Source of the DNA: Halorientalis persicus
GTDB lineage: Archaea; Halobacteriota; Halobacteria; Halobacteriales; Haloarculaceae
Assembly (NCBI RefSeq): GCF_900110215.1
Contig: NZ_FOCX01000012.1
Coordinates: forward strand, 1 to 64,000
DNA length: 64,000 nt
Direction: 5' to 3'
Part shown: positions 1-64,000 of the stretch, one piece after another
How positions within the stretch are numbered: the first letter of the stretch is position 1
Layout of the letters: each line of letters opens with the position of its first letter
The notes under the pieces: model-generated
The model's database searches: none
Seen by the model: only the letters and a program-made list of their open reading frames with translations
What the model was told of the DNA's origin: nothing
Made by a program: the position numbers and the translations under genes

Positions 1-95
1 CACTCCCAAATTCTCACTGAGCAGGTCTTTGAGTGTCATAGGCACCACTCACTACGACCTGCTCACTTCTCAAACTCCCTCAACTAGACAGTGCC
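1..95 (-). mobile_element. End of an IS6-family element (runs off the left edge)
   Basis: Read on the minus strand, bases 95-84 give the terminal sequence GGCACTGTCTAG, followed by a short leader and an ATG at 39 that opens the first 13 codons of a transposase (MTLKDLLSENLGV). The same architecture occurs at the right end of the IS6-family element at 22319-23055, whose transposase begins MSLQELLSES. The rest of the gene lies outside the window, so intactness cannot be judged. The element abuts the remnant of another transposase at 96. Confidence 0.75.
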
Positions 96-698
96 GTCGT
101 AACGCGTTCCTTCCTCTGCTGATACCACTCGGAGATCGTCGCGGCACCCCGCGACGAGTGTCAGTTCATCTCTCTGCTCTCCAGTCCATCGTGTTCTCCC
201 TCCGTCTGGTGAACCGCCACGATCTAGCCCTTCCCGCAGTGGATCTTACCCCTTGTACCCAGAACACACCTGCTGGGTTTCATCGACTTGTGTCGGGCCA
301 CCGACCGTCTGGGAGATACGGTCCCAGACGGTCGGAAAGCCACGAACGAACGCCGATTCGGTCTCTTTGATACAGCCGTGGAGAGTCTTGTAGGTCGGTG
401 AGAGGAGGAAAGCGATCTGGTTGATGCTGAGGTGGGTATCAGCGTAAGAATGAACGCGATGAGGAACTCCCCGGGAGCGAGTTCCGAATCGTAGAACGGT
501 GTCCCGCGTGTGTACGTCGTTTTCCAGTCACATCGTCCGCACCAGATCCGCTCGGAGTCCTCGAGTGCTTGGAGGCGTTCTCACCGCAGTTCGGGCACGA
601 TCGCGCCGCCTATATGGCCTTGAGTCGCCGCTCGACGATGCCGTCGAGCGCCTTGGGCCGAAACTCTATTGTCCCAGTTCCACAAGATCCATAAGCAT
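96..698 (-). pseudogene. Decayed IS1595/ISH4-like transposase
   Basis: Conceptual translation of the minus strand gives a zinc-ribbon start (CPNCG, then WCGRCDWKTTYTRGTPFY), the stretch ELAPGEFLIAFIL, then LLSPTYKTLHGCIKETESAF and PTQVDETQQVCSGYKG. This is the pattern of haloarchaeal IS1595-group (ISH4-type) transposases. Several frame changes near 550-600 and in-frame stops (for example after SGYKG near 225-230) break it, and it is cut at 96 where the IS6 end begins. It is a dead relic. I infer the upstream limit from an ATG at 698. Confidence 0.7.
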
Positions 699-823
699 CT
701 CGCCGAGAGCGGCGCGATTGTTAGTCACAACCGTCCCTCTTTCGGCGAGATATCATAATCTTACGAACCGTGGCTCAGTTCCGCTACGCTACAGAAGAGC
801 GAGCAGAAATGACACCTGCCTGG

Positions 824-970
824 CTACGATTCTGGCAGGTTTTCGGGGCCGGTGATGATTTTCGGGTCGTCGTTTGCGTGAAGCTCTCGACGGTGTTCTT
901 CGACCGCCCGCATCTCTTCGGGGGGTCGTGTTAGTACGCCATTGCGTGGTAGACTTCCGAGACGGTGAGG
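824..970 (-). pseudogene. Remnant of a DUF433-like antitoxin gene
   Basis: Minus-strand translation gives LTVSEVYHAMAY, a stop, HDPP, a one-base frame change, then EEMRAVEEHRRELHANDD and ending ENLPES. This resembles the C-terminal half of haloarchaeal DUF433 (VapB-like) proteins, where an S-x-x-x-VY-x-A-x-AYY-x-HPEEMR segment forms the helix-turn-helix. The N-terminal half is missing and a stop plus a frameshift interrupt the remainder. No toxin partner is recognisable nearby. The family assignment rests on pattern memory only. Confidence 0.5.
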
Positions 971-992
971 TCAAAACAAGATAACCAGAATC

Positions 993-1343
993 CTACCCCT
1001 CACTCGGCCCACTGAGCGTCCGAACCCCGACCTCAGTCAGACAGGGCCGATGGGTCCGCCCCGTCGGGATCAGCATCGACCCCAGCCGCGCGGTCACGAC
1101 CGCCTCCCACACGCCAAGCGTCGGCTCGACCCCGGCGAAACAACTGCGACAGTACACCCGAGGCAGTTCCCAGACGCCACCATCCACACACCGCTGTGCA
1201 TACACCACGAGATCCGCGCCATCCTGAAACTGCCTCTCACAGACGGTACACTGCACCGGCGCTGTCGTGCTACCGGGCAAGAGCCCCGTCAATACCTGTT
1301 CGACTGACCGTTCACAACAGTTCGCTGCTGGACGTTCTGACAT
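993..1343 (-). CDS. Small cysteine-rich (CxxC/CxxC) haloarchaeal protein
   Basis: A 116-residue protein if translation starts at MSERPAANCC; an upstream in-frame ATG at 1385 is less likely. Two CxxC knuckles (CTVCERQFQDGADLVVY and VYCRSCF) about 40 residues apart suggest a zinc-binding fold. Small proteins of this layout are common in haloarchaeal accessory regions and carry only DUF names. It is divergent from the winged-helix gene at 1496, with about 150 bases between the starts. The function is unknown, and a nucleic-acid-binding role is only a guess. Confidence 0.65.
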   Translation of the reverse strand: MSERPAANCCERSVEQVLTGLLPGSTTAPVQCTVCERQFQDGADLVVYAQRCVDGGVWELPRVYCRSCFAGVEPTLGVWEAVVTARLGSMLIPTGRTHRPCLTEVGVRTLSGPSEG

Positions 1344-1495
1344 AGTCCACTCTCCTCGCAGTACCCCAACTCCAGCACAGCCCACCGACTATCCCACCAA
1401 GCATGCCCACACCAGCACTCCATCCGTTGGACCGCCTTTGATGCGATCCACCGACCCCCACAAGATTATAGCGTCCACACACAGACACCACGTAC

Positions 1496-1903
1496 ATGCC
1501 CACCGACCCGGATCCGCTCGAAACAGCGGTGCTGACGCCGGGCACGACGACATCGGCGATCATTGCGTTGCTGTATCGCCATCCTGAACACCAGTACAGC
1601 CGCCAGGAGATCCGAACCGAACTCGAAATCTCAGCCACGACAGCGCTGGCCGCGATAGACCGACTCCACACTACCGACCACATCCAGACGACGCCTGACG
1701 GGACCTACCGGGCTCATCCCGACCGTACGGCGCTGTTCCGATACACTGCCGCACTTGACGGTCTTGACCGTCTGTTCAGAACCGACGAACACCCCGAGAC
1801 CACCGACGCCACAGACGCCGATCTAGAGTCTGCAGACCTGTCGACCCAAGCGATCGAGAATGCAGTCGATTTGGTCGAGACGACCGAGACGCAAGGTCAG
1901 TGA
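1496..1903 (+). CDS. Winged-helix (MarR/ArsR-like) regulator
   Basis: A 135-residue acidic protein. Residues about 10-70 form a winged helix: HPEHQYSRQEIRTELEIS as helix-turn-helix, the recognition stretch TTALAAIDRLHTTDHI, then a wing with DGTYRAHPD. The C-terminal third is Asp/Glu/Thr-rich. A TATA-like sequence (AGATTATAG, near 1463-1471) about 30 bases upstream of the ATG fits a leaderless transcript. It is divergent from the CxxC gene at 993-1343, so it may control that gene; this is an inference. Confidence 0.75.
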   Translation: MPTDPDPLETAVLTPGTTTSAIIALLYRHPEHQYSRQEIRTELEISATTALAAIDRLHTTDHIQTTPDGTYRAHPDRTALFRYTAALDGLDRLFRTDEHPETTDATDADLESADLSTQAIENAVDLVETTETQGQ

Positions 1904-1949
1904 CCGAATCAGAGTTTAATCGCTTTTCAGGGACCGAATTGCAACCTGG

Positions 1950-2333
1950 CTACCCCTCCTGCTGGCACTGATAGTGGTGGTATTCTCGGACATAGGCCTC
2001 CCAGTTTGCCAGAAGGTGGGCCACGGCATCATCGAACGTATCGAGACTCGGGAGATAGATCTTTTTCGGCACGCTCGGCGGTGTGTACTCCCGGTCCAGA
2101 TGTGGACCGTCGTGGTACTCGACATCGTCGATGTGGACGATATCGGTATTTGTCGGGTCGTCGATGGCTCCCGGTTCGTAGATGCCCGTAGCCCAGCCTT
2201 CGGGGTCCTTGAACAGGTAGTAGGACTTCCCCTCGATGGTGCCGAGAAAGAGACCTGGCGCTGTGTTGGACTCGTCGGGGTCGTGAACCGCGGCGAGTGC
2301 CGCCAGGTGGTCATCGAACTCGCCGGCAGTCAC
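1950..2333 (-). CDS. Hypothetical protein, 127 residues
   Basis: The GTG start at 2333 is preceded in frame by a stop, so it is the longest possible start. The protein is strongly acidic with good haloarchaeal codon bias (EFDDHLAALAAVHDPDESN near the N-terminus; LDTFDDAVAHLLANWEAY near the C-terminus). It has no signal peptide, membrane segment or catalytic motif I can name. Its gene converges with the wHTH gene at 1496-1903, with 46 bases between the stop codons. Confidence 0.6.
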   Translation of the reverse strand: MTAGEFDDHLAALAAVHDPDESNTAPGLFLGTIEGKSYYLFKDPEGWATGIYEPGAIDDPTNTDIVHIDDVEYHDGPHLDREYTPPSVPKKIYLPSLDTFDDAVAHLLANWEAYVREYHHYQCQQEG

Positions 2334-2614
2334 GCGGTCTCACCTGCTGAGTGTGTGTTTCGTGTCATCGTTGTAGTTGTCCGTCGGTTCCTCTGCTGGG
2401 GCTCGGTGTGGCCTGCGAGCAACGGAGCGACTCGGAGGAAAGAGACGAGCCAGATCGCCAGCAGATACTTCCTGTCTGTGTTTTGTGTCTGATAGAACTT
2501 AAAGTTTTTGGTGCTGACAACTCGTCTCGCAGAGACAGGCTTCTGTGGCTATAACTACTTTATTGTTTGATCATACAACGCTCTATAGCGCTGCTGATAC
2601 CAAGACTTATACCT
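2334..2614. other. Non-coding stretch before the palindromic promoter
   Basis: I see no convincing gene here. The stretch holds AT-rich patches (AACTTAAAGTTTTTGG near 2497-2512 and CTACTTTATTGTTTGATC near 2556-2573) and a CATACAA half-site at 2572-2578 that repeats part of the palindrome at 2615-2630. Open frames across it have non-haloarchaeal composition and are probably chance. Confidence 0.5.
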
Positions 2615-2630
2615 TTGTATGGCCATACAA
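2606..2630 (+). promoter_or_regulatory. TATA-like box and perfect 16-base palindrome (operator candidate)
   Basis: CTTATACC at 2606-2613 can serve as a TATA box. It is followed directly by TTGTATGGCCATACAA at 2615-2630, a perfect 16-base inverted repeat lying about 40 bases before the ATG at 2670. A site between TATA box and start is the classic place for autorepression by the downstream winged-helix protein. An extra half-site CATACAA sits at 2572-2578. The palindrome is seen directly; its role as operator is inference. Confidence 0.6.
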
Positions 2631-2669
2631 CTATACACGGAATGGGTCCACACCGGGCCCGGGAGATCT

Positions 2670-3095
2670 ATGCACAACGAATCACACCACACTGACGACG
2701 AGTCCGAAACGCCACCTGCAGTCGGCACACCGGATGATCTGCCCTCAGGTGTTACCCTCGACCCAGAAGCTGCTGATATTGCGCCACAGCTGCGCTTGCG
2801 AAACGAGCTTTCGGAGAGTCTGACCGACAGCGAGTTCGGCGATGCGGTGATCTTGCCACTCGAGGCCGCCCAGGAGCTGACGAAAGACCACCTTCACGAG
2901 ATCATCACGCATCTTCGGACACATGAGGTCCAATCCGTGTCCCAGCTGGCCGACGATCTCGATGTCAACCGCGGAAACATGAGCCGGTACCTGGAGACGC
3001 TGCTCGAGTACGATGTGATCGATCTCACACAGTCGGGGAAGGCCAAACGGCCCCAGCTCAAGTACGACCACATCCTCTTCGAACCGCTCTATTGA
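2670..3095 (+). CDS. HVO_A0114-type winged-helix DNA-binding protein
   Basis: A 141-residue protein starting at MHNESHH; this ATG lies downstream of the TATA box and palindrome, unlike the earlier in-frame ATG at 2619, which lies inside the palindrome. Residues about 70-140 carry the typical pattern LTKDHLHEIITHLRTHE, then SVSQLADDLDVNRGNMSRYL as helix-turn-helix, then a wing ending RPQLKYDHILFEPL. The haloarchaeal HVO_A0114 family, often antitoxin-like, has this LxYD-x-I ending. The gene at 29385 here belongs to the same family and is paired with a TumE-like toxin; this copy has no visible toxin partner. Confidence 0.75.
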   Translation: MHNESHHTDDESETPPAVGTPDDLPSGVTLDPEAADIAPQLRLRNELSESLTDSEFGDAVILPLEAAQELTKDHLHEIITHLRTHEVQSVSQLADDLDVNRGNMSRYLETLLEYDVIDLTQSGKAKRPQLKYDHILFEPLY

Positions 3096-3159
3096 GCGGG
3101 CGCGTCGGCTGTGGGAGCCCCTGCTGTGATACAACCTCTGAAGCGCTCTACCAAACGTA

Positions 3160-3753
3160 TCACCACTCTTCAGGACTGGACTGTTTCAGATAGGCGATGA
3201 GCAGCGTCTGGCTGATGGTCCACTCGCGTCTAGAATACAACTGAAACTGGCGAGCGGCAGCCTGCAGGAAGGTGAGATCGAACTCTTCCTCGTCAGTGAC
3301 ATCACGAAGGATTGCCCGAATCACCATCGGTGGCCCTGAATTGCCACCCTGGTCACCCCACGACAGCCGTCCCGAGGACGTATCTGGTGGCGACCACTCC
3401 TCGCCGTTTTTATACAGTAGATATTCGTTCGTCCCTGATCCATACGCGCCAGCATACGTATTGCCGGTCTCGGTTTCGTTGACGATTCGCTTACCACGCA
3501 GATACTGCCTCCCCAAATCGGTAATTCGGTAATAGCCATCCTCGACACGGGTTACAAGACCATGGTCCAATAGGACGCCAAGCCGTTGTGATACCCGGCC
3601 TGCAGTGACAAAATCACCGTTTAGCTCAATCACACGCGGGGTTATTGAAAGCCCCCTTCCAAGCATTTCCAGAATTTCATCGTCTGTCTCGTGGACCATC
3701 CAGTCTGGCCCCCGACGCTCGGCCCGCGAGACTAGGCTGTCGCTATCGATCAT
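3160..3753 (-). CDS. phiH1-repressor-like winged helix fused to a DUF6166-like domain
   Basis: A 197-residue protein. Residues about 17-85 (DWMVHETDDEILEMLG, then SITPRVIELN and VSQRLGVLLDHGLV, ending in a wing YYRITDLGRQYL) match the winged-helix proteins related to the phage phiH1 repressor. Residues about 105-195 (EYLLYKNGEEW, then SGRLSWGDQGGNSGPP, AILRDV and WTISQTLLIAYL) follow the DUF6166 layout: YRG-like start, central WG, LA-like helix and terminal W-x-I. The combination suggests a prophage- or plasmid-derived regulator. The gene is convergent with the HVO_A0114-type gene. Confidence 0.65.
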   Translation of the reverse strand: MIDSDSLVSRAERRGPDWMVHETDDEILEMLGRGLSITPRVIELNGDFVTAGRVSQRLGVLLDHGLVTRVEDGYYRITDLGRQYLRGKRIVNETETGNTYAGAYGSGTNEYLLYKNGEEWSPPDTSSGRLSWGDQGGNSGPPMVIRAILRDVTDEEEFDLTFLQAAARQFQLYSRREWTISQTLLIAYLKQSSPEEW

Positions 3754-4253
3754 TGTTGTGTCTGATCATGGTAATTTTGGTTGCAGGGGCATACGACAGT
3801 ATATTAATCCAATTCTAATCATATCCCTATGCCTTTAAGTGGCATGGGGTTATAATACACAGTGTAGCTAATCGAGTCAGTCAAACCAAACATCCGGAGC
3901 GACCCTCGTTGCATCGGTACGCTGCGTTCTAGCGAGCACCCGCAAAGAGATTTCGACAAATGAAGAGCGACGATCCACGATGGCCACATCGCAACAAGGT
4001 GTCGTCCAACTGGTCCCGCTCTCAAGGGTCCTGATAGCCCCCAAATCGACGGAGTTGGTCAGCAGTGCCAACTCTCATGGGCGCAGAGATAGCGCTGTCG
4101 AGACTCTGCTAGCGTGGGGACCGGCGACGAGACGGAGCCAACAACAGCCGTGTTTGCTGGCACAGACGATCTCGTCTGATCGGTCCTCCTGCCGCTCCAA
4201 GCAGAACGCAGTCCCAACGCCAACCGTCGTCTCAGACCCCTCAATCTCAACGT
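3754..4253. other. 500-base gene-poor stretch
   Basis: This stretch separates the divergent genes at 3753 and 4254. Near 3800-3860 it is AT-rich, with an imperfect inverted repeat ATGCC-TTTAAG-TGGCAT and a TATA-like TTTAAG. If this is the promoter of the 835-residue gene, it would have an unusually long leader of about 400 bases. Short open frames (for example 3980-4267) lack haloarchaeal codon bias. I see no RNA gene. Confidence 0.4.
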
Positions 4254-6761
4254 ATGGCAACAAATAAGTCAAATACAGACGAACCAACCGACTCCACAAC
4301 GTCTGGTACCGATACCGATCGAACCCTCCAGCCCAGAACCAATCCCTATATCCGGAAAGTAGGACTTTGGATCGTCCCACCGGATGACGATATAGCCACC
4401 AACCGGGCCCTCCGACAGGGCCTGGTCGCGGCGATCGTGGCACTCTACAACTCGAGGGTCGATTTCGATGTCGTCGAGTTTCTCTCCTTCCCGGATATCC
4501 ACGGCGAGCAGACCTACGTTCTGTCTTTCGAGCTGCCAACCCTGCCCAAACAGCCCAGCCACGTCACCGATTCATCACAACTCAATCTGACCGATTCGAT
4601 CAGCAACGGTGCCACACCTGATAAGGGGACGCTGGGGTATGCCCTCACGATCGCACAACGGAAACTCAAGACACAACTCCCGGAGGGGACTACACTGAAC
4701 CCGGTCCGCGTTTCGTTTGCACCACTGGGTGCCTCTGCCGTCACAACTGCACGACTGGTGAACCGCCGCAACCGGCGTGTCACCGCGGCCTCGAATATCC
4801 ACCAGGCGGCAAATGGCTTCGAACAGATCCTCACAGAACTCCGTGACGAACCCCATCTCTACCAGGTGCTAATCCAGAATCAGGATGCGACCAGCTTCAC
4901 TGTCAGCAGCCGCATCGCCCTGTTTGGCCCCAGACACCAGGCCACAACTGACACCGAAATCTCTCGGCTGGTCAATGAAGGACACTCTCGGACACCCAGT
5001 TCCGGTGTTGCAAACTTGGATCTAAGCTCGAATCTCGTCGCCCTTCGAGAATATCTGTATGCAGCTGATGGCTCGAAACCGGCGGTTCCTGGCTATCACG
5101 ATATCAAGGTCGACGAGCAACAGACACTGCTAGAGTTGTTCATTGGCCACCTGGAGTATCAGGACCTGTTGCGCGGACGTATCGGGGCCAGTCCGATCTA
5201 CTCGAAACTCGATTATTTCCCGAAATTCATCGTCTCAGAACGCGATCTCACGCAACTGATCGGGCTGCCGTCCCTGGCCCATGACAGCCCGTGGGATGTG
5301 GTGCCCGGTCGGGACCCACCGGAACTGGAGCTAATCTCACCTGATGAATTCTCGAAACCCATGGCAGCCACGGCACGCTCACAACGAGCAAACATCGCCG
5401 AGGCTGTCGATACCCGTACCGTCCAGGATGGGAGTGACGAGCATCTTCAGGCAATCCTCGATATCATCCAGATTCTTCGCGAACGTGGCTGGATGGCCGT
5501 CAAAGTCGAGCAGGAGAATGACTCAGTTCCCGATATCTGGGCGCTCACGCCGGATGGTGAACTGGTAATCGTCGAAGTCGAGTGTCAGAACGGGCCCGCA
5601 GGGCTCCTCACGAATATCGCTCGAGCTGTCCACTGGAACATCGATGTCCTCATCGTCTGGGCACCCACTGCCGATGATACAGCCTATGCGAACGCGGATC
5701 GCTCGATCGATACCGTTGACAAGCCGTTCCGGGCGATCGACGACGACCGGACTCGCCTCTACAATCTCAATGACGAACTGACACGGACTGACGAACCGAC
5801 ACCACTGTTGCCCCCGAACATTCCGGAGTGTGAGTGGTGGCTGACACCCGAGGGCGAGCTTGAACTCGTCGCCGACGGCACAGTTGTCGCCTCGGGGCCG
5901 GCGACCGACTCGATCGCCACCTTCGAGTATGACCTGCCGGCCTACCGGACAGACGGTGACGGCTACATCATTGAAAACGCCGACGGCAACGCCGTCAAAG
6001 AGTGTGCGGAACTGCCGGAGGGATGGAGCAAGATTTACCCGCCCTTCGTGCCGACGCGATTGACGTATCTCCCGTATCCGACCTTCCGCTATCTCGAAGA
6101 CATGGAACTCAAACCATACGTCCCACAGGGCGACTGGGACCGAGAAGGCCACATGAATCGGTACAAAGGTGCTCTGAGGGAATACTTCGGCGCCTTCACC
6201 GTCAAACAGGAGGATGAACACATTTTGTTCGATGTCATCCGGCCCCATGCCCGGCAGTGGTATCGACAGCTCACCGACCGCAAAGAACCGGCGGACGGCC
6301 CCTTTGGCACAGTGACCGAACACTTCGAAAAGGCTGGCAATCCGGACCCGGACGAGTCGGGTCGGAATCGCCGGTATCAAAACCGCACCTGGCGGTACCC
6401 GCGCAAGCTTACGTCGCCGGATCTCCCCGAATTTGGCGAGTGTCCCGCTCTTCCTGAGGAGTTAGCCGAGGAGATGACGCATGATCTCCCGCGGGATGAA
6501 CACGATATCATAGCGAGTACGGATCCACTGGCTGCCACGGGCAGCGCCGACGAATCGACGCCAGACGACGAGCAGGCTGCTGACCCGGACAGCGAGACGA
6601 GTACGGATGAAACCGACACGACCACCGACGAGAGTGATGCTGACGAGGATGCGACCGACGAGACTGCCACGACCGCCGAGGACGAAACGACAGCCAACGA
6701 GACCGCCGACACAACGGAAACCGACGCAACTGCCGAGTCAACCGATGACGACCGAGACTGA
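4254..6761 (+). CDS. Large accessory protein with PD-(D/E)xK-like nuclease core
   Basis: An 835-residue protein with no name I recognise. Residues about 30-115 form a mixed region (YIRKVGLWIVPPDDD to YVLSFELP). Residues about 400-470 contain LQAILDIIQILRERGWMAVKVEQE, then PDIWAL and LVIVEVECQN; a D followed about 13 residues later by E-x-E resembles the core of PD-(D/E)xK nucleases, with an acidic residue in place of Lys. About 600-700 hold further alpha/beta sequence with several conserved-looking Tyr/Trp. The last 85 residues are a low-complexity Asp/Glu/Thr tail. It stands alone between regulators, with no helicase or methylase. Catalysis is unproven. Confidence 0.6.
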   Translation: MATNKSNTDEPTDSTTSGTDTDRTLQPRTNPYIRKVGLWIVPPDDDIATNRALRQGLVAAIVALYNSRVDFDVVEFLSFPDIHGEQTYVLSFELPTLPKQPSHVTDSSQLNLTDSISNGATPDKGTLGYALTIAQRKLKTQLPEGTTLNPVRVSFAPLGASAVTTARLVNRRNRRVTAASNIHQAANGFEQILTELRDEPHLYQVLIQNQDATSFTVSSRIALFGPRHQATTDTEISRLVNEGHSRTPSSGVANLDLSSNLVALREYLYAADGSKPAVPGYHDIKVDEQQTLLELFIGHLEYQDLLRGRIGASPIYSKLDYFPKFIVSERDLTQLIGLPSLAHDSPWDVVPGRDPPELELISPDEFSKPMAATARSQRANIAEAVDTRTVQDGSDEHLQAILDIIQILRERGWMAVKVEQENDSVPDIWALTPDGELVIVEVECQNGPAGLLTNIARAVHWNIDVLIVWAPTADDTAYANADRSIDTVDKPFRAIDDDRTRLYNLNDELTRTDEPTPLLPPNIPECEWWLTPEGELELVADGTVVASGPATDSIATFEYDLPAYRTDGDGYIIENADGNAVKECAELPEGWSKIYPPFVPTRLTYLPYPTFRYLEDMELKPYVPQGDWDREGHMNRYKGALREYFGAFTVKQEDEHILFDVIRPHARQWYRQLTDRKEPADGPFGTVTEHFEKAGNPDPDESGRNRRYQNRTWRYPRKLTSPDLPEFGECPALPEELAEEMTHDLPRDEHDIIASTDPLAATGSADESTPDDEQAADPDSETSTDETDTTTDESDADEDATDETATTAEDETTANETADTTETDATAESTDDDRD

Positions 6762-6896
6762 CTAGCGGGTGTCATAGAATAGTTCATACCGGCGCTTCGC
6801 TCCATTGGTTCGATCAGTACAGACGATGCATCGACCGAATCTGATGGGCACACAAATTGAGACTTGGAGTTACAGCGGTAGCGAGGCGAAAGCCAT

Positions 6897-7053
6897 CGGC
6901 TTTACAGTAGTTGCTGATTCGGCAGCTATCGCTTTTGACGAGCGACCTCTGAGAACCCGAGATTTCCGTGCACTCGGTGCACGGCACTCAGAACCAGTAA
7001 GAGCCGGAGCAGAAAATATCAATAACCCTACTTCAGCAACTACTGTTTAGCCG
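6897..7053. repeat. MITE-like element with 21-base inverted ends
   Basis: CGGCTTTACAGTAGTTGCTGA at 6897-6917 is repeated in inverse at 7033-7053 with only two mismatches, including a perfect 14-base core (ACAGTAGTTGCTGA). The 157 bases in between contain no credible gene. A further copy of one end sits at 14164-14183. This is the structure of a miniature inverted-repeat element or a strongly deleted transposon. I did not find a convincing target-site duplication. Confidence 0.65.
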
Positions 7054-7064
7054 TGTGGAGGATG

Positions 7065-7409
7065 TCACTCACCGGCCGCGTTCAGCGCACTGTTCAGCTC
7101 GAACAGCTCCTGCACAACATCGCTCTTGGCGACTCGATACCGGCGCGGTGATGAGTTCGCTACTTCCTCAACGATCTCGGTTTCTACCAGGAGATCGATG
7201 TATTTGCTCACTGTCTGCCGGGTCACACCAGCGTGATCCGCCAGTTCTGTCTTGGTGAACTCCCGCCCCGGCGGAAGGGTGAGGATGGCATCGATGAGGA
7301 TCGGGACGCTCTCGTGCTGCAAAAGATGGAGGACGCCGCTCGGGTTCTCTAAGCGGGCCGCCTTAGTATCCGTCTCCGCTGCCGGGTGTGTCTGCGATGA
7401 CTCGCTCAT
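7065..7409 (-). CDS. Winged-helix transcriptional regulator
   Basis: A 114-residue protein. After a polar N-terminus, residues about 25-100 form a winged helix: VLHLLQHESVPILIDAIL, then FTKTELADHAGVTRQTVSKYI as helix-turn-helix and a wing with SSPRRYRVAKSD. A TATA-like AGTTATATG on the minus strand lies about 25 bases before the ATG, so the mRNA is probably leaderless. It is divergent from the 105-residue gene at 7504, sharing a 94-base promoter region, and could regulate it. Confidence 0.75.
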   Translation of the reverse strand: MSESSQTHPAAETDTKAARLENPSGVLHLLQHESVPILIDAILTLPPGREFTKTELADHAGVTRQTVSKYIDLLVETEIVEEVANSSPRRYRVAKSDVVQELFELNSALNAAGE

Positions 7410-7503
7410 ACTTTTGGTTTACCGGTGGAAGCATATAACTATTCTCACGGACGTAACTGCGCGTTAACGTACTCTTATCAGGAAGGGGTAGGAACCGAGG
7501 GAT

Positions 7504-7821
7504 ATGCGTAAGCCGTCGGTGAAATGTGCTCTCCTCGCCGCGATGATAGCTGAGCATCGGTGGGGGTCACCCATCGTTGAAGAGAATCTTCTCTCGATTG
7601 CTGCTATCGAGCCAAGTGACTACCCCACTGCTAGCGACATCTTCGACGATCTGCGGTCCAAACCCTACATCACGAACCGAGGGACCCGAGGGATTGAACT
7701 CGACAACAGCGAGTTCAGTCAGATGGCCGATGTCCTCTACCACGAGTGCGACTGGGACCCGTTTGAGATCAAGAGCCGACTGAAGCACTACGAGGGCTGG
7801 GAAAACCACGACTGGGCTTGA
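7504..7821 (+). CDS. Hypothetical protein, 105 residues
   Basis: An acidic cytoplasmic-type protein (MRKPSVKCALLAAMIAEHRWG, then DIFDDLRSKPYITNRGTRGIE and ADVLYHECDWDPFEIKSRL). The layout, with an N-terminal Val-Lys-Cys helix and a closing GW-x-NHDW, looks like a small conserved domain, but I cannot name the family. It is divergent from the winged-helix gene at 7409. An IS605-like hairpin follows the stop codon at once. Confidence 0.6.
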   Translation: MRKPSVKCALLAAMIAEHRWGSPIVEENLLSIAAIEPSDYPTASDIFDDLRSKPYITNRGTRGIELDNSEFSQMADVLYHECDWDPFEIKSRLKHYEGWENHDWA

Positions 7822-7860
7822 CTTCTTCCCCGCGCTGAAGCGCGAGGATTCCTCCGTGGG
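7822..7860 (-). mobile_element. IS605-like end hairpin (solo remnant)
   Basis: Read on the minus strand the segment has a GAGGAATCC start, a hairpin CGCGCTT-CAGCGCG and then GGGGAAGAAG. The left end of the tnpB element at 19860 has the same arrangement (GGATTCC, GC-rich hairpin, GGGGAGGAAG). No tnpA or tnpB lies beside this copy, so it is either a solo end or a similar structure acting as a terminator for the gene ending at 7821. Confidence 0.4.
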
Positions 7861-8143
7861 TAATCCAGTCAGTTGGTTACTAGCCCCTCGTTCTGGAGAC
7901 TGGGGCTTGTCGGTGGACACCCACTCAGTCTCGGCACACTCGCCGGATGGTGAGCGTGTCCCCGATACCACGGTGTCACCAGGGACTGTGGGGTGACTTG
8001 TCTCGGTGGCAGTCAGACCATTACACGCAACCTGCGACCGCTCACTTGCAGGGGCCGTCGGTGGGACGATGGAGTACGTTCGTGATGTTGGCCAGACATG
8101 GCTGTATCGGCCCGGACACGCCCCAGTCACGGCCCCGACAGCC

Positions 8144-8272
8144 GGGTGAGGGGGGCGGTGAGGGGGACAGTAATACGGCCACGTTGTCCCCGTATTCCGG
8201 TGAGGCGGGCACGCGCAAAAACCGCTAGCCGGCAGGCGGTGAGGGGGACACACACCGACTAATTAGAAGAAC
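8144..8272 (+). repeat. Left arm: direct motifs CGGTGAGGGGGA
   Basis: Four motif copies lie in the same orientation: GGGTGAGGGGGG (8144-8155), CGGTGAGGGGGAC (8156-8168), CGGTGAGGCGGGC (8198-8210) and CGGTGAGGGGGACA (8237-8250). The last is preceded by AACCGCTAGCCGGCAG and followed by an ACCGACTAATTAGAAG tail; this entire block recurs in inverted orientation at 9523-9577. The G-runs could also form quadruplex structures. Confidence 0.7.
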
Positions 8273-9522
8273 AAGTGGGGAAAACTGTGCGGTGTGGTGG
8301 CACGGTCGCAGTGACACGATGTGGGGCGGAGGCCAGTCTAGGTCGTGGCCAGTAGGCCGGGGTGGCTGGGCGTGGGTGCCAGGGAACCCACAGCCCGCCG
8401 GGTGTGCCGGTGGCCGAAAAATAGAGGCAGGAAGCAACTCTAGGCCGCGGTGACCACTGCCTGGTGCTGTCGACGGTGACGGTGGAGAGCCACGGCGGCC
8501 CAAATATATAATTCAACTGTTGGTTATGGGGGTGTCATAGACCCGGTCGCAGACCTGTCGCTGGGACTAGCCGATAGCAGCCAGAGCAGGGGGAGAACAA
8601 CGTACCCTTACCACCCCAGCTGTCGAATGAAACACGGGCGTTTCGGGACGGTAGAGACGCTCTCCCCGTATCCAGAAACACACTCGACGCGTGGTTCCTT
8701 GAATGGCAGCCACAGTTACCTATCAGTCAGGTCACCGCATACAGGTAACTAATACCGTCGGAGGTGGTCTACGACACCCTCGTCCATTAAGTGAACAGCT
8801 GTCAGCCCCTTGAGCGACCGTGTCGGTATCCCGGGAGTCGGTGTGCTTCAGCCATTTCTTGGCTTGGTGGATCTGCGTATGCTCTGCGTGGCACGGGTCA
8901 ATCATGATCGTAGTCAGGTAGCACTCACCGGGTGTGGCCCTTCGAGGGCAGCGACGGCCGGTCGGACAGGTCAGTTGGTCGGCTCCGACCGGACTGCTGT
9001 CGCGCCCGTCGCCTCGGGACACGGTGGATCGGTGTGTGCTGGCCGACAGTCGCCACACTGTGGGTCACGGGGCCGCGCACGCGATTCGGGTTCAGTCGTC
9101 GGTTGCTGGCGTCTGCAGCAGCTACCGGGAGCGTGCCGCTCACAGGCTGTTCCTGGCCGGCGTGCTGCTTTGAATGTGGTACTGCCTGTTCAGTGTGAAA
9201 TCGCCTGTAGCGCCGTCTGCTGGTGCTCAGTCGACAGCCCACATGGACGGTCGATCGGTGCCGGTTGGGTGTCTGCAGCGATCGCTGGTCCAGTAGATTA
9301 GTTACGTGTGTGACTATCCTGTGTTCGTGGCGTGGTGTCTGGTGGCTCCCGCAGGTGTCTTACGTATTGTCTCCATCCCTGGTAGGTACGTGCGGTGGCC
9401 AAGCCCTGTCGGCGTTTGCTGGTCACCCACAGTGGCTTTCCTGTGGCTTCTTCCTGCTGTCTATGTACGATTGTTTACTGGTGTGTCGTGGTTTCCGCAT
9501 TATTTCTGCTCTCGGTTCTGCT

Positions 9523-9629
9523 TCTTCTTATTATTAGTCGCTAACTATCCCCCTCACCGGCTGCCGGCTAGCGGTTTTCAGATATACGCCCATCATTAGT
9601 ATACCAGCATAAATTCATCCCCCTCACCG
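9523..9629 (-). repeat. Right arm: inverted motifs TCCCCCTCACCG
   Basis: TCCCCCTCACCG occurs at 9548-9559 and again at 9618-9629, both inverse to the left-arm copies. Around the first, the reverse complement reads GAAAACCGCTAGCCGGCAG, then CCGGTGAGGGGGAT and a GACTAATAATAAGAAG tail, matching the left arm over about 50 bases with a few changes. The two arms therefore form a long imperfect inverted repeat around about 1.25 kb. Confidence 0.7.
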
Positions 9630-9791
9630 TCCCCGTAACCATTGCAAGCGCGATCTCACGGGAGATACAACCGTATTATGACATCAGTTTGGATCTCAAC
9701 TATCTTCTTACTATCGAGATTGTGACATTCGACACGGTGGCAACCCCATCTACGAGACTCCTCTGTTGAAAAAACTAAACAGTACAAAACA

Positions 9792-11213
9792 TCATATTTG
9801 TTTGAGGTCCATCAAAACGGCCCACACCTGCCGGACGACAATCTTTAGATCCATCCAGAACGACTGTCGGCGGATGTACTCGATGTCGTACCGGAGTTTC
9901 TCTTGTGGTTCGTGCCCGGTCATATCGTTAATCTGTGCGAGTCCGGTCAACCCGGGTTTCACAAACCAGCGCCGTCGCCAGTCTTCGACCCCAGACTCCA
10001 TGTCCGTATCCAACTCTGGCCGCTCGGGCCGCGGACCCACGACACTCATATCGCCCACAAGAATCGACCACAGTTGTGGAATCTCATCCAGATGCGTCTT
10101 CCGAAGGACACGCCCGACCGGTGTCACACGCGGATCGACATCGCCTCTGTCTTCCTCCGATAGCTTCGCACCAGTTCCGGCCTCGGCATCAGTAACCATA
10201 CTCCGAAACTTGTACACTGTAAACGTATCACCGAACTCGGCGGTCCGCTCTTGACTGTACAACACGGGACCGGAACTATCCAGTTTGATCGCCACGGCGA
10301 TGACCAGAATCACCGGCGACAATACGACCAACCCACAGGCAGCGAAACACACGTCGAACACCCGCTTGACCACGTAATCCTGCCAGTCCCAGGGATCGAG
10401 ATCTACCTCGACCAACTCACCACCGGCCACACCAGCTGTCAACACGTCCTCGGCGTGGTCGCGGTGAACCATCGCTGTCACGCCGTGGTCGAAACAGGTG
10501 TCCAGCGTGCCGAAGAACTCCGCACGATCGGTATCCGCAAACGCCAGCAGCGCCGTATCGATCTCGTATTTCACCAACACCTCATCCAGCCGCGACAACC
10601 CACCGAGATTCGAGAGTTCGTCCAGCCGCGTCGTGACAGCACCACCATCTGAGACCTCCGGCTTTCCGACCACGGCTTCTTCCGTGGCCTCGTAGGACGA
10701 TGGCGGCGAGACGTACCCGATCACGGGAAGATCGGTTTCCTCCAAGATAGCTTCCATCGCAGTCGGATCGTCACCGACGATGATCGCTCTGGACTGCTCG
10801 CTCGGCCGCCGTCGGATCGCGACCATCCAGGCGGGCAACCAGAGCAACAGGAAAGCCGTCCCGAGCATCAGCGTCGCGCGCGGCATCCGATAGTTATAGT
10901 CGAAATACCCCAGCGCAGCCAGGCCGACCATTGCGAGAAACACCCGTTTCTGCGTGAGCAAGATCGTATCAAGCACACGCCGCGGCCGAGGCTTGAACAG
11001 CGGCCACATCGCACCGAGAACCACGACGAGCGCCGTCAAGATTACGAAGACAAGCGCGCCGTTCGACAGCACGGCAGGCGCTGGCCGGCCGACGAACGGC
11101 ACCTGACTGAACGTGTCCTGAATCAACGGGTAGTTGACGAACCAGACGGCAAACGCGGTGAGACTGGCAGTCCCGAGAACGCTCGCGACCCGATACCGCC
11201 AGCCCGTTGCCAT
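9792..11213 (-). CDS. Polyprenyl-phosphate sugar-1-phosphate transferase
   Basis: A 473-residue protein of the bacterial sugar transferase (WbaP/CpsE/EpsL) family. Four hydrophobic segments lie in residues about 8-135, then a soluble Rossmann-like part ([15 protein letters not shown]), then a membrane re-entrant helix and catalytic domain from about 280: [51 protein letters not shown] and [13 protein letters not shown]. It would attach a sugar phosphate to a lipid carrier at the membrane to start a surface glycan or exopolysaccharide. It is divergent from the membrane protein gene at 11348. Family assignment is firm; the substrate is unknown. Confidence 0.9.
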
Positions 11214-11347
11214 TGAAACTTTTCACTCGACCGCCGGACATAAGACCTACGACAGCCGTCACGCGAGCGTCTGACCACCGTCGAACGCCCGTTTCGACGT
11301 GTCGACTCGGGGACAACCTCTTATTGTCGCCCCGCAGAGACAGGTAC

Positions 11348-13474
11348 GTGACACGGCTGTCGGAAATCGTGCAGATCGGCTCACAGGAATTCACCGAGAT
11401 TGCCGACCGATGGCGGCGACGACTCGGACGCGCCCTCTTCGGCGACCGCTACGGCGCCGTCCTCTTTCTCGGTACGCTCGCCGTCCTCGCGACCTACTGG
11501 CGGGTCGGCGTGTTCCTCACCGACAGCTACGCCATCGCCAACGGACTCGTCAACGTCGCCGACGGCCACCTCGCGATCACGAAAATAACCTACTCGCTCA
11601 CGGTGGGCTCCCAACCCGGCCTCTGGTACGCCGACGGAGCGGTCTACGCCCGCAACTACGCCCATATCTTCCTCTCGCTCCCAGCCCTCTGGCTCCTCGA
11701 CGCTCTCGCGGTCCTCTTCGACCTCCGACTCGTCCTCGCCGCGGCGTGGTCTGGCCTCCTCATGCTCCTGTTCGACCGTCTCGGACGCCTCCTCGGTCGA
11801 TACCGCCCGGTCGCTACCACGGGCGCGGCTCTCGGACTGCTGACGTTCCTCGGGAGCGCACTCATCGCCGCGCCCCTCCCCGACCGCTGGACCGCCTTCC
11901 TCGCACTCCAGATAACGGGCATGCTTGCCGTCGCGTTCGCTGGGGTCGTCCTCTACCGCGTCCTCGCCCACGCCCACAGCCGACGGGTCGGCCTGCTCTT
12001 CGGAGCAGCGGCCGCGATCGCCTCGCCCGTCGGCTTCTGGGCGTCGATCCCGAAACGCCACGCGCTCTCGACGCTGGCCGTCGTCGCCGTCCTCGGCGCG
12101 TTCTACTTCAGCCGCACCGCAGACTCCCGACGACGAGCCCTCGGTCTCCGCGCACTCGCGTACGCTGTCATCGCCCTCTGGGCGTGGCTGCACGCACTCG
12201 AAGCCCTCGTGGTCTTTGCCGTCTTCGTCCCGCTGGACCTCGCGACCGGGCGCTCGAACCACCCGAAACACCTCGCCGTCGTCGGCGTCGTCTTCCTGGT
12301 CGCGCTCACCCCGTTCCTCGCGACCAACGCGGCGATCAACGGCGACCCCTTCCAGCCGCCCCGGTCGCTGGACTCGTTCTCCGGTCAGGTCGACCCGCTC
12401 GCGACCGGCGGTCAGGACGGTGGCGACAGTCAAAACGGTGGCGGGGGATCGACGCCCACGCCGACACCCACCGAATCACAACCGACGACAGATACGTCGA
12501 GGACAACCGACGGAACCGGGCCACCGACGACGGCCGAAAGCGAACCGACGACCAACGACACGACGACAGAGGGCGGGGCAAGCGGCCCGAGAGAACCGGA
12601 ATCACCGGATTCCGAGTCGCCGGCCGACCCCAGCTCAGGCCCGATCGCGACGCTCCTGTCCGCACTCATGGCCATACTCGGCGTTGCCATCGAGGGAAGT
12701 ACCTGGGCATTCGGAAAGGGCTGGTCCTACGTCGACACCGGAATCACGCTCGCACAGGACGAACCGGAGCGACTCTACCACACCTTCCTCAGGAGCGGCC
12801 GGATCCCCGAGTACGTGAACTACCGGATGACCGATCAGGAAGCGATCGACCTCGCGTTGCTCGAAGTCGCGCCATTGCTGGCTGGCCTCCTCGGCGTTCT
12901 CGGTGCCGGCCTCCGACGCCTTCGGACCACTTCGCTCCACGCATTCCGAACTGCACTCGGCCGGCCGACGCGCCAGACCGACCTGCTGGCGGTCGCAATG
13001 ACGGTCGCACTCGTGCTGATGAACGTCGAACGGCTGCCCCTGCACACCCAGATCACCGTCCGGTATCTCGTCCCCATCGTTCCCCTCGGACTGTACGGTG
13101 TCGCTCGCCTGGGCTGTGTCCAGCGCGCCGTCAGCGCCGACCTGCGCTGGCTCACCGGGGCGTACGTCGGGACGTTCCTGCTCGGTGCCATTGCTTTCCT
13201 ACTCGCCCACTTGTGGCTCGACCTCGCGCTGGGGGAGGCAATGCAACTGCACGCGCTGGTGAATCTGGCAGGTGCCGGCTTGCTCGCGATCTGGGCTGTC
13301 GTCGCCGGCCTCGGATTCGACTTCGACGAGCGCGTTGGTGTCGTTGCGCTCGCGATCCCCGCGGCCCTGTCGACGCTGTTCCTGCTGTTTACCGGCCTCG
13401 TCTACTTCCAGTACGCCGATTACGCGCTGCCGCTCGTGGAGACGCTCGTCGAGCTGTTGCCGATCGCTATTTGA
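11348..13474 (+). CDS. Polytopic membrane protein, possible glycan-related
   Basis: 708 residues from the GTG at 11348, chosen because a TATA-like CTCTTATTG lies about 30 bases upstream and the earlier in-frame codons are Arg/Pro-rich and uncharacteristic. Many hydrophobic helices (about 12) surround a Ser/Thr/Pro/Asp-rich loop at residues about 350-430 (STPTPTPTESQPTTDTS and SESPADPSSGP). The N-terminal region SYAIANGLVNVADGHLAI and YARNYAHIFLSLPALW resemble GT39/PMT-like membrane glycosyltransferases, but no diagnostic acidic motif is clear. The sugar transferase next to it supports a glycan role by context only. Confidence 0.7.
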   Translation: MTRLSEIVQIGSQEFTEIADRWRRRLGRALFGDRYGAVLFLGTLAVLATYWRVGVFLTDSYAIANGLVNVADGHLAITKITYSLTVGSQPGLWYADGAVYARNYAHIFLSLPALWLLDALAVLFDLRLVLAAAWSGLLMLLFDRLGRLLGRYRPVATTGAALGLLTFLGSALIAAPLPDRWTAFLALQITGMLAVAFAGVVLYRVLAHAHSRRVGLLFGAAAAIASPVGFWASIPKRHALSTLAVVAVLGAFYFSRTADSRRRALGLRALAYAVIALWAWLHALEALVVFAVFVPLDLATGRSNHPKHLAVVGVVFLVALTPFLATNAAINGDPFQPPRSLDSFSGQVDPLATGGQDGGDSQNGGGGSTPTPTPTESQPTTDTSRTTDGTGPPTTAESEPTTNDTTTEGGASGPREPESPDSESPADPSSGPIATLLSALMAILGVAIEGSTWAFGKGWSYVDTGITLAQDEPERLYHTFLRSGRIPEYVNYRMTDQEAIDLALLEVAPLLAGLLGVLGAGLRRLRTTSLHAFRTALGRPTRQTDLLAVAMTVALVLMNVERLPLHTQITVRYLVPIVPLGLYGVARLGCVQRAVSADLRWLTGAYVGTFLLGAIAFLLAHLWLDLALGEAMQLHALVNLAGAGLLAIWAVVAGLGFDFDERVGVVALAIPAALSTLFLLFTGLVYFQYADYALPLVETLVELLPIAI

Positions 13475-13507
13475 GCGAAGCGTATCGGCGTAACACCTAC
13501 ACTCTGT

Positions 13508-13522
13508 GAATACGTTGTATTC
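13508..13522 (+). promoter_or_regulatory. Palindrome before the vapBC-type pair
   Basis: GAATAC-GTT-GTATTC is a perfect 6-3-6 inverted repeat ending three bases before the antitoxin ATG at 13526. Such sites are usual targets of VapB/VapBC autoregulation; binding is inferred. Confidence 0.6.
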
Positions 13523-13525
13523 GAC

Positions 13526-13768
13526 ATGAGCAGTTCCATTCGGATCTCGGACGAGACGAAGCAAAAGCTCGAGGCGAGAAAACGGGAGGGGGAGTCGTTT
13601 GATGACTTGCTGGACCGGTTGGCACGGACCGAGAAGGATGTCGAGAAGATGGGTGGGTGGCTAGACGAGGACGAGGCTGAAGGCCTTGAAGACCACGTTG
13701 CGGAGAAACGTGAGGAGTTGAACGAGTCGTTCGAGGATCGAAAGGCACGCGTCGATGATCGTTCTTGA
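13526..13768 (+). CDS. VapB-type antitoxin
   Basis: An 80-residue, highly charged protein starting SSSIRISDETKQKLEARKREG-ESFDDLLDRL. This is the ribbon-helix-helix-like N-terminus typical of haloarchaeal VapB antitoxins, followed by an acidic helical tail (WLDEDEAEGLEDHVAEKREE) that would wrap the toxin. The stop codon overlaps the PIN gene by 14 bases, so the two are cotranslated. A palindrome directly upstream suggests autoregulation. Confidence 0.85.
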   Translation: MSSSIRISDETKQKLEARKREGESFDDLLDRLARTEKDVEKMGGWLDEDEAEGLEDHVAEKREELNESFEDRKARVDDRS

Positions 13769-14156
13769 CACGGACGTTCTCGTAGAGTACGCGCGGCCGA
13801 ACAGCGACCCCCAAGTGACTTCGTATCTCACCCAGCGAACAGACGAGCAGTGGATCGTGCCATCCGTGGGGCTGTACGAGTATCTCTCGTTCTACGGGTC
13901 GCAGTCACGGCGGCGGACGGAGCGGAAACAGGTAGAAAGTAGGGTCGACGCAGTCCTCCCGTTGGACGCCGACGCCGCCCTGGAAGCCTCGGACATAGAG
14001 AATCTGCTCAGTTCGTCGGGAACTTCACTCGATCCTGGTGACCTGCTGATCGCGGCGATCGCTCGATCCCGGAACGCGACGCTCGCGACCAGGAACAAGA
14101 ACGACTTCGACAAGCAACCGATCCAGCAGCTGATGGACGTCGACATCGTTCGGTAA
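13755..14156 (+). CDS. VapC-type PIN-domain toxin
   Basis: A 133-residue PIN domain with the acidic catalytic set: MIVLDTDVLVEYAR (first Asp), GLYEYLSFYG (Glu), and LDPGDLLIAAIARSRNATLATRNKNDFDK (D-x-x-IAA and the final Asp). PIN toxins cleave RNA with metal ions, often initiator tRNA or rRNA. The gene overlaps its antitoxin by 14 bases. A one-sided copy of the MITE end from 7033-7053 lies 8 bases downstream. Confidence 0.88.
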   Translation: MIVLDTDVLVEYARPNSDPQVTSYLTQRTDEQWIVPSVGLYEYLSFYGSQSRRRTERKQVESRVDAVLPLDADAALEASDIENLLSSSGTSLDPGDLLIAAIARSRNATLATRNKNDFDKQPIQQLMDVDIVR

Positions 14157-14163
14157 CGGGGAT

Positions 14164-14187
14164 CCGCAACTACTGTTCAGCCGTGGG
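14164..14187 (+). repeat. Single copy of the MITE end sequence
   Basis: CCGCAACTACTGTTCAGCCG, followed by TGGGAGGA, matches GCAACTACTGTTTAGCCGTGTGGAGGA at 7037-7063 with one substitution and one indel. The match extends beyond the inverted repeat of the element at 6897-7053, so the two loci share flanking bases as well. No partner end is seen nearby. Confidence 0.55.
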
Positions 14188-14242
14188 AGGAGATCAACGC
14201 TGTGAGAGTGAGGACGATGTAGGACAAAGAAATCGCCGGCAG

Positions 14243-15010
14243 CTACTCCGTAGCTGTCTCCGCACTCTCTTCGGACGCAGCATCGGCGCTCGCCTCACCC
14301 GTCTCCTGTAGTCGCCGCTCGGCTTCCTCTCTGTCCTCGGGATACCCCACGTCGATCCGCCAGCCGTCCATCCGGATGGCGTCGATGGTCCGTCCTGACT
14401 GGAGCAACAGGTCGATGGCCTCACTGATCTCGTACTCGCCCCGATCCGACGGCTGGACGAGATGACAGGCGTGGAAGATGGCCGGCGTGAAGGTGTAGAA
14501 ACCGGTCATCACCAGATTCGACGGCGGCTCGTCGGGCTTCTCGACGACTTCGACGATCTCGCCGTAATCGTTGGTGTCACAGACGCCGTACCGGCTGGCC
14601 TCCTCCCAGGGCACTTCCTCGACGAGGAACGCCGCATCGGCACGACTCTCGCGCTGGCGGTTGACCACGTCCGCGAGGTTTGCCTGGAAGACATTGTCGC
14701 CCAGCATCAGCATGAAGTCGTCGTCGATATGCTCTTCTACCGTCAGCAGGGCGTGGGCCAGCCCCTGCTGTTCGCGCTGGTGGGTGTACGTGATCGGGAC
14801 GCCATCGAACTCGTCGCCGTAGTGGTCGATGATCACCTCTTTCATGTAGCCGACGACGACGACCAGTTCGTCTGCGCCGAGATCGACCAGTTGCTCGAAA
14901 CAGTGGGTGAGGATCGGTTTGTCGTCGACCTCGACCATTCCCTTGGGCTTGTCCTCGGTGAGGGGCCGTAGCCGCGTTCCCTCGCCGGCGGCCAACACGA
15001 CGGCTTTCAT
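14243..15010 (-). CDS. aglF: Sugar-1-phosphate nucleotidyltransferase (AglF-like)
   Basis: A 255-residue nucleotidyltransferase. The N-terminal signature MKAVVLAAGEGTRLRPLTEDKPK binds the NTP; LMLGDN is the metal-binding acidic motif, then VEKPDEPPSNLVMTGFYTF, YEISEAIDLLLQSG and the closing MDGWRIDVGYPED. Haloferax AglF is a UTP:glucose-1-phosphate uridylyltransferase of the N-glycosylation pathway with this length and pattern. UDP-glucose made here could feed the AglM-type dehydrogenase at 26672. Thymidylyltransferase activity is an alternative that sequence reading cannot exclude. The C-terminal Ala/Glu tail is not conserved-looking. Confidence 0.85.
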   Translation of the reverse strand: MKAVVLAAGEGTRLRPLTEDKPKGMVEVDDKPILTHCFEQLVDLGADELVVVVGYMKEVIIDHYGDEFDGVPITYTHQREQQGLAHALLTVEEHIDDDFMLMLGDNVFQANLADVVNRQRESRADAAFLVEEVPWEEASRYGVCDTNDYGEIVEVVEKPDEPPSNLVMTGFYTFTPAIFHACHLVQPSDRGEYEISEAIDLLLQSGRTIDAIRMDGWRIDVGYPEDREEAERRLQETGEASADAASEESAETATE

Positions 15011-15191
15011 GTCCGCTTACTCGACGGGTCAACTGCAAAACTCTTGTCCTCGCCTTCGCCTCGATACGGTCTCGTCTCAGGAAGTTCGCTGAGATGGGTT
15101 TGCCCGAGATCTGGTATCGGTAGCAAGATAATTTTCCATAGTAATTGCGGGACAAGACTAATACTCTTAGATGCTATAGCGATAACCAGCG

Positions 15192-15866
15192 ATGATGGAG
15201 TACGTCGACGGGACTGCGGCAAAGATCATGTTGGCGATCCGTCCTGGTGATTCGATTCGGCGGATCGCCCAGAAGATCGACGGCTCCTACTCGTGGGTCT
15301 ACGACTGGGTCGACCGGTTGGAAGAGGTGGGCTTCATCCGGCGGGATGACGGCCTTTACGTCGAGAGTTACGATGTCAGAGACAGCTACTACGATATCGT
15401 CGCAGCAATATCCAGATCAGCTCCACTCTCGATCGACGAGGGATACGTCATTCCGCATTTCGCAGGTATGCCGTTCGCGTACACGAAAATCGACGGAGTC
15501 TACGTCTGGACGCACGGGGGCTATCAGATCGCTCGCGGTCACGACGACTATCCGATCTTTATTCAGGTCGCTGACCGGGATATCGACCGATGGGCCGCCT
15601 TCTTCGACGAGTTCGGGATTCCGAACACGATCGAGGAGCGCCTGGATGCAACCGAGTATGAGGGGACAGTCTCGTACGTGTTATTCCCGACGAGTGAGGA
15701 TATCACTCGCGAGTGGGTCGACGGCAACCCGGTCGTTCCGTTAGACGAAACGGTCGACCACATGCTGGACTACCGCGTGAACTACGAACCGGCGTTGGAG
15801 ATGATCGCTGACGAGTACGACCGTGACATCGACGCGTCCCATGCAGATCCACACCTGAACGCATGA
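15192..15866 (+). CDS. AbiEi-like winged-helix antitoxin
   Basis: A 224-residue protein beginning MMEYVDGTAAKIMLAIRPGD. Residues about 20-65 form a winged helix (SIRRIAQKIDGSYSWVYDWVDRLEEVGFIRR), followed by an alpha/beta part with PHFAGMPFAYTKIDG and WTHGGYQIARGHDDYPI. The stop overlaps the next start by four bases (ATGA). A wHTH protein directly before an AbiEii-type nucleotidyltransferase is the arrangement of type IV AbiE toxin-antitoxin systems used in phage defence. The role is inferred from context plus the HTH; the C-terminal domain I do not recognise. Confidence 0.75.
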   Translation: MMEYVDGTAAKIMLAIRPGDSIRRIAQKIDGSYSWVYDWVDRLEEVGFIRRDDGLYVESYDVRDSYYDIVAAISRSAPLSIDEGYVIPHFAGMPFAYTKIDGVYVWTHGGYQIARGHDDYPIFIQVADRDIDRWAAFFDEFGIPNTIEERLDATEYEGTVSYVLFPTSEDITREWVDGNPVVPLDETVDHMLDYRVNYEPALEMIADEYDRDIDASHADPHLNA

Positions 15867-16558
15867 GTCTTGGCGAACGCGAAGACGAGTTGCTAGATAC
15901 GCTGGAGACGGTGATCGACGCCGATCTTCCGTACGTGCTTGTCGGTGGCTGGGCGATTGCGGCCTTCAACCAGCGATTTACGACAGATGTTGACGTCGTG
16001 ATTCCGGGACAGGCTCTTGACGACTACACTGCGCTCCTCACTGGTCGTGGCTACGAGAAAACCGCTGATGTCGAGCGAAACGAATTGTACGAGGGTCGTA
16101 CTGTCAGGTTCGAGAAAGACGTCGGAAACCCAGTTCAGTTCGATGTGATGGTCGATGCATTGGGGTGTCGACAAACAGAAGCCGAGTGGTCGTATCGCTA
16201 CCTCTCCGAACACTCCGTCACCGAAGAATTAGGCACTTCCCGTCCAATTTCGGCCCGGATTCCGGAACCGGAGTTGCTGTTTGCGATAAAACTCCACAGT
16301 GGCCGAAAAGCCGATACCCGCGACCTCGTGGTACTTGGAAGCGACGCCGATCTCGAACGAATCACGGTGCATCTCAACCGTGGAGACGCAGAGAAACTTG
16401 CACGTCGTATCGGAGTCGTCTTGGATCGACTAACGTCACCCGGTTTTGCGGATTCGTTCAAAGGTGTCTTCGAACAGCAGACAGTACCCGAGCAAGATAT
16501 CGACGCTGTCGAGGAATTCCTTCTCAACCAGCGTGATCGTCTCGATACCGAACAGTGA
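15863..16558 (+). CDS. AbiEii-like nucleotidyltransferase toxin
   Basis: A 231-residue member of the DNA polymerase beta-like fold: residues about 20-45 read LPYVLVGGWAIAAFN then TTDVDVVIPGQ, the GG-x(n)-TxDxD motif of AbiEii/minor nucleotidyltransferases. Later VQFDVMVDAL supplies the third acidic residue and PELLFAIKLHSGRKADTRDLVVL is the typical K-x(n)-R-x-K-D-x-x-D segment. These toxins transfer nucleotides to tRNA or other targets. It overlaps the wHTH gene by four bases. The downstream gene is on the opposite strand. Confidence 0.82.
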   Translation: MSLGEREDELLDTLETVIDADLPYVLVGGWAIAAFNQRFTTDVDVVIPGQALDDYTALLTGRGYEKTADVERNELYEGRTVRFEKDVGNPVQFDVMVDALGCRQTEAEWSYRYLSEHSVTEELGTSRPISARIPEPELLFAIKLHSGRKADTRDLVVLGSDADLERITVHLNRGDAEKLARRIGVVLDRLTSPGFADSFKGVFEQQTVPEQDIDAVEEFLLNQRDRLDTEQ

Positions 16559-16578
16559 TGTAAAAGAACGATTAGCTG

Positions 16579-17010
16579 TCAGATACGCAACCCCTCCTCC
16601 GCGATACGATCTATCACGTCTCGATGGTGGCGGCGGATGTCATCTCGCTCGTCTTCGAAAGCCTCCGTGATTTCCCTCTTGAACTCCCCGAATGCTCGCT
16701 TATCACCATAGAGGAATTCTCCGTTGACGGCGTCTTGAGCGACTTCGATAGGGAGCATCTCGATGTCCGAAACGTCGACGAACGGAGCGTTTTCACGCTG
16801 GAGTGCCCCGGACAGGAAACACCGCTTCTGGAACCGTTCGTGCGATGAGAGGTCGTCGGTGAACTTAACGGCAAGGTCCAGGCCGGACGCAGCATGAGTC
16901 CCGTCCGTGATATGGGGACCGAAGGCCACTGCAAACACGATGTCGGCGTCTGCGCGGAGTGACTCTGCGAGGTCGGTCAGCACTGCCGAATGATCGTTAC
17001 CCCCTGTCAT
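16579..17010 (-). CDS. Orphan MntA-like nucleotidyltransferase
   Basis: A 143-residue protein from the ATG at 17010 (MTGGNDHSAVLTDLAESL). It follows the MntA antitoxin layout (VFAVAFGPHITDGTHAASGLDLAVKF; later RENAPFVDVSDIEMLPIEVAQDAV and FKREITEAFEDERDD). MntA proteins AMPylate their HEPN partner using GS-x(9-11)-DxD. Here the GS is GP and the first Asp position is Gly (SGLDLAV), so the site looks weakened. No HepT-like HEPN gene is adjacent. An upstream extension to 17250 is possible but has unlikely composition. Confidence 0.65.
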   Translation of the reverse strand: MTGGNDHSAVLTDLAESLRADADIVFAVAFGPHITDGTHAASGLDLAVKFTDDLSSHERFQKRCFLSGALQRENAPFVDVSDIEMLPIEVAQDAVNGEFLYGDKRAFGEFKREITEAFEDERDDIRRHHRDVIDRIAEEGLRI

Positions 17011-17119
17011 ATGGAGCACAACACCGTATCTCTCCAAAAGAATTGTCCTCCGTTGAGTATGACTCACGGGAGACTCGCTCTTCAAAACTATCTTTCCCGG
17101 CATTCTCGAACCTTTGTCA

Positions 17120-18292
17120 GTGAGCCGTCGGTACGCGTCGGTCGTCCTCGCGCTGTGTACGCTGGCGTTTTTCGCCACGATGGTTGCGCGGCTGGTGATC
17201 AGCCCGGTCGTCCCGAACCTCACGCTCGCGTTCGGGGTCAGCAACGGCACTATCGGATTGGCGCTGTCGGGAATGTGGGTCGCCTACGCGACGACGCAGT
17301 TCCCCAGCGGCGTCCTCGGTGATCGCTTCGGCGAGCGCAAGATCATTCTGACGGCCGTCGGCGGAACGGCCGTCACGAGCCTCCTGTTGACGACCGCCCC
17401 GAACTTCCCGCTCTTCTTTCTCGGAACGGTGCTTCTGGGCGCGGTCGCCGGCCTCCACTACAGCGTCGCGACGACGTTGCTGGCCCGCTACTTCGACGAC
17501 ATCGGGTGGGCGATCGGCGTCCACGTCGCCGGGGGACCGCTCGCGGGTTTGCTCGCGCCCATCGCAGCGGCCGTCGTCGCGACGCAGTACGGCTGGCGAC
17601 CGGCCATCGGGATCGGTGCGGCCGTCGCGGTTCCGGTGTTCGTCGCGTTTGCGCTCGCCGTCGAGTCCACCGAACCGCGCCGGCCGGACCAGCCGATGCG
17701 GGAACGGTTCGAAATCGGCGCGGTGCGGGAACTGCTCTCCCGGCCCCAAATCCGATACACCACCGCACTCTCCGTCCTCGGAGCCTTCTCCTGGCAGGCG
17801 ACGGCCTCGTTTCTGCCGACCTTTCTGTCGGCCCACCACGACCTCTCGACGACGACGGCGGGGGCGCTGTTCTCGGTGTACTTCGTGATCCACGGCCTGA
17901 CACAGCCGCTGCTCGGGTCGCTCTCGGACCGACTCTCTCGGGACGGTGTCGTCGCGGGCGCGCTCGCGATGGCCGCCGTCGGGTACGCGGTGCTCGTCCT
18001 GACCGAACAGTTCGCCGTCGTGATCGCCGGGTGCGTCCTCGTCGGCGTCGGGATGAGCTGGGGCGCGCCGCTGCAGTCGCGGTTCATGGACATCCTGAGC
18101 GACGCCGAGCGCGGGGCCGGGTTCGGGCTCGTCCGAAGTGTCTACATGACGATCGGCGCATCGGGCAGTGTCGTCGTCGGCGTCCTCTCGGACACTGTCG
18201 GCTGGACTGTCGCGTTCGGGTTGCTGGCCGTGCTGGTGAGCGCGGCCGTCGTCGCGATTGTCGTGAATCGAATGCTGGGGCTTGGGCTCTGA
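17120..18292 (+). CDS. Major facilitator superfamily transporter
   Basis: A 390-residue MFS protein with 12 hydrophobic segments. The signature between helices 2 and 3 is GVLGDRFGERKIILTAVGG, repeated in the second half as GSLSDRLSRDGVVAGAL. The GTG at 17120 gives VSRRYASVVLALCTLAFF; an alternative TTG lies six bases before it. MFS carriers move small molecules through the cytoplasmic membrane with ion gradients. The substrate cannot be read from the sequence. It is divergent from the MntA-like gene. Confidence 0.88.
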   Translation: MSRRYASVVLALCTLAFFATMVARLVISPVVPNLTLAFGVSNGTIGLALSGMWVAYATTQFPSGVLGDRFGERKIILTAVGGTAVTSLLLTTAPNFPLFFLGTVLLGAVAGLHYSVATTLLARYFDDIGWAIGVHVAGGPLAGLLAPIAAAVVATQYGWRPAIGIGAAVAVPVFVAFALAVESTEPRRPDQPMRERFEIGAVRELLSRPQIRYTTALSVLGAFSWQATASFLPTFLSAHHDLSTTTAGALFSVYFVIHGLTQPLLGSLSDRLSRDGVVAGALAMAAVGYAVLVLTEQFAVVIAGCVLVGVGMSWGAPLQSRFMDILSDAERGAGFGLVRSVYMTIGASGSVVVGVLSDTVGWTVAFGLLAVLVSAAVVAIVVNRMLGLGL

Positions 18293-18392
18293 GAACAACT
18301 TTATTTGAAATATATCGAAAATCTGATCATCGTGGATCAACCCAGATTTTAAATATTGCTATTGTATAGTAGCAACCGACGAGGTGCAAGGT

Positions 18393-18950
18393 ATGTCTGC
18401 TATTCAGGATCTTCCGACATACGATATTACCGACCGCAATGACTATCCACCGATTATTCATCCACGGGATGGTCGTGATCTGGCGGACTCCGAAGAACCG
18501 GAGCCAACATTCATCTACATCGGTGAGTATGCCGGTAAAGCCGCGTACTTCAACCCGCTTCGTCAGTCAATCATGCTCGGCGAAGTTCACGGAGCTGCGT
18601 TCACTGAAGATGCATACCTTGAGGCACCCAAAGCGGAGTCTCTCGAAGACCACATTCGAAACCTTATCGATACAGCACAGGAGGAGAACGTCGAATTTGC
18701 GCTCTCAAAGCAGGCGCTTGGGCTCCTGTACGGAGATCTGCTAGCGAGAGGTGAGTGGCTTCCAGAGAAACAAGCAAAGGTCTATCTACTTCGGAGAGTG
18801 TTCGATATCGAGCGGCAACGAACGGCTACTGTGTTAGGAATCTCGCCTAGCACTGTCGATTCACACCTTCGATCTGTAACGCCGAAAGTGGAAGCCGCGA
18901 GAAACCTGACTGAAGCGCTTCACGATTTAGAAGATTTAGTGAAGGATTGA
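18393..18950 (+). CDS. Helix-turn-helix protein (sigma-70 region 4/GerE-like)
   Basis: A 185-residue protein starting MSAIQDLPTYDITDRND. The N-terminal half (TFIYIGEYAGKAAYFNPLRQS) is an unknown alpha/beta part. Residues about 130-165 form an HTH resembling sigma region 4 or LuxR C-terminal domains: EKQAKVYLLRRVFDIERQR, then TATVLGISPSTVDSHLRSV. A TATA-like TTTTAAATATT lies near 18350, about 40 bases upstream. The next gene, 33 bases after the stop, encodes an ImmA/IrrE-like zincin, so the pair resembles a regulator with its cleaving protease. Confidence 0.7.
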   Translation: MSAIQDLPTYDITDRNDYPPIIHPRDGRDLADSEEPEPTFIYIGEYAGKAAYFNPLRQSIMLGEVHGAAFTEDAYLEAPKAESLEDHIRNLIDTAQEENVEFALSKQALGLLYGDLLARGEWLPEKQAKVYLLRRVFDIERQRTATVLGISPSTVDSHLRSVTPKVEAARNLTEALHDLEDLVKD

Positions 18951-18983
18951 CAACTTCCTGAATCACTCCAATCTCTAAACACG

Positions 18984-19832
18984 ATGCCATCTAGAAGCGA
19001 TCAATTATACTCTACTGATAGATTTGAGCCAAAGCCGATCGAGACACTTGATAGTGGGTTTGAAAGGGTAGGTGCAAGGAATACACCGTTCACGATACGA
19101 GACCCACCGACTGGTCCTGTACCGGAGATAAAACGGCAAGCTCTCGAACTTCACAACGAAAGACCCTGCGAAAGCCGTCGCCGTGATGAACTCAGACACG
19201 AGCAGATAACACTGGATATCGATACCTGGCGGGAAGACATGAGTACTTTCGATTTTCCTGGCGTCGATACGATTCCAGAAGTGGTCCGACTGCAACGAGC
19301 AGGCGCTGCGGCTGAAATCGCACAGGAATTATTCGGTATCGGGACTGTCAACCGAGGTATTCAATTCGAAGATCCTGCAGTCCGAGGACGATATTTCAGA
19401 GGTGGCGGCCCAATCGAAGTAAGCGATTCAAACAGTGATTTCCCGGGATGGCAAAAAGGAGTGACCCTGGCACACGAAGTTGGACATGGTATTGACGATC
19501 ATATCGATGTGAAAACTGGATATGCATCGTCACGAGGTGAGGTCTTCGAGGACGAGGAACAGCTTACAGAGGCAACGGCCCTCTCTGAGCGACTTCGAGG
19601 ACCGATGGTTCAGAGCGATATCCCTGGCGCAACTGACTACCGGAGACACCCAACTGAGAAAGCAGCCGATACATTTGCGGCGATGATCATCGAACCAGAG
19701 CGATCTCGTGAACTTGCGCCAGGTGTTACGGCGCGTTTTGAGGCGTTTTTCGGTGAATTCTTCGGCCGATACGATGATCGAGTACAGGAACTCAACGAAA
19801 GCTGGGTAGAACGAGATAACGACACGGTCTAG
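18984..19832 (+). CDS. ImmA/IrrE-like zinc metallopeptidase
   Basis: A 282-residue protein. LAHEVGHGID at residues 162-171 is a zincin HExxH motif (His164, Glu165, His168), and TEKAADTFAAMIIEP at 224-238 supplies the third ligand Glu225 with the E-x-x-A-x-x-FA-x-x-I-x-P pattern of ImmA/IrrE (COG2856). About 150 residues before it are unrelated to that family as I know it. ImmA peptidases cleave a repressor; the HTH protein encoded just upstream is the obvious candidate. No signal peptide, so it acts in the cytoplasm. It has lower GC at third positions than its neighbours. Confidence 0.72.
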   Translation: MPSRSDQLYSTDRFEPKPIETLDSGFERVGARNTPFTIRDPPTGPVPEIKRQALELHNERPCESRRRDELRHEQITLDIDTWREDMSTFDFPGVDTIPEVVRLQRAGAAAEIAQELFGIGTVNRGIQFEDPAVRGRYFRGGGPIEVSDSNSDFPGWQKGVTLAHEVGHGIDDHIDVKTGYASSRGEVFEDEEQLTEATALSERLRGPMVQSDIPGATDYRRHPTEKAADTFAAMIIEPERSRELAPGVTARFEAFFGEFFGRYDDRVQELNESWVERDNDTV

Positions 19833-19955
19833 TTCACTTCTGCTTCAAACTAGGTAGCAAGGCGGATTCCCCACCCCACCGTGGGCGGGGAGGAAGCCGA
19901 CACCCGCTGCCACAAACCACGAGCTATTAAGTACCTCTCCCACCTATTGAATCTC

Positions 19956-21164
19956 GTGGCAGACGACTACCTGAGGCGCACCGCAATCACCCGGCCTACC
20001 CTCACCGACGAGCAGAAGCAACTGCTCGATACCACCATCAACGAGTGGCAAACTGCCTGCAACATCAGCAGCCAGATCGGATGGGAACACGGTGAAACGC
20101 GGAAAACGTACCTCCAAGACCTCGCCTATGACGAGATACAGGAGGAGACGCGTCTCAGGAGTCAGCACGCGGTCCTCGCCACCCACCAAGCCGCAGCCGC
20201 CCTCTCTGGCGTCGAAGAACTGGACGAGGAGTACAAGACTTCACGGCCGGAGTTCACCGCCGAGACGGTGAAATACGACACCCGGACGCTGACCCTATTC
20301 GACGACGGCACGGTCTCACTCGCAACAGTCGATGACCGTATTCGGTGTGACCTCGCGTTACCGGACGACAAAGACGGCTATCAATACCAGTACCTCAACG
20401 ATGAGGACTGGGAACTCACTGAATCCACGCTCACCCGACGCGATGGAGAGTACTACCTGCACCTTGGGTTCCGCAAACCGAAGCCCGAGAAACAGGTCGA
20501 ACAACAGGGCGACGACGAGGACAGGACAGTTCTCGGCGTCGATCTCGGCATCGTCAACATCGCCACCACCTCAACGGCGTACTTCGCGTCCGGCAGAGAA
20601 CTCAGACATCGACACCGGGAGTTCGAGCGGATTCGCAGCAGTCTCCAACAGACCGGTACGCAGTCCGCCCACCGTACCATCCAGCAGATGAGTGGCAGGG
20701 AATCCCGATACGTTCGAGATGTCCTACATCGGGTGGCCAACGACATCATCGAGGAAGCGGTGGCACACGACTGCGAGTACATCGCGTTCGAGAACCTGAA
20801 ACACATCAGGGAACGTGCGCCCCCAGTGAAGGAGTTCCACCAGTGGGCGCACCGCCAGCTCGTTGACCTCGTGGAGTACAAGGCGGAAGAGGAGGGCATT
20901 TGTACGGAGTACGTCGATCCGGAGAACACGAGTCGGCGGTGTCCCGAGTGTGGGCACACGAGCGAAGGGAACCGCGTCAGGCAGGCGAAGTTTGAGTGCG
21001 GGAAGTGTGGTGCGGCGGCGAACGCGGACTACGTTGGAGCGAAGAACGTTGGGTGGCGGTACGTCCGTCGCGGCCTCCAGTCGTCGCGGCGGACGGGCGA
21101 CAGTCAACTCGCCCTGAAGTCAGGAACGGTGACGCCGAACCGGGGGTTTGTCCCGTCCGACTAA
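19956..21164 (+). CDS. tnpB: TnpB RNA-guided nuclease-like protein
   Basis: 402 residues from the GTG at 19956 (VADDYLRRTAITRPTLT), a usual start for haloarchaeal TnpB; an upstream ATG at 19881 lies within the hairpin-proximal end and is unlikely. The RuvC-like site is complete: Asp196 in VLGVDLGIVN, Glu279 in YIAFENLKHIRER and Asp358 in NADYVGAKNVG. A zinc ribbon CPECG...CGKCG (Cys329, 332, 348, 351) sits between. TnpB proteins cut DNA using a guide RNA from the element's 3' end. The gene appears intact. Confidence 0.88.
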   Translation: MADDYLRRTAITRPTLTDEQKQLLDTTINEWQTACNISSQIGWEHGETRKTYLQDLAYDEIQEETRLRSQHAVLATHQAAAALSGVEELDEEYKTSRPEFTAETVKYDTRTLTLFDDGTVSLATVDDRIRCDLALPDDKDGYQYQYLNDEDWELTESTLTRRDGEYYLHLGFRKPKPEKQVEQQGDDEDRTVLGVDLGIVNIATTSTAYFASGRELRHRHREFERIRSSLQQTGTQSAHRTIQQMSGRESRYVRDVLHRVANDIIEEAVAHDCEYIAFENLKHIRERAPPVKEFHQWAHRQLVDLVEYKAEEEGICTEYVDPENTSRRCPECGHTSEGNRVRQAKFECGKCGAAANADYVGAKNVGWRYVRRGLQSSRRTGDSQLALKSGTVTPNRGFVPSD

Positions 21165-21226
21165 CCACGGTCGGCAGAGGCCGAGTTCACTGACAAGCCC
21201 CGCGCCACCGTGCGCGGGGCAGTTGA
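21100..21226 (+). ncRNA. Candidate TnpB guide RNA (omega/reRNA) region
   Basis: In IS605-type elements the guide RNA overlaps the 3' end of tnpB and runs to the right end, and its guide comes from the flanking DNA. Here the final 65 codon bases, the spacer and the nine-base hairpin at 21197-21220 occupy that position. The assignment is by position and the hairpin only; boundaries are approximate. Confidence 0.4.
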
Positions 21227-21339
21227 CGAAAGGACACATATTCGCCTAACATCTCCCGAATCACTATTAACCCGAGAGTCGATTCCCGGATCACAGCTCA
21301 ACCTCGTAGGTCGCCGCAGCGACAGTTCGACCATTCGTC

Positions 21340-22005
21340 TTACCGGTGGTTCTCTACAGAATCTTCGCCCGAGTGCTCGTCGTCGGTCGGTTCGATGACG
21401 ATGCGAGTCGTCTCGTCGTATTGCACTTCGACGGGTCCGTCATCAGGTGTATGTGGCTCGTCCTCGCTCGCGTCTCGAATCGACTCGAAGTACGGATCGA
21501 CCGTTTGCATCTCCTCGATTACCCCTTCGAGTGCGACCATGACCGTCATTCCGACGACCGCTGGCAGACCGAGTTCTCGGGCGGCGAGACGCTCGGACAT
21601 CCGGCCGTCAACGTACGGTTTGACGTACTCCACCACCCGCAGTAGTTTGTCGATACCGTAATCCTCGACGAACGCCTCGACGTCTTCGTCGACGAGCTGT
21701 TGGCCAACCGCTGCGAGTGTCGTGGGTGTCATCGTCGTAATCTCTCCTTGCGAGAGGACGCCCAGCTGGAAGGAGTTCGCCCGATAGAGACGTTTTCGCC
21801 CCTCCTGCTCAGTGCTGACGAGTGAGGTTTCTCGGAGTTCACCGAGCGCATCGTAGACCGTCGATTCTGGAAGTCCAGACGTTTCGACGAGGTCCTGTGT
21901 CGTCATCCAGTCGTCGTGCTTCAGTAACTCTGTGTATAGATATGCCAACCGCTCCTCGTCAAGCAACCGAAGGACTGTCGCCATGAGTTCTGTCGTATCA
22001 CCCAT
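21340..22005 (-). CDS. Haloarchaeal winged-helix (TrmB-like) regulator
   Basis: 221 residues from the ATG at 22005; an earlier ATG at 22032 lies too close to the TATA-like ATTATAGAA on the minus strand. Residues about 20-80 form a winged helix of the TrmB kind: LAYLYTELLKHDDWMTTQDLV, then SGLPESTVYDALGELRET and a wing EQEGRKRLYRANS. The C-terminal half (YGIDKLLRVVEYVKPYVDGRM; ELGLPAVVGMTVMVALEGVIEEM) is a helical effector or dimer domain found in haloarchaeal regulators. The target is unknown. Confidence 0.75.
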   Translation of the reverse strand: MGDTTELMATVLRLLDEERLAYLYTELLKHDDWMTTQDLVETSGLPESTVYDALGELRETSLVSTEQEGRKRLYRANSFQLGVLSQGEITTMTPTTLAAVGQQLVDEDVEAFVEDYGIDKLLRVVEYVKPYVDGRMSERLAARELGLPAVVGMTVMVALEGVIEEMQTVDPYFESIRDASEDEPHTPDDGPVEVQYDETTRIVIEPTDDEHSGEDSVENHR

Positions 22006-22167
22006 CGCAGGGTGTGTCGTGCGGCCGGCCATTACACTATTCTATAATCTCTGGAACGTAGAAAGACTTGTGGTTGCCTGTAAAACTGTATTCAGTCGGA
22101 CCTGACTGTCGATATCGTCTTTGAGAGGCGCGAAAGGCCTATCTGGCGACATTGTTCTTGTAGTAGT

Positions 22168-22266
22168 ATGCCGGTGAACTGGGAGGCCCAACGAAAGATG
22201 GACCGCGATGTCGAAGAAAACGCGGACTTGTACGAGGTACTGGCCGACGAATCCGACGACGATTGA
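22168..22266 (+). CDS. Small acidic ORF, 32 residues
   Basis: ATG at 22168 opens MPVNWEAQRKMDRDVEENAD and closes DESDDD. Codon use (GAC, GTC, GAG at third-base G/C) and acidity are strongly haloarchaeal. The V-N-W-E-x-Q-R-K-x-D-R-D-V-E pattern looks conserved, but I cannot name the family. It ends 45 bases before the target duplication of the IS6 element, so it is not truncated by that insertion. Confidence 0.4.
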   Translation: MPVNWEAQRKMDRDVEENADLYEVLADESDDD

Positions 22267-22310
22267 TTCAATTCAGTTGCGGGCCCCTTCCGATCTTTCG
22301 GCGTACTCAG

Positions 22311-23063
22311 ATCAGCGAGGCACTGTCTAGATAAGCTCCGCTGGCGTTCGCCCATTCAACGCCTGATGCCGCCGGTGTTGGTTGTAATAGCGGCGAAATT
22401 GCCGGCACCATTCTCTGACGGCCTGCCGACTGCCCACCCAGCTCGTATGGAAGCGGTCAGTCTGGCTTTGATGGTCTGACCCATCGTTCGGTGTGGTTTC
22501 GGTCCGTGTAGTCACGCCGACCGCTCAAACCTAATCGAGTGAGGGCAGTCGAGTAGCCGTAGCCATCGACGAGAAACGTTGTTTCCTCGAGATCATGTTT
22601 CTCGGTGAGTCGATGCAGAAACGCAGCTGCCGGATCGGTGCCACAGCAGCTGAAAACCTCGATATCTAGTACCAGCATATTGTTGAGGTCGATCGTCGCG
22701 TACGCCTAGCACCACTCGCCGTCGATCTGGACAAGGGTTTCGTTGACCGCGACTCGCGACGGCTGTGCAGTCGTCGGGTCATTCCTGCTGTCGGCCAGCC
22801 GATGCGTCCACTGCCAGATCGCCTGGTGCGAACGATCTACGCCCAGCAGGTCTAAAATCGCCGCTGTCTCTCGAAGCGACAACCCCGCCGAATGCAGGCG
22901 GACAGCGAACGCCCTGACGGGCGTCGCCGTCCGCTCGCGTGCCCAAACATCAATTAGATTCAGCGTCTAAGCTTTCGCTGAGGAGTTCTTGGAGTGACAT
23001 GGACACTCGCACCGAGAACTCCTCGCTTTCTCAAACTCACTAACTAGACAGCGTCATCAGCGA
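22311..23063 (-). mobile_element. IS6-family element with 8-base target duplication
   Basis: The element spans 22319-23055 (737 bases). Ends are GGCACTGTCTAG on the left and CTAGACAGCGTC on the right, imperfect inverted repeats. It is flanked by the perfect direct repeat ATCAGCGA (22311-22318 and 23056-23063), the 8-base duplication expected for IS6 transposition. The single transposase gene is inactivated. The same terminal sequence occurs at 84-95, so at least two related copies have landed in this window. Confidence 0.88.
22327..23000 (-). pseudogene. Inactivated IS6-family transposase
   Basis: Reading from the ATG at 23000 gives MSLQELLSESLDAES, then a frameshift into LNLIDVWARERTATPVRAFA, then HQAIWQWTHRL, VAVNETLVQIDGEWC, an in-frame TAG near 22708, AYATIDLNNMLVLDIEVF, FLVDGYGY with Ser where Leu is usual, NHTERWV, a second frameshift near 22480 and finally RFHTSWVGSRQAVREW to the stop TAG inside the left terminal repeat. 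DDE positions are still recognisable (VNETLVQIDG; FLVDGYG; E in HTERW). Two frameshifts and one stop make it dead. Confidence 0.85.
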
Positions 23064-23091
23064 GAAGTTGTAATTATCTCTAGCTGCCATG

Positions 23092-23144
23092 TTGTCTCAT
23101 AATACCCAGATCTGTATTTATACCTCTGGGTCGATTTGAGACAA
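23092..23144 (+). promoter_or_regulatory. Nested palindrome around a TATA-like core
   Basis: Outer arms TTGTCTCA (23092-23099) and TGAGACAA (23137-23144) enclose inner arms ACCCAG (23104-23109) and CTGGGT (23126-23131), with TATTTATACC in the centre. Both pairs are perfect. The first ATG downstream on the + strand (23146) opens only about 26 codons. This looks like a strongly regulated promoter whose gene has been lost, or one with a short or RNA product. Confidence 0.55.
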
Positions 23145-23251
23145 AATGAAATATATCATACTAGTTCGAGGGGGCCAACGGTCTGGCGATGTCCAAGAAC
23201 GCCGCTCTTTTCCCCATTACCGTCAGCAGAACTGAAAGTTAAATCAGAAGA

Positions 23252-24070
23252 TCAGAGGTCGGACGCCCGGAACCGACGATACCCGACCGCCAGCGGAACG
23301 ACCGCCCACGCCACCAACAGCACCAGCGCGGCCGGCGCGCTCACGTAGAGGGGCGCGCCCTCGGCCACGTACAGCCCGGCCAGGTCCACGTCGAAGCCGG
23401 CGCGGACGAGTCGGGCGTAGGCCTCGCCGGGTTCGAGCAGCCGGAAGAGCAGCGCCCAGTTGGGCATATTCTGCAGTACCGCGAAGTCGAAGCGGTGGAG
23501 GACGACCAGCACCGCCGACTGGAGACCGCCCCAGAACGTGACCAGCAACAGGTAGCCGCCCAGACCCCCGAGGGTGATCCAGCGGTCGGCGGTCGTCGAC
23601 ATCGAGAGCCCGACGGCGAACCCGACGAACGCGGTCCCGAAGAGCGCACTCGCGAGGAGGAACCACGGGTACCACAGCACGCCCTCGGTGCCGAAGCGGA
23701 CGGCACCGACCACGCCGGCGACGACGAGCGCGAGCAGGGCCGGAACGAGGACCACGACCGTGCGGCCGAGGAACGTGCCGAGTGCCAGATCGCGTCGGGA
23801 GTGGGGCAGCGAGAGCGTGAGGGTGAGTCGCCCACTCGTGCGGTCGTCGGCGATGGACTTGTAGCCGAGCAGAATGGCGACCGCCGGGAGGAGAACGCCC
23901 ACGACGCCGGCCAGCCCCGCGACGAACGCCGGGAAGTTTGGCTCGCCGATGTAGTCGTGAGCGACGACGTAGCCGAGGACGGCAACGGCGGTGAGCACGG
24001 CCGTGAGCCAGGTCGTCTTCGACCGGGCGGCGTCGCGCATATCTGCCCGGGCGATCACGCGCCAGCTCAC
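23252..24070 (-). CDS. ABC-2-type transporter permease (third gene of operon)
   Basis: A 272-residue membrane protein with six hydrophobic segments and the N-terminal start SWRVIARADMRDAARSKTTW found in NosY/ABC-2 permeases. The cytoplasmic stretch LLGYKSIADDRTSGRLTLTLSLPHSRRDLALGTFLGR is the coupling motif that contacts the ATPase and is shared with its paralogue at 24067. The GTG start overlaps the upstream stop by four bases. The operon is ATPase, permease, permease. It probably exports a drug, peptide or lipid-linked compound; the substrate is unknown. Confidence 0.85.
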   Translation of the reverse strand: MSWRVIARADMRDAARSKTTWLTAVLTAVAVLGYVVAHDYIGEPNFPAFVAGLAGVVGVLLPAVAILLGYKSIADDRTSGRLTLTLSLPHSRRDLALGTFLGRTVVVLVPALLALVVAGVVGAVRFGTEGVLWYPWFLLASALFGTAFVGFAVGLSMSTTADRWITLGGLGGYLLLVTFWGGLQSAVLVVLHRFDFAVLQNMPNWALLFRLLEPGEAYARLVRAGFDVDLAGLYVAEGAPLYVSAPAALVLLVAWAVVPLAVGYRRFRASDL

Positions 24071-24876
24071 GCCAGCTCACCCCGCGCGAACCGCCGATAG
24101 GCCAGTCCCAGCGGCACCACGAGCCACAGCGCGAACAGGACGAGTGCGACCCACTCGCCGAGATACCAGGCTCCCTCGACGGTGGCGCTCGGATCCACGA
24201 AGCCGTCGGTGAGTCGGCCGAAGACCCGGCCGGGTTCGAGACCGAAGTAGAACTGCAACGGGCCGGGCAACTCGCCGTCGATCAGGCCGGCGAAGTCCAG
24301 CAGCAGCGTGACGCCGCTATCGACGGTATCCCACAGCATCACGAACACGAAGAAGACGAACAGCGCGAGGACGAGCGCGCGTCGCTTCGTGGCCGCGGCG
24401 ATGGAGGCAGCGATCCCGATGCCCGTCCAGATCCCGGCGAACCACACGGCGAAAACGACGAAGGCGAGGTAGCGGAGCGGTTCGAGTTCGCCGAACGGGT
24501 AGACGACGAGAAAGCCGGCGACGGCCAGCGACGCGACCAGCGCGACCGCGACCACGGCGGTCCGGCCGAGGAACTTCCCGAACACGACATCGGCCCGGCT
24601 GTGGGGCAGCGACAGCGAGAGCCGGAGCGCTCCGGACTCGCGCTCGCTCACGACTGCGTTGTACCCTAGCAGGACGCCGACGATGGGGACCAGCGTCGTC
24701 AGACTCCCGTGGACGACGCCGCCGAACCGCCCCGTGGTGTGTGGTCCCGGGCCGCCGATCGGGTAGACGTAGGCCGTGACGACGACGACGAACCCGAGCA
24801 GGCCCAGCAGGTACTTCGTGGAACGCTCGCCGACCGTCAGCGTCCAGTCCTGGCGCGCGATCACTGCCCAGCTCAT
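24067..24876 (-). CDS. ABC-2-type transporter permease (second gene of operon)
   Basis: A 269-residue paralogue of the following permease, starting SWAVIARQDWTLTVGERSTKYLL. Six hydrophobic segments; VLLGYNAVVSERESGALRLSLSLPHSRADVVFGKFLGR is the ATPase-coupling stretch. Both permeases end with a very similar LAYRRFARGEL/VGYRRFRASDL. Four-base overlaps with genes on both sides (ATGA and GTGA) show one transcript and coupled translation. The two half-size permeases probably form a heterodimer. Confidence 0.85.
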   Translation of the reverse strand: MSWAVIARQDWTLTVGERSTKYLLGLLGFVVVVTAYVYPIGGPGPHTTGRFGGVVHGSLTTLVPIVGVLLGYNAVVSERESGALRLSLSLPHSRADVVFGKFLGRTAVVAVALVASLAVAGFLVVYPFGELEPLRYLAFVVFAVWFAGIWTGIGIAASIAAATKRRALVLALFVFFVFVMLWDTVDSGVTLLLDFAGLIDGELPGPLQFYFGLEPGRVFGRLTDGFVDPSATVEGAWYLGEWVALVLFALWLVVPLGLAYRRFARGELA

Positions 24877-25787
24877 CGGTCCGTCCCGGTGTACTCGATG
24901 AACATATCTTCCAGCGAGGCCTCCTCGGTCCGGAAGTTCACCACGTCGACGCCCGCGTCGTGCAACTCGACGAGGATGTCCATCTTCGCGTCGTTCGTAC
25001 AGGTCACCTCCAGTGTCGACTCCTCGCGCTCGACGGCGGTCTCGACGCCCCGGATCCCGCGGACCGCCTCCAGCGTGCCGTTCTCCATGTTGTCGACCGT
25101 GATGACGAGCTTGGTCCCCCCGCCAAGCGACTCACGGAGCCCCTCGATCGTGTCGACGGCGACGAGTTCGCCGTCCTGGAGGATCCCCACGCGGTCACAG
25201 ACCGCCTCGACCTGTTCGAGGATGTGCGAGGAAAAGAAGACCGTCGCGCCGCGCTCGTTCTCCTCGCGGATGATGTCCCGCATCTCGGCGGCCCCGTTGG
25301 GGTCGAGTCCCGTGGTCGGCTCGTCGAGCAAGAGGAGGTCCGGCTCGCCGACCAGTGCCATCCCCAGCACCAGCCGCTGGGCCATCCCCTTCGAGTAGTC
25401 GCTGGCCTCCCGCTCTGCGTCCGCGGGGTCGAGCCCGACCCGATCCAAGATCTTGGCAGGGTCGTCGTCGGCGTCTTTCGATTCGATAGCGTACTCGATG
25501 TGCTGACGGCCGGTGCGGCGCTCGAACACGGAGTAGCCCTCCGGGAGGACGCCGATGCGCTCGCGGGCCGTGACCCCCTCCGCGTGACAGTCGTGGCCGA
25601 AGATCTCGACCGACCCGTCGCTGGGCGACACGAAGTCCAGCAGGACGTTGATGAACGTGGATTTCCCCGCGCCGTTGGGCCCGAGAAAGCCGAAGATCTC
25701 CCCCTCGGGGACGGTGAGATCGACCCTGTCCAGGGCGACCACCGTCCCGTACCGTTTCGATACCTCCGTCGCTTCGATGGCGGTCAT
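24873..25787 (-). CDS. ABC transporter ATP-binding protein (first gene of operon)
   Basis: A 304-residue ATPase. Walker A GFLGPNGAGKSTFINVLLDF, a Q-loop-like ERIGVLPEGYSVFERRTGRQ, signature DYSKGMAQRL, Walker B LLLLDEPTTGLDP and switch FFSSHILEQVE are all present. The C-terminal extension (LVITVDNMENGTLEAVRGIRG) matches the extra domain of CcmA/NosF-type exporters. It drives the two ABC-2 permeases downstream. Confidence 0.9.
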   Translation of the reverse strand: MTAIEATEVSKRYGTVVALDRVDLTVPEGEIFGFLGPNGAGKSTFINVLLDFVSPSDGSVEIFGHDCHAEGVTARERIGVLPEGYSVFERRTGRQHIEYAIESKDADDDPAKILDRVGLDPADAEREASDYSKGMAQRLVLGMALVGEPDLLLLDEPTTGLDPNGAAEMRDIIREENERGATVFFSSHILEQVEAVCDRVGILQDGELVAVDTIEGLRESLGGGTKLVITVDNMENGTLEAVRGIRGVETAVEREESTLEVTCTNDAKMDILVELHDAGVDVVNFRTEEASLEDMFIEYTGTDR

Positions 25788-25912
25788 ATGTCAATCGGCG
25801 AACCGAGCCGAAATAAAAGCGCGCGGTGGTTTTCCGACTCGGAAACAGTGGCCACGGGTCGCAGAACACTACCTCGTCGAGCGGATCACGGATGCATCGG
25901 CTGACCCGGTTC

Positions 25913-25940
25913 TTTAAATATCTGCGTAAGGAACTCTTAC
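25913..25940 (+). promoter_or_regulatory. TATA box and inverted repeat before a toxin-antitoxin pair
   Basis: TTTAAATA at 25913-25920 is a clear TATA box, and GTAAG-GAACT-CTTAC at 25926-25940 is a perfect 5-5-5 inverted repeat between it and the ATG at 25950. This placement fits autorepression by the AbrB-type antitoxin; binding is inferred. Confidence 0.6.
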
Positions 25941-25949
25941 ACAAGAACG

Positions 25950-26213
25950 ATGAGTACTGACGAACCAGAACTGACGACGGTCACCTCGAAAGGGCAAATC
26001 ACGATTCCGAGCCGGCTCCGCGAACAGTTCGGCCTCGAGAAGGGAACGAAGTTGATGGTCGTTCCGACCGACTACGGCCTCGTTCTGAAGAAACTGGAGC
26101 TACCGTCGGTTGCGGAGTTCCAGCAGCGCGTCGAGGACCGCGCCGACGAGGTGGACCTCACCATGGATGACGTCGATCAGCTGGTACACGACGCACGCGA
26201 CGACGAGAAATGA
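25950..26213 (+). CDS. AbrB/MazE-type antitoxin
   Basis: An 87-residue swapped-hairpin protein: LTTVTSKGQITIPSRLREQF, then GLEKGTKLMVVPTDYGLVLKKLE is the SpoVT/AbrB DNA-binding fold, followed by an acidic helix (FQQRVEDRADEVDLTMDDV) that would bind the toxin. It overlaps the PIN gene by four bases (ATGA). Confidence 0.87.
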   Translation: MSTDEPELTTVTSKGQITIPSRLREQFGLEKGTKLMVVPTDYGLVLKKLELPSVAEFQQRVEDRADEVDLTMDDVDQLVHDARDDEK

Positions 26214-26620
26214 AGGCAGTTCTCGACACGAACGTACTCATTTCCAGCGTCATCTCGACTGGCGTTCCTCACGCAGTCGTCGTCAAGGGGTTCGAAGGCG
26301 AATTCGATATCGTCGTCTCCGTCGAAACGCTCACTGAATTCCGGCGGACCCTGCTCAAATATCCCGAGCGGTTTCACATGAACGAGGAGGAAGTCCAGCA
26401 GGAAGTCGAGATGATACGATACTTCGCCGAGTTCGTCGATCCGGACGAATCTATTCAGACGGTCGAGGACGATCCGGACGATGACAAGTTCCTCGAAGCC
26501 GCCGTCGCCGGAAACGTCGACTACGTCGTCTCCGGTGACAGTCATCTCCTCGACCTCGACTCCTTCCGTGGGATCGATATCGTCGACCCGCGGACCTTCT
26601 ACGAACAACTTACAAACTGA
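26210..26620 (+). CDS. PIN-domain toxin (COG1569-like)
   Basis: A 136-residue PIN protein: MKAVLDTNVLISSVISTGVP (first Asp), SVETLTEFRRTLLK (Glu), then DDPDDDKFLEAAVAGNVDYVVSGDSHLLDL with D-x-x-FLEAA and the closing SGD. This is the pattern of the COG1569 putative toxin family, whose partner is usually an AbrB-type antitoxin as here. It probably acts as a ribonuclease. Confidence 0.87.
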   Translation: MKAVLDTNVLISSVISTGVPHAVVVKGFEGEFDIVVSVETLTEFRRTLLKYPERFHMNEEEVQQEVEMIRYFAEFVDPDESIQTVEDDPDDDKFLEAAVAGNVDYVVSGDSHLLDLDSFRGIDIVDPRTFYEQLTN

Positions 26621-26671
26621 TATCGCATTGCCAACCGAACCCTCAAGGCCGGTGACGTGGACGAACCCTGT

Positions 26672-29377
26672 ATGCACGTAAGCGTCGTCGGCAGCGGCTA
26701 CGTCGGGACGACCATCGCGGCCTGTTTCGCCGACCTCGGTCACGAGGTCACGAGCGTCGACATCGACGAGGAGATCGTCGCGGCCGTCAACGACGGCGAG
26801 GCCCCGATCCACGAACCCGGGCTGGACCCGCTGGTCTCGATCTACGGCGGTGACCAACTCCGGGCGACGACCGACTACGACGCCATCCGCGAGACCGACG
26901 TGACCTTCCTGGCGCTCCCGACGCCGAAACACGACGACGGGAGTATCGACACCTCGATCATGGAGGCTGGAGCCGAATCGATCGGCGAGGCCATCGCCGA
27001 CAAGGACGGCTATCACCTCGTCGTCGTCAAGAGTACGGTCGTCCCCGGCACGACCGAAGACACCCTGACGCCGCTCATCGAGGACGCGTCGGGCAAGACC
27101 GCCGGCGAGGACTTCGGCGTCGCGGTCAATCCGGAGTTCCTCCGGGAGGGGACCGCAGTGGACGACTTCATGGAACCGGACAAGATCGTCGTGGGGACCG
27201 ACGGCGACGCGCGCGCCCTCGACCGTCTGGCCGAGGTCTACGAACCGCTGGTCCTCCAGTGGGACGTGCCCGTCTTCGAGACCGGCCCCCGCGAGGCCGA
27301 GATGATCAAGTACGCCAACAACGGCTTTCTCGCCGCCAAGGTCAGCCTCATCAACGACATCGGGAACATCTGCAAGGAGTACGGCGTCGACGCCTACGAG
27401 GTTACCGAAGCCATCGGTCTCGACGACCGCATCGGCGAGCGATTCCTCCGGAGCGGGGTTGGGTGGGGCGGTTCGTGTCTCACTGGCGATCAGCGCGTTT
27501 TGGCGAAAGACGAGACGGGAACGAAGCTTCTGACACTCGCTGAGTTCTTCGACCACTTCGCAGCTGATGGGGAAATCGACGACGTTTCGGTGCTGAGTTA
27601 CGACGAAGGCGAGTTCCAATTCAAATCGGTACTCGCAGCGACGCGGCGCTCGTACGACGGCGAACTTCACACGATCCGGACGAAGATGAACAAGGAGGTG
27701 ACGGTGACCCACGACCACCCGATGGTGACCACCGAAGATGGGGAGTCCGTCGTTCGTGAAGCCCAGTCGCTCTCGGAGGGTGATACGGTACCGGTTCAGA
27801 CGACACTCCCCTCGGATCCCGTGGGTTCGTTCGACGTTCTCGAACTCGTTGCGGAGTCTCCTCGCTTCGAGAACGAGAACGTATATCTGAAACCTTCGTT
27901 CGAGCTTGCGGAAGTCAAAGATCAGCTACGGGATCGACTCTCGGAGTACAACGAGCAGTTCAGCTACGACAAAGTCCACGAATTCACACGGAACAACTAC
28001 CTCATTCTCGACGCGTTCCTCGAGTACGAAGGCGAACTGCCGTTCGACAGAACCGACCTCAGCCTTTACACGACCGTCGGCGGTGGACAGACGTATATCC
28101 CCGCGGTTCTCAATGCCAACGAGGACTTCTGGCGTTTCATCGGCTACTATCTCAGTGAGGGGCACGTCAACGACGACGACTCCGCACATGGCTCGAACAC
28201 GCGGAAACGCATCTTCCTGAGCTTCCATCCGACTGACGAGGAAGAATACGTCACAGACGTGGAATCGTATCTGGATAGCCTCGGTATCAGATACCGCACA
28301 GAAACGCAGGAAACGGCGACACAAATCGAGGTATCGAGCCGGATCCTCGCGTATTTCCTCCGGTGGCTCGGTTGCGGGACTGGATCGTATTCTGCGGCCA
28401 TCCCGGATCTGGCCTATCAGGAGAATCGTGAAAACAGGAAAGCCCTCCTCGCGGGGCTGTTCCGCGGTGATGGCCACATCGACTATAAGAACCACTCCAA
28501 TGCAGTGGTCTACGATTACGGGTCAGTCAGCGAGGACCTCATCCAGGGGATGCAGTTCCTGTTACATAGTCTCGGTATCGTCCCTAGTTACAAAACGTCG
28601 GAATCGGCTAAGTCGACACAGCCCGCACACTTCCTCCGTATCAGTTCCAAGCATCAGATTGCGGCCCTGAAGGATATGTTCCTCTCTGCTGACCAGAAAC
28701 GGATCCAGGAGCGGTTAGATCAGTACGTCGTTGACGTGGAACCGTCAAGCCACACGGTTGGTGATCGTGATACAACCGTCGACGTGCGAGAGATCACCGT
28801 CACAGAAGACGAAGTCGACGTGTACTCACTGGAAGTCGCGGACACCCATACGTTCGTGACGACCGATGGACTCGTCGTCCACAACTGCTTCCCGAAGGAC
28901 ACCGCAGCGATCATCCAACACGCCCGCGACGCCGGTTACGAGCCACGGATGCTGGAAGCCGCGGTCGAGGTCAACGACCGCCAGCCCGAGCGGCTCCTCG
29001 ACCTGCTCGACGAGCACGTCGATGCCGACGGGAAACGGATCGCGGTGCTGGGGCTGGCGTTCAAGCCCGGCACAGACGACATCCGCAACTCGCGGGCGAT
29101 TCCGGTGATCGAGGGGCTCCGCGAGCGCGGGGCGGAGGTCGTCGCGTACGACCCCGTCGCGGCGGGGGAGATGGCCGAGCGGTTCCCCGAGATCGAGTAC
29201 GCCGAATCCGCGGCAGCGGCGCTCGACGGCGCGAGCGGGGCCGTCGCCGTCACCGACTGGGACGAGTTCGGGACCTTGGACGAGGAGTTCGACGCGATGA
29301 CCGACCCGGTGGTCGTCGACGGGCGGCGGATCGTCGAGCGCCGCGAGGGGATCACCTACGAAGGACTGACCTGGTGA
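26672..29377 (+). CDS. aglM: UDP-sugar 6-dehydrogenase (AglM-like) with intein
   Basis: 901 residues before splicing, about 431 after it. The ATG at 26672 gives MHVSVVGSGYVGTTIAACFA, the NAD-binding glycine motif; a GTG 15 bases earlier is possible. Then GHEVTSVDIDEE, FLALPTPKHDDGSID, VVKSTVVPGTT, NPEFLREGTAVDDF, the central helix AEMIKYANNGFLAAKVSLIND and, split by the intein, GVGWGGS|C|FPKDT with the catalytic Cys. The C-terminal domain contains VAVLGLAFKPGTDDIRNSRA. The family oxidises UDP-glucose to UDP-glucuronate; in Haloferax AglM supplies N-glycosylation. AglF-like product from 14243 is the likely substrate source. Confidence 0.92.
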   Translation: MHVSVVGSGYVGTTIAACFADLGHEVTSVDIDEEIVAAVNDGEAPIHEPGLDPLVSIYGGDQLRATTDYDAIRETDVTFLALPTPKHDDGSIDTSIMEAGAESIGEAIADKDGYHLVVVKSTVVPGTTEDTLTPLIEDASGKTAGEDFGVAVNPEFLREGTAVDDFMEPDKIVVGTDGDARALDRLAEVYEPLVLQWDVPVFETGPREAEMIKYANNGFLAAKVSLINDIGNICKEYGVDAYEVTEAIGLDDRIGERFLRSGVGWGGSCLTGDQRVLAKDETGTKLLTLAEFFDHFAADGEIDDVSVLSYDEGEFQFKSVLAATRRSYDGELHTIRTKMNKEVTVTHDHPMVTTEDGESVVREAQSLSEGDTVPVQTTLPSDPVGSFDVLELVAESPRFENENVYLKPSFELAEVKDQLRDRLSEYNEQFSYDKVHEFTRNNYLILDAFLEYEGELPFDRTDLSLYTTVGGGQTYIPAVLNANEDFWRFIGYYLSEGHVNDDDSAHGSNTRKRIFLSFHPTDEEEYVTDVESYLDSLGIRYRTETQETATQIEVSSRILAYFLRWLGCGTGSYSAAIPDLAYQENRENRKALLAGLFRGDGHIDYKNHSNAVVYDYGSVSEDLIQGMQFLLHSLGIVPSYKTSESAKSTQPAHFLRISSKHQIAALKDMFLSADQKRIQERLDQYVVDVEPSSHTVGDRDTTVDVREITVTEDEVDVYSLEVADTHTFVTTDGLVVHNCFPKDTAAIIQHARDAGYEPRMLEAAVEVNDRQPERLLDLLDEHVDADGKRIAVLGLAFKPGTDDIRNSRAIPVIEGLRERGAEVVAYDPVAAGEMAERFPEIEYAESAAAALDGASGAVAVTDWDEFGTLDEEFDAMTDPVVVDGRRIVERREGITYEGLTW
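27476..28885 (+). other. Intein with LAGLIDADG endonuclease, 470 residues
   Basis: Precursor residues 269-738. Block A is CLTGDQRVLAKDE with Cys1; block B is TVTHDHPMV with the conserved T-x-x-H; block F/G ends YSLEVADTHTFVTTDGLVVHN with the penultimate His and terminal Asn, and Cys as +1 extein residue. Two endonuclease motifs lie at about 487-500 (FIGYYLSEGHV) and 590-602 (LLAGLFRGDGHI), each with its acidic residue. All splicing residues are present. The reading frame is open throughout, and the DNA is somewhat richer in A/T than the flanking extein. Confidence 0.93.
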
Positions 29378-29384
29378 CGGTCGG

Positions 29385-29789
29385 TCACGGTGCCGCGACG
29401 CCAGTCGCATCATCAGAATCAACAAACGGGATGTCGATTTCGAGGCCGTCGTAAGCGAGGAGCGGCTTTTTTGGCCGCCCGTTGCTGTCGTCATCGAACT
29501 CGATCACACCGATATCTTCGAGTTCGGAGAGATTTCGATGTACTTGTTTGTAATCACGTTCGACCAGATCGGCTGTCTCGCTGATACTCTCGGGTTCGCG
29601 CCGGGCGATCAGTTCCAGTAACTCCAGATTCTTTGGGCTGAGGAGACGACTGAGTTCCGCGTACGACCCAAAGTTTAGAACCGGTTGTGCGTCGTCGAGA
29701 TCCTCGCCTTCCTGTGCGGCCTCGATACGACGACGTGCCCGCTGATCGAGTCGGTCGCGTTCCCCGACAGTGACTTTGAGCGTTGGCAT
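29385..29789 (-). CDS. HVO_A0114-type winged-helix protein (antitoxin candidate)
   Basis: 134 residues from MPTLKVTVGERDRLDQRARR; the longer frame to 29831 overlaps the TumE-like gene. The N-terminal ribbon is followed by FGSYAELSRLLSPKNLELLELI, then SISETADLVERDYKQVHRNLSELE (helix-turn-helix) and a wing ending GRPKKPLLAYDGLEIDIPF, the family signature. Located 23 bases after the TumE-like gene and in the same direction, it is the expected antitoxin and repressor of the pair. Confidence 0.82.
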   Translation of the reverse strand: MPTLKVTVGERDRLDQRARRRIEAAQEGEDLDDAQPVLNFGSYAELSRLLSPKNLELLELIARREPESISETADLVERDYKQVHRNLSELEDIGVIEFDDDSNGRPKKPLLAYDGLEIDIPFVDSDDATGVAAP

Positions 29790-29812
29790 TGTGTGGACCT
29801 CCTGATGGCGTC

Positions 29813-30118
29813 TTACTCCGCCCACTCCCACGTAACCGGGGAGCGTTCTTCGGCTTCCCGCTTGAACCGATCGTACAGGGCCAGCATCCCCGGGAAGTCG
29901 ATGGTCTCGACAGTTCCCCGGGTGTGACGTTCGTGCCCCTTGGTTCGTTCGTGGGCGTTGTCGTAGCGGAGGATGGTGTCACCACCGACCTCCCCGAGAT
30001 GGAGCGCGTAACTCCAGCCACTCGGGTACGTATCGTCCTCCGTTCGACGGATAGTGATATCGACGACGTAGTCATCTTCGACATCCGTCCACTCGACGAC
30101 CGTCGTGTAGGACGCCAT
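29813..30118 (-). CDS. TumE-like toxin (DUF6516 type)
   Basis: A 101-residue protein: YTTVVEWTDVEDDYVVDITI, then GWSYALHLGEVGGDTILRYDNAHERTKGHERHTRG and TIDFPGMLALYDRFKREAEE. The core I-L-R-Y-D-N-A-H with following H-x-H residues is characteristic of the TumE family, whose members pair with HTH antitoxins. The next gene in the same direction is such an HTH protein. The RNase-like activity is from family knowledge only. Confidence 0.8.
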   Translation of the reverse strand: MASYTTVVEWTDVEDDYVVDITIRRTEDDTYPSGWSYALHLGEVGGDTILRYDNAHERTKGHERHTRGTVETIDFPGMLALYDRFKREAEERSPVTWEWAE

Positions 30119-30153
30119 CCGATGTTCTCTACTACTCCGCCTACCGTGATAAG

Positions 30154-30175
30154 CCTATGGACCGAACAACATAGG
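30154..30175 (-). promoter_or_regulatory. Inverted repeat upstream of the TumE-like operon
   Basis: CCTATG (30154-30159) and CATAGG (30170-30175) form a perfect inverted repeat with a ten-base gap, next to a minus-strand TATA-like CTTATCAC near 30147-30153. It lies about 36 bases before the toxin ATG at 30118 and is a plausible operator for the HTH antitoxin. Confidence 0.5.
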
Positions 30176-30203
30176 TCGGCACGAGTTTGGCCGAGGACAC
30201 CGC

Positions 30204-30770
30204 TCACGATTTCGGTTGTTCCTCCGGGATAGATTCGTCGTATCCTGGCACCACAACCCCCAACCCAGGCATCCCGTGGCGGTACCAGAGGCCGACGGCG
30301 ACGACGGTGAGTCCCAACTCGAAGACCGCGAGCGGGCCGAGATCGAGCGCGAACAGGTGGTCGAGGAAGCCACCGGTCGCCAGGTTGTACTCGATGGCGG
30401 GGATCAGTGGCCACCCCAGGAAGCCGACGTAGTAGAAATCGCCGGCCAGTGCGGGGTAGAGTGCGTCACCGAACAGGTGACCGACGTAGCCGATGCCGAA
30501 CGCGACCGCGCTCTCGTGGGCGTCGAGCCGTTCCGCGACGGCCCACAGCACCACCAGGAGCGCGGCGGCGACCAGAAGCGAGTGTCCGAACGACCGGCCG
30601 TTCGGCAGGACGGCGAACTGCCAGGCCAGCGGCTTGTCGATCAGGTCCGGAAGCTGTGTGCCGGCTGCGAGCGCGACGACGGGGACACCGTGCGGTCGCA
30701 GGTCGAACCGGGACCGGCGGTAAGCGGTGTACAGGAGGTAGCCGACGGCGGCGTGTCCCCAGGGCCACAT
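30204..30770 (-). CDS. Membrane-bound metal-dependent hydrolase-like protein
   Basis: A 188-residue protein starting MWPWGHAAVGYLLYTAYRRS. His at the start (WGHAAVGYLLY), GTQLPDLIDKPLAWQF, SFGHSLLVAAALL and GYVGHLFGDALYPALAGDF are the spaced His/Asp motifs of the YdjM/DUF457 family of membrane hydrolases, with four or five hydrophobic helices. The actual substrate of this family in archaea is not known to me. It is divergent from the AbrB/PIN pair at 30867. Confidence 0.8.
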   Translation of the reverse strand: MWPWGHAAVGYLLYTAYRRSRFDLRPHGVPVVALAAGTQLPDLIDKPLAWQFAVLPNGRSFGHSLLVAAALLVVLWAVAERLDAHESAVAFGIGYVGHLFGDALYPALAGDFYYVGFLGWPLIPAIEYNLATGGFLDHLFALDLGPLAVFELGLTVVAVGLWYRHGMPGLGVVVPGYDESIPEEQPKS

Positions 30771-30841
30771 TACTGGGACGGACGGCGGCGACGGTGATAC
30801 GGGCTTCGGATCGAAGCCCCCGAACTGGCGTACTTTTTTTT

Positions 30842-30863
30842 AGTATTACACGGAGTATTACTC
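30842..30863 (+). promoter_or_regulatory. Repeated AGTATTAC sites before a toxin-antitoxin pair
   Basis: AGTATTAC occurs at 30842-30849 and again at 30854-30861, twelve bases apart. The second is part of the palindrome GAGTA-T-TACTC (30853-30863). They end three bases before the ATG at 30867 and follow a T-run. This is a likely autoregulatory site, by position. Confidence 0.5.
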
Positions 30864-30866
30864 GAT

Positions 30867-31127
30867 ATGAGCGAATCGACTCGGATCACGGAGAAGGGGC
30901 AGGCGACGATCCCGAAGGGGTTACGCGAGAAGTACGACCTCGAACCGGGAGACGAAGTGGTCTGGCTGGATACCGACGAGGGAATCGTGGTAAAAAAGCG
31001 GACCCGGACCGAAGGCCGGGGGCTCCTCGTACCCGACGAGACAGCCGAGGAGAAGCGAGCCGAAGTAGCTGAGGAGTTGGAACAGCGAGTGCGTAACCGC
31101 CGCGACCGAAACTACGAGGAATCGTAG
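30867..31127 (+). CDS. AbrB/MazE-type antitoxin
   Basis: An 86-residue protein: STRITEKGQATIPKGLREKY, then DLEPGDEVVWLDTDEGIVVKKRT is the AbrB swapped-hairpin fold, followed by a charged helical tail (ETAEEKRAEVAEELEQRV) that should bind the PIN toxin. Its TAG stop directly abuts the ATG of the next gene. A repeated operator-like site precedes it. Confidence 0.87.
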   Translation: MSESTRITEKGQATIPKGLREKYDLEPGDEVVWLDTDEGIVVKKRTRTEGRGLLVPDETAEEKRAEVAEELEQRVRNRRDRNYEES

Positions 31128-31526
31128 ATGTACACGGCCGATGCGGTCGCACTCCTCTGTTATTTGGTCGATTCACTCCCGCCCGAAGCCGACCGACTCT
31201 TCGCGGAAGCCGAAGCCGGGGAGACGGTGATTCACGCGCCCGGGACTGCACTCGCGGAGGTGCTGTACTCCGTTTCGCGGGACAAGAACGTTCGTGGCAT
31301 TACACTGTCCGGGACGCCGGAACAGGCCCGGAGTGCGCTCGTCCGGGACGGACCAGTCGCACTCGCATCTATCGACGACGCTGAACTCGTGGAGTATGCG
31401 GGATTGACGGAGACGTTCAGCATCCACGCCGGTCTCGTCGTCGCGAGCCACAGCGCCAGGGACACCGACGCCATCATCACGTCCGACGGCGTCATTGCCG
31501 ATTCGGACTACGAGACTGTCTGGTAA
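31128..31526 (+). CDS. PIN-domain toxin
   Basis: A 132-residue protein with a PIN pattern: MYTADAVALLCYLVDSLPPEADRLF (Asp near position 5), TALAEVLYSVSRDK (Glu) and AGLVVASHSARDTDAIITSDG (third and fourth acidic residues). The N-terminal DTD/DTN is replaced by TAD, but the Asp is kept. It follows the AbrB-type antitoxin without a gap, and converges with the STT3-like gene with only five bases between the stops. Confidence 0.83.
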   Translation: MYTADAVALLCYLVDSLPPEADRLFAEAEAGETVIHAPGTALAEVLYSVSRDKNVRGITLSGTPEQARSALVRDGPVALASIDDAELVEYAGLTETFSIHAGLVVASHSARDTDAIITSDGVIADSDYETVW

Positions 31527-31531
31527 CGTTC

Positions 31532-33880
31532 TCACCCGACCCGATTCCCGACCGTGACGTTGCGTTCGCTCACCGACACCGTCTCGGTCCAGAGGTCGTA
31601 CTCGCCGGGGTAGGGGACGGTGACGGCGTACTCGCCCGCGGCGTTCGTCCGGACCTGGCGCTCGTAGGTGAACGACGCGCCCGGTACGTTGACCGATTTG
31701 GAGATGGTCGTCGTCGTGTTCGCCGGCCCGGTGCCGGTGATCGTCGCGCCGGGGACGAGCCAGAAGGCCTTGAAGTCGCCCCCGTCGGATGCGAAGACGG
31801 CGCGGAAGTGCGCCAGGCCGGAGACGGGTGACTGGCGGGAGCCAAATCCGTCGTGAAGGCGGGCGAACAGCGACCGCGCGGTCGCGTTCGAGTTCGGGGC
31901 TGATTCGGTGACGACGTAGCCCACCCGGTTGCGGTGGCTCCGGTACCACTGGGACTCGTTGCCCGACGTGTACAGCGTCCGGTACTGCTCCCGTGCGTAC
32001 CCGTACGACCGGGATTCCCCGTTGACGAAGTAGTTGTACATCCGGTTGCGGCCCCACTCGCTGAGGACGTAGTTCTCGGGGTAGCTCAGGTTCGCGGCGG
32101 TCGCGTGGTCGTCGACGGCCGCCGCCGACTGGTACGCGCCGTCTTCGATGGTGATCTGACTCGTCTTGATCGGCGTCTGGAGGACACCGATGCCCCCGAC
32201 CAGCAGGAACAGGGCGACGAGCAACCCCGCTTCCCGGACGGTCGGGAGTCGAAGCGTCGTCGAGCCGTCAGTCGGTCCGTCGTCGTCGGGTGGGGCTGTC
32301 CTCGACGCCCCGGTGTCGTCGGCGAACGGGCGCGGGACGGCCGCGAGGTCGACCCAGTGGGCCAGCCAGACGAAGCCAAGGCCACCGAACAGGGCGGTGA
32401 AGGCGGCGAGTTCGCCGACGAACCGGACCTGTACCGCCGCGAGCGCGAGGAAGTACCACGTGTAGACGCCCGCGACGAGCCAGGGTTTCGACCCCTCGGC
32501 GGCGCGCCGGCTCGCCCAGATCAGTGGCGGGAGCGCGAGGACGAGCACGAACCCGAGCAACAGGAACCAGGTGAAATCGCCACTGATCAGCGGCTGGGTT
32601 TCGACGATGTTTCGGGTCGCGAAGAACCGGTCCGCGCGCTCCCCCGCCCGCGCCCAGAAGTCGGTGACCAGCATCGGGACCAGAAAGACTGCCGCGACTG
32701 CTCCGACGACCTCCGCGCCGACCATCGTGAGGGGTGGCAACTCCAGTCGGTGGACGACTTCGCCGGCCACCAGTACGCTCACCGCTCCGACGGCGAGCAA
32801 CAGTGGGACGGCGACGATAAAGTCCGTGTGCCAGCCCACTTCGCCGTGGACGAACTGGACGGCCAGCGTCGCGACCGCGAGCCCACCGAACAGCGGCGCG
32901 TTCGTCAGGAGTGGTGAGCGGTCCGCGGTCACGTCGAGCAGGACTGCCAGCGCCACCACCAGTGCCACCGGAACCACCAGCGCGGTCCCGTAGTCCCAGG
33001 CCAGGATCTGGCCGGCGACACCGACGCCGAGTCCCAGTCCCGCGAGCCACGCACGGGGGTCGCGGTAAGCGTCTTCGTCCCGGTCGGCGAGGACGACCAG
33101 CGCCAGGGCAGTCAGGACGAGCCACGGGTAGTCGAAGGCGTGGTGGTCGGCGAAGCCGAGACTCGTCCGGATCGCGTGGGCCGGCGTCGTCGCGAGGAGG
33201 ACGACCGCGGCTAGCCCGACCCGGCGGTCGTCCGTGAGCCGAACGGCCAGGAGGTACAGCAGGAGTCCCGTGAGCAGCGCGGACGCGACCGGGTACCACG
33301 CCATCACGGTCCCGGCCGCGGCCGCTGTTCCACCGAACAGCCCCGCGAGCCAGTACAGCGCCGCGACCATGAGGGGCTCGCCGTGTGGTATCGGGATCTC
33401 GCTCAGCAGTGCGGCGTCGAACCCACCGCCCTGTGCCAGTAGCTGTTCGACGTGATACCGATAGAAGTACGGATCGTTCCCGGACAGGACGACCGCGCCG
33501 TCGCGGAACACCGAACCGTAGGAGAACACTGTCCGGAAGAGGACGACCACCGCGAGCGCGCCGGCGAGTGCACCGACCGCCCGCCGGTCCACGTCGACGG
33601 CGGGTAGCGACAGGTCAAGTTCCGTCCCGTCCTGCTCGTCGGTCGCGTCATCCGTGTTGCCGTCGAGTGCGCGCCGGGTCGCGTCGGGGAGGCGATACTC
33701 CCCGTCGACTTTCTCCACGAGATCCGCAGAAACGAGTTCGCCGAAGGTTCCCGAGTCGATCGGCACGTCCTCGAAAGTCCAGGTTTCGGTGTCGTCGTCG
33801 ATCGGGCGAATGGATTCGAGTGCGGACGCCAGCTCGGGGCGCTCTGTGAGCGTCTCGGCGGCGTCGCGCTCGTCGGCCAT
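31532..33880 (-). CDS. STT3/AglB-like oligosaccharyltransferase with N-terminal wHTH-like part
   Basis: A 782-residue protein. Residues about 1-70 (ELASALESIRPIDDDTETW, SGTFGELVSADLVEKVDGEYRL) look like a winged helix. Then about 12 hydrophobic helices with STT3 hallmarks: GNDPYFYRYHVEQLL (first acidic motif) and SLGFADHHAFDYPWLV (DHH). The C-terminal part has YVLSEWGRNRMYNYFVNGE where AglB proteins have WWDYG. It is shorter than Haloferax AglB. A Pro/Gly-rich beta-domain (NTTTTISKSVNVPG to YPGEYDLW) ends it. It could transfer glycans at the outer membrane face; an accessory or divergent paralogue is likely. Confidence 0.75.
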   Translation of the reverse strand: MADERDAAETLTERPELASALESIRPIDDDTETWTFEDVPIDSGTFGELVSADLVEKVDGEYRLPDATRRALDGNTDDATDEQDGTELDLSLPAVDVDRRAVGALAGALAVVVLFRTVFSYGSVFRDGAVVLSGNDPYFYRYHVEQLLAQGGGFDAALLSEIPIPHGEPLMVAALYWLAGLFGGTAAAAGTVMAWYPVASALLTGLLLYLLAVRLTDDRRVGLAAVVLLATTPAHAIRTSLGFADHHAFDYPWLVLTALALVVLADRDEDAYRDPRAWLAGLGLGVGVAGQILAWDYGTALVVPVALVVALAVLLDVTADRSPLLTNAPLFGGLAVATLAVQFVHGEVGWHTDFIVAVPLLLAVGAVSVLVAGEVVHRLELPPLTMVGAEVVGAVAAVFLVPMLVTDFWARAGERADRFFATRNIVETQPLISGDFTWFLLLGFVLVLALPPLIWASRRAAEGSKPWLVAGVYTWYFLALAAVQVRFVGELAAFTALFGGLGFVWLAHWVDLAAVPRPFADDTGASRTAPPDDDGPTDGSTTLRLPTVREAGLLVALFLLVGGIGVLQTPIKTSQITIEDGAYQSAAAVDDHATAANLSYPENYVLSEWGRNRMYNYFVNGESRSYGYAREQYRTLYTSGNESQWYRSHRNRVGYVVTESAPNSNATARSLFARLHDGFGSRQSPVSGLAHFRAVFASDGGDFKAFWLVPGATITGTGPANTTTTISKSVNVPGASFTYERQVRTNAAGEYAVTVPYPGEYDLWTETVSVSERNVTVGNRVG

Positions 33881-33966
33881 ACCGGGGCATCCGCCGTGGA
33901 GCGAATAAACCCATCGACAGGCGCTCCGTCGGGCCCGTACAGAAGCAGCGACCGACCGTCAGCCGA

Positions 33967-35481
33967 TCAGTAGACGGCCGATTCGATGTCGTCGTCGAGG
34001 TCGGCGAACTGCGCCAGATACGCCCGGCGCTCCTCGCGGAGGTCCGCGACCTTCGCGTCAGCCTCGTCCAGATTCGTCGCCACGTCGAACGCCGACACGT
34101 CCATCCCGGGCACTTCGCTCGGGACGGTCAGCCCGGTCGTCTCGTCGTCGCGCCACGCGACAGTATCCCGGGAGATCCCTTCGAGCAGGGTAACCGTGTC
34201 GTCGACGCCCACGTCGCGACCGCCGACGGAGCCGGTGTTCAGGACGAAACAGTCCACGTCGAGGTCCTCGATCAGGTCGCGGAACCGGTTGCCCTCCTCG
34301 CCTTCCGAGCCCATGATGAAGGGGTTGGTTCCGACGACACGGATCGACTCGCCGGCCTTCGAGGGATCGCCGGCGCTGGTCTGGACGGACTCGCCGAGCA
34401 TGAACGCCGCGGCGGCCTCGTCCGGATCCAGTTTGGCGACCGGCGGCATCACGGGGTTGCGCGTGATGAAGAAGATCTGGTCCAGGTCCGGAAGGTCGAT
34501 CTCCTCGCCCGCCGAATCGAGTTCCGAGCGCTGGATCACCGCGCGGCCGTTGGTGGTGTGGTGGTCGCTGTCGAAGTCGACGGTGCCGTCCTCGGCCACG
34601 TCGACGTTCTCCAGCACGGCGGACTCGTCGGTCGCCGCGTCGTAGAGTTCGGGCTGTTCCTCGCGTTCGAGGCCGATGGTCTTGATGTAGAGGCCCTGGC
34701 CCTCACTGCCGGCGACGGAGCCGTCCGCGAGGAGTGCACACACGTCGTCCTGGAGCATCGTCGCGTCTTCCGGATCCTCCAGCCCCAGTCCGTGTGCGGT
34801 CAGGGTGGACTTGCCGGTCCCCGAGAGGCCGAGGAACAGCTGGCCGACGGTTTCGAGGTCGTCGCCGTCTTCGGACTCCAGACAGACGCGCTTGCTCCCC
34901 GCGTGGAGGCCCAGGCCGCCCGCTTCCTTCGCGCGCAGCATGAACAGCCGGAGGAAAGACTTCTTGGCCTCACCAGTATAGTCGCTGCCCAGGACGGCGG
35001 TGAACCCTTCCTCGGGGAGGATGCGGATGGCGGTCTCGTCCCAGTCGGGGACCTGGACCGTGACGAAGTCGGGCTCGGCGTCCGGATCCTCGACCGGTTC
35101 GAAGAGTTTGGCCACCGAGAGCGCGATGCGGCCGTACGCCTTCGGGACGTAGTATCGACAGACGTAGGTGTTGTCGGGGTGGCGACCGACCTGGCGGTCG
35201 AGGCAGAGCATCTCGTTGCCCTCGGCGAACTCGATGGCGTCCTCGAGGTGTTCGAAGTCGTCGGCGTCGAACTCGTGGTCGATCGCGTTTCTCGTCTTGT
35301 CTGCGTTACGCGACTGCTGGTCGCTGACGTAGGCGGGCGAGCCGAACTCCGTGGTCGTCTCCATCTCGCGGGAGAACTCCCGGAGCTGGTCGAGCGACGG
35401 ATCGTAGACGACGTGTTCGGCCTCGACCGGGTCGGGTAACGCTGTGACGGGCTCTCGCACCGTGAATCCGGACTCGGACAT
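33967..35481 (-). CDS. pckA: Phosphoenolpyruvate carboxykinase (ATP)
   Basis: 504 residues from MSESGFTVREPVTALPDPV; the upstream part of the longer frame is antisense to trmY. The P-loop GLSGTGKSTLTAHGL, metal-binding LQDDVCALLADG, and IFFITRNPVMPPVAKLDPDEAAAAFMLGE with FNPFIMGSE-like TNPFIMGSEGE are the ATP-type PEPCK motifs. It converts oxaloacetate and ATP to PEP, CO2 and ADP, the entry step of gluconeogenesis. It is divergent from trmY. Confidence 0.93.
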   Translation of the reverse strand: MSESGFTVREPVTALPDPVEAEHVVYDPSLDQLREFSREMETTTEFGSPAYVSDQQSRNADKTRNAIDHEFDADDFEHLEDAIEFAEGNEMLCLDRQVGRHPDNTYVCRYYVPKAYGRIALSVAKLFEPVEDPDAEPDFVTVQVPDWDETAIRILPEEGFTAVLGSDYTGEAKKSFLRLFMLRAKEAGGLGLHAGSKRVCLESEDGDDLETVGQLFLGLSGTGKSTLTAHGLGLEDPEDATMLQDDVCALLADGSVAGSEGQGLYIKTIGLEREEQPELYDAATDESAVLENVDVAEDGTVDFDSDHHTTNGRAVIQRSELDSAGEEIDLPDLDQIFFITRNPVMPPVAKLDPDEAAAAFMLGESVQTSAGDPSKAGESIRVVGTNPFIMGSEGEEGNRFRDLIEDLDVDCFVLNTGSVGGRDVGVDDTVTLLEGISRDTVAWRDDETTGLTVPSEVPGMDVSAFDVATNLDEADAKVADLREERRAYLAQFADLDDDIESAVY

Positions 35482-35617
35482 CAGGCGTGCATACCACGGG
35501 CTCGGTAATAAGGTCGGGCCATTCGGTCGCGCTTTGGTTCGGTATACCGTCCCGTTACCTCTCGACGGACAGGTCGAGACGGACACGTTCTTTTCCGCGC
35601 GGGCCGACACCGCTCCT

Positions 35618-36214
35618 ATGCGCCACTTTTGTCTGCTGGGCCACCGCGTGCCGACGACGCCCGACTTCTCGCTCGACGCGCTCCCGAGCGAGGCTGGCCG
35701 CCTCGACATCCTCTGTCGCGCGATCAGCGCTGCGTTCGTCCTCTCCCACGACATCCGTGAGGACGTGCGCGTCTCGCTGGTCCTGCAAGATGAGTTCACG
35801 ATCCAGTTCGAGGGCTCCGAGCTACGCAACCTCAACCCCGACGAGCGCAGTACGGCCGCACTCGTCCGCACCGCGCTCGAACACCGCGAGGACGCCATCG
35901 GCCACATGGCCGCCGAGAGTTCCCCCGGCGTCTCGATCTCCCGGACGGGTTTCGAGACTACACTCTCTTCGGCCGCCGCCGACAGCACGGTCGTGCACCT
36001 CCACGAGGACGGCGATCCCATCGTCGACGTGGACCCGCCCGAGGACCCACTCTTCGTCCTCTCGGACCACGAGTCCTTCACCGACGCCGAGTCCGACCTG
36101 CTCGCGGAATACGCGGACCATCGGGTCAGCCTCTCGCCGCGGGCGCTCCACGCAGATCACGCCATCACGGTCGCGCACAACTACCTCGACACCGGCGGCT
36201 TCAAGCGATACTGA
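35618..36214 (+). CDS. trmY: tRNA pseudouridine-54 N1-methyltransferase
   Basis: 198 residues from MRHFCLLGHRVPTTPDFSLD, the exact start style of TrmY. SPOUT-fold motifs: RLDILCRAISAAFVLSHDIRED near 30, FEGSELRNLNPDERSTAALVR, and the SAM-binding trefoil LFVLSDHESFTDAE. TrmY makes N1-methylpseudouridine at position 54 of archaeal tRNAs, the counterpart of T54. The frame is open further upstream, but the region before 35618 lacks a start with family support. Confidence 0.93.
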   Translation: MRHFCLLGHRVPTTPDFSLDALPSEAGRLDILCRAISAAFVLSHDIREDVRVSLVLQDEFTIQFEGSELRNLNPDERSTAALVRTALEHREDAIGHMAAESSPGVSISRTGFETTLSSAAADSTVVHLHEDGDPIVDVDPPEDPLFVLSDHESFTDAESDLLAEYADHRVSLSPRALHADHAITVAHNYLDTGGFKRY

Positions 36215-36274
36215 GAACCTGTTCGCCATCCGGAAGTTTAAGTACCAGACCGAGGCAAAGCCCGGATACGGGAC

Positions 36275-37345
36275 ATGGATCGGGGTGTACGAGGTGGGTG
36301 CGCGCTCCTGGTAGTGGTGGCACTCCTCGCGCTGTCGGGTGTCGCCGCCGGTGGGGACAACGAGCCACCGCTGGCGGATGCGGGGCTTGACCAGCAGGCG
36401 ACGGCGGGCGAGACCGTCCGGTTGGACGCCACCGGCTCGCGGGACCCCGACGGTAACGTTACCGGGTACGACTGGTCGATCGAGATGCCCGGTGGCGGGA
36501 CGACGACGCCCGATTGTGGGGCCTGTGGCACCACCTCCTTCCGCCCGGAGACGCCCGGGCAGTACAACGTGACGATTACCGTGACCGACGACGACGGTGC
36601 GACGCGCACGGACACGCTGTACGTCGAGGTCGATCCCGCACCGGGACCGTCGGTGTCGCTGTCCGGCCCGACCGAACCGACCGTGGAGGATGCGGGCTAC
36701 GGTGATCCGTCGGGAGAGGCGACCTACGTCGCGAACTTCTCTCGCGGTGGGAACCCGGTCGATTACGTCGAGTGGCAGGTCGACGGCGAACAGACCGTGC
36801 AACGGTCGATCAACGACTCCGGTGTGAACTCGATCAACTACGTCCACAGCATGGAATCGACCGCGAATCACACGCTGACCGTTCGAGTCGTCGACATAGC
36901 CGGTCGCGAAGCGACCGATTCGGTGAACGTGTCGCCGCAGGTTCGGACTGTTGATCGTGGTTCTGACGGTGGGGACGACGGATACGATGGTGTGATGCAG
37001 ACTGAATGGGGTGGTAGAACGATTACGTTCGAGGCGCCGACGATCGATACGAGTACCGGTGAGGTCGTCCAGCAGTCGGGTCCGAACCTTGAGCAGTTGA
37101 ATGCTGTTGCAACAGCCGATCCGGGAGAAGAGGTACAGACTAAATTTGATGACGAAGATGGGAATAGTGGAAACCAGAATCAAGACAGTGTTAATGACAA
37201 ATCAGATAATACAATTAATAATATTGTCAATGACGTGTTCCCTGGAATAGGCATACCAAATACATCTTCTGACAGTGGTGGTAGTAGTTCACAAAAAAGT
37301 TCATCAGACAATAGTGGGTTCGGGGGTATATGTCCAATATGTTAA
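36275..37345 (+). CDS. Secreted PKD-domain protein
   Basis: A 356-residue protein with a Sec-type signal (GGCALLVVVALLALSGVAAG). Residues about 28-118 form a PKD domain (PLADAGLDQQATAGETVRLD, GSRDPDGNVTGYDW, PGQYNVTITVTDDDGATRTD), followed by a second Ig-like domain (SLSGPTEPTVED to RVVDIAGREATDSV). The tail from about residue 280 is Asn/Asp/Ser-rich and ends GGICPIC. The DNA switches from GC-rich to AT-rich near codon 280. It overlaps the next gene by 16 bases. It is a likely cell-surface adhesion or structural protein. Confidence 0.82.
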   Translation: MDRGVRGGCALLVVVALLALSGVAAGGDNEPPLADAGLDQQATAGETVRLDATGSRDPDGNVTGYDWSIEMPGGGTTTPDCGACGTTSFRPETPGQYNVTITVTDDDGATRTDTLYVEVDPAPGPSVSLSGPTEPTVEDAGYGDPSGEATYVANFSRGGNPVDYVEWQVDGEQTVQRSINDSGVNSINYVHSMESTANHTLTVRVVDIAGREATDSVNVSPQVRTVDRGSDGGDDGYDGVMQTEWGGRTITFEAPTIDTSTGEVVQQSGPNLEQLNAVATADPGEEVQTKFDDEDGNSGNQNQDSVNDKSDNTINNIVNDVFPGIGIPNTSSDSGGSSSQKSSSDNSGFGGICPIC

Positions 37346-38050
37346 AAAACCTGACAGTCGTGTTGATGGTGTCTGTAATGCTGATCACTGCAGGGTGCAG
37401 CGGTATAATCCCTGATAAAAAAGAAAACACAAACAATACAACTCAACATATAAACGAAACAACCATACCTTCACCTGTAAATTATACTGATAATAACAAT
37501 ACAGAGACTGAAAAACCGGTAGAAAAACCAGAAAATGAACACCGGTTCCGAGATCTGCTGAGGTCTGGGCTGAACAAAACAAATATAAAAGGTCTTAATT
37601 ATAAGAAAAATAATACTACTTTAGATATCTCCTATTATGGGGACTTTAGTAATGAGTCACGAACCACTAGGGAACTGTCATTTATAGCGGCATCCTTCGC
37701 AGAAGTAGTCAATAAAAGCTACAATTCTAAGCCGGGTTGGGGGATATCACGCCTACACATTACTGGAAAGAGTGCTAACGATTCTGTGGTCTGGGACTCA
37801 ATAATTGAAGATTGGTGGGCGATGAAATATATAAATGATGATTGGAGTTTCAATAATTATCTTGATGCTATAGTGGCCTCCGGAGAATTGTGGAATATTT
37901 CAACTGCACAACCGCCACACGATGGTGATGTGTATATTGACAATCTGGGTAGTGATCTTCAAAATCGTACTGATATTAGGGTACTTTCACTCGATAAACA
38001 CGGAGGGGAGGCCTTCCTCACCTATGAAACCGATCATGAATTGAATTCGA
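37110..38050. other. AT-rich patch with edges inside two genes
   Basis: From about 37110 the sequence turns abruptly rich in A and T (AAATTTGATGACGAAGATGG and AATTAATAATATTGTCAATG) with AAT/AAA/ATA codons, then returns to GC-rich bias near 38050 in the middle of the lipoprotein gene. The patch covers the last fifth of the PKD gene and the first 240 codons of the lipoprotein. Both reading frames stay open across the borders. Confidence 0.8.
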
Positions 38051-38325
38051 GCCAGTATTTCGACGAGGTAGCCAACGTCGTCGATGTTTACAAGAACCTG
38101 ACACTCCCACGTAGCCTCAATCGCACGGACGGCTGGTACGCGGGAGTCCTCAACATCGAGATCCGAAACGGCAACGACACGCTGGAGTGGTATCGGTATC
38201 AGATCCGGTGGGCTGAGGAACGAGTCCGGGGGGAGATGACCCGTGAAGAAGAAGCAGGTCGGCTCCGACTCTCCCGGTTCCTCGAAAAAGACAGACTCCG
38301 TGACGAACCTGATTCCGACGAGTAA
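37330..38325 (+). CDS. Putative lipoprotein, 331 residues
   Basis: N-terminus MSNMLKNLTVVLMVSVMLITAGCSG with lipobox ITAGC (Cys23). A Thr/Asn/Pro-rich spacer (ENTNNTTQHINETTIPSP) follows, then a globular part (LNKTNIKGLNYKKNNTTLDI; ELSFIAASFAEVVNKSY; VWDSIIEDWWAMKYINDDW). The family is not recognised. The first 240 codons are AT-rich, unlike the rest of the window, while the last 90 are GC-rich and haloarchaeal. The gene overlaps the PKD gene by 16 bases, suggesting cotranslation and a surface partner. Confidence 0.75.
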   Translation: MSNMLKNLTVVLMVSVMLITAGCSGIIPDKKENTNNTTQHINETTIPSPVNYTDNNNTETEKPVEKPENEHRFRDLLRSGLNKTNIKGLNYKKNNTTLDISYYGDFSNESRTTRELSFIAASFAEVVNKSYNSKPGWGISRLHITGKSANDSVVWDSIIEDWWAMKYINDDWSFNNYLDAIVASGELWNISTAQPPHDGDVYIDNLGSDLQNRTDIRVLSLDKHGGEAFLTYETDHELNSSQYFDEVANVVDVYKNLTLPRSLNRTDGWYAGVLNIEIRNGNDTLEWYRYQIRWAEERVRGEMTREEEAGRLRLSRFLEKDRLRDEPDSDE

Positions 38326-38330
38326 ACGCC

Positions 38331-38792
38331 CTATTCCAGAACTCCGGCGTCGTCCAGATACGCCTCGACGTACGGGTGCAGATCGAACTCGAACGGGGGC
38401 TGGAACGTCCGCAGGGAGCTGTGCTGGTCGTCCGGCTTGAATTCCGCGCCATCTTCGGGCTTAACGTGGTAGCCGATGGGGACGTAGTGCTTGCCGTCGG
38501 TGTCGTCGAACTCCGACGTATCGTAGAAGTGTTCGTAGACGCCCAGCTGGCGCTCGATCGCCACGCCACAACCGAGTTCGGATTCCGCGACGCGGGCGAC
38601 GGCGTTCTGTAACCGCTCGTGCTTGCGGACGCGACCGCCGGGGACGAACCACTCCCCTTTCGCGGGTTCGTTCTCGCGTTTCCCGAGGACGACGCCGTCG
38701 TCGGTCTCGACGACGAGATCGACCGAGACCAGCGGGACGTTGCTGACCACTGTCTTCCACTCCGTCGCCGGAACCGGGCTGTCATCGCTCAT
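38331..38792 (-). CDS. Nudix hydrolase (GDP-mannose mannosyl hydrolase-like)
   Basis: A 153-residue protein. VPLVSVDLVVETDDGVVLGKRENEPAKGEWFVPGG is the typical GDPMH opening, and the Nudix helix reads GGRVRKHERLQNAVARVAESELG with a modified box (no REUXEE), as in GDP-mannose mannosyl hydrolases. Later YEHFYDTSEFDDTDGKHYV fits the same family. The enzyme would release mannose from GDP-mannose, linking it to glycan metabolism. Its gene converges with the lipoprotein gene. Confidence 0.83.
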   Translation of the reverse strand: MSDDSPVPATEWKTVVSNVPLVSVDLVVETDDGVVLGKRENEPAKGEWFVPGGRVRKHERLQNAVARVAESELGCGVAIERQLGVYEHFYDTSEFDDTDGKHYVPIGYHVKPEDGAEFKPDDQHSSLRTFQPPFEFDLHPYVEAYLDDAGVLE

Positions 38793-38929
38793 ATGCCCAC
38801 TGACGACCCCCGTCTCTTGTCGATTGCCATCCGCCGGCCGTGGAGTCCGAACGGATACACGAACGACCGTGATAATTATAGACCGTTATAGTTATGTAGG
38901 TCCCCCTCGCAGGATGTGATGAGGACAAA

Positions 38930-39085
38930 ATGACCGAACGGCCTCAGATCGAAACGACGGCTCCGCTCGTTCCCGAGATGCCCACGAACCGCGTCCGCAC
39001 CGACGGTGGTCGCGCGGCACCGAAAACGTCCGGTAACGAGCTTGTAGACGAGGCCGACGCGCCGCTCGTTCCCGATCTCTCCTGA
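38930..39085 (+). CDS. Small ORF with repeated APLVP motif, 51 residues
   Basis: ATG at 38930 opens MTERPQIETTAPLVPEMPTN and the frame ends DAPLVPDLS. The APLVP-(E/D)-(M/L) motif occurs at both ends of the peptide. Third-position G/C bias is haloarchaeal. AT-rich DNA near 38868-38895 (ATAATTATAGACCGTTATAG) could be the promoter. I do not recognise the family; it could be a small conserved protein or a chance frame. Confidence 0.4.
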   Translation: MTERPQIETTAPLVPEMPTNRVRTDGGRAAPKTSGNELVDEADAPLVPDLS

Positions 39086-39134
39086 TCGGCGCGATTCGTT
39101 TTTCCAGTACTCCAGTCGCGTAGCGACGGCGCTG

Positions 39135-39647
39135 TTAGGCGTCGATCCCGACGAACTCGATCTCGTCGGCGTCGGTGTCGAGAATCGCGACGCTACGGTG
39201 GTCTGCGGGCACGGTCGGAAAGTGTGCGCCGGGGTTGACGACGGTCGTGTCGCCCTCGGTTCGTTTCTCGGCGACGTGGAAGTGACCGTAGAGTACGTAG
39301 TCGTAGTCGCCGGAGTCGGCGCGTTCGTTGACGGTCTCGATGCCCTGGTCGCCGTGGAGAACGTGGACCGACGTGCCGTCGACGGTGAGGTCGGCCTCGC
39401 GACCGTGGAGCTGGCTCCCGTCGCTGAAGCCGTCGATGGTGGCCTGCAGGCCCTCCCGTTCGCCGTCGTTGTTCCCGAGGACGCCGTGGATGTCGAAGCC
39501 GTGGCCCTCGAAAGCGGCGAGGAGCGGCGGGGCGATGAAATCACCGCAGTGGACGAGGGTGCCGATTCCGCGGTCGGCGAAGACGGTGGCGATGGTCTCG
39601 GCGGCGCTGTAATTGTCGTGCGTGTCGGAGACGATTCCCACCTGCAT
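39135..39647 (-). CDS. YfcE-like metallophosphoesterase
   Basis: 170 residues from MQVGIVSDTHDNYSAAETIA. All metallophosphoesterase motifs are visible: SDTHDN, VHCGDF, GVLGNNDGE, VLHGDQG and YGHFHVAEK, with N-x-G-A-H near the end (VVNPGAHFPTV). The YfcE/MJ0936 group are small Mn-dependent phosphodiesterases. An upstream in-frame start at 39713 is less likely because the DNA there is the promoter region shared with the divergent ABC gene at 39750. Confidence 0.9.
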   Translation of the reverse strand: MQVGIVSDTHDNYSAAETIATVFADRGIGTLVHCGDFIAPPLLAAFEGHGFDIHGVLGNNDGEREGLQATIDGFSDGSQLHGREADLTVDGTSVHVLHGDQGIETVNERADSGDYDYVLYGHFHVAEKRTEGDTTVVNPGAHFPTVPADHRSVAILDTDADEIEFVGIDA

Positions 39648-39749
39648 ATCCGTGGCGACGACCGGCCGGATTATGAAGGTTTTCTGGGTCGGAAAACGCG
39701 ACCCCACCTTCATGGGTTCGCCACCGGGAGTTCTGGACGACTGGTCCCC

Positions 39750-40550
39750 ATGACAGCGATCGAGACGACAGGGTTGACGAAACGGTACGGATCGACCACG
39801 GCGGTCGCGGACCTCGACCTCGCGGTTCCCGAAGGCGTCGTGTACGGCTTTCTCGGCCCGAACGGTGCGGGGAAGACGACGACGATGCGGATGCTCACGT
39901 CGCTGACCCGCCCCACTAGCGGCAGTGCACGCGTCGCCGGCGTCCCCGTCGAGGAGCGCGAACGACTCATCGAGCGGGTCGGCTACCTGCCCGAGGAGCC
40001 ACCGCTGTACACTGAACTCACCGCCCGCGAACAGCTGACCTACGTCGCGGGGTTGCGCGACCTCCCGGAGGACGAGACGAGTCGGCGCATCGACGACTTA
40101 CTCGACCGACTCGACCTGGCCGACGACGCGGATCGACGTATCGACGCCTACTCGAAGGGGATGCGCCAGAAGACGGCGTTCGTCCAGTCGCTGCTGCACG
40201 ACCCGGACGTGCTCTTTCTGGACGAGCCGACCAGCGGGCTGGACCCACGGGCCGCGCGGACGATCCGGGAGATGATCGACGACCTCGCAAACGAGGGAAC
40301 GACCGTCTTTCTCTCGACGCACATCCTGCCGGTCGTGGACGAACACGCGGATACGGTAGGTGTCCTCTACGACGGGCGACTGGTCGCGGAGGGGCCGCCC
40401 GGTGATCTGAAACAGCAGGCCGACGCCGGTGCAGGGGGCGACGCGGGCGGCGCGGGCGAGCGGACGCTCGAAGACGTGTTCCTCGAAGTGACCAGCGAGG
40501 ACCCGGCGGCCGACGAGCCGACGCTAGAGGGTGCCACGGATGTCCAGTAG
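39750..40550 (+). CDS. ABC transporter ATP-binding protein
   Basis: 266 residues from MTAIETTGLTKRYGSTTAVA. Walker A FLGPNGAGKTTTMRML, Q-loop GYLPEEPPLYTELTAREQ, signature YSKGMRQKTAF, Walker B VLFLDEPTSGLDP and switch VFLSTHILPVV are all intact. The C-terminal tail is Ala/Gly/Asp-rich. It overlaps the permease gene by 11 bases, so the two form an exporter operon of the NatA/CcmA kind. Confidence 0.9.
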   Translation: MTAIETTGLTKRYGSTTAVADLDLAVPEGVVYGFLGPNGAGKTTTMRMLTSLTRPTSGSARVAGVPVEERERLIERVGYLPEEPPLYTELTAREQLTYVAGLRDLPEDETSRRIDDLLDRLDLADDADRRIDAYSKGMRQKTAFVQSLLHDPDVLFLDEPTSGLDPRAARTIREMIDDLANEGTTVFLSTHILPVVDEHADTVGVLYDGRLVAEGPPGDLKQQADAGAGGDAGGAGERTLEDVFLEVTSEDPAADEPTLEGATDVQ

Positions 40551-42291
40551 TGGCTGGGTCCGGCAGGGACTCTCGATCGGCCGGACCGAGTTTCGCCGGA
40601 CGACGCGGTCACTTCGGGGTGATTCGGCACGGCTGGCCCTGCTCGGCGTCGTCGCCGTGCTGTTCGGCCTCATGGTCCTCGCGGGCACGTGGTTCATTCT
40701 ACAGTTCGGCGACCAGATACCGGCGGGCGACGTGTCCAACGTGATCCGAGGAAGCGTCGCGATCCAGTGGCTGTTTGCGGTGTTCATCACCGCACAGCGT
40801 GCGGGGTCGCGCCACCACAGCATCGACCAGGAGTCGCTGATGCTGTTGACGGTGCCGGTCCGGGCTGTCGCCCTGGGACTTCTCAGTGCCGAGTGTTTCC
40901 GGGCGCTCGCCTACTTTGCCGTGCCCGTCCTGTTGCTGGGTGGGGCGTTCGTCGTGGCCTCGGGATCGCCGGTGATGGCACCGTTTCTGGCGCTTGCCGT
41001 TCTGTTGTTCCTCGCGACGGCGCTCGTGCTCGGGTTCGCGCTGGGACTGCTCGCCAAACTGCTCGTGGCGCGCTACCGCGTCGTCGCCGAGCACAAGTCC
41101 GCGTTCAGCTTCCTGGCCGTGATCGTGTTCGTCGGCGGGTACGTCGGCCTCCAGAACCTCGGGGGCCAGGGCCTGACTGCACTGCTGGGCTGGCTCCCGT
41201 TCTCGTGGATCGTCGATCTGGCGGTGATCGGATCGCCATTCTCCGGGTCGCTCCCCCGAGCGGCCGCGATCCTCGTCGGTGGGCTGGTCTGGGTCCTCGG
41301 CGGCGTGCTGATCGTCGAACGGCTCGGTGTGGCGCTGTGGTTCGGCGACACCGTCGAAGATGCGGTGGCCGCCGAGCAGGCACGGGTCGACACCGGGACC
41401 GCTGCCGACCCGCTCGCCGCCGCAGTCCGCCCTATCCCCTTGCCGACGATCGGCCAGCCGGCTCGCCGGGTCGCCCAGCGCTCCGTCGTCGTCGCCCGTC
41501 GCAACCCACAGCGACTCTCCTTCCTCGTGCTTCCCGTCGTCCTCGGCGGCGTCACCCTCGTCAACATCGCACAGACCGGCGTCGGATCGCTCCTGGCGTT
41601 GCTGCCGCCGCTGGTGGTCGTCGCCCTTCCCTGGCTCGCCGGGGCGGTGTTCGGCCTCAACCCCCTGGGTGACGAGGGCGCGGCGTTGCCGGCCACGCTC
41701 ACGTCGCTCGCCTCGGGCCGGGACTACGCCGTCGGGCTCGCGTTACCGGGGCTGACGCTTGGCCTGCCCGTGGTCGTCCTCGCGACCGTCGCGACCGGGC
41801 TCGCCGGACCGTACGCACCCCTCGAAACCGTGGCGCTCGCGGTGATCGCGTTCGTGCTGACGCTGGCCGCGGTCGTGATCGCGCCGGCGGTCGGGATGGC
41901 GTTCCCCCGGTACGATCCGGTTCAGGTGGGGAGCGACCGCGAAATCGTGCCGCCGAGTCTGAGCGCCGTCGTGCTGTACTCGCTGACGCTCGGTGTCCCC
42001 GGGGCTCTCGCTGCGGCCGCGATCCTGGCACCGGCGGGAACGCGCCGGTTCCTGTCACTGCTCGTCGGCGGTCTCCTGTCGGTTCCGTTCGCCCTGCTCG
42101 CCGGGCAGGGCTTCGATCCCGCCCGTGGCGTCGTGAGGTGGCTCGGGCAGGTCGGGGCCGAGATCGCGACCGTTCCCGTGTCGGCTGTCCGCTGGGGTGG
42201 CTACGTCCTTCCGCTCGCAGCCCTGTGTCTGTTCGGAATCTGGGCGTTCCGGTCCGTCACCCGCCGATTTCGGCTGCACACACTCGACTAG
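40540..42291 (+). CDS. ABC transporter permease, 583 residues
   Basis: Start MSSSGWVRQGLSIGRTEFRR overlaps the ATPase stop by 11 bases. About 12-14 hydrophobic helices lie in two halves, separated by a polar stretch (LWFGDTVEDAVAAEQARVDTG). The N-terminal amphipathic helix (GRTEFRRTTRSLRGDS) is common in ABC-2 exporters. The substrate is unknown. It ends 66 bases before tRNA-Pro. Confidence 0.82.
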   Translation: MSSSGWVRQGLSIGRTEFRRTTRSLRGDSARLALLGVVAVLFGLMVLAGTWFILQFGDQIPAGDVSNVIRGSVAIQWLFAVFITAQRAGSRHHSIDQESLMLLTVPVRAVALGLLSAECFRALAYFAVPVLLLGGAFVVASGSPVMAPFLALAVLLFLATALVLGFALGLLAKLLVARYRVVAEHKSAFSFLAVIVFVGGYVGLQNLGGQGLTALLGWLPFSWIVDLAVIGSPFSGSLPRAAAILVGGLVWVLGGVLIVERLGVALWFGDTVEDAVAAEQARVDTGTAADPLAAAVRPIPLPTIGQPARRVAQRSVVVARRNPQRLSFLVLPVVLGGVTLVNIAQTGVGSLLALLPPLVVVALPWLAGAVFGLNPLGDEGAALPATLTSLASGRDYAVGLALPGLTLGLPVVVLATVATGLAGPYAPLETVALAVIAFVLTLAAVVIAPAVGMAFPRYDPVQVGSDREIVPPSLSAVVLYSLTLGVPGALAAAAILAPAGTRRFLSLLVGGLLSVPFALLAGQGFDPARGVVRWLGQVGAEIATVPVSAVRWGGYVLPLAALCLFGIWAFRSVTRRFRLHTLD

Positions 42292-42357
42292 GCCGGGCGG
42301 TGACGACTTTCGCAACCGTTAAAACTGGCGCGTGCCATCTCCGTATTGCTACTGCAC

Positions 42358-42430
42358 GGGCCGGTGGGGTAGCTTGGTATCCTTCGGCCTTCGGGTGGCC
42401 GTAACCGCGATTCGAATTCGCGCCGGCCCA
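42358..42430 (+). tRNA. tRNA-Pro (anticodon CGG)
   Basis: Acceptor stem GGGCCGG (42358-42364) pairs with CCGGCCC (42423-42429), discriminator A at 42430. The D-arm contains GGGTAGCTTGGTATCC; the anticodon stem CGGCC/GGCCG surrounds the loop TTCGGGT with anticodon CGG; T-stem CGCGA/TCGCG surrounds TTCGAAT. No intron and no encoded CCA. A TATA-like GTTAAAAC lies near 42318-42325. The last bases are duplicated downstream at 42539. Confidence 0.95.
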
Positions 42431-42558
42431 CTTTTGCGCCGCGAACAAACTCGTGAGCGGCGCGTACGTGACTGGCGCGAATTCGAGCAGGGAAGTCGCA
42501 GCGCGAACGAAGTGAGCGACCGTCTTCCCGTGTTCGACATTCGCGCCGGCCCACTTTT
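42416..42558 (+). repeat. Duplicated tRNA-Pro 3' end (att-like)
   Basis: ATTCGCGCCGGCCCACTTTT at 42416-42435 (T-arm, acceptor end and four T's of the tRNA) recurs exactly at 42539-42558. Beyond it both copies continue with a CGAACAAACTCGTGAGC stretch. The arrangement resembles an attachment site left by an element that integrated into the tRNA 3' end. Only about 100 bases, with no gene, separate the copies. Confidence 0.7.
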
Positions 42559-42758
42559 CCACCGAACAAACTCGTGAGCCGCGCATATCTGACTGTCGTG
42601 AGCGGTGCGTAGATGTGGCCAGAACGTGTCCCTGTATCGCGGTCAGGATGACGATTGCCGGCGGACACTATCGGGATGGATCCGGGGTGTCTGACGCTCG
42701 TCTGCTTTCTCCGAGACAAATCATCAATTATTTCTTAATGACCGACCGAAAGGGCTCT

Positions 42759-44240
42759 ATGAAAGTAGAGACTGCGGAGAGTCAATCGTTCTCCTACAAG
42801 GGAGCTCTCCGCTATATCGCCGTCGCCGCTGGCGTAATGGGGGCACTGTACCTCCCGGCGATCATCTTCCCCGATACGTGGTTTCGGGCACTCACGACCG
42901 TCATGCTGGTCGCCCTGCTCGGACTGACCGGTCGGGCACTCGTGTCGGCGCTGTTTTCGTTCAAGCGACCGGAGACGCCCGAGCTGACGCTGTCGGATTC
43001 CGAGTTGCCAGAGGTCAGCGTGGTCATTCCGGCGTACAACGAGGCCGCGGTGCTGCCCGATACGATCGAGGCGTGTCGGAATCTCGACTACCCGGCCGAG
43101 AAGCTGGAGGTCGTCCTCTGTTACGAGCGCGATTCCGTCGACGACACGGCGGCGATCTGTGAGGAAGCGGCCGCCGACGACGAGCGGTTCAAAGCGGTCG
43201 AGCGGGACGAACCCGGCGGCGGAAAGGCCAAAGCGACGAACTACGCACTCCAGTACGCGACCGGCGAGATAATCGCCAGCATCGACGCCGACCATCGGTT
43301 CAAGTCCGACGCCATCCGTCGCGCGGTGGCGTGGTTCGAGTCCGACACGGACATCTGGTGTGTCAAGGGTCGCTGCTACGGCGACAATCCCCGGGACTCG
43401 CTGTTGGCCCTGCACGCCACCGTCGAGCGCCACATCGCCGAGAAAGGCGACCTGTTCGCACGGGAAGTCTTCGGCGGGTTCACCATCTTCGGCGGCGGAC
43501 AGGCCTTCTTCCGCGCGGAGATGTTCGACGAACTCGGCGACTTCGACGAGAGCGTCCTCGTCGAGGACATCGATATGTCCTCGAAGATCCACGACTTCGG
43601 CAAACAGCTCCGTGTCGATCCCTCGATCGTCACGTTCGAGGAGAACCCGGCCACGCTCCAGTCGTGGTGGAGCCAGCGCAAACGCTGGGCCCGTGGCTGG
43701 ATGCAGGTCGCGTTCCGCTATCTGTTCCGACTCCCGCGCAGCCAGAACATGTCGATGCGCGAGCGGTTCGACGCCGCGTTCACGTTCGCCTACGCGCTCA
43801 TGCCGGTCTTCGTCGCGTTCACGTTCCCGATCCTGCTGTTCGACATGGTGCGTGACTTCGCAGTCTCCAATCCCTACACCGCCTCGATCCTGACTGACAT
43901 GGGTCTGCAGACGACCCTCCAGTACGGTGTCCCGACGGCGACGTTTTTCTCCCCGTTCGTCAGAAACGCGCTCTGGACCCTGCTCGCGGTCTCACCGGCT
44001 GTCGCGGCGTGTATGGTGTTCGTCCAGGACTATCGTGACGGCTTCAGTCACGACAGTCTGGAAGTGTTCGCCTCGTTCACGCTGTGGGTCTACCTGGCCC
44101 TCCAGAGTATCGTCTACGTCGTATCCTTCCTCGACGAGGTCATCTTCGAGCGGCCGAGCATCTACGTGACGACCGCCCGGGTCAACTCCCAGGCCAAGTC
44201 CGGCTCGAAGACGGGCGGCACCGAGACCAAGTCCGACTGA
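42759..44240 (+). CDS. Family 2 glycosyltransferase (processive type)
   Basis: 493 residues from the ATG at 42759; a TATA-like AATTATTTC about 30 bases upstream favours it over the ATG at 42738. Two N-terminal helices (about 15-60), then the catalytic domain: VSVVIPAYNEAAVLPDTIEA, SIDADHRF (DxD), LVEDIDMSSKI and WWSQRKRWARGWMQ (Q-x-x-RW). Four C-terminal helices follow (about 340-460). The D, DxD, ED, QxxRW set with membrane helices fits cellulose- or hyaluronan-synthase-like GT2 enzymes, so an exopolysaccharide or glycolipid is the likely product. Confidence 0.87.
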   Translation: MKVETAESQSFSYKGALRYIAVAAGVMGALYLPAIIFPDTWFRALTTVMLVALLGLTGRALVSALFSFKRPETPELTLSDSELPEVSVVIPAYNEAAVLPDTIEACRNLDYPAEKLEVVLCYERDSVDDTAAICEEAAADDERFKAVERDEPGGGKAKATNYALQYATGEIIASIDADHRFKSDAIRRAVAWFESDTDIWCVKGRCYGDNPRDSLLALHATVERHIAEKGDLFAREVFGGFTIFGGGQAFFRAEMFDELGDFDESVLVEDIDMSSKIHDFGKQLRVDPSIVTFEENPATLQSWWSQRKRWARGWMQVAFRYLFRLPRSQNMSMRERFDAAFTFAYALMPVFVAFTFPILLFDMVRDFAVSNPYTASILTDMGLQTTLQYGVPTATFFSPFVRNALWTLLAVSPAVAACMVFVQDYRDGFSHDSLEVFASFTLWVYLALQSIVYVVSFLDEVIFERPSIYVTTARVNSQAKSGSKTGGTETKSD

Positions 44241-44280
44241 GCCGCTCGATTCTTTACCGCGCCGACCCTCGTCCCGTTCG

Positions 44281-44664
44281 ATGGGCTATCATCACATCGA
44301 TCCCGACGAGCTCGCGCCGTCGCCGGACCACCCCTGTGACCGTCGGTCGCTGGCCGAGGCGGCGGAACTCGCCCAGCTCGCGGCGGCGATGTACGACCTC
44401 GCGCCCGGCGAGGACCTCGCAACGACCTACCACTACCACGACCAGCGCGAGGAACTGTTCTACGTGCTCGCTGGCGACCTCCACGTCGAGACACCCGACG
44501 AGGAGTTCGTGATCGGGGCCGACGAGACGTTCCTCGTCGAGCCCGAGAGCCCGATCCGGCCGTACAATCCGGCCGACGCCGACGAGCCGGTCCGGGTGCT
44601 CGGTGTCGGCGCGCCGAAATTCGACATCGGGCGGCCGTACGAGCCCGACGCCGACGGCGAGTGA
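44281..44664 (+). CDS. Cupin-domain protein
   Basis: A 127-residue single-domain cupin: YHYHDQREELFYVLAGDLHVE is motif 1 (H-x-H-x(n)-E), with FVIGADETFLVEPESPIRPYNP forming motif 2. The metal-binding His and Glu are kept in motif 1. Substrate not deducible. It lies about 40 bases after the GT2 gene and 100 before a Nudix gene. Confidence 0.85.
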   Translation: MGYHHIDPDELAPSPDHPCDRRSLAEAAELAQLAAAMYDLAPGEDLATTYHYHDQREELFYVLAGDLHVETPDEEFVIGADETFLVEPESPIRPYNPADADEPVRVLGVGAPKFDIGRPYEPDADGE

Positions 44665-44767
44665 GTGGGCGGGACCGCCGAGCCGAAAACTCTCCCGGTG
44701 TACAAACCGAACGCCGATTGTCCGGTGTTTTACGGGGGCTTTTGCTCCCCGAGACGCTGGGGTCGGT

Positions 44768-45322
44768 ATGACCGACGACGCCACCCACGAGTTGGCCTGG
44801 GAGACGCTGTACGGCGAGACGGCCTACATCTGCCCGGGGTTCGACATCCAGCGCGAACAGGTCCGCCTCCCCGACGGGACCGAAACCGACTTCGACTATC
44901 TCTCCGAGAGCGAGAGCGTCGTCGTCCTGCCCTTTAGGCCCGACGACGAGGTCGTCGTCATCGAGGAGTGGCGACAGGCCGTCAAGCGGGTCACTCGCGG
45001 CCTCCCCGCCGGCGGCGTCGAGGGCGAGGACGCCGACCTCGAAGCGACGGCTCACCGGGAACTCGAAGAGGAGACCGGCTACGAGGCCGACGCGGTCGAG
45101 CATCTGACGACGGTGGAACCGGCCAACGGGTTCTCCGACGCCGTGTTTCACTACTTCGTCGCCACGGGCTGTACACCGACGGGCGAGCAGGCGCTGGACC
45201 ACGACGAGTCGATCGACGTCGAGACGGCCGCGTTCGACGACCTGCTGGCCGCGGTCGAGTCCGGGGACTGCCGGGACGGCCGGACCGCGTTCGGCGTCTG
45301 TTACTACGAACTGTTCGGCTGA
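44768..45322 (+). CDS. Nudix hydrolase (ADP-ribose pyrophosphatase-like)
   Basis: 184 residues from [20 protein letters not shown]. The Nudix box is complete: [26 protein letters not shown] (GX5EX7REUXEEXGU with one insertion). The preceding [22 protein letters not shown] is the ADP-ribose pyrophosphatase pattern (QxR before a LPAGG). The enzyme would hydrolyse ADP-ribose or related sugar nucleotides. It is followed 56 bases later by tgtA. Confidence 0.88.
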
Positions 45323-45378
45323 GGGACGAGCCGGCCAGAACACAACCCTTAGGCCCGCGCCCGCGAAAGCCCGCGCCA

Positions 45379-46890
45379 ATGGGCGACTGGTTCGAGGTAC
45401 GCGACTACGACGCCGCCGGCCGGATCGGGGAGCTAACGGTTCCCCGGGCGGACGTGACCGTCGAGACGCCGGCGCTCCTGCCCGTAGTGAATCCCCACGT
45501 CAGGACGGTCGAGCCGGCCCGCATGGAATCGGAGTTCGGCGCGGAGATCCTCATCACGAACGGCTACATCCTCTATGGCTCCGAGGACGCCCGCGAGAGT
45601 GCCCTCTCCGATGGTCTCCACGATCTCTATGACTTCTCGGGCGCGATCATGACCGATTCGGGCTCCTTTCAGCTCTCCGAGTACGGCGAGATCGACGTGG
45701 ATACCCGCGAGATCCTCGACTTTCAGCGCGATATCGGCTCGGACATCGGCACGCCGGTCGACATCCCGACGCCGCCGGACGTGAGCCGCGAGCAGGCGGC
45801 GGACGAACTCGCGACCACGCAGGAACGACTGGAACTCGCCGCCGAGGTCGAGACCGGCGAGATGCTCGTCAACGCGCCGGTGCAGGGCTCGACCTACCCC
45901 GACCTTCGGGAGCGGGCCGCACGCGATGCCTACGGGACGGATCTCGACGTGTTTCCGGTCGGTGCGATGGTGCCCCTGCTGAACGACTACCGCTTTGCCG
46001 ACGTGGTGGACATGGTGGCGGCGGCCAAGCGCGGGCTGGGTGCGGACGCCCCGGTCCACCTGTTCGGCGCGGGCCACCCGATGATGTTCGCGCTGGCGGT
46101 CGCGATGGGCTGTGACCTCTTCGACTCGGCGGCCTACGCGCTGTACGCCCGCGACGACCGCTACCTCACCGTCCGGGGCACCGAACACCTCGAAGATCTG
46201 GAGTACTTCCCCTGTGAGTGCCCGATCTGTGCGAGCCACACGCCAGACGAACTGGAGTCCTGCGGCGACGCCGACCGCGAGCGCCTCCTCGCAGAGCACA
46301 ACCTCCACGTTACGTTTGGGGAGATCCGGCGGATCAAACAGGCGATCCGCCAGGGGAACCTGCTGGAACTCGTCGAAGCCCGCGCCCGCGGCCACCCCAC
46401 GATGCTCGACGGCTATCGGGCGCTGGGCGATCACGCCGAACAACTGGAGGCGACCGATCCGGCCACGAAAGACGCCTTCTTCTACCTCTCGGGGGAGAGC
46501 GCGGCCCGCCCCGAGGTCCTGCGTCACCACCAGCGACTCGAACGGCTGGACGCCGACGGCGAGATCCTGCTCACCGAGGGCGACACGAACGAGGCATACG
46601 ACGAGAGCTGGCGGGTCGTCCCGCCCTTCGGCCCGTTCCCGCGGGACCTCTCGGAGGTGTACCCGCTCAACGCCGAGGTGCCCGAGCGACTGGACGAACG
46701 CGCCTACGCCCGGGCGGCCGACGGGGTGGCGCGGCTGGCCGAAGCCAATCCCGACGTGGACTTCACGCTGGGCCACACCGGCTGGCCCGCGCGTGCGCTC
46801 GACCGAGTGCCCGCGGACGTGGACACCTACGAACTCGGCGTCGACGACGCGTTCGGCGACCCCGAGGACGACGCCGACGAGACCGCCTGA
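45379..46890 (+). CDS. tgtA: Archaeosine tRNA-guanine transglycosylase
   Basis: 503 residues. Catalytic and binding motifs: [68 protein letters not shown] and a zinc site ECPICASH after CEC (C-x-C-x-x-C plus His). TgtA replaces guanine 15 in the D-loop of archaeal tRNAs with preQ0. No PUA domain is evident at the C-terminus. ArcS, the next enzyme in the pathway, is encoded 857 bases downstream in the same direction, with one opposing gene in between. Confidence 0.95.
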
Positions 46891-46914
46891 CCCGCGGCGC
46901 TACTGATCGACTCC

Positions 46915-47622
46915 TTACTCGAGTTCCCAGCCGGAACTCACCGCCTGTCCCCAGTGTTTCTCGGGTCGCCAGATCAGGTGGCCGTTCCCCCGGCGCTCGA
47001 AGACGGCCGAGTCGCCCGGTCCGACTTCGGTCTCGGGGTCGGCGTCGGCAAACTCCGTCCAGGGGACGATCTCGAGGTCGGACTCCGGATCGAGCCGGAC
47101 CTCAAGGTGCTTGGCCTTGACCGCGTCCGACCCGTCGTGTGTGAGCGTCACGCCGGTGGTCGGCTCGTCGAACCCGCCGTCCTGGTACTCGAGTTCGAAG
47201 AAGGCGTCGGGCTCTTCGGGTGGTCCGGACGGCGGGTCGCTCGTCTGGCCGGTGGAGTCGATGTCTTCGCCCTCGTCGATCTCGAGCATGAGGTATCCCA
47301 TGTCGCGACTGTAATCGGCTGAGACCGTGCCGGACACCTCGACGCAGTCGCCGGTCCCGAACCAGTCGGTGTTGAACTCCTTCCGGAGCGGCGTACTCAC
47401 CTCGGCGTAGCCGGTCCCGTCGGCCACGATCATCTCCGAGTCCGACATCCGGGTGACCGTCCCGCGGATCGACACCTGGTCCGGGTGCTCCATGTCGAGC
47501 ACGCTCTCGTACAGCGCCCCCAGTTCCCGGTCCCCGGGCGTACACTCCGGTTCCAGCACGCCGAAACAGCCTGCCGTGAGTCCTGCAGCCCCGACGGTCG
47601 CCAGTACGTCTCGTCGCTGCAT
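46915..47622 (-). CDS. Putative lipoprotein, 235 residues
   Basis: N-terminus MQRRDVLATVGAAGLTAGCFG: twin Arg plus a hydrophobic stretch and lipobox LTAGC, so a Tat-exported lipoprotein. The body (SIRGTVTRMSDSEMIVADGTGYAEV and GDCVEVSGTVSADYSRDMGYLMLEID) resembles an OB-fold; the C-terminal part (GVTLTHDGSDAVKAKHLEVRL and GDSAVFERRGNGHLIWRPEKHW) resembles the beta-domain of haloarchaeal pilin-like proteins. No catalytic motif. It sits on the opposite strand between tgtA and arcS. Confidence 0.72.
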   Translation of the reverse strand: MQRRDVLATVGAAGLTAGCFGVLEPECTPGDRELGALYESVLDMEHPDQVSIRGTVTRMSDSEMIVADGTGYAEVSTPLRKEFNTDWFGTGDCVEVSGTVSADYSRDMGYLMLEIDEGEDIDSTGQTSDPPSGPPEEPDAFFELEYQDGGFDEPTTGVTLTHDGSDAVKAKHLEVRLDPESDLEIVPWTEFADADPETEVGPGDSAVFERRGNGHLIWRPEKHWGQAVSSGWELE

Positions 47623-47746
47623 ACGCCGTCATGATTGGGAGACATACATATACGTTTTCCAATCACTTCTGCCGTAGACGTCACCGGACGGGCCGTCGGC
47701 GTGCCGGAAGGAAAGATACTCGGCCGCGCTCGCCCGAGACGGTGCC

Positions 47747-49498
47747 ATGACCGATTACTTCGAGGTCCACGAGCGGGACGGGGCGGCCCGTATCGGGGAA
47801 CTCCGGCTCGCGGACTCTCTCACCACGCCCGCGCTGGCCGACGAGGTCGTCACCGACGCGGGCAGTCTCTGGCCCGAGGACCGCGAGGTCCCCGACGGCG
47901 ACGAATCGACGCTCACCGTGCTCCCCCATCGGGGCCTGCCGGCCGGGACACCCGACGAGGTCGCGGACGCATTCGCCGTCGACTACCCGGACGTGGACTA
48001 CCCCAGCGCCGCGGTCGTCTCGCCCGAGACCGCGACCGATCACGGCACCGACGCCTACGTCCTCTCGAACGCCAGCGGTTACGCCGGCCACGCCGCCGCG
48101 TTCGTGGACGCCATACTCTCGGTGCGGGAGGCCACACCTGCCGACACCGCGCTGTATCTCCCGGGCGTCGCCACGCCCGCCAACGTCGCGACGCTGATCT
48201 ATGCCGGCGTCGACCTCGTGGACACGGATCGCGCCGTCCTGCGGGGTACCCAGGGCTTCTACCAGGCGACCGACGGCGAGTACTTTCTCGAAGATCTGGA
48301 CGAACTCCCCTGTGCCTGTCCGGCCTGCCAGCAGTCCCGCGAGGCGTTCGACCGCGAGGACTGTGCCGAGCACAACCAGCGCGCCCTGGCCGCGGAACTC
48401 GCGCGGGTCCGCCGCCGGATCCGCGACGGGTCGCTCCGGGACTACATCGAGGGGCAGGCTCGCCACGACCAGTGGCTCACCGCTACGTTCCGCCGACTGG
48501 ACCAGCAGTACGGCTACCTCGAACAGCGCACGCCGGTCGTCCGCCGCGGGGAGATCACGGCCGCGACCGACGACACTCTCGGGCGAGTGGAGATCCAGCG
48601 CTTCGCCGAACGCGTGACGACGCGGTACCGCAACCGCTTCTCCAGCCCCCTCGTCCTGGTGCCCTGCTCGGCGAAGAAACCCTACAGCGAGTCACAGAGC
48701 CACGGCCAGTACCACGACGTGATCCAGTGGCGCGCCCACGTCGCCTCGATGACCTCGCCCATCGGCGTCGTCCCACAGGAACTGGAATGCACCTACCCCG
48801 CCCAGCACTACGACTCCGTCGTGACGGGGGAGTGGACCGCCACCGAGATCGAGTTCGTCAGCGACGTGCTGGAGGCCTACCTCCGGCGCAACGACTACCC
48901 CGAAGTGATCGCCCACGTCCCGCCCGAGGGCTACCGCGAGATCGTCGAGCGCGCCACGGCCGACCTCGATGTGGACCCCGTCTTCACCGTCGACGATCAC
49001 CCGACGACCAGCGACTCCCTGTCGAACCTCGCGGCCGAACTGGAGGGGGAACTGACGTACCCGAAACGCGAGCGCGAACACAACACGATCCGGGCGATCG
49101 CAGACTACCAGTTCGGGGCTGGAGCCGGGGACGACCTGTTCGACGACCTCCGCACCGAGTCACGGTACCCGAAACTGCGGGTGACCGACGGCGACGGCGA
49201 GCAACTGGCGGCGATGGTCCCCGAGTACGGCGTCCTCTCGCTGACGCTCGCCGGCGCACGCCAGTGGGTCGACAGCGACGCGCCGGTCAAACGCGTCGAG
49301 ATCGACGCCTTCGTGCCCCACGGGAGCGTCCTCGCGCCGGGGGTGGTCGACGCCACCGAGTCGATCCGGCCGGGTGACGAGGTGGTGATCGAAGGGCCGG
49401 CCGCCTTCGGCGTCGGCCGCGCGGCCATGAGCGGGCCGGAGATGGTCGAGTCGACGCGGGGCATCGCCAGCCAGGTCCGACACGTCGAGGAGCGGTAA
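47747..49498 (+). CDS. arcS: Archaeosine synthase
   Basis: 583 residues, related to TgtA but with a remodelled active site. The zinc site CACPACQQSREAFD is kept, and the ArcS-specific core LVLVPCSAKKPYSESQSHGQYH is present, with a C-terminal PUA domain from about 500 (KRVEIDAFVPHGSVLAPGVV; IRPGDEVVIEGP). ArcS converts preQ0 in tRNA position 15 to archaeosine by adding an amino group or lysine intermediate. Works after TgtA. Confidence 0.93.
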   Translation: MTDYFEVHERDGAARIGELRLADSLTTPALADEVVTDAGSLWPEDREVPDGDESTLTVLPHRGLPAGTPDEVADAFAVDYPDVDYPSAAVVSPETATDHGTDAYVLSNASGYAGHAAAFVDAILSVREATPADTALYLPGVATPANVATLIYAGVDLVDTDRAVLRGTQGFYQATDGEYFLEDLDELPCACPACQQSREAFDREDCAEHNQRALAAELARVRRRIRDGSLRDYIEGQARHDQWLTATFRRLDQQYGYLEQRTPVVRRGEITAATDDTLGRVEIQRFAERVTTRYRNRFSSPLVLVPCSAKKPYSESQSHGQYHDVIQWRAHVASMTSPIGVVPQELECTYPAQHYDSVVTGEWTATEIEFVSDVLEAYLRRNDYPEVIAHVPPEGYREIVERATADLDVDPVFTVDDHPTTSDSLSNLAAELEGELTYPKREREHNTIRAIADYQFGAGAGDDLFDDLRTESRYPKLRVTDGDGEQLAAMVPEYGVLSLTLAGARQWVDSDAPVKRVEIDAFVPHGSVLAPGVVDATESIRPGDEVVIEGPAAFGVGRAAMSGPEMVESTRGIASQVRHVEER

Positions 49499-49553
49499 TT
49501 CCAGCACCCTGAAGCGGAAGTTTATTGCTGTCTTCTCCGGGAGAACCCCCTAG

Positions 49554-50768
49554 ATGAAGCGCATATTGCTGACTGTGGCGGTCGCCGCGATGCTCGTACT
49601 GGCGGGCTGTAACGGCGGCGGCCAGGGGACGGCGTCCCCCAACGCGAACGAGACCGCGACGAACGGAACAGGGACCGGAACGCAGGCCGAGACCGAGTTG
49701 CGCAGTCCGAACGTGTCGGATTCGCTCGGCATCGACGTGTCGCCGGTCGGGCCGGGTAGTGGCGGCATGGACGCACTGTCGTCGGACCTGTACCCGCCGG
49801 GGGTCGATAGCTCCGGCGTCACCAACGCGACGGCACTGGTAAACAGCCACTTCGAGGCTGCTGGGGCCAACGCCGAGACGCGGATGGCTTTCACCTCCAG
49901 CGGCGGGACGCTCGGACTCGTCCACCGGAACGGCTCCGCCGGCGAACGGCTCCGGTACGTCAACGAGACGACCGGCAGAGCGGGGACCTGGTGGCGCTCC
50001 GGGTCGACCGTCGTTCGGCGAAACACGTCACAGTCGCCACCGGTCACCTACTCCAACGGTGAGACGAACCTCTACACGGGTTATCAGGTCCTCGGTCTCT
50101 TCCGGGTAATCCCGTTCGCCACGCTCAACTCGATGTCCCTGTCGGTCGACGGGACGACGACCGTCGACGGCCAGCAGGTCGTTCGCCTCGCCGTGGACGG
50201 CTTCAACCGGTCGGCCTCGAACTGGAACCTCAGGTCGGGACTCCAGGACCCCAGCGGCTACCTCCTCGCCACGCCCGAGGGTGTCATCCGCGAACTGCAC
50301 TGGGAAGCGACGAACACGAACACGAGCCAGACCGAGAGCATGACCGTGACCGTCTCGGGCGTCGGTTCGACGAGCGTCACCAGGCCCGACTGGGCCGGCG
50401 ACTACCCCGACGCCACGGTCTCGACGACCAGCGAGGGACAGGTGCTGGCGCTGACTCACGAAGGCGGCGACGCGATCCCGGCCGACACGCGGATCCAGGT
50501 CGGCCCAGCCCAGTTTGGCTACGGGAACGTGACGCTCAGCGAGTCCCTGGAGTCCGGTGAGACGCTCTACATCGTCGCCACCGGCCGGTTCGGTGACTCG
50601 GAGGTCACCGCGAGCGTTGGAAGCCAGCCCGACGTGCCCGAGAACGCCGCCTCGTTCTCCCGCCGGGTCCCGTCCGTGTCGGCGTTCCTCGACGGCGTCC
50701 AGCTCCAGTACGGCCCCGAAGTCGAGACCGAAACCGGCACGAGTACCGGCCTCGGCGCTGGCGCGTAA
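49554..50768 (+). CDS. Haloarchaeal lipoprotein (DUF7537-like)
   Basis: A 404-residue protein: MKRILLTVAVAAMLVLAGCNGG has a signal with lipobox VLAGC. The mature part begins with Thr/Asn-rich spacer, then YPPGVDSSGVTNATALVNSH, TWWRSGSTVVRRN and TVDGQQVVRLAVDGFN, the layout of a large haloarchaeal lipoprotein family. A TATA-like GTTTATTG lies about 35 bases before the ATG. A LolA-like lipid-binding fold is a reasonable guess. Anchored outside the cytoplasmic membrane. Confidence 0.78.
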   Translation: MKRILLTVAVAAMLVLAGCNGGGQGTASPNANETATNGTGTGTQAETELRSPNVSDSLGIDVSPVGPGSGGMDALSSDLYPPGVDSSGVTNATALVNSHFEAAGANAETRMAFTSSGGTLGLVHRNGSAGERLRYVNETTGRAGTWWRSGSTVVRRNTSQSPPVTYSNGETNLYTGYQVLGLFRVIPFATLNSMSLSVDGTTTVDGQQVVRLAVDGFNRSASNWNLRSGLQDPSGYLLATPEGVIRELHWEATNTNTSQTESMTVTVSGVGSTSVTRPDWAGDYPDATVSTTSEGQVLALTHEGGDAIPADTRIQVGPAQFGYGNVTLSESLESGETLYIVATGRFGDSEVTASVGSQPDVPENAASFSRRVPSVSAFLDGVQLQYGPEVETETGTSTGLGAGA

Positions 50769-50813
50769 CCACCCCGCCGGGACGTTTTAGTTCGCGCCAC
50801 CCCTCGCGAGGGT

Positions 50814-51197
50814 ATGGACGAGATCGCACTCGCCGTCCCCGAACCCATTCTCGACTCGCTCCCCGACGACGACGGTGCGGCCGAACAGGACATGAAACGG
50901 GCCGTCGAAGGCTGGGAGCGACGGATCAACCGCGCGATTCGCGACGAGTCCAAGGAGGACGCCGCCGGCTACGTCCTCGACGCCATCGAACTGTTCGAGG
51001 AGCGGATGGACACCTACGACGCCTTCGTCCCGGAGTTGCGGGCCTGGGGCCAGTCGCCGATCTACGCCATCTGCTGGCGCAACCTCATGGCCGACCTGAT
51101 CGGGCAACTCTACGAACACGAGGAACTGGCCGACCGGCTGGATCGGGAGCGCAACCAGCGCGTCGTCGAGGACGGCATCCGCCTGCGGGATCTCTGA
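50814..51197 (+). CDS. Hypothetical helical protein, 127 residues
   Basis: An acidic, mostly helical protein starting MDEIALAVPEPILDSLPDDD, with KEDAAGYVLDAIELFEERMDTYDAFVPELRAWG and SPIYAICWRNLMADLIGQLYEH. Arg/Trp/Asn positions look conserved, but I cannot name the family. It leads a group of four closely spaced genes with the ubiquitin-like protein (41 bases downstream), suggesting a common transcript. Confidence 0.7.
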   Translation: MDEIALAVPEPILDSLPDDDGAAEQDMKRAVEGWERRINRAIRDESKEDAAGYVLDAIELFEERMDTYDAFVPELRAWGQSPIYAICWRNLMADLIGQLYEHEELADRLDRERNQRVVEDGIRLRDL

Positions 51198-51238
51198 AGC
51201 GACGGGGATTTATGCCGGCTCCGCCCCTGTAGGGCGGT

Positions 51239-51535
51239 ATGCACCTCGAATGCCGGTTCTTCGCCACCTACCGGGCTATCGTCGGGCAGAAGTCCCTCGA
51301 CCGGGAGTTCCCCGACGGGGCGACGGTCGCCGAGGTCCTCTCGACGCTGGAGGCGGAGTACCCCGACCTCGAAGCGCAGTTGCTCGACGAGGACGGGACG
51401 ATCCGGCCCCAGCTGTCGATCCTCAAGAACGGCCGGGACGTGACCCACATGGACGGCGGTGAGACGCTCCTCGAAGACGGCGACTCCCTGTCGGTGTTCC
51501 CGCCGGTCGCGGGCGGGGCGAGTGGGGTGAGCTGA
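51239..51535 (+). CDS. Ubiquitin-like modifier (SAMP1/MoaD type) with C-terminal tail
   Basis: A 98-residue beta-grasp protein: MHLECRFFATYRAIVGQKSL, EFPDGATVAEVLSTLEAEYP, LSILKNGRDVTHMDGGETLL and DSLSVFPPVAGG. The final GG of SAMP1/MoaD proteins is normally the C-terminus and is adenylated by UbaA for conjugation or sulfur transfer. Here five residues (ASGVS) follow it, so processing would be needed, as with ubiquitin precursors. It overlaps the next gene by one base. Confidence 0.87.
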   Translation: MHLECRFFATYRAIVGQKSLDREFPDGATVAEVLSTLEAEYPDLEAQLLDEDGTIRPQLSILKNGRDVTHMDGGETLLEDGDSLSVFPPVAGGASGVS

Positions 51536-51807
51536 TGCGCCGCGAGGAGGCCTTCAGGGGGATCTCCAAGCGGCTCGCGGTCCACTACCTCGAGAATCTC
51601 GGCGGCGAACTCGTCGCGGGCGAGCGTGAGGACAATGCGGAAGCCGAGGTCGCCGGCGAGGACTGGACGGCCACGCTGTCGGTCGAGAAGGTCTCGGTCG
51701 CCGGCTCGATGAAGCTGACGGAGGTGTCGGTCGTCTTCGAGGGCGAGGACGACCTCGACGAACTCGTCGAGCAGTTCACGCAGAAAGCGATGCGAGCGGG
51801 TGGCTGA
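51535..51807 (+). CDS. Small protein ending in Gly-Gly
   Basis: A 90-residue protein: MRREEAFRGISKRLAVHYLENL, EDWTATLSVEKVSVAGSMKLTE and VSVVFEGEDDLDELVEQF, ending KAMRAGG. The fold looks like alpha/beta with one helix at each end. It starts in the last base of the SAMP-like stop and its own stop overlaps the next start, so it is translationally coupled. Family not recognised. The terminal GG is notable beside a ubiquitin-like gene but may be chance. Confidence 0.75.
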   Translation: MRREEAFRGISKRLAVHYLENLGGELVAGEREDNAEAEVAGEDWTATLSVEKVSVAGSMKLTEVSVVFEGEDDLDELVEQFTQKAMRAGG

Positions 51808-52169
51808 TGGCTGGCGACCCCATCGAGGGGGAAGTGCTCGTCCTCGTGGCGGCGAAAGCGAGCGTCGGCCCCCAGCGGCTCCCGGACCTGGTCGACCGCG
51901 TGGCCGCGGATCTGCGCCCCAAACGCGAAACTTACACCCGCGAGTACGAACGCGCCTACGAGACCGACGACAGGACGGCCTTCTTCGTGGAGGACGGCCA
52001 CTGGCAGGCGATTCGAGACCGACTCGATCTCGGCGAGCGCGAGGGAGACGCCGTGCGACGGGCCCACCACGAACAGTTGACTCGTGACGGCCGGCGACTG
52101 GGCCGGATCGAGGAGTTCGAGACAGCCCTGGAGATCAGAGAGTGTGTGGTGCTCGGGACCGAGGCGTAG
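51807..52169 (+). CDS. Hypothetical protein in the SAMP-like operon
   Basis: A 120-residue acidic protein: EGEVLVLVAAKASVGPQRLPDLVDRVAADL, then RETYTREYERAYETDDRTAFFVEDGHW and IEEFETALEIRECVVLG. It starts inside the stop of the previous gene. The alternation of long helices with a closing strand looks like a compact domain; no known motif. Its last 35 bases overlap the end of the opposing lipoprotein gene. Confidence 0.72.
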   Translation: MAGDPIEGEVLVLVAAKASVGPQRLPDLVDRVAADLRPKRETYTREYERAYETDDRTAFFVEDGHWQAIRDRLDLGEREGDAVRRAHHEQLTRDGRRLGRIEEFETALEIRECVVLGTEA

Positions 52170-52797
52170 CGGTGTCGGTCTCTCCCGCAACCAGATCGAA
52201 CGCAACCGCGAGCGCCGGGTCCGCACCCCAGTAGACGAATCGGTACCGGCCAGCAGGGAGCCCGGGGCAGACGGTGAAGCGGTCGTCGGTCCCGCCGGTA
52301 AATTCCGTGGCGTCGAGTGGGAGCGTCCACTCGAATCCCTTACCGGGTTCGTGGAGAATCCCGATGTCGGTGTACGCGACTGGATCCTCGGCAGAGTGGA
52401 CACGCACGTCTTGCCATCCCGGGTCGGTGCGAACCTCGAAGCCGAATTTTCGTCTATTCCCGGTCATCTCTTTCTCGTTCCCGGTGTTCGTCAGCGTGAC
52501 CGTCGCTTCGTCGCCCCGCCGATATTCGTGTCTCTCGATCCGGAGCGCGAACGGGTCGCCGTTCTCGGCGGGACCACCCCACACGACCGAATCGTACCAG
52601 CTATCGAACCGCTCGGCACCCTCTCGCTCGCAGTGAAGTGGGTCCGGGATGCTCGCTGGTTCGCCGCTCGGGCGGACGTTTCCGGAGAGGGCGTCGGGTT
52701 CGGTGCCATCGCCGCCCCGCCCCGAACAGCCGGCGACGCCGACCGCGACCCCGACACCACAGCCTCGGAGCAGTCGCCGGCGCGTGATCGGCTCCAT
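52135..52797 (-). CDS. Tat-type lipoprotein, 220 residues
   Basis: MEPITRRRLLRGCGVGVAVGVAGCSG has the twin-Arg motif TRRRLL and a lipobox GVAGC. The mature part (DPFALRIERHEYRRGDEATVTLTNTGNEKE; FGFEVRTDPGWQDVRVHS) is an immunoglobulin-like beta domain of the kind found in haloarchaeal surface lipoproteins. An ATG nine bases earlier is possible. The end overlaps the convergent gene by 35 bases. Confidence 0.78.
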   Translation of the reverse strand: MEPITRRRLLRGCGVGVAVGVAGCSGRGGDGTEPDALSGNVRPSGEPASIPDPLHCEREGAERFDSWYDSVVWGGPAENGDPFALRIERHEYRRGDEATVTLTNTGNEKEMTGNRRKFGFEVRTDPGWQDVRVHSAEDPVAYTDIGILHEPGKGFEWTLPLDATEFTGGTDDRFTVCPGLPAGRYRFVYWGADPALAVAFDLVAGETDTATPRSRAPHTL

Positions 52798-52833
52798 GTC
52801 GGCCATTCCGCAGGTCCGGGTAAGTGTCTTCTG

Positions 52834-53751
52834 TCAGTCCAGAAAGGCCAACAGTTCTTCGCTGACAGCCTCGGGCACGTCACACTGCACCCAGTGGCTG
52901 GCTTCGGGGAAGCGCTCGACCCGGAGGTCCGGAATCCACTCGTCCAGCCCCTCCGAGATGCCGACGCCGAGGGCGGCGTCCTGTTCGCCCCACAGCACCA
53001 GCGTGGGGACCGTAATCTCGGTGTCGCCCGGCGGATCGAAAACGCGGCGGAGGCCGGGCAGGGTGGCCTTGGCCATCGGGACGCCGATGCCGTCGACGTA
53101 CGCGCGGTAGTAGTTGACGGCGGCGCGGGCGGCACCCGGGCGGGCGAAGGCCTCCCGGTAGCGCCGGATGTCCTCCTCGTCGAAGGCGTCGGGGTTCGCG
53201 GGCTGGTCGCGGAACACCTCGCCGACGGCGCGGGCCCCGCCCGCCGAGAGCAACCGTTCGGGGAGCCACGGCACCTGGAAGAACAGGACGTACCACGACC
53301 GTTTCAACTGCGCGAGGTCGAACTCGCGGGCGAACGCCGCCGGGTGGGGTGCGTTCATGACGGTCAGGCTGTCGAGTGCGTCGGGGCGGCCCATTCCGAC
53401 GGCCCAGGCGATGGCGCCGCCCCAGTCGTGGCCGACGAGGTGGGCGGTCTCGCGGCCCTGGACACGAATCAGGCCGATCACGTCGCCGACGAGGTTCTCG
53501 ATGGCGTAGCTGTCGACGCCGTGGGGTTTCTCCGAGCGGTTGTAGCCCCGGAGGTCGGGCGCGACGACGCGGTAGCCCGCCTCGGCGAGCGCTGGGAGCT
53601 GGTAGCGCCAGGAGTACCAGAACTCCGGAAAGCCGTGCAACAGGACCACGAGGTCGCCGTCCTCTGGGCCGGCGGCGACGTAGTGGAGGCGCACGTCGTC
53701 GACGACTGTATTGTGGTGTTCGAGGTCGATGTCGGCGAGTGAGTCCACCAT
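52834..53751 (-). CDS. Alpha/beta hydrolase (epoxide hydrolase-like)
   Basis: 305 residues from MVDSLADIDLEHHNTVVDDV. Motifs in order: VVLLHGFPEFWYSWRYQ (oxyanion HGFP), LVGHDWGGAIAW (nucleophile Asp within GHDWGG), MNAPHPAAF, LVLWGEQDAALG (acid Asp) and ASHWVQCDVPE (His). Asp in the nucleophile elbow and W after it point to epoxide hydrolases or haloalkane dehalogenases rather than esterases. A GTG start 42 bases upstream is the alternative. Natural substrate unknown. Confidence 0.87.
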   Translation of the reverse strand: MVDSLADIDLEHHNTVVDDVRLHYVAAGPEDGDLVVLLHGFPEFWYSWRYQLPALAEAGYRVVAPDLRGYNRSEKPHGVDSYAIENLVGDVIGLIRVQGRETAHLVGHDWGGAIAWAVGMGRPDALDSLTVMNAPHPAAFAREFDLAQLKRSWYVLFFQVPWLPERLLSAGGARAVGEVFRDQPANPDAFDEEDIRRYREAFARPGAARAAVNYYRAYVDGIGVPMAKATLPGLRRVFDPPGDTEITVPTLVLWGEQDAALGVGISEGLDEWIPDLRVERFPEASHWVQCDVPEAVSEELLAFLD

Positions 53752-53881
53752 CACACGCCCGCTCGCGGCCGAGTCACTAAGCCGCTCCGACACGACTGCT
53801 GGTTCTTTTCTATTTGCCGAGAATTAGCCACCATTTATATAATAATCGTTAACACACGTACGGTCGGAGCGACACAGAACT

Positions 53882-54430
53882 ATGTCCACACGAACCCTCG
53901 AAGCGGAACTGTTCGGCCGTGAAACGCGATTCGAGTACTCCGATCACTGGATCGGTTACGCCCTGCTGGGGCTCCGGGTCGTGATGGCCTGGGTGTTCCT
54001 GCAGGCAGGCATCGCCAAGCTACTCGAACCCGACTGGACCGCGGCGGGCTTTCTCGCCAATGCCGTCCCGGCCGGAAATCCCTTCGGCGGGCTGTGGGTA
54101 TCGCTGGCCGGATCGCCCATGGTCGATATGCTCGTGGTATGGGGCCAGCTCCTGATCGGGCTGACCCTGCTCGTCGGTGCGTTCGTCAGGCTCGCCGCCT
54201 TCTTCGGGGCGCTCCAGATGATCATGTTCTGGGCGGCCCACCTTGAAGGCGGGCTGATGGCCGGGTTCCCCATCGAACACGGCTTCTTCGTCAGTAGCCA
54301 CATCGTCTACGCCATCCTGCTGTTCGGCCTCGGTGCCATCGGCGCGGGCCGGATCCTCGGCGTCGACGCGTGGCTCGAGGAGCAGTCGTTCGTGCGGTCG
54401 AACCCGTGGCTTCGGGTGTTCCTCGGATAG
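53882..54430 (+). CDS. DoxX-family membrane protein
   Basis: 182 residues with four hydrophobic segments. YALLGLRVVMAWVFLQAGIAKLLEPDWTAAGFL is the DoxX/DoxD hallmark (R in helix 1, G-I-x-K-L), and LVVWGQLLIGLTLLVGAFVRLAAFFG the third helix. A strong TATA box TTTATATAATAA lies near 53833-53844. DoxX proteins are linked to thiosulfate or quinone-related redox processes; here the role is open. Confidence 0.87.
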   Translation: MSTRTLEAELFGRETRFEYSDHWIGYALLGLRVVMAWVFLQAGIAKLLEPDWTAAGFLANAVPAGNPFGGLWVSLAGSPMVDMLVVWGQLLIGLTLLVGAFVRLAAFFGALQMIMFWAAHLEGGLMAGFPIEHGFFVSSHIVYAILLFGLGAIGAGRILGVDAWLEEQSFVRSNPWLRVFLG

Positions 54431-54615
54431 GCCGCATAGTGGGGGTTCGCGGTCGGTGCCGTCGCGGTGGCGGTACTGACGGTCGGTTTTTTCGCGGTCA
54501 GTCGTCGACGTGTCCTACCGGTCGCGAGCGGTAGCGAGCGACCGGCTTTTTCGCCCACGTTTTTCAAGGAGCGGTGGCGCGCCATGGGCGCGCCACCCGA
54601 CGCAAAAAAAGGTGG
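54431..54615. other. Intergenic stretch with inverted repeats
   Basis: No gene is visible. GGTCGGTTTTTTCGCGG near 54480-54497, CGACCGGCTTTTTCGCCC near 54539-54556 and AAAAAAAGG near 54604 offer T-tracts that could end transcription from either side. GGCGCGCC at 54577 and again in GGGCGCGCCACC at 54587 give short palindromes. Confidence 0.4.
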
Positions 54616-56562
54616 TTAGTCGTCGCCGGGCGCGGCCGCGCCGGAGTCGCCCATGGAGACGCCGGTGCCGGGGCCCACGTCGATGTCGAGTTCGTCGAGT
54701 TTCTCGTCGGGGACGACGCCGTCGACCCAGTCACGGACCTCGTAGTACTCTTCTTTGAGCTGGTCGAGTTCCGCGAGCTCGCCCTCGCTGGCTCCCTGTG
54801 CGGGGATGGCGTTCTCGTGGCCCTCCACGAAGCGGTCGGGCAGATCGTCGTCGTCGCCGTCGAAGCCGGCGAGGTTGTTGTAGTACCGTTCCAGGTTGTA
54901 GATGCGTTCGCCGGCGGTCATCAGGTCCTCCTCGCTCACGTCGAGACCGGTCATCCCGCTGTACTGCAGGACGTACTCCTCGATGCCCTCCGCGAAGGCG
55001 TTGAACTTGCAGATGTCGAAGGAGTCGCTGATGGCGTGCATATCCTGGAAGGTGGCACAGAGCTCACCCTTGCCCTCGGGGTCGTAGGGGTCGACCTTCT
55101 GGGGGACGCCCAGGATCTCGGCGGCGGGGGTGTACCCGCGCAGGTGGCAGGCGCCGCGGTTCGAGGTGGCGTAGCCGATGGCCATGCCCTTCATACACCG
55201 GGGGTCGTAGGCGGCCATGGTCTGGCCCTTGACGGCCAGGGAGTTCTCGTGGGCGTCGAACGCCTCGGCGAGGTGGTTCGGGCCCTCGGCCATGTGGTCG
55301 GCCAGCTCGGTCTCGCGGTGGCCGATCCGCTCGATGAGGTCGATCATCTCGTCCGCGTCGCCCCAGTCGATGGAGTCCTCGAAGTCGAGTTTCCCCTCCT
55401 CGATCATCTCCATCGCCATCGCGATGGTGTTGCCGGTGTCGATGGTGTCCATCCCGAGGTCGTTACAGAGATCGAGCATCACCGCGATTCGGTCGCGGTC
55501 GTGGTGGCCCGAGTTCGGCCCGAGCGCCCAGGCGGACTCGTACTCGTAGGACTCCATCCGGACGTTCATCTCCTCGCCTTTGTGCATCGCCTGGACCTCG
55601 ACTTCCTTCTTGCAGGCGACCGGACAGGAGTGACAGGTGGGCTCGTCCACGAGGATATTCTCCCGGACGTTCTCCCCGGAGACTTTCTCGGAGTCGATGA
55701 TGCGCTCGCCGTCGCCTTCGGCGTCGGACATGGACTTCGTCGAGGAGTACCGGCCGTTCTTGGTCGGGAGGCCGTCCATCTCCTCGGTGACGTTCATCAG
55801 GACGTTCGTGCCGTACAGCGAGAGCCCGCCCTCGTTGGGTGCGGTCACGTCCGACTCCTGGATGACCTGCATGGCCTGTTTGTGGCCTTTCTTGAACGTC
55901 TCCGGGTCCTCGGGCTGGGGCATCTTCGTCGAGGACTTGACCACGACGGCTTTCAGGTTCTTCGACCCCATCACACAGCCGGTGCCGCCACGGCCCGAGG
56001 CGCGGTCGTCCTCGTTGATGATGCAGGCGTACTTGATCTCGTTCTCCCCGGCCTGTCCGATCGCCATCATCGAGAGGTTCTTGCCGTAGGACCCCTCGAC
56101 TTCCTCCTCCAACTGGTCGCGTGTCTCGTGGACGCCCGTGCCCCAGAGATGGGAGGCGTCCCGGAGTTCGACCTCGCCGTCCTCGACGACGGCGTAGACG
56201 GGCTCGTCGGCCTTGCCCTCGAACAGCAGGCCGTCGAAGCCGGCCCACTTGAGCCGTGCACCCGACCAGCCACCGTGGTGGGAGTCGGTCACCTGCCCGG
56301 CGATGGGCGACTTCGTGCAGATAGCGATCCGACCGCTCATCGTCGTCTGTGTGCCCGTGAGCGGCCCGTTCATGAACGCGAGCAGGTTGTCCTCGCCCAG
56401 GGGATCCACGTCGGGGCCCTGGTCGAAGACGTACTTGACGCCGAGCCCGCGCGCGCCGATGTACTTCTCCGCGTCCTCGTCGTCGATGCCCTCGTACTGT
56501 ACGTCCCCCGCGCTCAAATCGACGCGAGCGACGGTGTCGTGGAATCCTCCGAGGTCTGTCAT
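54616..56562 (-). CDS. Aldehyde ferredoxin oxidoreductase
   Basis: A 648-residue tungstopterin enzyme. N-terminal domain with YIGARGLGVKYVFDQGPDVDPLG, SGRIAICTKSPIAGQVTDSH and GGWSGARLKWAGFDGLLFEG; EDDRASGRGGTGCVMGSKNLKAVVV; cluster ligands CHSCPVACKKE (C-x-x-C-x-x-x-C) and Cys in DSFDICKFNAF. These are the AOR family motifs for tungsten-bis-pterin and a 4Fe-4S cluster. It oxidises aldehydes to acids, reducing ferredoxin. The C-terminal Gly/Ala/Asp tail (after about 625) is variable in the family. Exact substrate unknown. Confidence 0.92.
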   Translation of the reverse strand: MTDLGGFHDTVARVDLSAGDVQYEGIDDEDAEKYIGARGLGVKYVFDQGPDVDPLGEDNLLAFMNGPLTGTQTTMSGRIAICTKSPIAGQVTDSHHGGWSGARLKWAGFDGLLFEGKADEPVYAVVEDGEVELRDASHLWGTGVHETRDQLEEEVEGSYGKNLSMMAIGQAGENEIKYACIINEDDRASGRGGTGCVMGSKNLKAVVVKSSTKMPQPEDPETFKKGHKQAMQVIQESDVTAPNEGGLSLYGTNVLMNVTEEMDGLPTKNGRYSSTKSMSDAEGDGERIIDSEKVSGENVRENILVDEPTCHSCPVACKKEVEVQAMHKGEEMNVRMESYEYESAWALGPNSGHHDRDRIAVMLDLCNDLGMDTIDTGNTIAMAMEMIEEGKLDFEDSIDWGDADEMIDLIERIGHRETELADHMAEGPNHLAEAFDAHENSLAVKGQTMAAYDPRCMKGMAIGYATSNRGACHLRGYTPAAEILGVPQKVDPYDPEGKGELCATFQDMHAISDSFDICKFNAFAEGIEEYVLQYSGMTGLDVSEEDLMTAGERIYNLERYYNNLAGFDGDDDDLPDRFVEGHENAIPAQGASEGELAELDQLKEEYYEVRDWVDGVVPDEKLDELDIDVGPGTGVSMGDSGAAAPGDD

Positions 56563-56821
56563 AAGTTAACGTACCGTGATAACATAAGGGCTGAAGCCTG
56601 TTAGTCGTTCCCAGGCGGCAGTAACTGGTTCTGGTTATGTCCTGGCTGATAAACGGCCATTCATATCCGGCAGAACGGTATGGCGGCGCTACGTGGGTCC
56701 TCGGACGAGTCGTCGACGGCAGGTGGGCCGCCGACAGTCGGTACCGTCGAATCGGCTCGACACGGGCGCGCCGCGGTGAGGGATCCGAGGGGATTTGGCT
56801 GTCCGGCGATCAGCCATCCGT

Positions 56822-57241
56822 ATGCAGTGGCCGCCCGGCCGCAACACGGCCAGCTCAGTCCGCGCAGTGCCTGCCGTCTGCTACGCCGTGATCGTGCTGG
56901 GTGCCTCGGTCGTGGAGCCGCCGGCTGGTGGGCTAACACCGACCGGTCCGCTCGGGCTGGTCGGCGTCGACAAGTGGGTCCACGCCGTCGGGTACGCGAC
57001 CCTCGCTGTGCTTCTGGCGTACGCGCTGCGGGCGACGACGACGCGACGGCTGGTGGTCGTGGCCGCTCTCGCGATCGCGTACGGGGCCGGAATCGAGGTC
57101 GTACAGTCGTTCCTCCCGTTCCGGGCGTTCAGTCTCGCCGACGCGTTGGCCAACGCCGTCGGTGTGTCGCTGGTCGTGATCGTCGGCCTCGTGTCGCGGT
57201 GTGTGACACGAGTGAGAAGCGGTCGGTCGGGATCGGACTAG
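56822..57241 (+). CDS. VanZ-like membrane protein
   Basis: 139 residues from MQWPPGRNTASSVRAVPAVC. GVDKWVHAVGYATLAVLLAYALR (K-W-x-H-x-x-x-Y) and GAGIEVVQSFLPFRAFSLADALANAVG (E-x-x-Q-x-x-x-P-x-R-x-x-x-x-D-x-x-x-N) are the VanZ signatures, within four hydrophobic helices. The family's function is not known in archaea. Its stop overlaps that of livF on the opposite strand. Confidence 0.87.
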   Translation: MQWPPGRNTASSVRAVPAVCYAVIVLGASVVEPPAGGLTPTGPLGLVGVDKWVHAVGYATLAVLLAYALRATTTRRLVVVAALAIAYGAGIEVVQSFLPFRAFSLADALANAVGVSLVVIVGLVSRCVTRVRSGRSGSD

Positions 57242-57990
57242 AGTCCGAGATAGACTTCCATCAGTTCCTCTTCGTCGGAGAGTTCCGCCGGCGACCCGTC
57301 GAAGGCGAGTTCGCCCGCGACGAGGATGTTGACGTGATCGGCCAGGCGGAGCGCGGCCGTCACGTTCTGTTCGATGAGGATGACGCGCGCGCCGCGGTCG
57401 ACCAGCCGTTCGACGAGTTCGAAGGCGTCCTCGACCAGCGCCGGTGAGAGCCCCGCACTCGGTTCGTCGAGCAGGAACGTGTCCGCACCGGTCATCATCG
57501 CTCGTCCGAGACTCACCATCATCTGCTGGCCGCCCGACAGCGAGGACGCCCTGTCGCCCAGTTTGTCTTCGAGTGCCGGGAACGCGTCGAGGACCTCCTC
57601 GCGGCGACGCCGATAGGCATCCTGTTCGGAGACGGTGAAGCCGCCGACCCGAAGGTTCTCTTCGACGGTGAGCGTTCCGAAGACACCCCCGCCCTGCGGG
57701 ACCGTCGCGATTCCCTCGCGGACGATCTCGTCCGGTGTGGCGTTCGAGAGGTCCACGTCACCGTACGTGATCGTCCCCTCCCAGATCGGGACGATCCCGT
57801 TGAGGGTCTTCAGCAGCGTCGACTTCCCGCTGCCGTTTGGCCCGAACAGGCAGGTGATCCCCTCGTGTGACTGGATGTCCACGTCGTGGATGACCTCGTG
57901 ATCGCCGTAGCCCGTGACGATTCCCTCCGCGCGGAGGACCGGCGGGCTCGCCTCGCTCCGACTCGTCTGCTGTGGTGTGTCGGCGCTCAT
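57238..57990 (-). CDS. livF: Branched-chain amino acid-type ABC ATPase (LivF)
   Basis: 250 residues from MSADTPQQTSRSEASPPVLR. Walker A CLFGPNGSGKSTLLKTLNG, VPQGGGVFGTLTVEENL, signature SSLSGGQQMMVSLGRAMM, Walker B TFLLDEPSAGLSPAL and IEQNV. The LSPAL and V-x-ENL patterns are typical of LivF. The start overlaps the livG stop by four bases. Last gene of the five-gene importer operon. Confidence 0.92.
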   Translation of the reverse strand: MSADTPQQTSRSEASPPVLRAEGIVTGYGDHEVIHDVDIQSHEGITCLFGPNGSGKSTLLKTLNGIVPIWEGTITYGDVDLSNATPDEIVREGIATVPQGGGVFGTLTVEENLRVGGFTVSEQDAYRRRREEVLDAFPALEDKLGDRASSLSGGQQMMVSLGRAMMTGADTFLLDEPSAGLSPALVEDAFELVERLVDRGARVILIEQNVTAALRLADHVNILVAGELAFDGSPAELSDEEELMEVYLGL

Positions 57991-58718
57991 ACTGGCACCT
58001 CGTCGTCGTCGGCCGATCCGAGGTAGGCCTCGCGGACGCGGTCGTCCGTGCTGACTTCCTCGAAGGTGCCCTGGACGATGTGTCGGCCCTGATCGAGCAC
58101 CGAGACGGTGTCGACGATCTGTTTGAGGACGTCCATGTCGTGTTCGATAATCATGAACGTCGTCCCTCGATCGTTGAGTTCTCGCAGGTGTTCGAGGATA
58201 CGATCGGCCAGTGCGGGATTGACACCCGCGGTCGGTTCGTCCAGCAGGATACACTCCGGATCGAGCATCAGTACCCGACCCAGTCCGAGGAGTTTCTTCT
58301 GGCCCCCGCTCATCCCGCTCGCGTCGTCGTCGGCGATGTGATCGATGTCGAGAAACTCGAGGATTTCCTGGGCCCGCTCGTGCTCGTCGACGGACTTCGG
58401 CGTCTGGACGGCCAGCATATTCTGCCGGACGGTCATGTTGCCAAACGGCGCGGCGATCTGGAACGTCCGCCCGACTCCCTCGCGGGCGATGCGGTGGGAC
58501 TCCCAGCCGGTGATGTCGGTGCCGTCGAAGGTGACTGTCCCCTCGTCGGGCGTATAAAAGCCCGTCAGGGAGTTGAAGAAGGTCGTCTTCCCGCTCCCGT
58601 TCGGGCCGATGAGGCCGCGGATCTCGCCGCGGTCGACGCCCAGTGTGATCTCGTCGTTCGCAGTCAGTGCGCCGAACCGTTTCGTGAGGCCGTCGGTCTG
58701 GAGTAGTGTCTCGGACAT
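57987..58718 (-). CDS. livG: Branched-chain amino acid-type ABC ATPase (LivG)
   Basis: A 243-residue ATPase. Walker A LIGPNGSGKTTFFNSLTGFY, VGRTFQIAAPFGNMTVRQNML, signature ASGMSGGQKKLLGLGRVLM, Walker B CILLDEPTAGVNPALAD and IIEHDMDV. The insertion with GRTFQ and the N-P-A-L after Walker B mark LivG. It pairs with LivF as the heterodimeric motor of the importer. Confidence 0.92.
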   Translation of the reverse strand: MSETLLQTDGLTKRFGALTANDEITLGVDRGEIRGLIGPNGSGKTTFFNSLTGFYTPDEGTVTFDGTDITGWESHRIAREGVGRTFQIAAPFGNMTVRQNMLAVQTPKSVDEHERAQEILEFLDIDHIADDDASGMSGGQKKLLGLGRVLMLDPECILLDEPTAGVNPALADRILEHLRELNDRGTTFMIIEHDMDVLKQIVDTVSVLDQGRHIVQGTFEEVSTDDRVREAYLGSADDDEVPV

Positions 58719-58720
58719 GG

Positions 58721-59773
58721 TTACAGGATGTCGAATTTCTCGGCGAGTTCGCGCAGGTTCTGCTTGACGTCCTCGCGGCCGACCTCACCGCGGAGGATCC
58801 CGATGACGCCACTGGGCGCGAACAGCACGGTCACCATGATGAGCAGTCCGATCAGTGGCAGGTAGATCGTCGTGTTCCCGAGGAACAGCGAGGACAGGCG
58901 GTTGAGCAGGAAGATCAGCACCCCGCCGATGATGGGGCCACCGATGGTGCCCAGTCCGCCAAGAAGCGCCATGATGATCATCTGGTCGGTGATGATCGGC
59001 GCGAGCACGTCGTTCGGGTGGATGAACGTGATGTAGTACGCGTTCGCACCGCCGAACAGCGCGGCGATGACACACGAGATGACGTACACCCGCCGCTTGA
59101 TCTTCGTGGCGTCGATGCCAAGCGACTGGGCGGCGTCCTCGTGGTCCCGGATGGCCTTCACCCGGAAGCCGAACTCGCTGTGCTCGAAGAGGAAGTAGGC
59201 CAGCGCGATGGTCCCCAGCGTGAGTACCATCATCAGGTAGTAGAAGAACATCTCGTCGGGCCAGCCGACCAGCGGGATGCCGGACGTGCCGGGGCCCGTC
59301 GGGAACGTCATCCCGTAGGTGCCGCCGGTGATCTCCAGGATGAGCGCGAGTTCCTTGATCGCTTCCGCGAACGCCCAGGTCGCGATGGCGAAGTAGGCCC
59401 CGGAGAGTCGGAGTGTCGGGACGCCGACGACGTAGGCCAGCACGGCACAGAACACACCCGCGATCAGGAGACCGGCGACGAACGGCAGTTCGAGTTCGAC
59501 CATGACGATCCCGGTGACGAACGCGCCGACGCCGAAGTACGCACCGTGGCCGAAGTCGAGGTACCCGGCGTAGCCGCCGATCATGTTCCAGGACTGGGCC
59601 AGGCCGATCCACATCAGCGCGCCGAGCGCGATGCGCGTCCAGAACGTGCTAAGCGCGAACGGCAACACCGCCAGGACGACCGCGCCGATACCGAACAGCC
59701 AGAGGTGCGCGTCGTCCCGTCCGAGCAGCGCCTGGAACCGGTCACGAACCGTCAGGTCGTTTTCGGTTCCCAC
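58721..59773 (-). CDS. livM: Branched-chain amino acid-type ABC permease (LivM)
   Basis: A 350-residue membrane protein from a GTG. Hydrophobic helices with GLAQSWNMIGGYAGYLDFGHGAYFGVGAF, the conserved LivM/LivH motif, and GIDATKIKRRVYVISCVIAALFGGANAYY (EAA-like coupling region). About nine helices. One base separates it from the livH stop. Confidence 0.9.
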   Translation of the reverse strand: MGTENDLTVRDRFQALLGRDDAHLWLFGIGAVVLAVLPFALSTFWTRIALGALMWIGLAQSWNMIGGYAGYLDFGHGAYFGVGAFVTGIVMVELELPFVAGLLIAGVFCAVLAYVVGVPTLRLSGAYFAIATWAFAEAIKELALILEITGGTYGMTFPTGPGTSGIPLVGWPDEMFFYYLMMVLTLGTIALAYFLFEHSEFGFRVKAIRDHEDAAQSLGIDATKIKRRVYVISCVIAALFGGANAYYITFIHPNDVLAPIITDQMIIMALLGGLGTIGGPIIGGVLIFLLNRLSSLFLGNTTIYLPLIGLLIMVTVLFAPSGVIGILRGEVGREDVKQNLRELAEKFDIL

Positions 59774-59774
59774 G

Positions 59775-60665
59775 TCAAGCCACCTCCCCCTTGCCGAGCA
59801 GTCCTTCGGGCCGGACCAGCAGGAGCACGTAGATCATCCCGAACAGGACGAAAAACACCAGCTCGCCGCCGAGGTAGACCGCCGTCAGCGACTGGGCCAG
59901 TCCGAGGACGATCCCGCTGATGATGATGCCGGGCAGGTAGCCAAGCCCCGCGAGCACGATCATGAAGAACGCGAACGCGGTGTACTGCAGGCCCATCCCG
60001 GGACCGGCCGAGTAGATGAGACCGATGAACACGCCACCCGTCGCCGTCAGGCCGGCGTAGACCCCGTAGGCGATGGACTGGTAGCGGTTGATGTTGACGC
60101 CCATCAGGCGGGCGATGTCGCGGTCCTCGGCGATGGCCCGGATGGCCGTCCCGCCGGTCGTCCGGTAGAGGTAGTACATGAACGCGACGAGCGAGAGCAC
60201 GCCCACGACGGCGGTGACGACGCGCACTTCCGGGAACGTCCCGAGCCCGCCGATCTCGATGCCGCCACTCAGGGCGTTGGTCGGCACGTTGCGCGTGTTC
60301 GGGCCGAAGATCGTCAGGATCGACCCGCGCATGAAGGTCGCGAGTCCGAACGTGAACACGAGTCCCATCAGCAACGGCATCGGTCTGTCGCCCGTCGTCA
60401 CGTGGTGGATGAACGGCTGGATGACGACGCCCACCAGGAAGAAGGCGACGAACGCCAGCGGCACCACCAACAGCCCCTCGCCGCCGACCATCGGGGCGAC
60501 GATGGCACCGGTAAAGGCCCCGAGCATCACGTACTCACCGACGGCGAAGTCGATGATCTCCAGGACACCGAACACGAGCGCGAAGCCCACGCCGACGGTA
60601 ACGTAAATGCCCCCAAGTAGCAGGCCGTTTATAATCGACTGACTGAGGAGTTCTGTGGAGACCAT
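59775..60665 (-). CDS. livH: Branched-chain amino acid-type ABC permease (LivH)
   Basis: 296 residues from MVSTELLSQSIINGLLLGGI. Motifs GVGFALVFGVLEIIDFAVGEYVMLGAF and AEDRDIARLMGVNINRYQSIAYG (EAA-like region) identify LivH. Eight hydrophobic helices. The longer frame to 60743 would extend into the end of the binding-protein gene and is Arg/Pro-rich, so the ATG at 60665 is preferred. Confidence 0.9.
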   Translation of the reverse strand: MVSTELLSQSIINGLLLGGIYVTVGVGFALVFGVLEIIDFAVGEYVMLGAFTGAIVAPMVGGEGLLVVPLAFVAFFLVGVVIQPFIHHVTTGDRPMPLLMGLVFTFGLATFMRGSILTIFGPNTRNVPTNALSGGIEIGGLGTFPEVRVVTAVVGVLSLVAFMYYLYRTTGGTAIRAIAEDRDIARLMGVNINRYQSIAYGVYAGLTATGGVFIGLIYSAGPGMGLQYTAFAFFMIVLAGLGYLPGIIISGIVLGLAQSLTAVYLGGELVFFVLFGMIYVLLLVRPEGLLGKGEVA

Positions 60666-60669
60666 CGTC

Positions 60670-61947
60670 TCACTCACTGACGGGGTAGTTGGCCTCGGAC
60701 GCGGACGCGGACGAACCGACGACCACGGCCTCGTCGTCGTCACCCTGCAACTGGACTGGGAGCGGACTCGTCGTCGTGTTGTTGTGGTAGAAGTCCCCCT
60801 CCTTGTCGAAGGTCACGTCGCCGTAGAAGGTCTGGACCTCGATGTCCTCGAGGATACTCACGAGCTTGCTCTGTTCGGTGTCCGACAGCGGCGGGGCTGC
60901 GCCCAGTTCTTCGAGTGCCTGCTGGTAGACGATGCCCGCAGCGCTCGAGGCGGCCTGGGTGTAGTCCGGCGACTGGTCGAACTCGTCCCGGGCGGCCTTG
61001 GCGTAGTCCGCGGCGGAGCCGAACAGCTTGCCGCCGGTCCGCTCGATGCTCGGGAGCCACACCGTCGCCCCGAACGTCCCCGAGGCGTCGCCGCCGAGCC
61101 CGTCTTTGAAGTCCGACGTGTTCACGCCGTAGTGACAGAAAAAGCCGTTCGGATCGTAGTTCAACTGGTCCGCTGCCTTCAGGAGGCTCACGTGGCTCCC
61201 GATGTGTCCGCCGTGGAAGTGGAGGTCGGGATCCTCGCTTTTCGCGCTACTGACGACGCTCGTCCAGTCGGTGTCGGACGGGTTCAGGTCGTAGGCCAGC
61301 ACCTCGACGCCCTTGTTTTCGGCCGCGTCACGCATCGCGCTCGCCGTTGCCTTCGAGAACGGTCCGTTGACACCGCTGACGTACACGGACTCCGCAGTTG
61401 GATCCAGCGAGAGGATCTCCTCGGCCGCCTGCCGTGCGATCAGCGTCACCGTCGGGACGGTCCCGAACGTGTGCTTGTACTGTTCCTCCCAGATGCGCGG
61501 TGACTCGGCACTGCCGGAGATGTGTGGCGTCTGGTTTTTCTCCATGATGGGCGCCACGGCCAGCGTGACGTTACTGGAGTACGGTCCCAGAACCGCGTCG
61601 ACCTTCTCGCTGGTGATCATCTGTGAGGCCGCGTCCGCACCCGTACTCGGGTCGGACTTGGCGTCCGCGTAGGTGAGTTCGACCTCGTAGCTGCTGCCGT
61701 CGACCTCGATACCGCCGTTCTCGTTGATCGTCTTCTTCCAGAGGTCGTACCCACGCCGGGTAACCTCGCCACCGAAGCGGAGGTCCCCAGACAGGGACGT
61801 CACCACGCCGAACTTGAACTTGTCCCCGCCTCTGTCCGAGCCGCCACCGAGACAGCCGGCCACGCCCGTGACACCGAGTGCTCCCGTCAGTCCCGCCGCC
61901 TTCGTGAATTGCCGCCTGTTCACCGTATTCTTGAGGTTATCTCGCAT
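60670..61947 (-). CDS. livJ: Branched-chain amino acid-type substrate-binding lipoprotein (LivJ/K)
   Basis: A 425-residue protein with Tat signal NRRQFTKAAGLTGALGVTGVAGCLGG (RRQF plus lipobox VAGC). The body KFKFGVVTSLSGDLRFGGEVTRRGYDLW is the Leu/Ile/Val-binding fold start, then LTYADAKSDPSTGADAASQM and AVLGPYSSNVTLAVAPIMEKNQTP. It delivers the ligand to LivHM outside the cell. First gene of the operon, with a TATA box TTATATAG about 28 bases before the ATG, so leaderless. The ligand may be an amino acid, amide or organic acid. Confidence 0.92.
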   Translation of the reverse strand: MRDNLKNTVNRRQFTKAAGLTGALGVTGVAGCLGGGSDRGGDKFKFGVVTSLSGDLRFGGEVTRRGYDLWKKTINENGGIEVDGSSYEVELTYADAKSDPSTGADAASQMITSEKVDAVLGPYSSNVTLAVAPIMEKNQTPHISGSAESPRIWEEQYKHTFGTVPTVTLIARQAAEEILSLDPTAESVYVSGVNGPFSKATASAMRDAAENKGVEVLAYDLNPSDTDWTSVVSSAKSEDPDLHFHGGHIGSHVSLLKAADQLNYDPNGFFCHYGVNTSDFKDGLGGDASGTFGATVWLPSIERTGGKLFGSAADYAKAARDEFDQSPDYTQAASSAAGIVYQQALEELGAAPPLSDTEQSKLVSILEDIEVQTFYGDVTFDKEGDFYHNNTTTSPLPVQLQGDDDEAVVVGSSASASEANYPVSE

Positions 61948-62224
61948 ACTGATTCCTCATTTTGCACCATACTATATAATAGTTTTGCAGTTTCGAACTC
62001 TATTCAGCATTGCACGGCAATATAGAACTGAAACCAATAGACCGTATCCTCTCGCGACGGCGGATTCGTGTCACTTCGCGTCGCGACGACGCGACGGTCC
62101 CGCTATCGTCAGAAACAGAACTCCATTTCGGGAGAGAAGAATAATTCGAACCAAATACGAGTTTAGCGCTAAAAAGCGAACTGAATCCGAAAAATTATTG
62201 GTTTGAGCGTGTGACGGTCGTCCT
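61948..62224. promoter_or_regulatory. Divergent promoter region between liv operon and acyl-CoA dehydrogenase
   Basis: Minus-strand TATA box CTATTATATAG near 61969-61980 serves the liv operon. On the + strand AAAAATTATTGG near 62191-62202 lies about 25 bases before the ATG at 62225. Both genes therefore look leaderless and share a 277-base control region, which is AT-rich for the genome. Confidence 0.6.
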
Positions 62225-63388
62225 ATGCTCGATTACTACGGTGTGGAAGCGGACCTGTCGGAAGAAGAGCGGATGATCCAGGAGTCGGCGCGGGAGTTCG
62301 TCGACGAGAAGGTGCGACCGGACATCGGCGAACACTGGATCGAGGGCACCTTCCCCAAAGACCTGATCCCGGAGATGGGCGAGATGGGCTTTTACGCGCC
62401 CAATCTCGAAGGGTACGGCTCACCAAACGTCAGCGAGAAAGCCTACGGCATCCTGATGCAGGAACTGGAGGCGTGTGACTCGGGGCTGCGCTCGATGGCC
62501 TCCGTGCAGGGCGCGCTGGTCATGTACCCGATCCACGCCTACGGCAGCGAGGAACAGAAGGAACACTGGCTGCCCAAACTCGGTTCGGGCGAAGCGGTCG
62601 GCTGTTTCGGCCTCACGGAGCCGGAACACGGCTCGAACCCCACCGCGATGGAGACCCGCGCCGAGGAAGCCGACGAGGGCTACGTCCTGAACGGCTCGAA
62701 GACCTGGATCACGAACTCCCCCATCGCGGACGTGGCCGTCGTCTGGGCGCGGGACCAGACCGACCCCGACACGCCCGTCCGCGGGTTCCTCGTCGAGACG
62801 GATCGGGACGGCGTCAGTACGAACAAGATCGACGAGAAGCTCTCCCTGCGGGCGTCCATCACCGGCGAGATCGGCCTCAACGACGTGTACGTCCCCGAGG
62901 AGAACATCCTGCCAGGCGTCGAGGGCATGGGCGGCCCGCTCGGTTGTCTCACGCAGGCGCGCTACGGCATCGCCTGGGGCGCCATCGGGGCGGCGCGTGA
63001 CGGCTTCGAGACGGCGCGGGACTACGCCACCGACCGCGAGCAGTTCGGCGGCCCGATCGCCCGGTTCCAGCTCCAGCAGGACAAACTCGCGGAGATGGCC
63101 ACCCAGATCACCCTCGCCCAACTGCTCGCCCACCGACTCGCCGACCTCAAGGAACGCGGCGACATGCGCCCCCAGCACGTCTCGATGGCCAAGCGCAACA
63201 ACGTCCGGATGGCCCGTGACCAGTCCCGCATCGCCCGCGAGATGCTCGGCGGCAACGGCATCACCGCCGACTACTCGCCGATGCGCCACATGGCCAACCT
63301 CGAAACCGTCTACACCTACGAGGGCACCCACGACATCCACACCCTGATCCTCGGGGAGGATCTGACCGGGTTCGCAGCCTACGAGTGA
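62225..63388 (+). CDS. Glutaryl-CoA dehydrogenase-like acyl-CoA dehydrogenase
   Basis: A 387-residue flavoenzyme. EERMIQESAREFVDEKVRPD, GCFGLTEPEHGSNPTAMETRA (FAD binding), NGSKTWITNSPIADV, ARDYATDREQFGGPIARFQL and, near the C-terminus, METVYTYEGTHDIHTLILG-like TVYTYEGTHDIHTLILGE, with the catalytic Glu in YEGTHDIH. The EPEHGSNP and YEGTHDIH pair is the pattern of glutaryl-CoA dehydrogenases. It would oxidise (and perhaps decarboxylate) a dicarboxylyl-CoA. Three bases later comes a CoA-transferase gene. Confidence 0.9.
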   Translation: MLDYYGVEADLSEEERMIQESAREFVDEKVRPDIGEHWIEGTFPKDLIPEMGEMGFYAPNLEGYGSPNVSEKAYGILMQELEACDSGLRSMASVQGALVMYPIHAYGSEEQKEHWLPKLGSGEAVGCFGLTEPEHGSNPTAMETRAEEADEGYVLNGSKTWITNSPIADVAVVWARDQTDPDTPVRGFLVETDRDGVSTNKIDEKLSLRASITGEIGLNDVYVPEENILPGVEGMGGPLGCLTQARYGIAWGAIGAARDGFETARDYATDREQFGGPIARFQLQQDKLAEMATQITLAQLLAHRLADLKERGDMRPQHVSMAKRNNVRMARDQSRIAREMLGGNGITADYSPMRHMANLETVYTYEGTHDIHTLILGEDLTGFAAYE

Positions 63389-63391
63389 GTC

Positions 63392-64000
63392 ATGACTGGC
63401 GAAGCACGCACTCCCGACGGTGACGACCAGCCCCTCGACGGACTGACCGTCCTCGACGCCTCGCGGGTCCTCGTGGGCCCGTTCTGCACGATGCAACTGG
63501 GTGACCTCGGCGCGGAGGTCATCAAAATCGAACGCCCGGACGGCGGCGACCAGACCCGCGGCTGGCACCCGCCGACCTACGGCGAGGAGAGCGCCTACTA
63601 CGTCAGCATCAACCGCAACAAGCGCTCGCTGACGCTGAACCTCGCCAGCGAGGAGGGGCGCGAGGTGTTCCGTGACCTGGCGACGGAGGCGGACGTCCTC
63701 GTCGAGAACTTCCGGGTCGGAAAGATGGAGGAGTGGGGGCTGGACTACGGGACGCTCAGCGAGGCCAATCCCGAACTCGTCTACTGTTCGCTCTCGGGCT
63801 ACGGCGAGTGGGGCCCACAGAAAGACCGGCCGGCCTACGACATCATGATGCAGGCCGAGGGCGGCCTGATGAGTATCACCGGCGAGGAGGACGGGCCGCC
63901 GGTACGCGTCGGCGTCGCCATCGCCGATATCGGGGCCGGGATGTACGCCACACAGGCGATCCTCGCGGCCTTGCTCTACCGTGAACTCGGCGACGGCACC
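63392..64000 (+). CDS. CaiB/BaiF-family CoA-transferase (partial, runs off the right edge)
   Basis: 203 codons are visible from MTGEARTPDGDDQPLDGLTV. LDASRVLVGPFCTMQLGDLGAEVIKIERPDGGDQTRG is the family start, then SINRNKRSLTLNLASEEGRE, LVENFRVGKMEEWGLDY and CSLSGYGEWGP. DRPAYDIMMQAEGGLM has the nucleophile Asp that forms the acyl anhydride. Next to a glutaryl-CoA-dehydrogenase-like gene, a role in activating glutarate or another dicarboxylate by CoA transfer is likely. Confidence 0.9.
   Translation, partial: MTGEARTPDGDDQPLDGLTVLDASRVLVGPFCTMQLGDLGAEVIKIERPDGGDQTRGWHPPTYGEESAYYVSINRNKRSLTLNLASEEGREVFRDLATEADVLVENFRVGKMEEWGLDYGTLSEANPELVYCSLSGYGEWGPQKDRPAYDIMMQAEGGLMSITGEEDGPPVRVGVAIADIGAGMYATQAILAALLYRELGDGT

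Follow-up and report, generated by a model that had tools for sequence, protein, structure and literature searches.

A conserved two-armed DNA site strictly associated with a nuclease-like, winged-helix protein family in haloarchaea

The origin-binding domain of the P4 alpha protein is a D5-type C-terminal winged helix, and transposon Tn7 has non-identical inverted ends that carry spaced binding sites, together with a PD-(D/E)xK-like nuclease of the TnsA type. The Rep/ori modules of chromosomal islands place two sets of iterons around an AT-rich region (PMC6092414), bacterial origins are opened at repeated NAN triplets beside initiator boxes (PMC8287927), and the haloarchaeal Orc1/Cdc6 origin has ORB repeats with a G-string that flank an AT-rich stretch (PMC3936714). 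Here we analysed a site in Halorientalis persicus that resembles each of these in part. It lies in a stretch of 64,000 nucleotides (contig NZ_FOCX01000012.1, positions 1 to 64,000), hereafter called the window, and its arms are one case of a two-armed site that is conserved at a number of haloarchaeal loci and strictly associated with one protein family, which we call B.

An earlier reading of the window from its letters (the original prediction) had described motif copies and inverted arms around some 1.25 kb without genes. Recomputation of the exact and degenerate copies and of the repeat placed all of them where they had been reported. The motif CGGTGAGGGGGA is exact at 8156-8167 and 8237-8248 on the plus strand and at 9548-9559 and 9618-9629 on the minus strand, two degenerate copies with two mismatches lie at 8144-8155 and 8198-8209, and the inverted repeat (8218-8275 / 9521-9578) measures 58 nt, is 84% complementary and leaves 1245 nt between its arms. 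The only ORFs in the spacer overlap one another and are of low confidence, in agreement with the description as gene-free, and no Rfam family reaches its gathering score in it. The 4.87-Mb assembly contains five exact copies of CGGTGAGGGGGA, four of them inside the 1.5-kb site of the window, and a single arm pair. This pair scores 37.3, whereas none of 40 first-order Markov shuffles of the 20-kb region exceeded 17.7. The features are as follows.

4254..6761, plus strand: protein B, 835 aa (family alignments)
8144..8155, plus strand: outer left iteron, degenerate (motif scan)
8156..8167, plus strand: outer left iteron CGGTGAGGGGGA (exact match)
8198..8209, plus strand: left iteron, degenerate (motif scan)
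8218..8232, plus strand: left box AAAACCGCTAGCCGG, family consensus AAAATCGCATGACGG (arm alignment)
8237..8248, plus strand: core-proximal left iteron, about -18 relative to the core
8255..8275, plus strand: left core CCGACT and five NAN triplets (AAT TAG AAG AAC AAG), facing inward
8276..9520, no strand: spacer, non-coding, its middle not conserved among relatives
9515..9541, minus strand: right core GCGACT and seven NAN triplets, facing inward
9548..9559, minus strand: core-proximal right iteron
9564..9578, minus strand: right box AAAACCGCTAGCCGG
9618..9629, minus strand: outer right iteron (exact match)

A search for the arms in other haloarchaeal genomes and plasmids had been proposed. Carried out at the DNA level with the 1.6-kb region on 146 genomes of the family and on plasmids, it returned nothing useful, which indicates that the site is conserved at the pattern level only. 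The first lead came instead from the surroundings of B homologues, where we found widely spaced facing repeats that resembled the window arms (AGTCGGTG...GCCG.CT.GCGGTT). Facing arm pairs were aligned from 23 haloarchaeal loci, amounting to 46 arms (45 in the arm alignment), with the held-out loci being additional. Read from outside to inside, the arms present spaced iterons, the box, one iteron about 17 bp before the core, the CCGACT core and A-rich triplets, and box, iteron, core and triplet tract stand in fixed register across the aligned arms, the two arms of each pair always facing one another. Iterons recur at about -17, -50 to -58, -85 to -89 and -96 to -102. Their sequence depends on the group of loci (GGTGAGGGGGA in the window, ATGAGGGG in L097-L100, CATACTAC in L078-L084 and GCAGCACC in L094-L096) and their type tracks the clade of B, as would be expected if B or A, the partner of B described below, recognises the site. 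Since iteron detection by word counts was no better than shuffles in L044, L092, L093, L101 and others, the iterons are strong one by one in about half of the loci only. The inner tract is strongly triplet-periodic, with a lag-3 self-match of 0.575 (0.341 +/- 0.013 in shuffled sequence) and a mean NAN run of 5.2 (3.2 shuffled).

At most loci the two best core matches are the facing pair, and the arms lie within about 0.2-2.5 kb of the A/B operon. The spacer measures 390-1250 bp at most loci and 390-3894 bp over the aligned set, while the arms of one further pair (G373:C95) are 6.9 kb apart. It tolerates insertions, at least one of the long spacers (that of L043) holding transposase genes, and its middle is the least conserved part (79% versus 93-95% from box to core between L098 and L100; 55% versus 83-88% between L082 and L083). 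Left and right arm of a locus are not equivalent: they differ in iteron number, they match over only about 23-73 nt at most loci, and it is the same-side arm that is common to relatives. Motif spacing and orientation, on whose conservation the original prediction had made its case depend, are both kept in relatives.

The arms were also sought with a sequence-only profile (R1, E<1e-4) in 292 genomes of the class. They were found in 18 of them, and B is encoded in 17 of these 18. G451 and G205 are outside the set from which R1 was built: in the held-out G451 each of three B genes has its own facing arm pair, and the held-out G205 has one such pair. The arms of the window, which are among the sequences R1 was built from, match it with E=3.1e-10 (left core region) and E=1e-10 (right core region). 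The eighteenth genome, G372, carries a lone arm with box and core (L112, 10030-10092) beside a sugar-transferase gene of the window's kind; at this locus there was no B or A match and a second arm was not found, so that the solitary arm is probably a relic of the module. Among 52 genomes of the genus of G152 (apparently Halorubrum), 14 encode B in full or split form, and arms are present in 13 of the 14, against none of the 38 genomes without B; in the sole B genome without arms (G303), a contig edge falls on the arm side. Many of the genomes behind these counts also belong to the set used to build R1. Genomes with conjugation-type ATPases alone gave no strong R1 matches. As a separate observation from a few cases, five genomes (G306, G309, G373, G429 and G451) hold two or three modules, apparently of differing iteron and B types, which is the pattern expected from plasmid incompatibility.

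Protein B consists of an N-terminal region, a PD...ExE nuclease-like domain, a domain that we call WWLTP, a D5-type winged helix and an acidic low-complexity tail. In the alignment of 23 B sequences P426, D427, E441 and E443 are invariant, and the acidic residues follow the order of PD-(D/E)xK-type nucleases in an ExE variant. Neither the whole protein nor its C-terminus alone had a significant match in Pfam, the family had none among the PADLOC families for CRISPR and anti-phage defence at E<=0.1, and the PDB sequences yielded a single weak match (E=0.24). Homologues in other haloarchaea are 22-30% identical. When the B profile was run on 391 genomes of the class, about 25 had long matches, and the remaining matches were mostly conjugation-type ATPases of 1450-1500 aa that have the C-terminal part in common. 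The homology extends over residues 383-716 of B and the ATPase C-terminus (HHalign 99.4%), and Pox_D5 scored above the Pfam cut-off in one of the three ATPases scanned. B is usually paired with a homologue, A, to which it aligns over nearly the full length with 100% HHalign probability and which is devoid of the acidic motif; A precedes B in one group and follows it in the other. In the window the A profile matched B only, the genome gave no second long match apart from an ATPase, and A was not found in it. Searches of B and A against Pfam and PHROGs disclosed no helicase, ATPase or primase domain.

The AlphaFold models were of low confidence (pLDDT 53 for the window protein and 56 for a relative). 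The uncertain model of the window protein gave no reliable whole-protein match in Foldseek. The last 85 or so residues of the relative matched the winged helices of viral D5-like helicase-primases with a probability near 1, and its C-terminal domain matched the RFX DNA-binding domain with a probability of 0.97, although the E-values of these winged-helix matches do not pass 0.001. For the nuclease-like domain, these low-confidence models had no PDB match among the best 50 listed. Two further occurrences of the same domains were observed. ATPases of about 1460-1510 aa with a C-terminal nuclease-like domain and a D5-type winged helix are encoded at L118 (G000:C32:14001-26000, 2919-7304) and at L119-L123, and a third small protein (about 200-230 aa) with a C-terminus like the D5-type winged helix stands beside A/B at six loci (L078 5930-6613, L079, L084, L088, L090 and L104 9169-9834).

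Where an assembly has contigs longer than 3 Mb, it is the large contig that carries the module (G020, G100, G141, G215 and, twice, G306), and both G306 loci are in islands of lower GC. The module was absent from the 72,556 plasmid records of PLSDB, in which the window B gave two ATPase matches only and two B relatives gave none, and no B-family match was found in viral contigs. At the loci that apparently belong to Halorubrum, homology is confined to a block made up of B, A and both arms, near and far, and the surrounding DNA is largely unrelated; the B-A-arm cassette occupies differing contexts in related genomes. An orc gene was present at about 10 of some 31 B/A loci (in the 10-20 kb fetched) and in 3 of 20 background pieces from G306, a comparison that is not clean because those pieces come from the same regions as the loci. 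Near some B/A loci we also noted a second design of facing arms, namely ORB-like arrays that face each other across an orc1/cdc6 gene at 1.3-1.7 kb (L043 17039-18809; also L082, L091, L093, L097 and L102). A link with exopolysaccharide clusters was clear at four loci only (the window, L095, L104 and L112) and was not used.

We believe that the best explanation is an iteron-type initiator site for the replication of an integrated element, with a probability of roughly 0.42. The arms would be the two halves of a DNA target site, and the B family, with A at most loci, its putative trans-acting part. We infer that the D5-type winged helices of B and A bind the locus-specific iterons on both arms and thereby position a B/A complex on the core, where the A-rich triplet tract would be opened or nicked by the PD-(D/E)xE domain. 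By analogy with PICI and with P4 Rep/ori, the most likely purpose would be a replication start for the integrated element or its surroundings that does without Orc1/Cdc6 and ORB. The fixed register of the iterons, a winged helix of the type that binds origins and the A-rich triplets beside the core together suggest a nucleoprotein complex that opens or nicks the arms, and we counted in favour of the initiator the Pox_D5-scoring ATPase C-terminus together with the Foldseek winged-helix match, as well as the iterons that flank AT-rich DNA on both sides, as they do in island origins. The PICI/SaPI and P4 Rep(alpha)-ori modules are likewise found in chromosomal islands, with locus-specific iterons on both sides of AT-rich DNA, a protein with a D5-type winged helix and an iteron type that follows the protein clade. 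Here the PICI/SaPI layout is stretched, two AT-rich tracts being separated by a long dispensable spacer, and in contrast to those systems B and A have a nuclease-like motif in place of primase and helicase, are archaeal and come with no integrase or helper-phage features that we could see. In the bacterial DnaA-trio element (BUS) a binding box is also followed by a short gap and repeated NAN triplets (PMC8287927), whereas the haloarchaeal site involves no DnaA, occurs twice in facing orientation and has its A-rich strand in the opposite polarity.

That polarity counts against an initiator. So do the invariant nuclease-like residues, for which an initiator that simply opens DNA would have no use, the lack of a helicase, ATPase or primase domain in B and A, and the triplet tracts themselves, which are hundreds of bp apart around a dispensable spacer, unlike a single unwinding element. 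GC skew showed no clear switch at the two chromosomal loci analysed, the module is missing from the plasmid records even though an origin is something that plasmids should use, and the orc gene near about a third of the loci could already serve replication. An integrated-plasmid origin had been among the original proposals. Its Orc/ORB form is not supported for the window, where tblastn with two orc proteins found no orc gene and where the iterons lack an ORB, and it is the form with a non-Orc initiator and iterons that provides the best of the several explanations. Haloarchaeal oriC does resemble the site in having facing repeats, some of them G-rich, round a non-coding region, and some B/A loci have a nearby orc and ORB-like arms; however, the arm iterons show, by inspection, neither the ORB body nor its consensus, those of several groups are not G-rich (e.g. 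CATACTAC and GCAGCACC) and the partner protein is unrelated. A bolder version, which we regard as doubtful, is that of an undescribed, chromosome-only archaeal system in which a nuclease/pseudo-nuclease pair with origin-binding winged helices would start replication by nicking at the two-armed site, independently of Orc1/Cdc6 and with differing specificity types coexisting in one genome.

Recombination is also compatible with the invariance of the nuclease motif, with the freedom in spacer length and with the difference between left and right, and the main alternative, possible if rather doubtful, is that the arms form the left and the right end of a system of the recombination or transposition type in which B, with an inactive A, would cleave the cores and mobilise or rearrange the flanking island, the spacer being a neutral junction. 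PD...ExE is invariant in all 23 B sequences, arms that differ from each other in iteron number, while the same-side arm is conserved between relatives, behave like transposon ends, the B-A-arm cassette changes context among related genomes, and the probable relic arm at L112 stands alone beside a sugar-transferase gene of the window's kind. Tn7-like ends share with the site the two non-identical inverted ends, the spaced sites and the PD-(D/E)xK-like nuclease partner. Yet the arms face inward round a neutral spacer, so that such ends would be inside-out; no TnsB/TnsC homologue was recognised and no integrase-like fold was found; no target duplication was seen by eye at the arm edges and the genome has no further copies; and transposon ends do not typically carry an A-rich triplet tract. 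A non-autonomous, MITE-like transposon, as had also been suggested for the window, is not supported by the single genomic copy, by motifs that reach beyond the arms at unequal distances and by relatives that vary in the spacer and not in the arms.

It is improbable that the site is a transfer origin at which a nick by B would initiate export of DNA or mating transfer of the island. B does have a C-terminal module (nuclease-like, WWLTP and Pox_D5-type winged-helix domains) homologous to that of haloarchaeal TraG/HerA-like conjugation ATPases, but B and A have no ATPase and a different N-terminal region, no transfer genes recur at the B/A loci, and ATPase loci are without such arms, with no strong arm matches in ATPase-only genomes. 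There is similarly little chance of a partition (centromere-like) or DNA-organising site, or of an operator of the A/B operon. Clustered inverted iterons that adjoin the genes of their presumed binders, mostly at 0.2-2.5 kb, would suit either role; however, no ParA-like ATPase was recognised among recurrent neighbours and chromosomal islands need no partition, an operator would not require two arms up to several kb apart, and the nuclease motif would have no explanation. The long complementary arms of the window could also recall a structured non-coding RNA in which they would form a long paired stem. This is most improbable, and we rejected it because the two arms diverge and match over only about 23-73 nt at most loci, because the unconserved middle of the spacer carries insertions, and because no Rfam match reached its gathering score. 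The site corresponds neither to an ORB origin or an IS nor to a CRISPR or an Rfam RNA, in keeping with the earlier failure to recognise an ORB, IS end or CRISPR repeat. The remaining original proposal, a protein-bound boundary, is supported in the form of protein-bound sites in an integrated element, for which iterons in fixed register, a conserved core and the strict link to a winged-helix, nuclease-like family speak at the level of sequence. As a whole, the original interpretation is supported in part.

Our searches of the open-access literature found no description of the module, which is apparently undescribed: it is broadly a target site with its own DNA-processing proteins, and its parts and arrangement match no family tested. 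It combines a conserved site with a strictly linked family that has no match in Pfam, PADLOC or PHROGs, and about one genome in four of a well-studied haloarchaeal genus has it. If a replication start is the true purpose, the module would represent a class of origin without Orc1/Cdc6 and would bear on the multiple origins of haloarchaea and on their survival of origin deletion; if DNA is cut or moved, it could explain gene turnover in haloarchaeal islands. Under either reading, the iteron, core and protein matches permit direct binding, nicking and plasmid tests in haloarchaea.

Some minor observations concern the remainder of the window. A 45-bp piece of the spacer (8980-9024) is 85% identical to G010:C3:162939-162983, from a genome of the family. 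Directly to the left of the left arm, positions 7800-7999 resemble the end of an IS200/605-type element and on the minus strand match the Rfam families HgcC and sot0042 weakly and below threshold, and a tnpB-like ORF is located at 19881-21164. Finally, a small gene pair at 13526-14156 resembles the VapB/VapC toxin-antitoxin.
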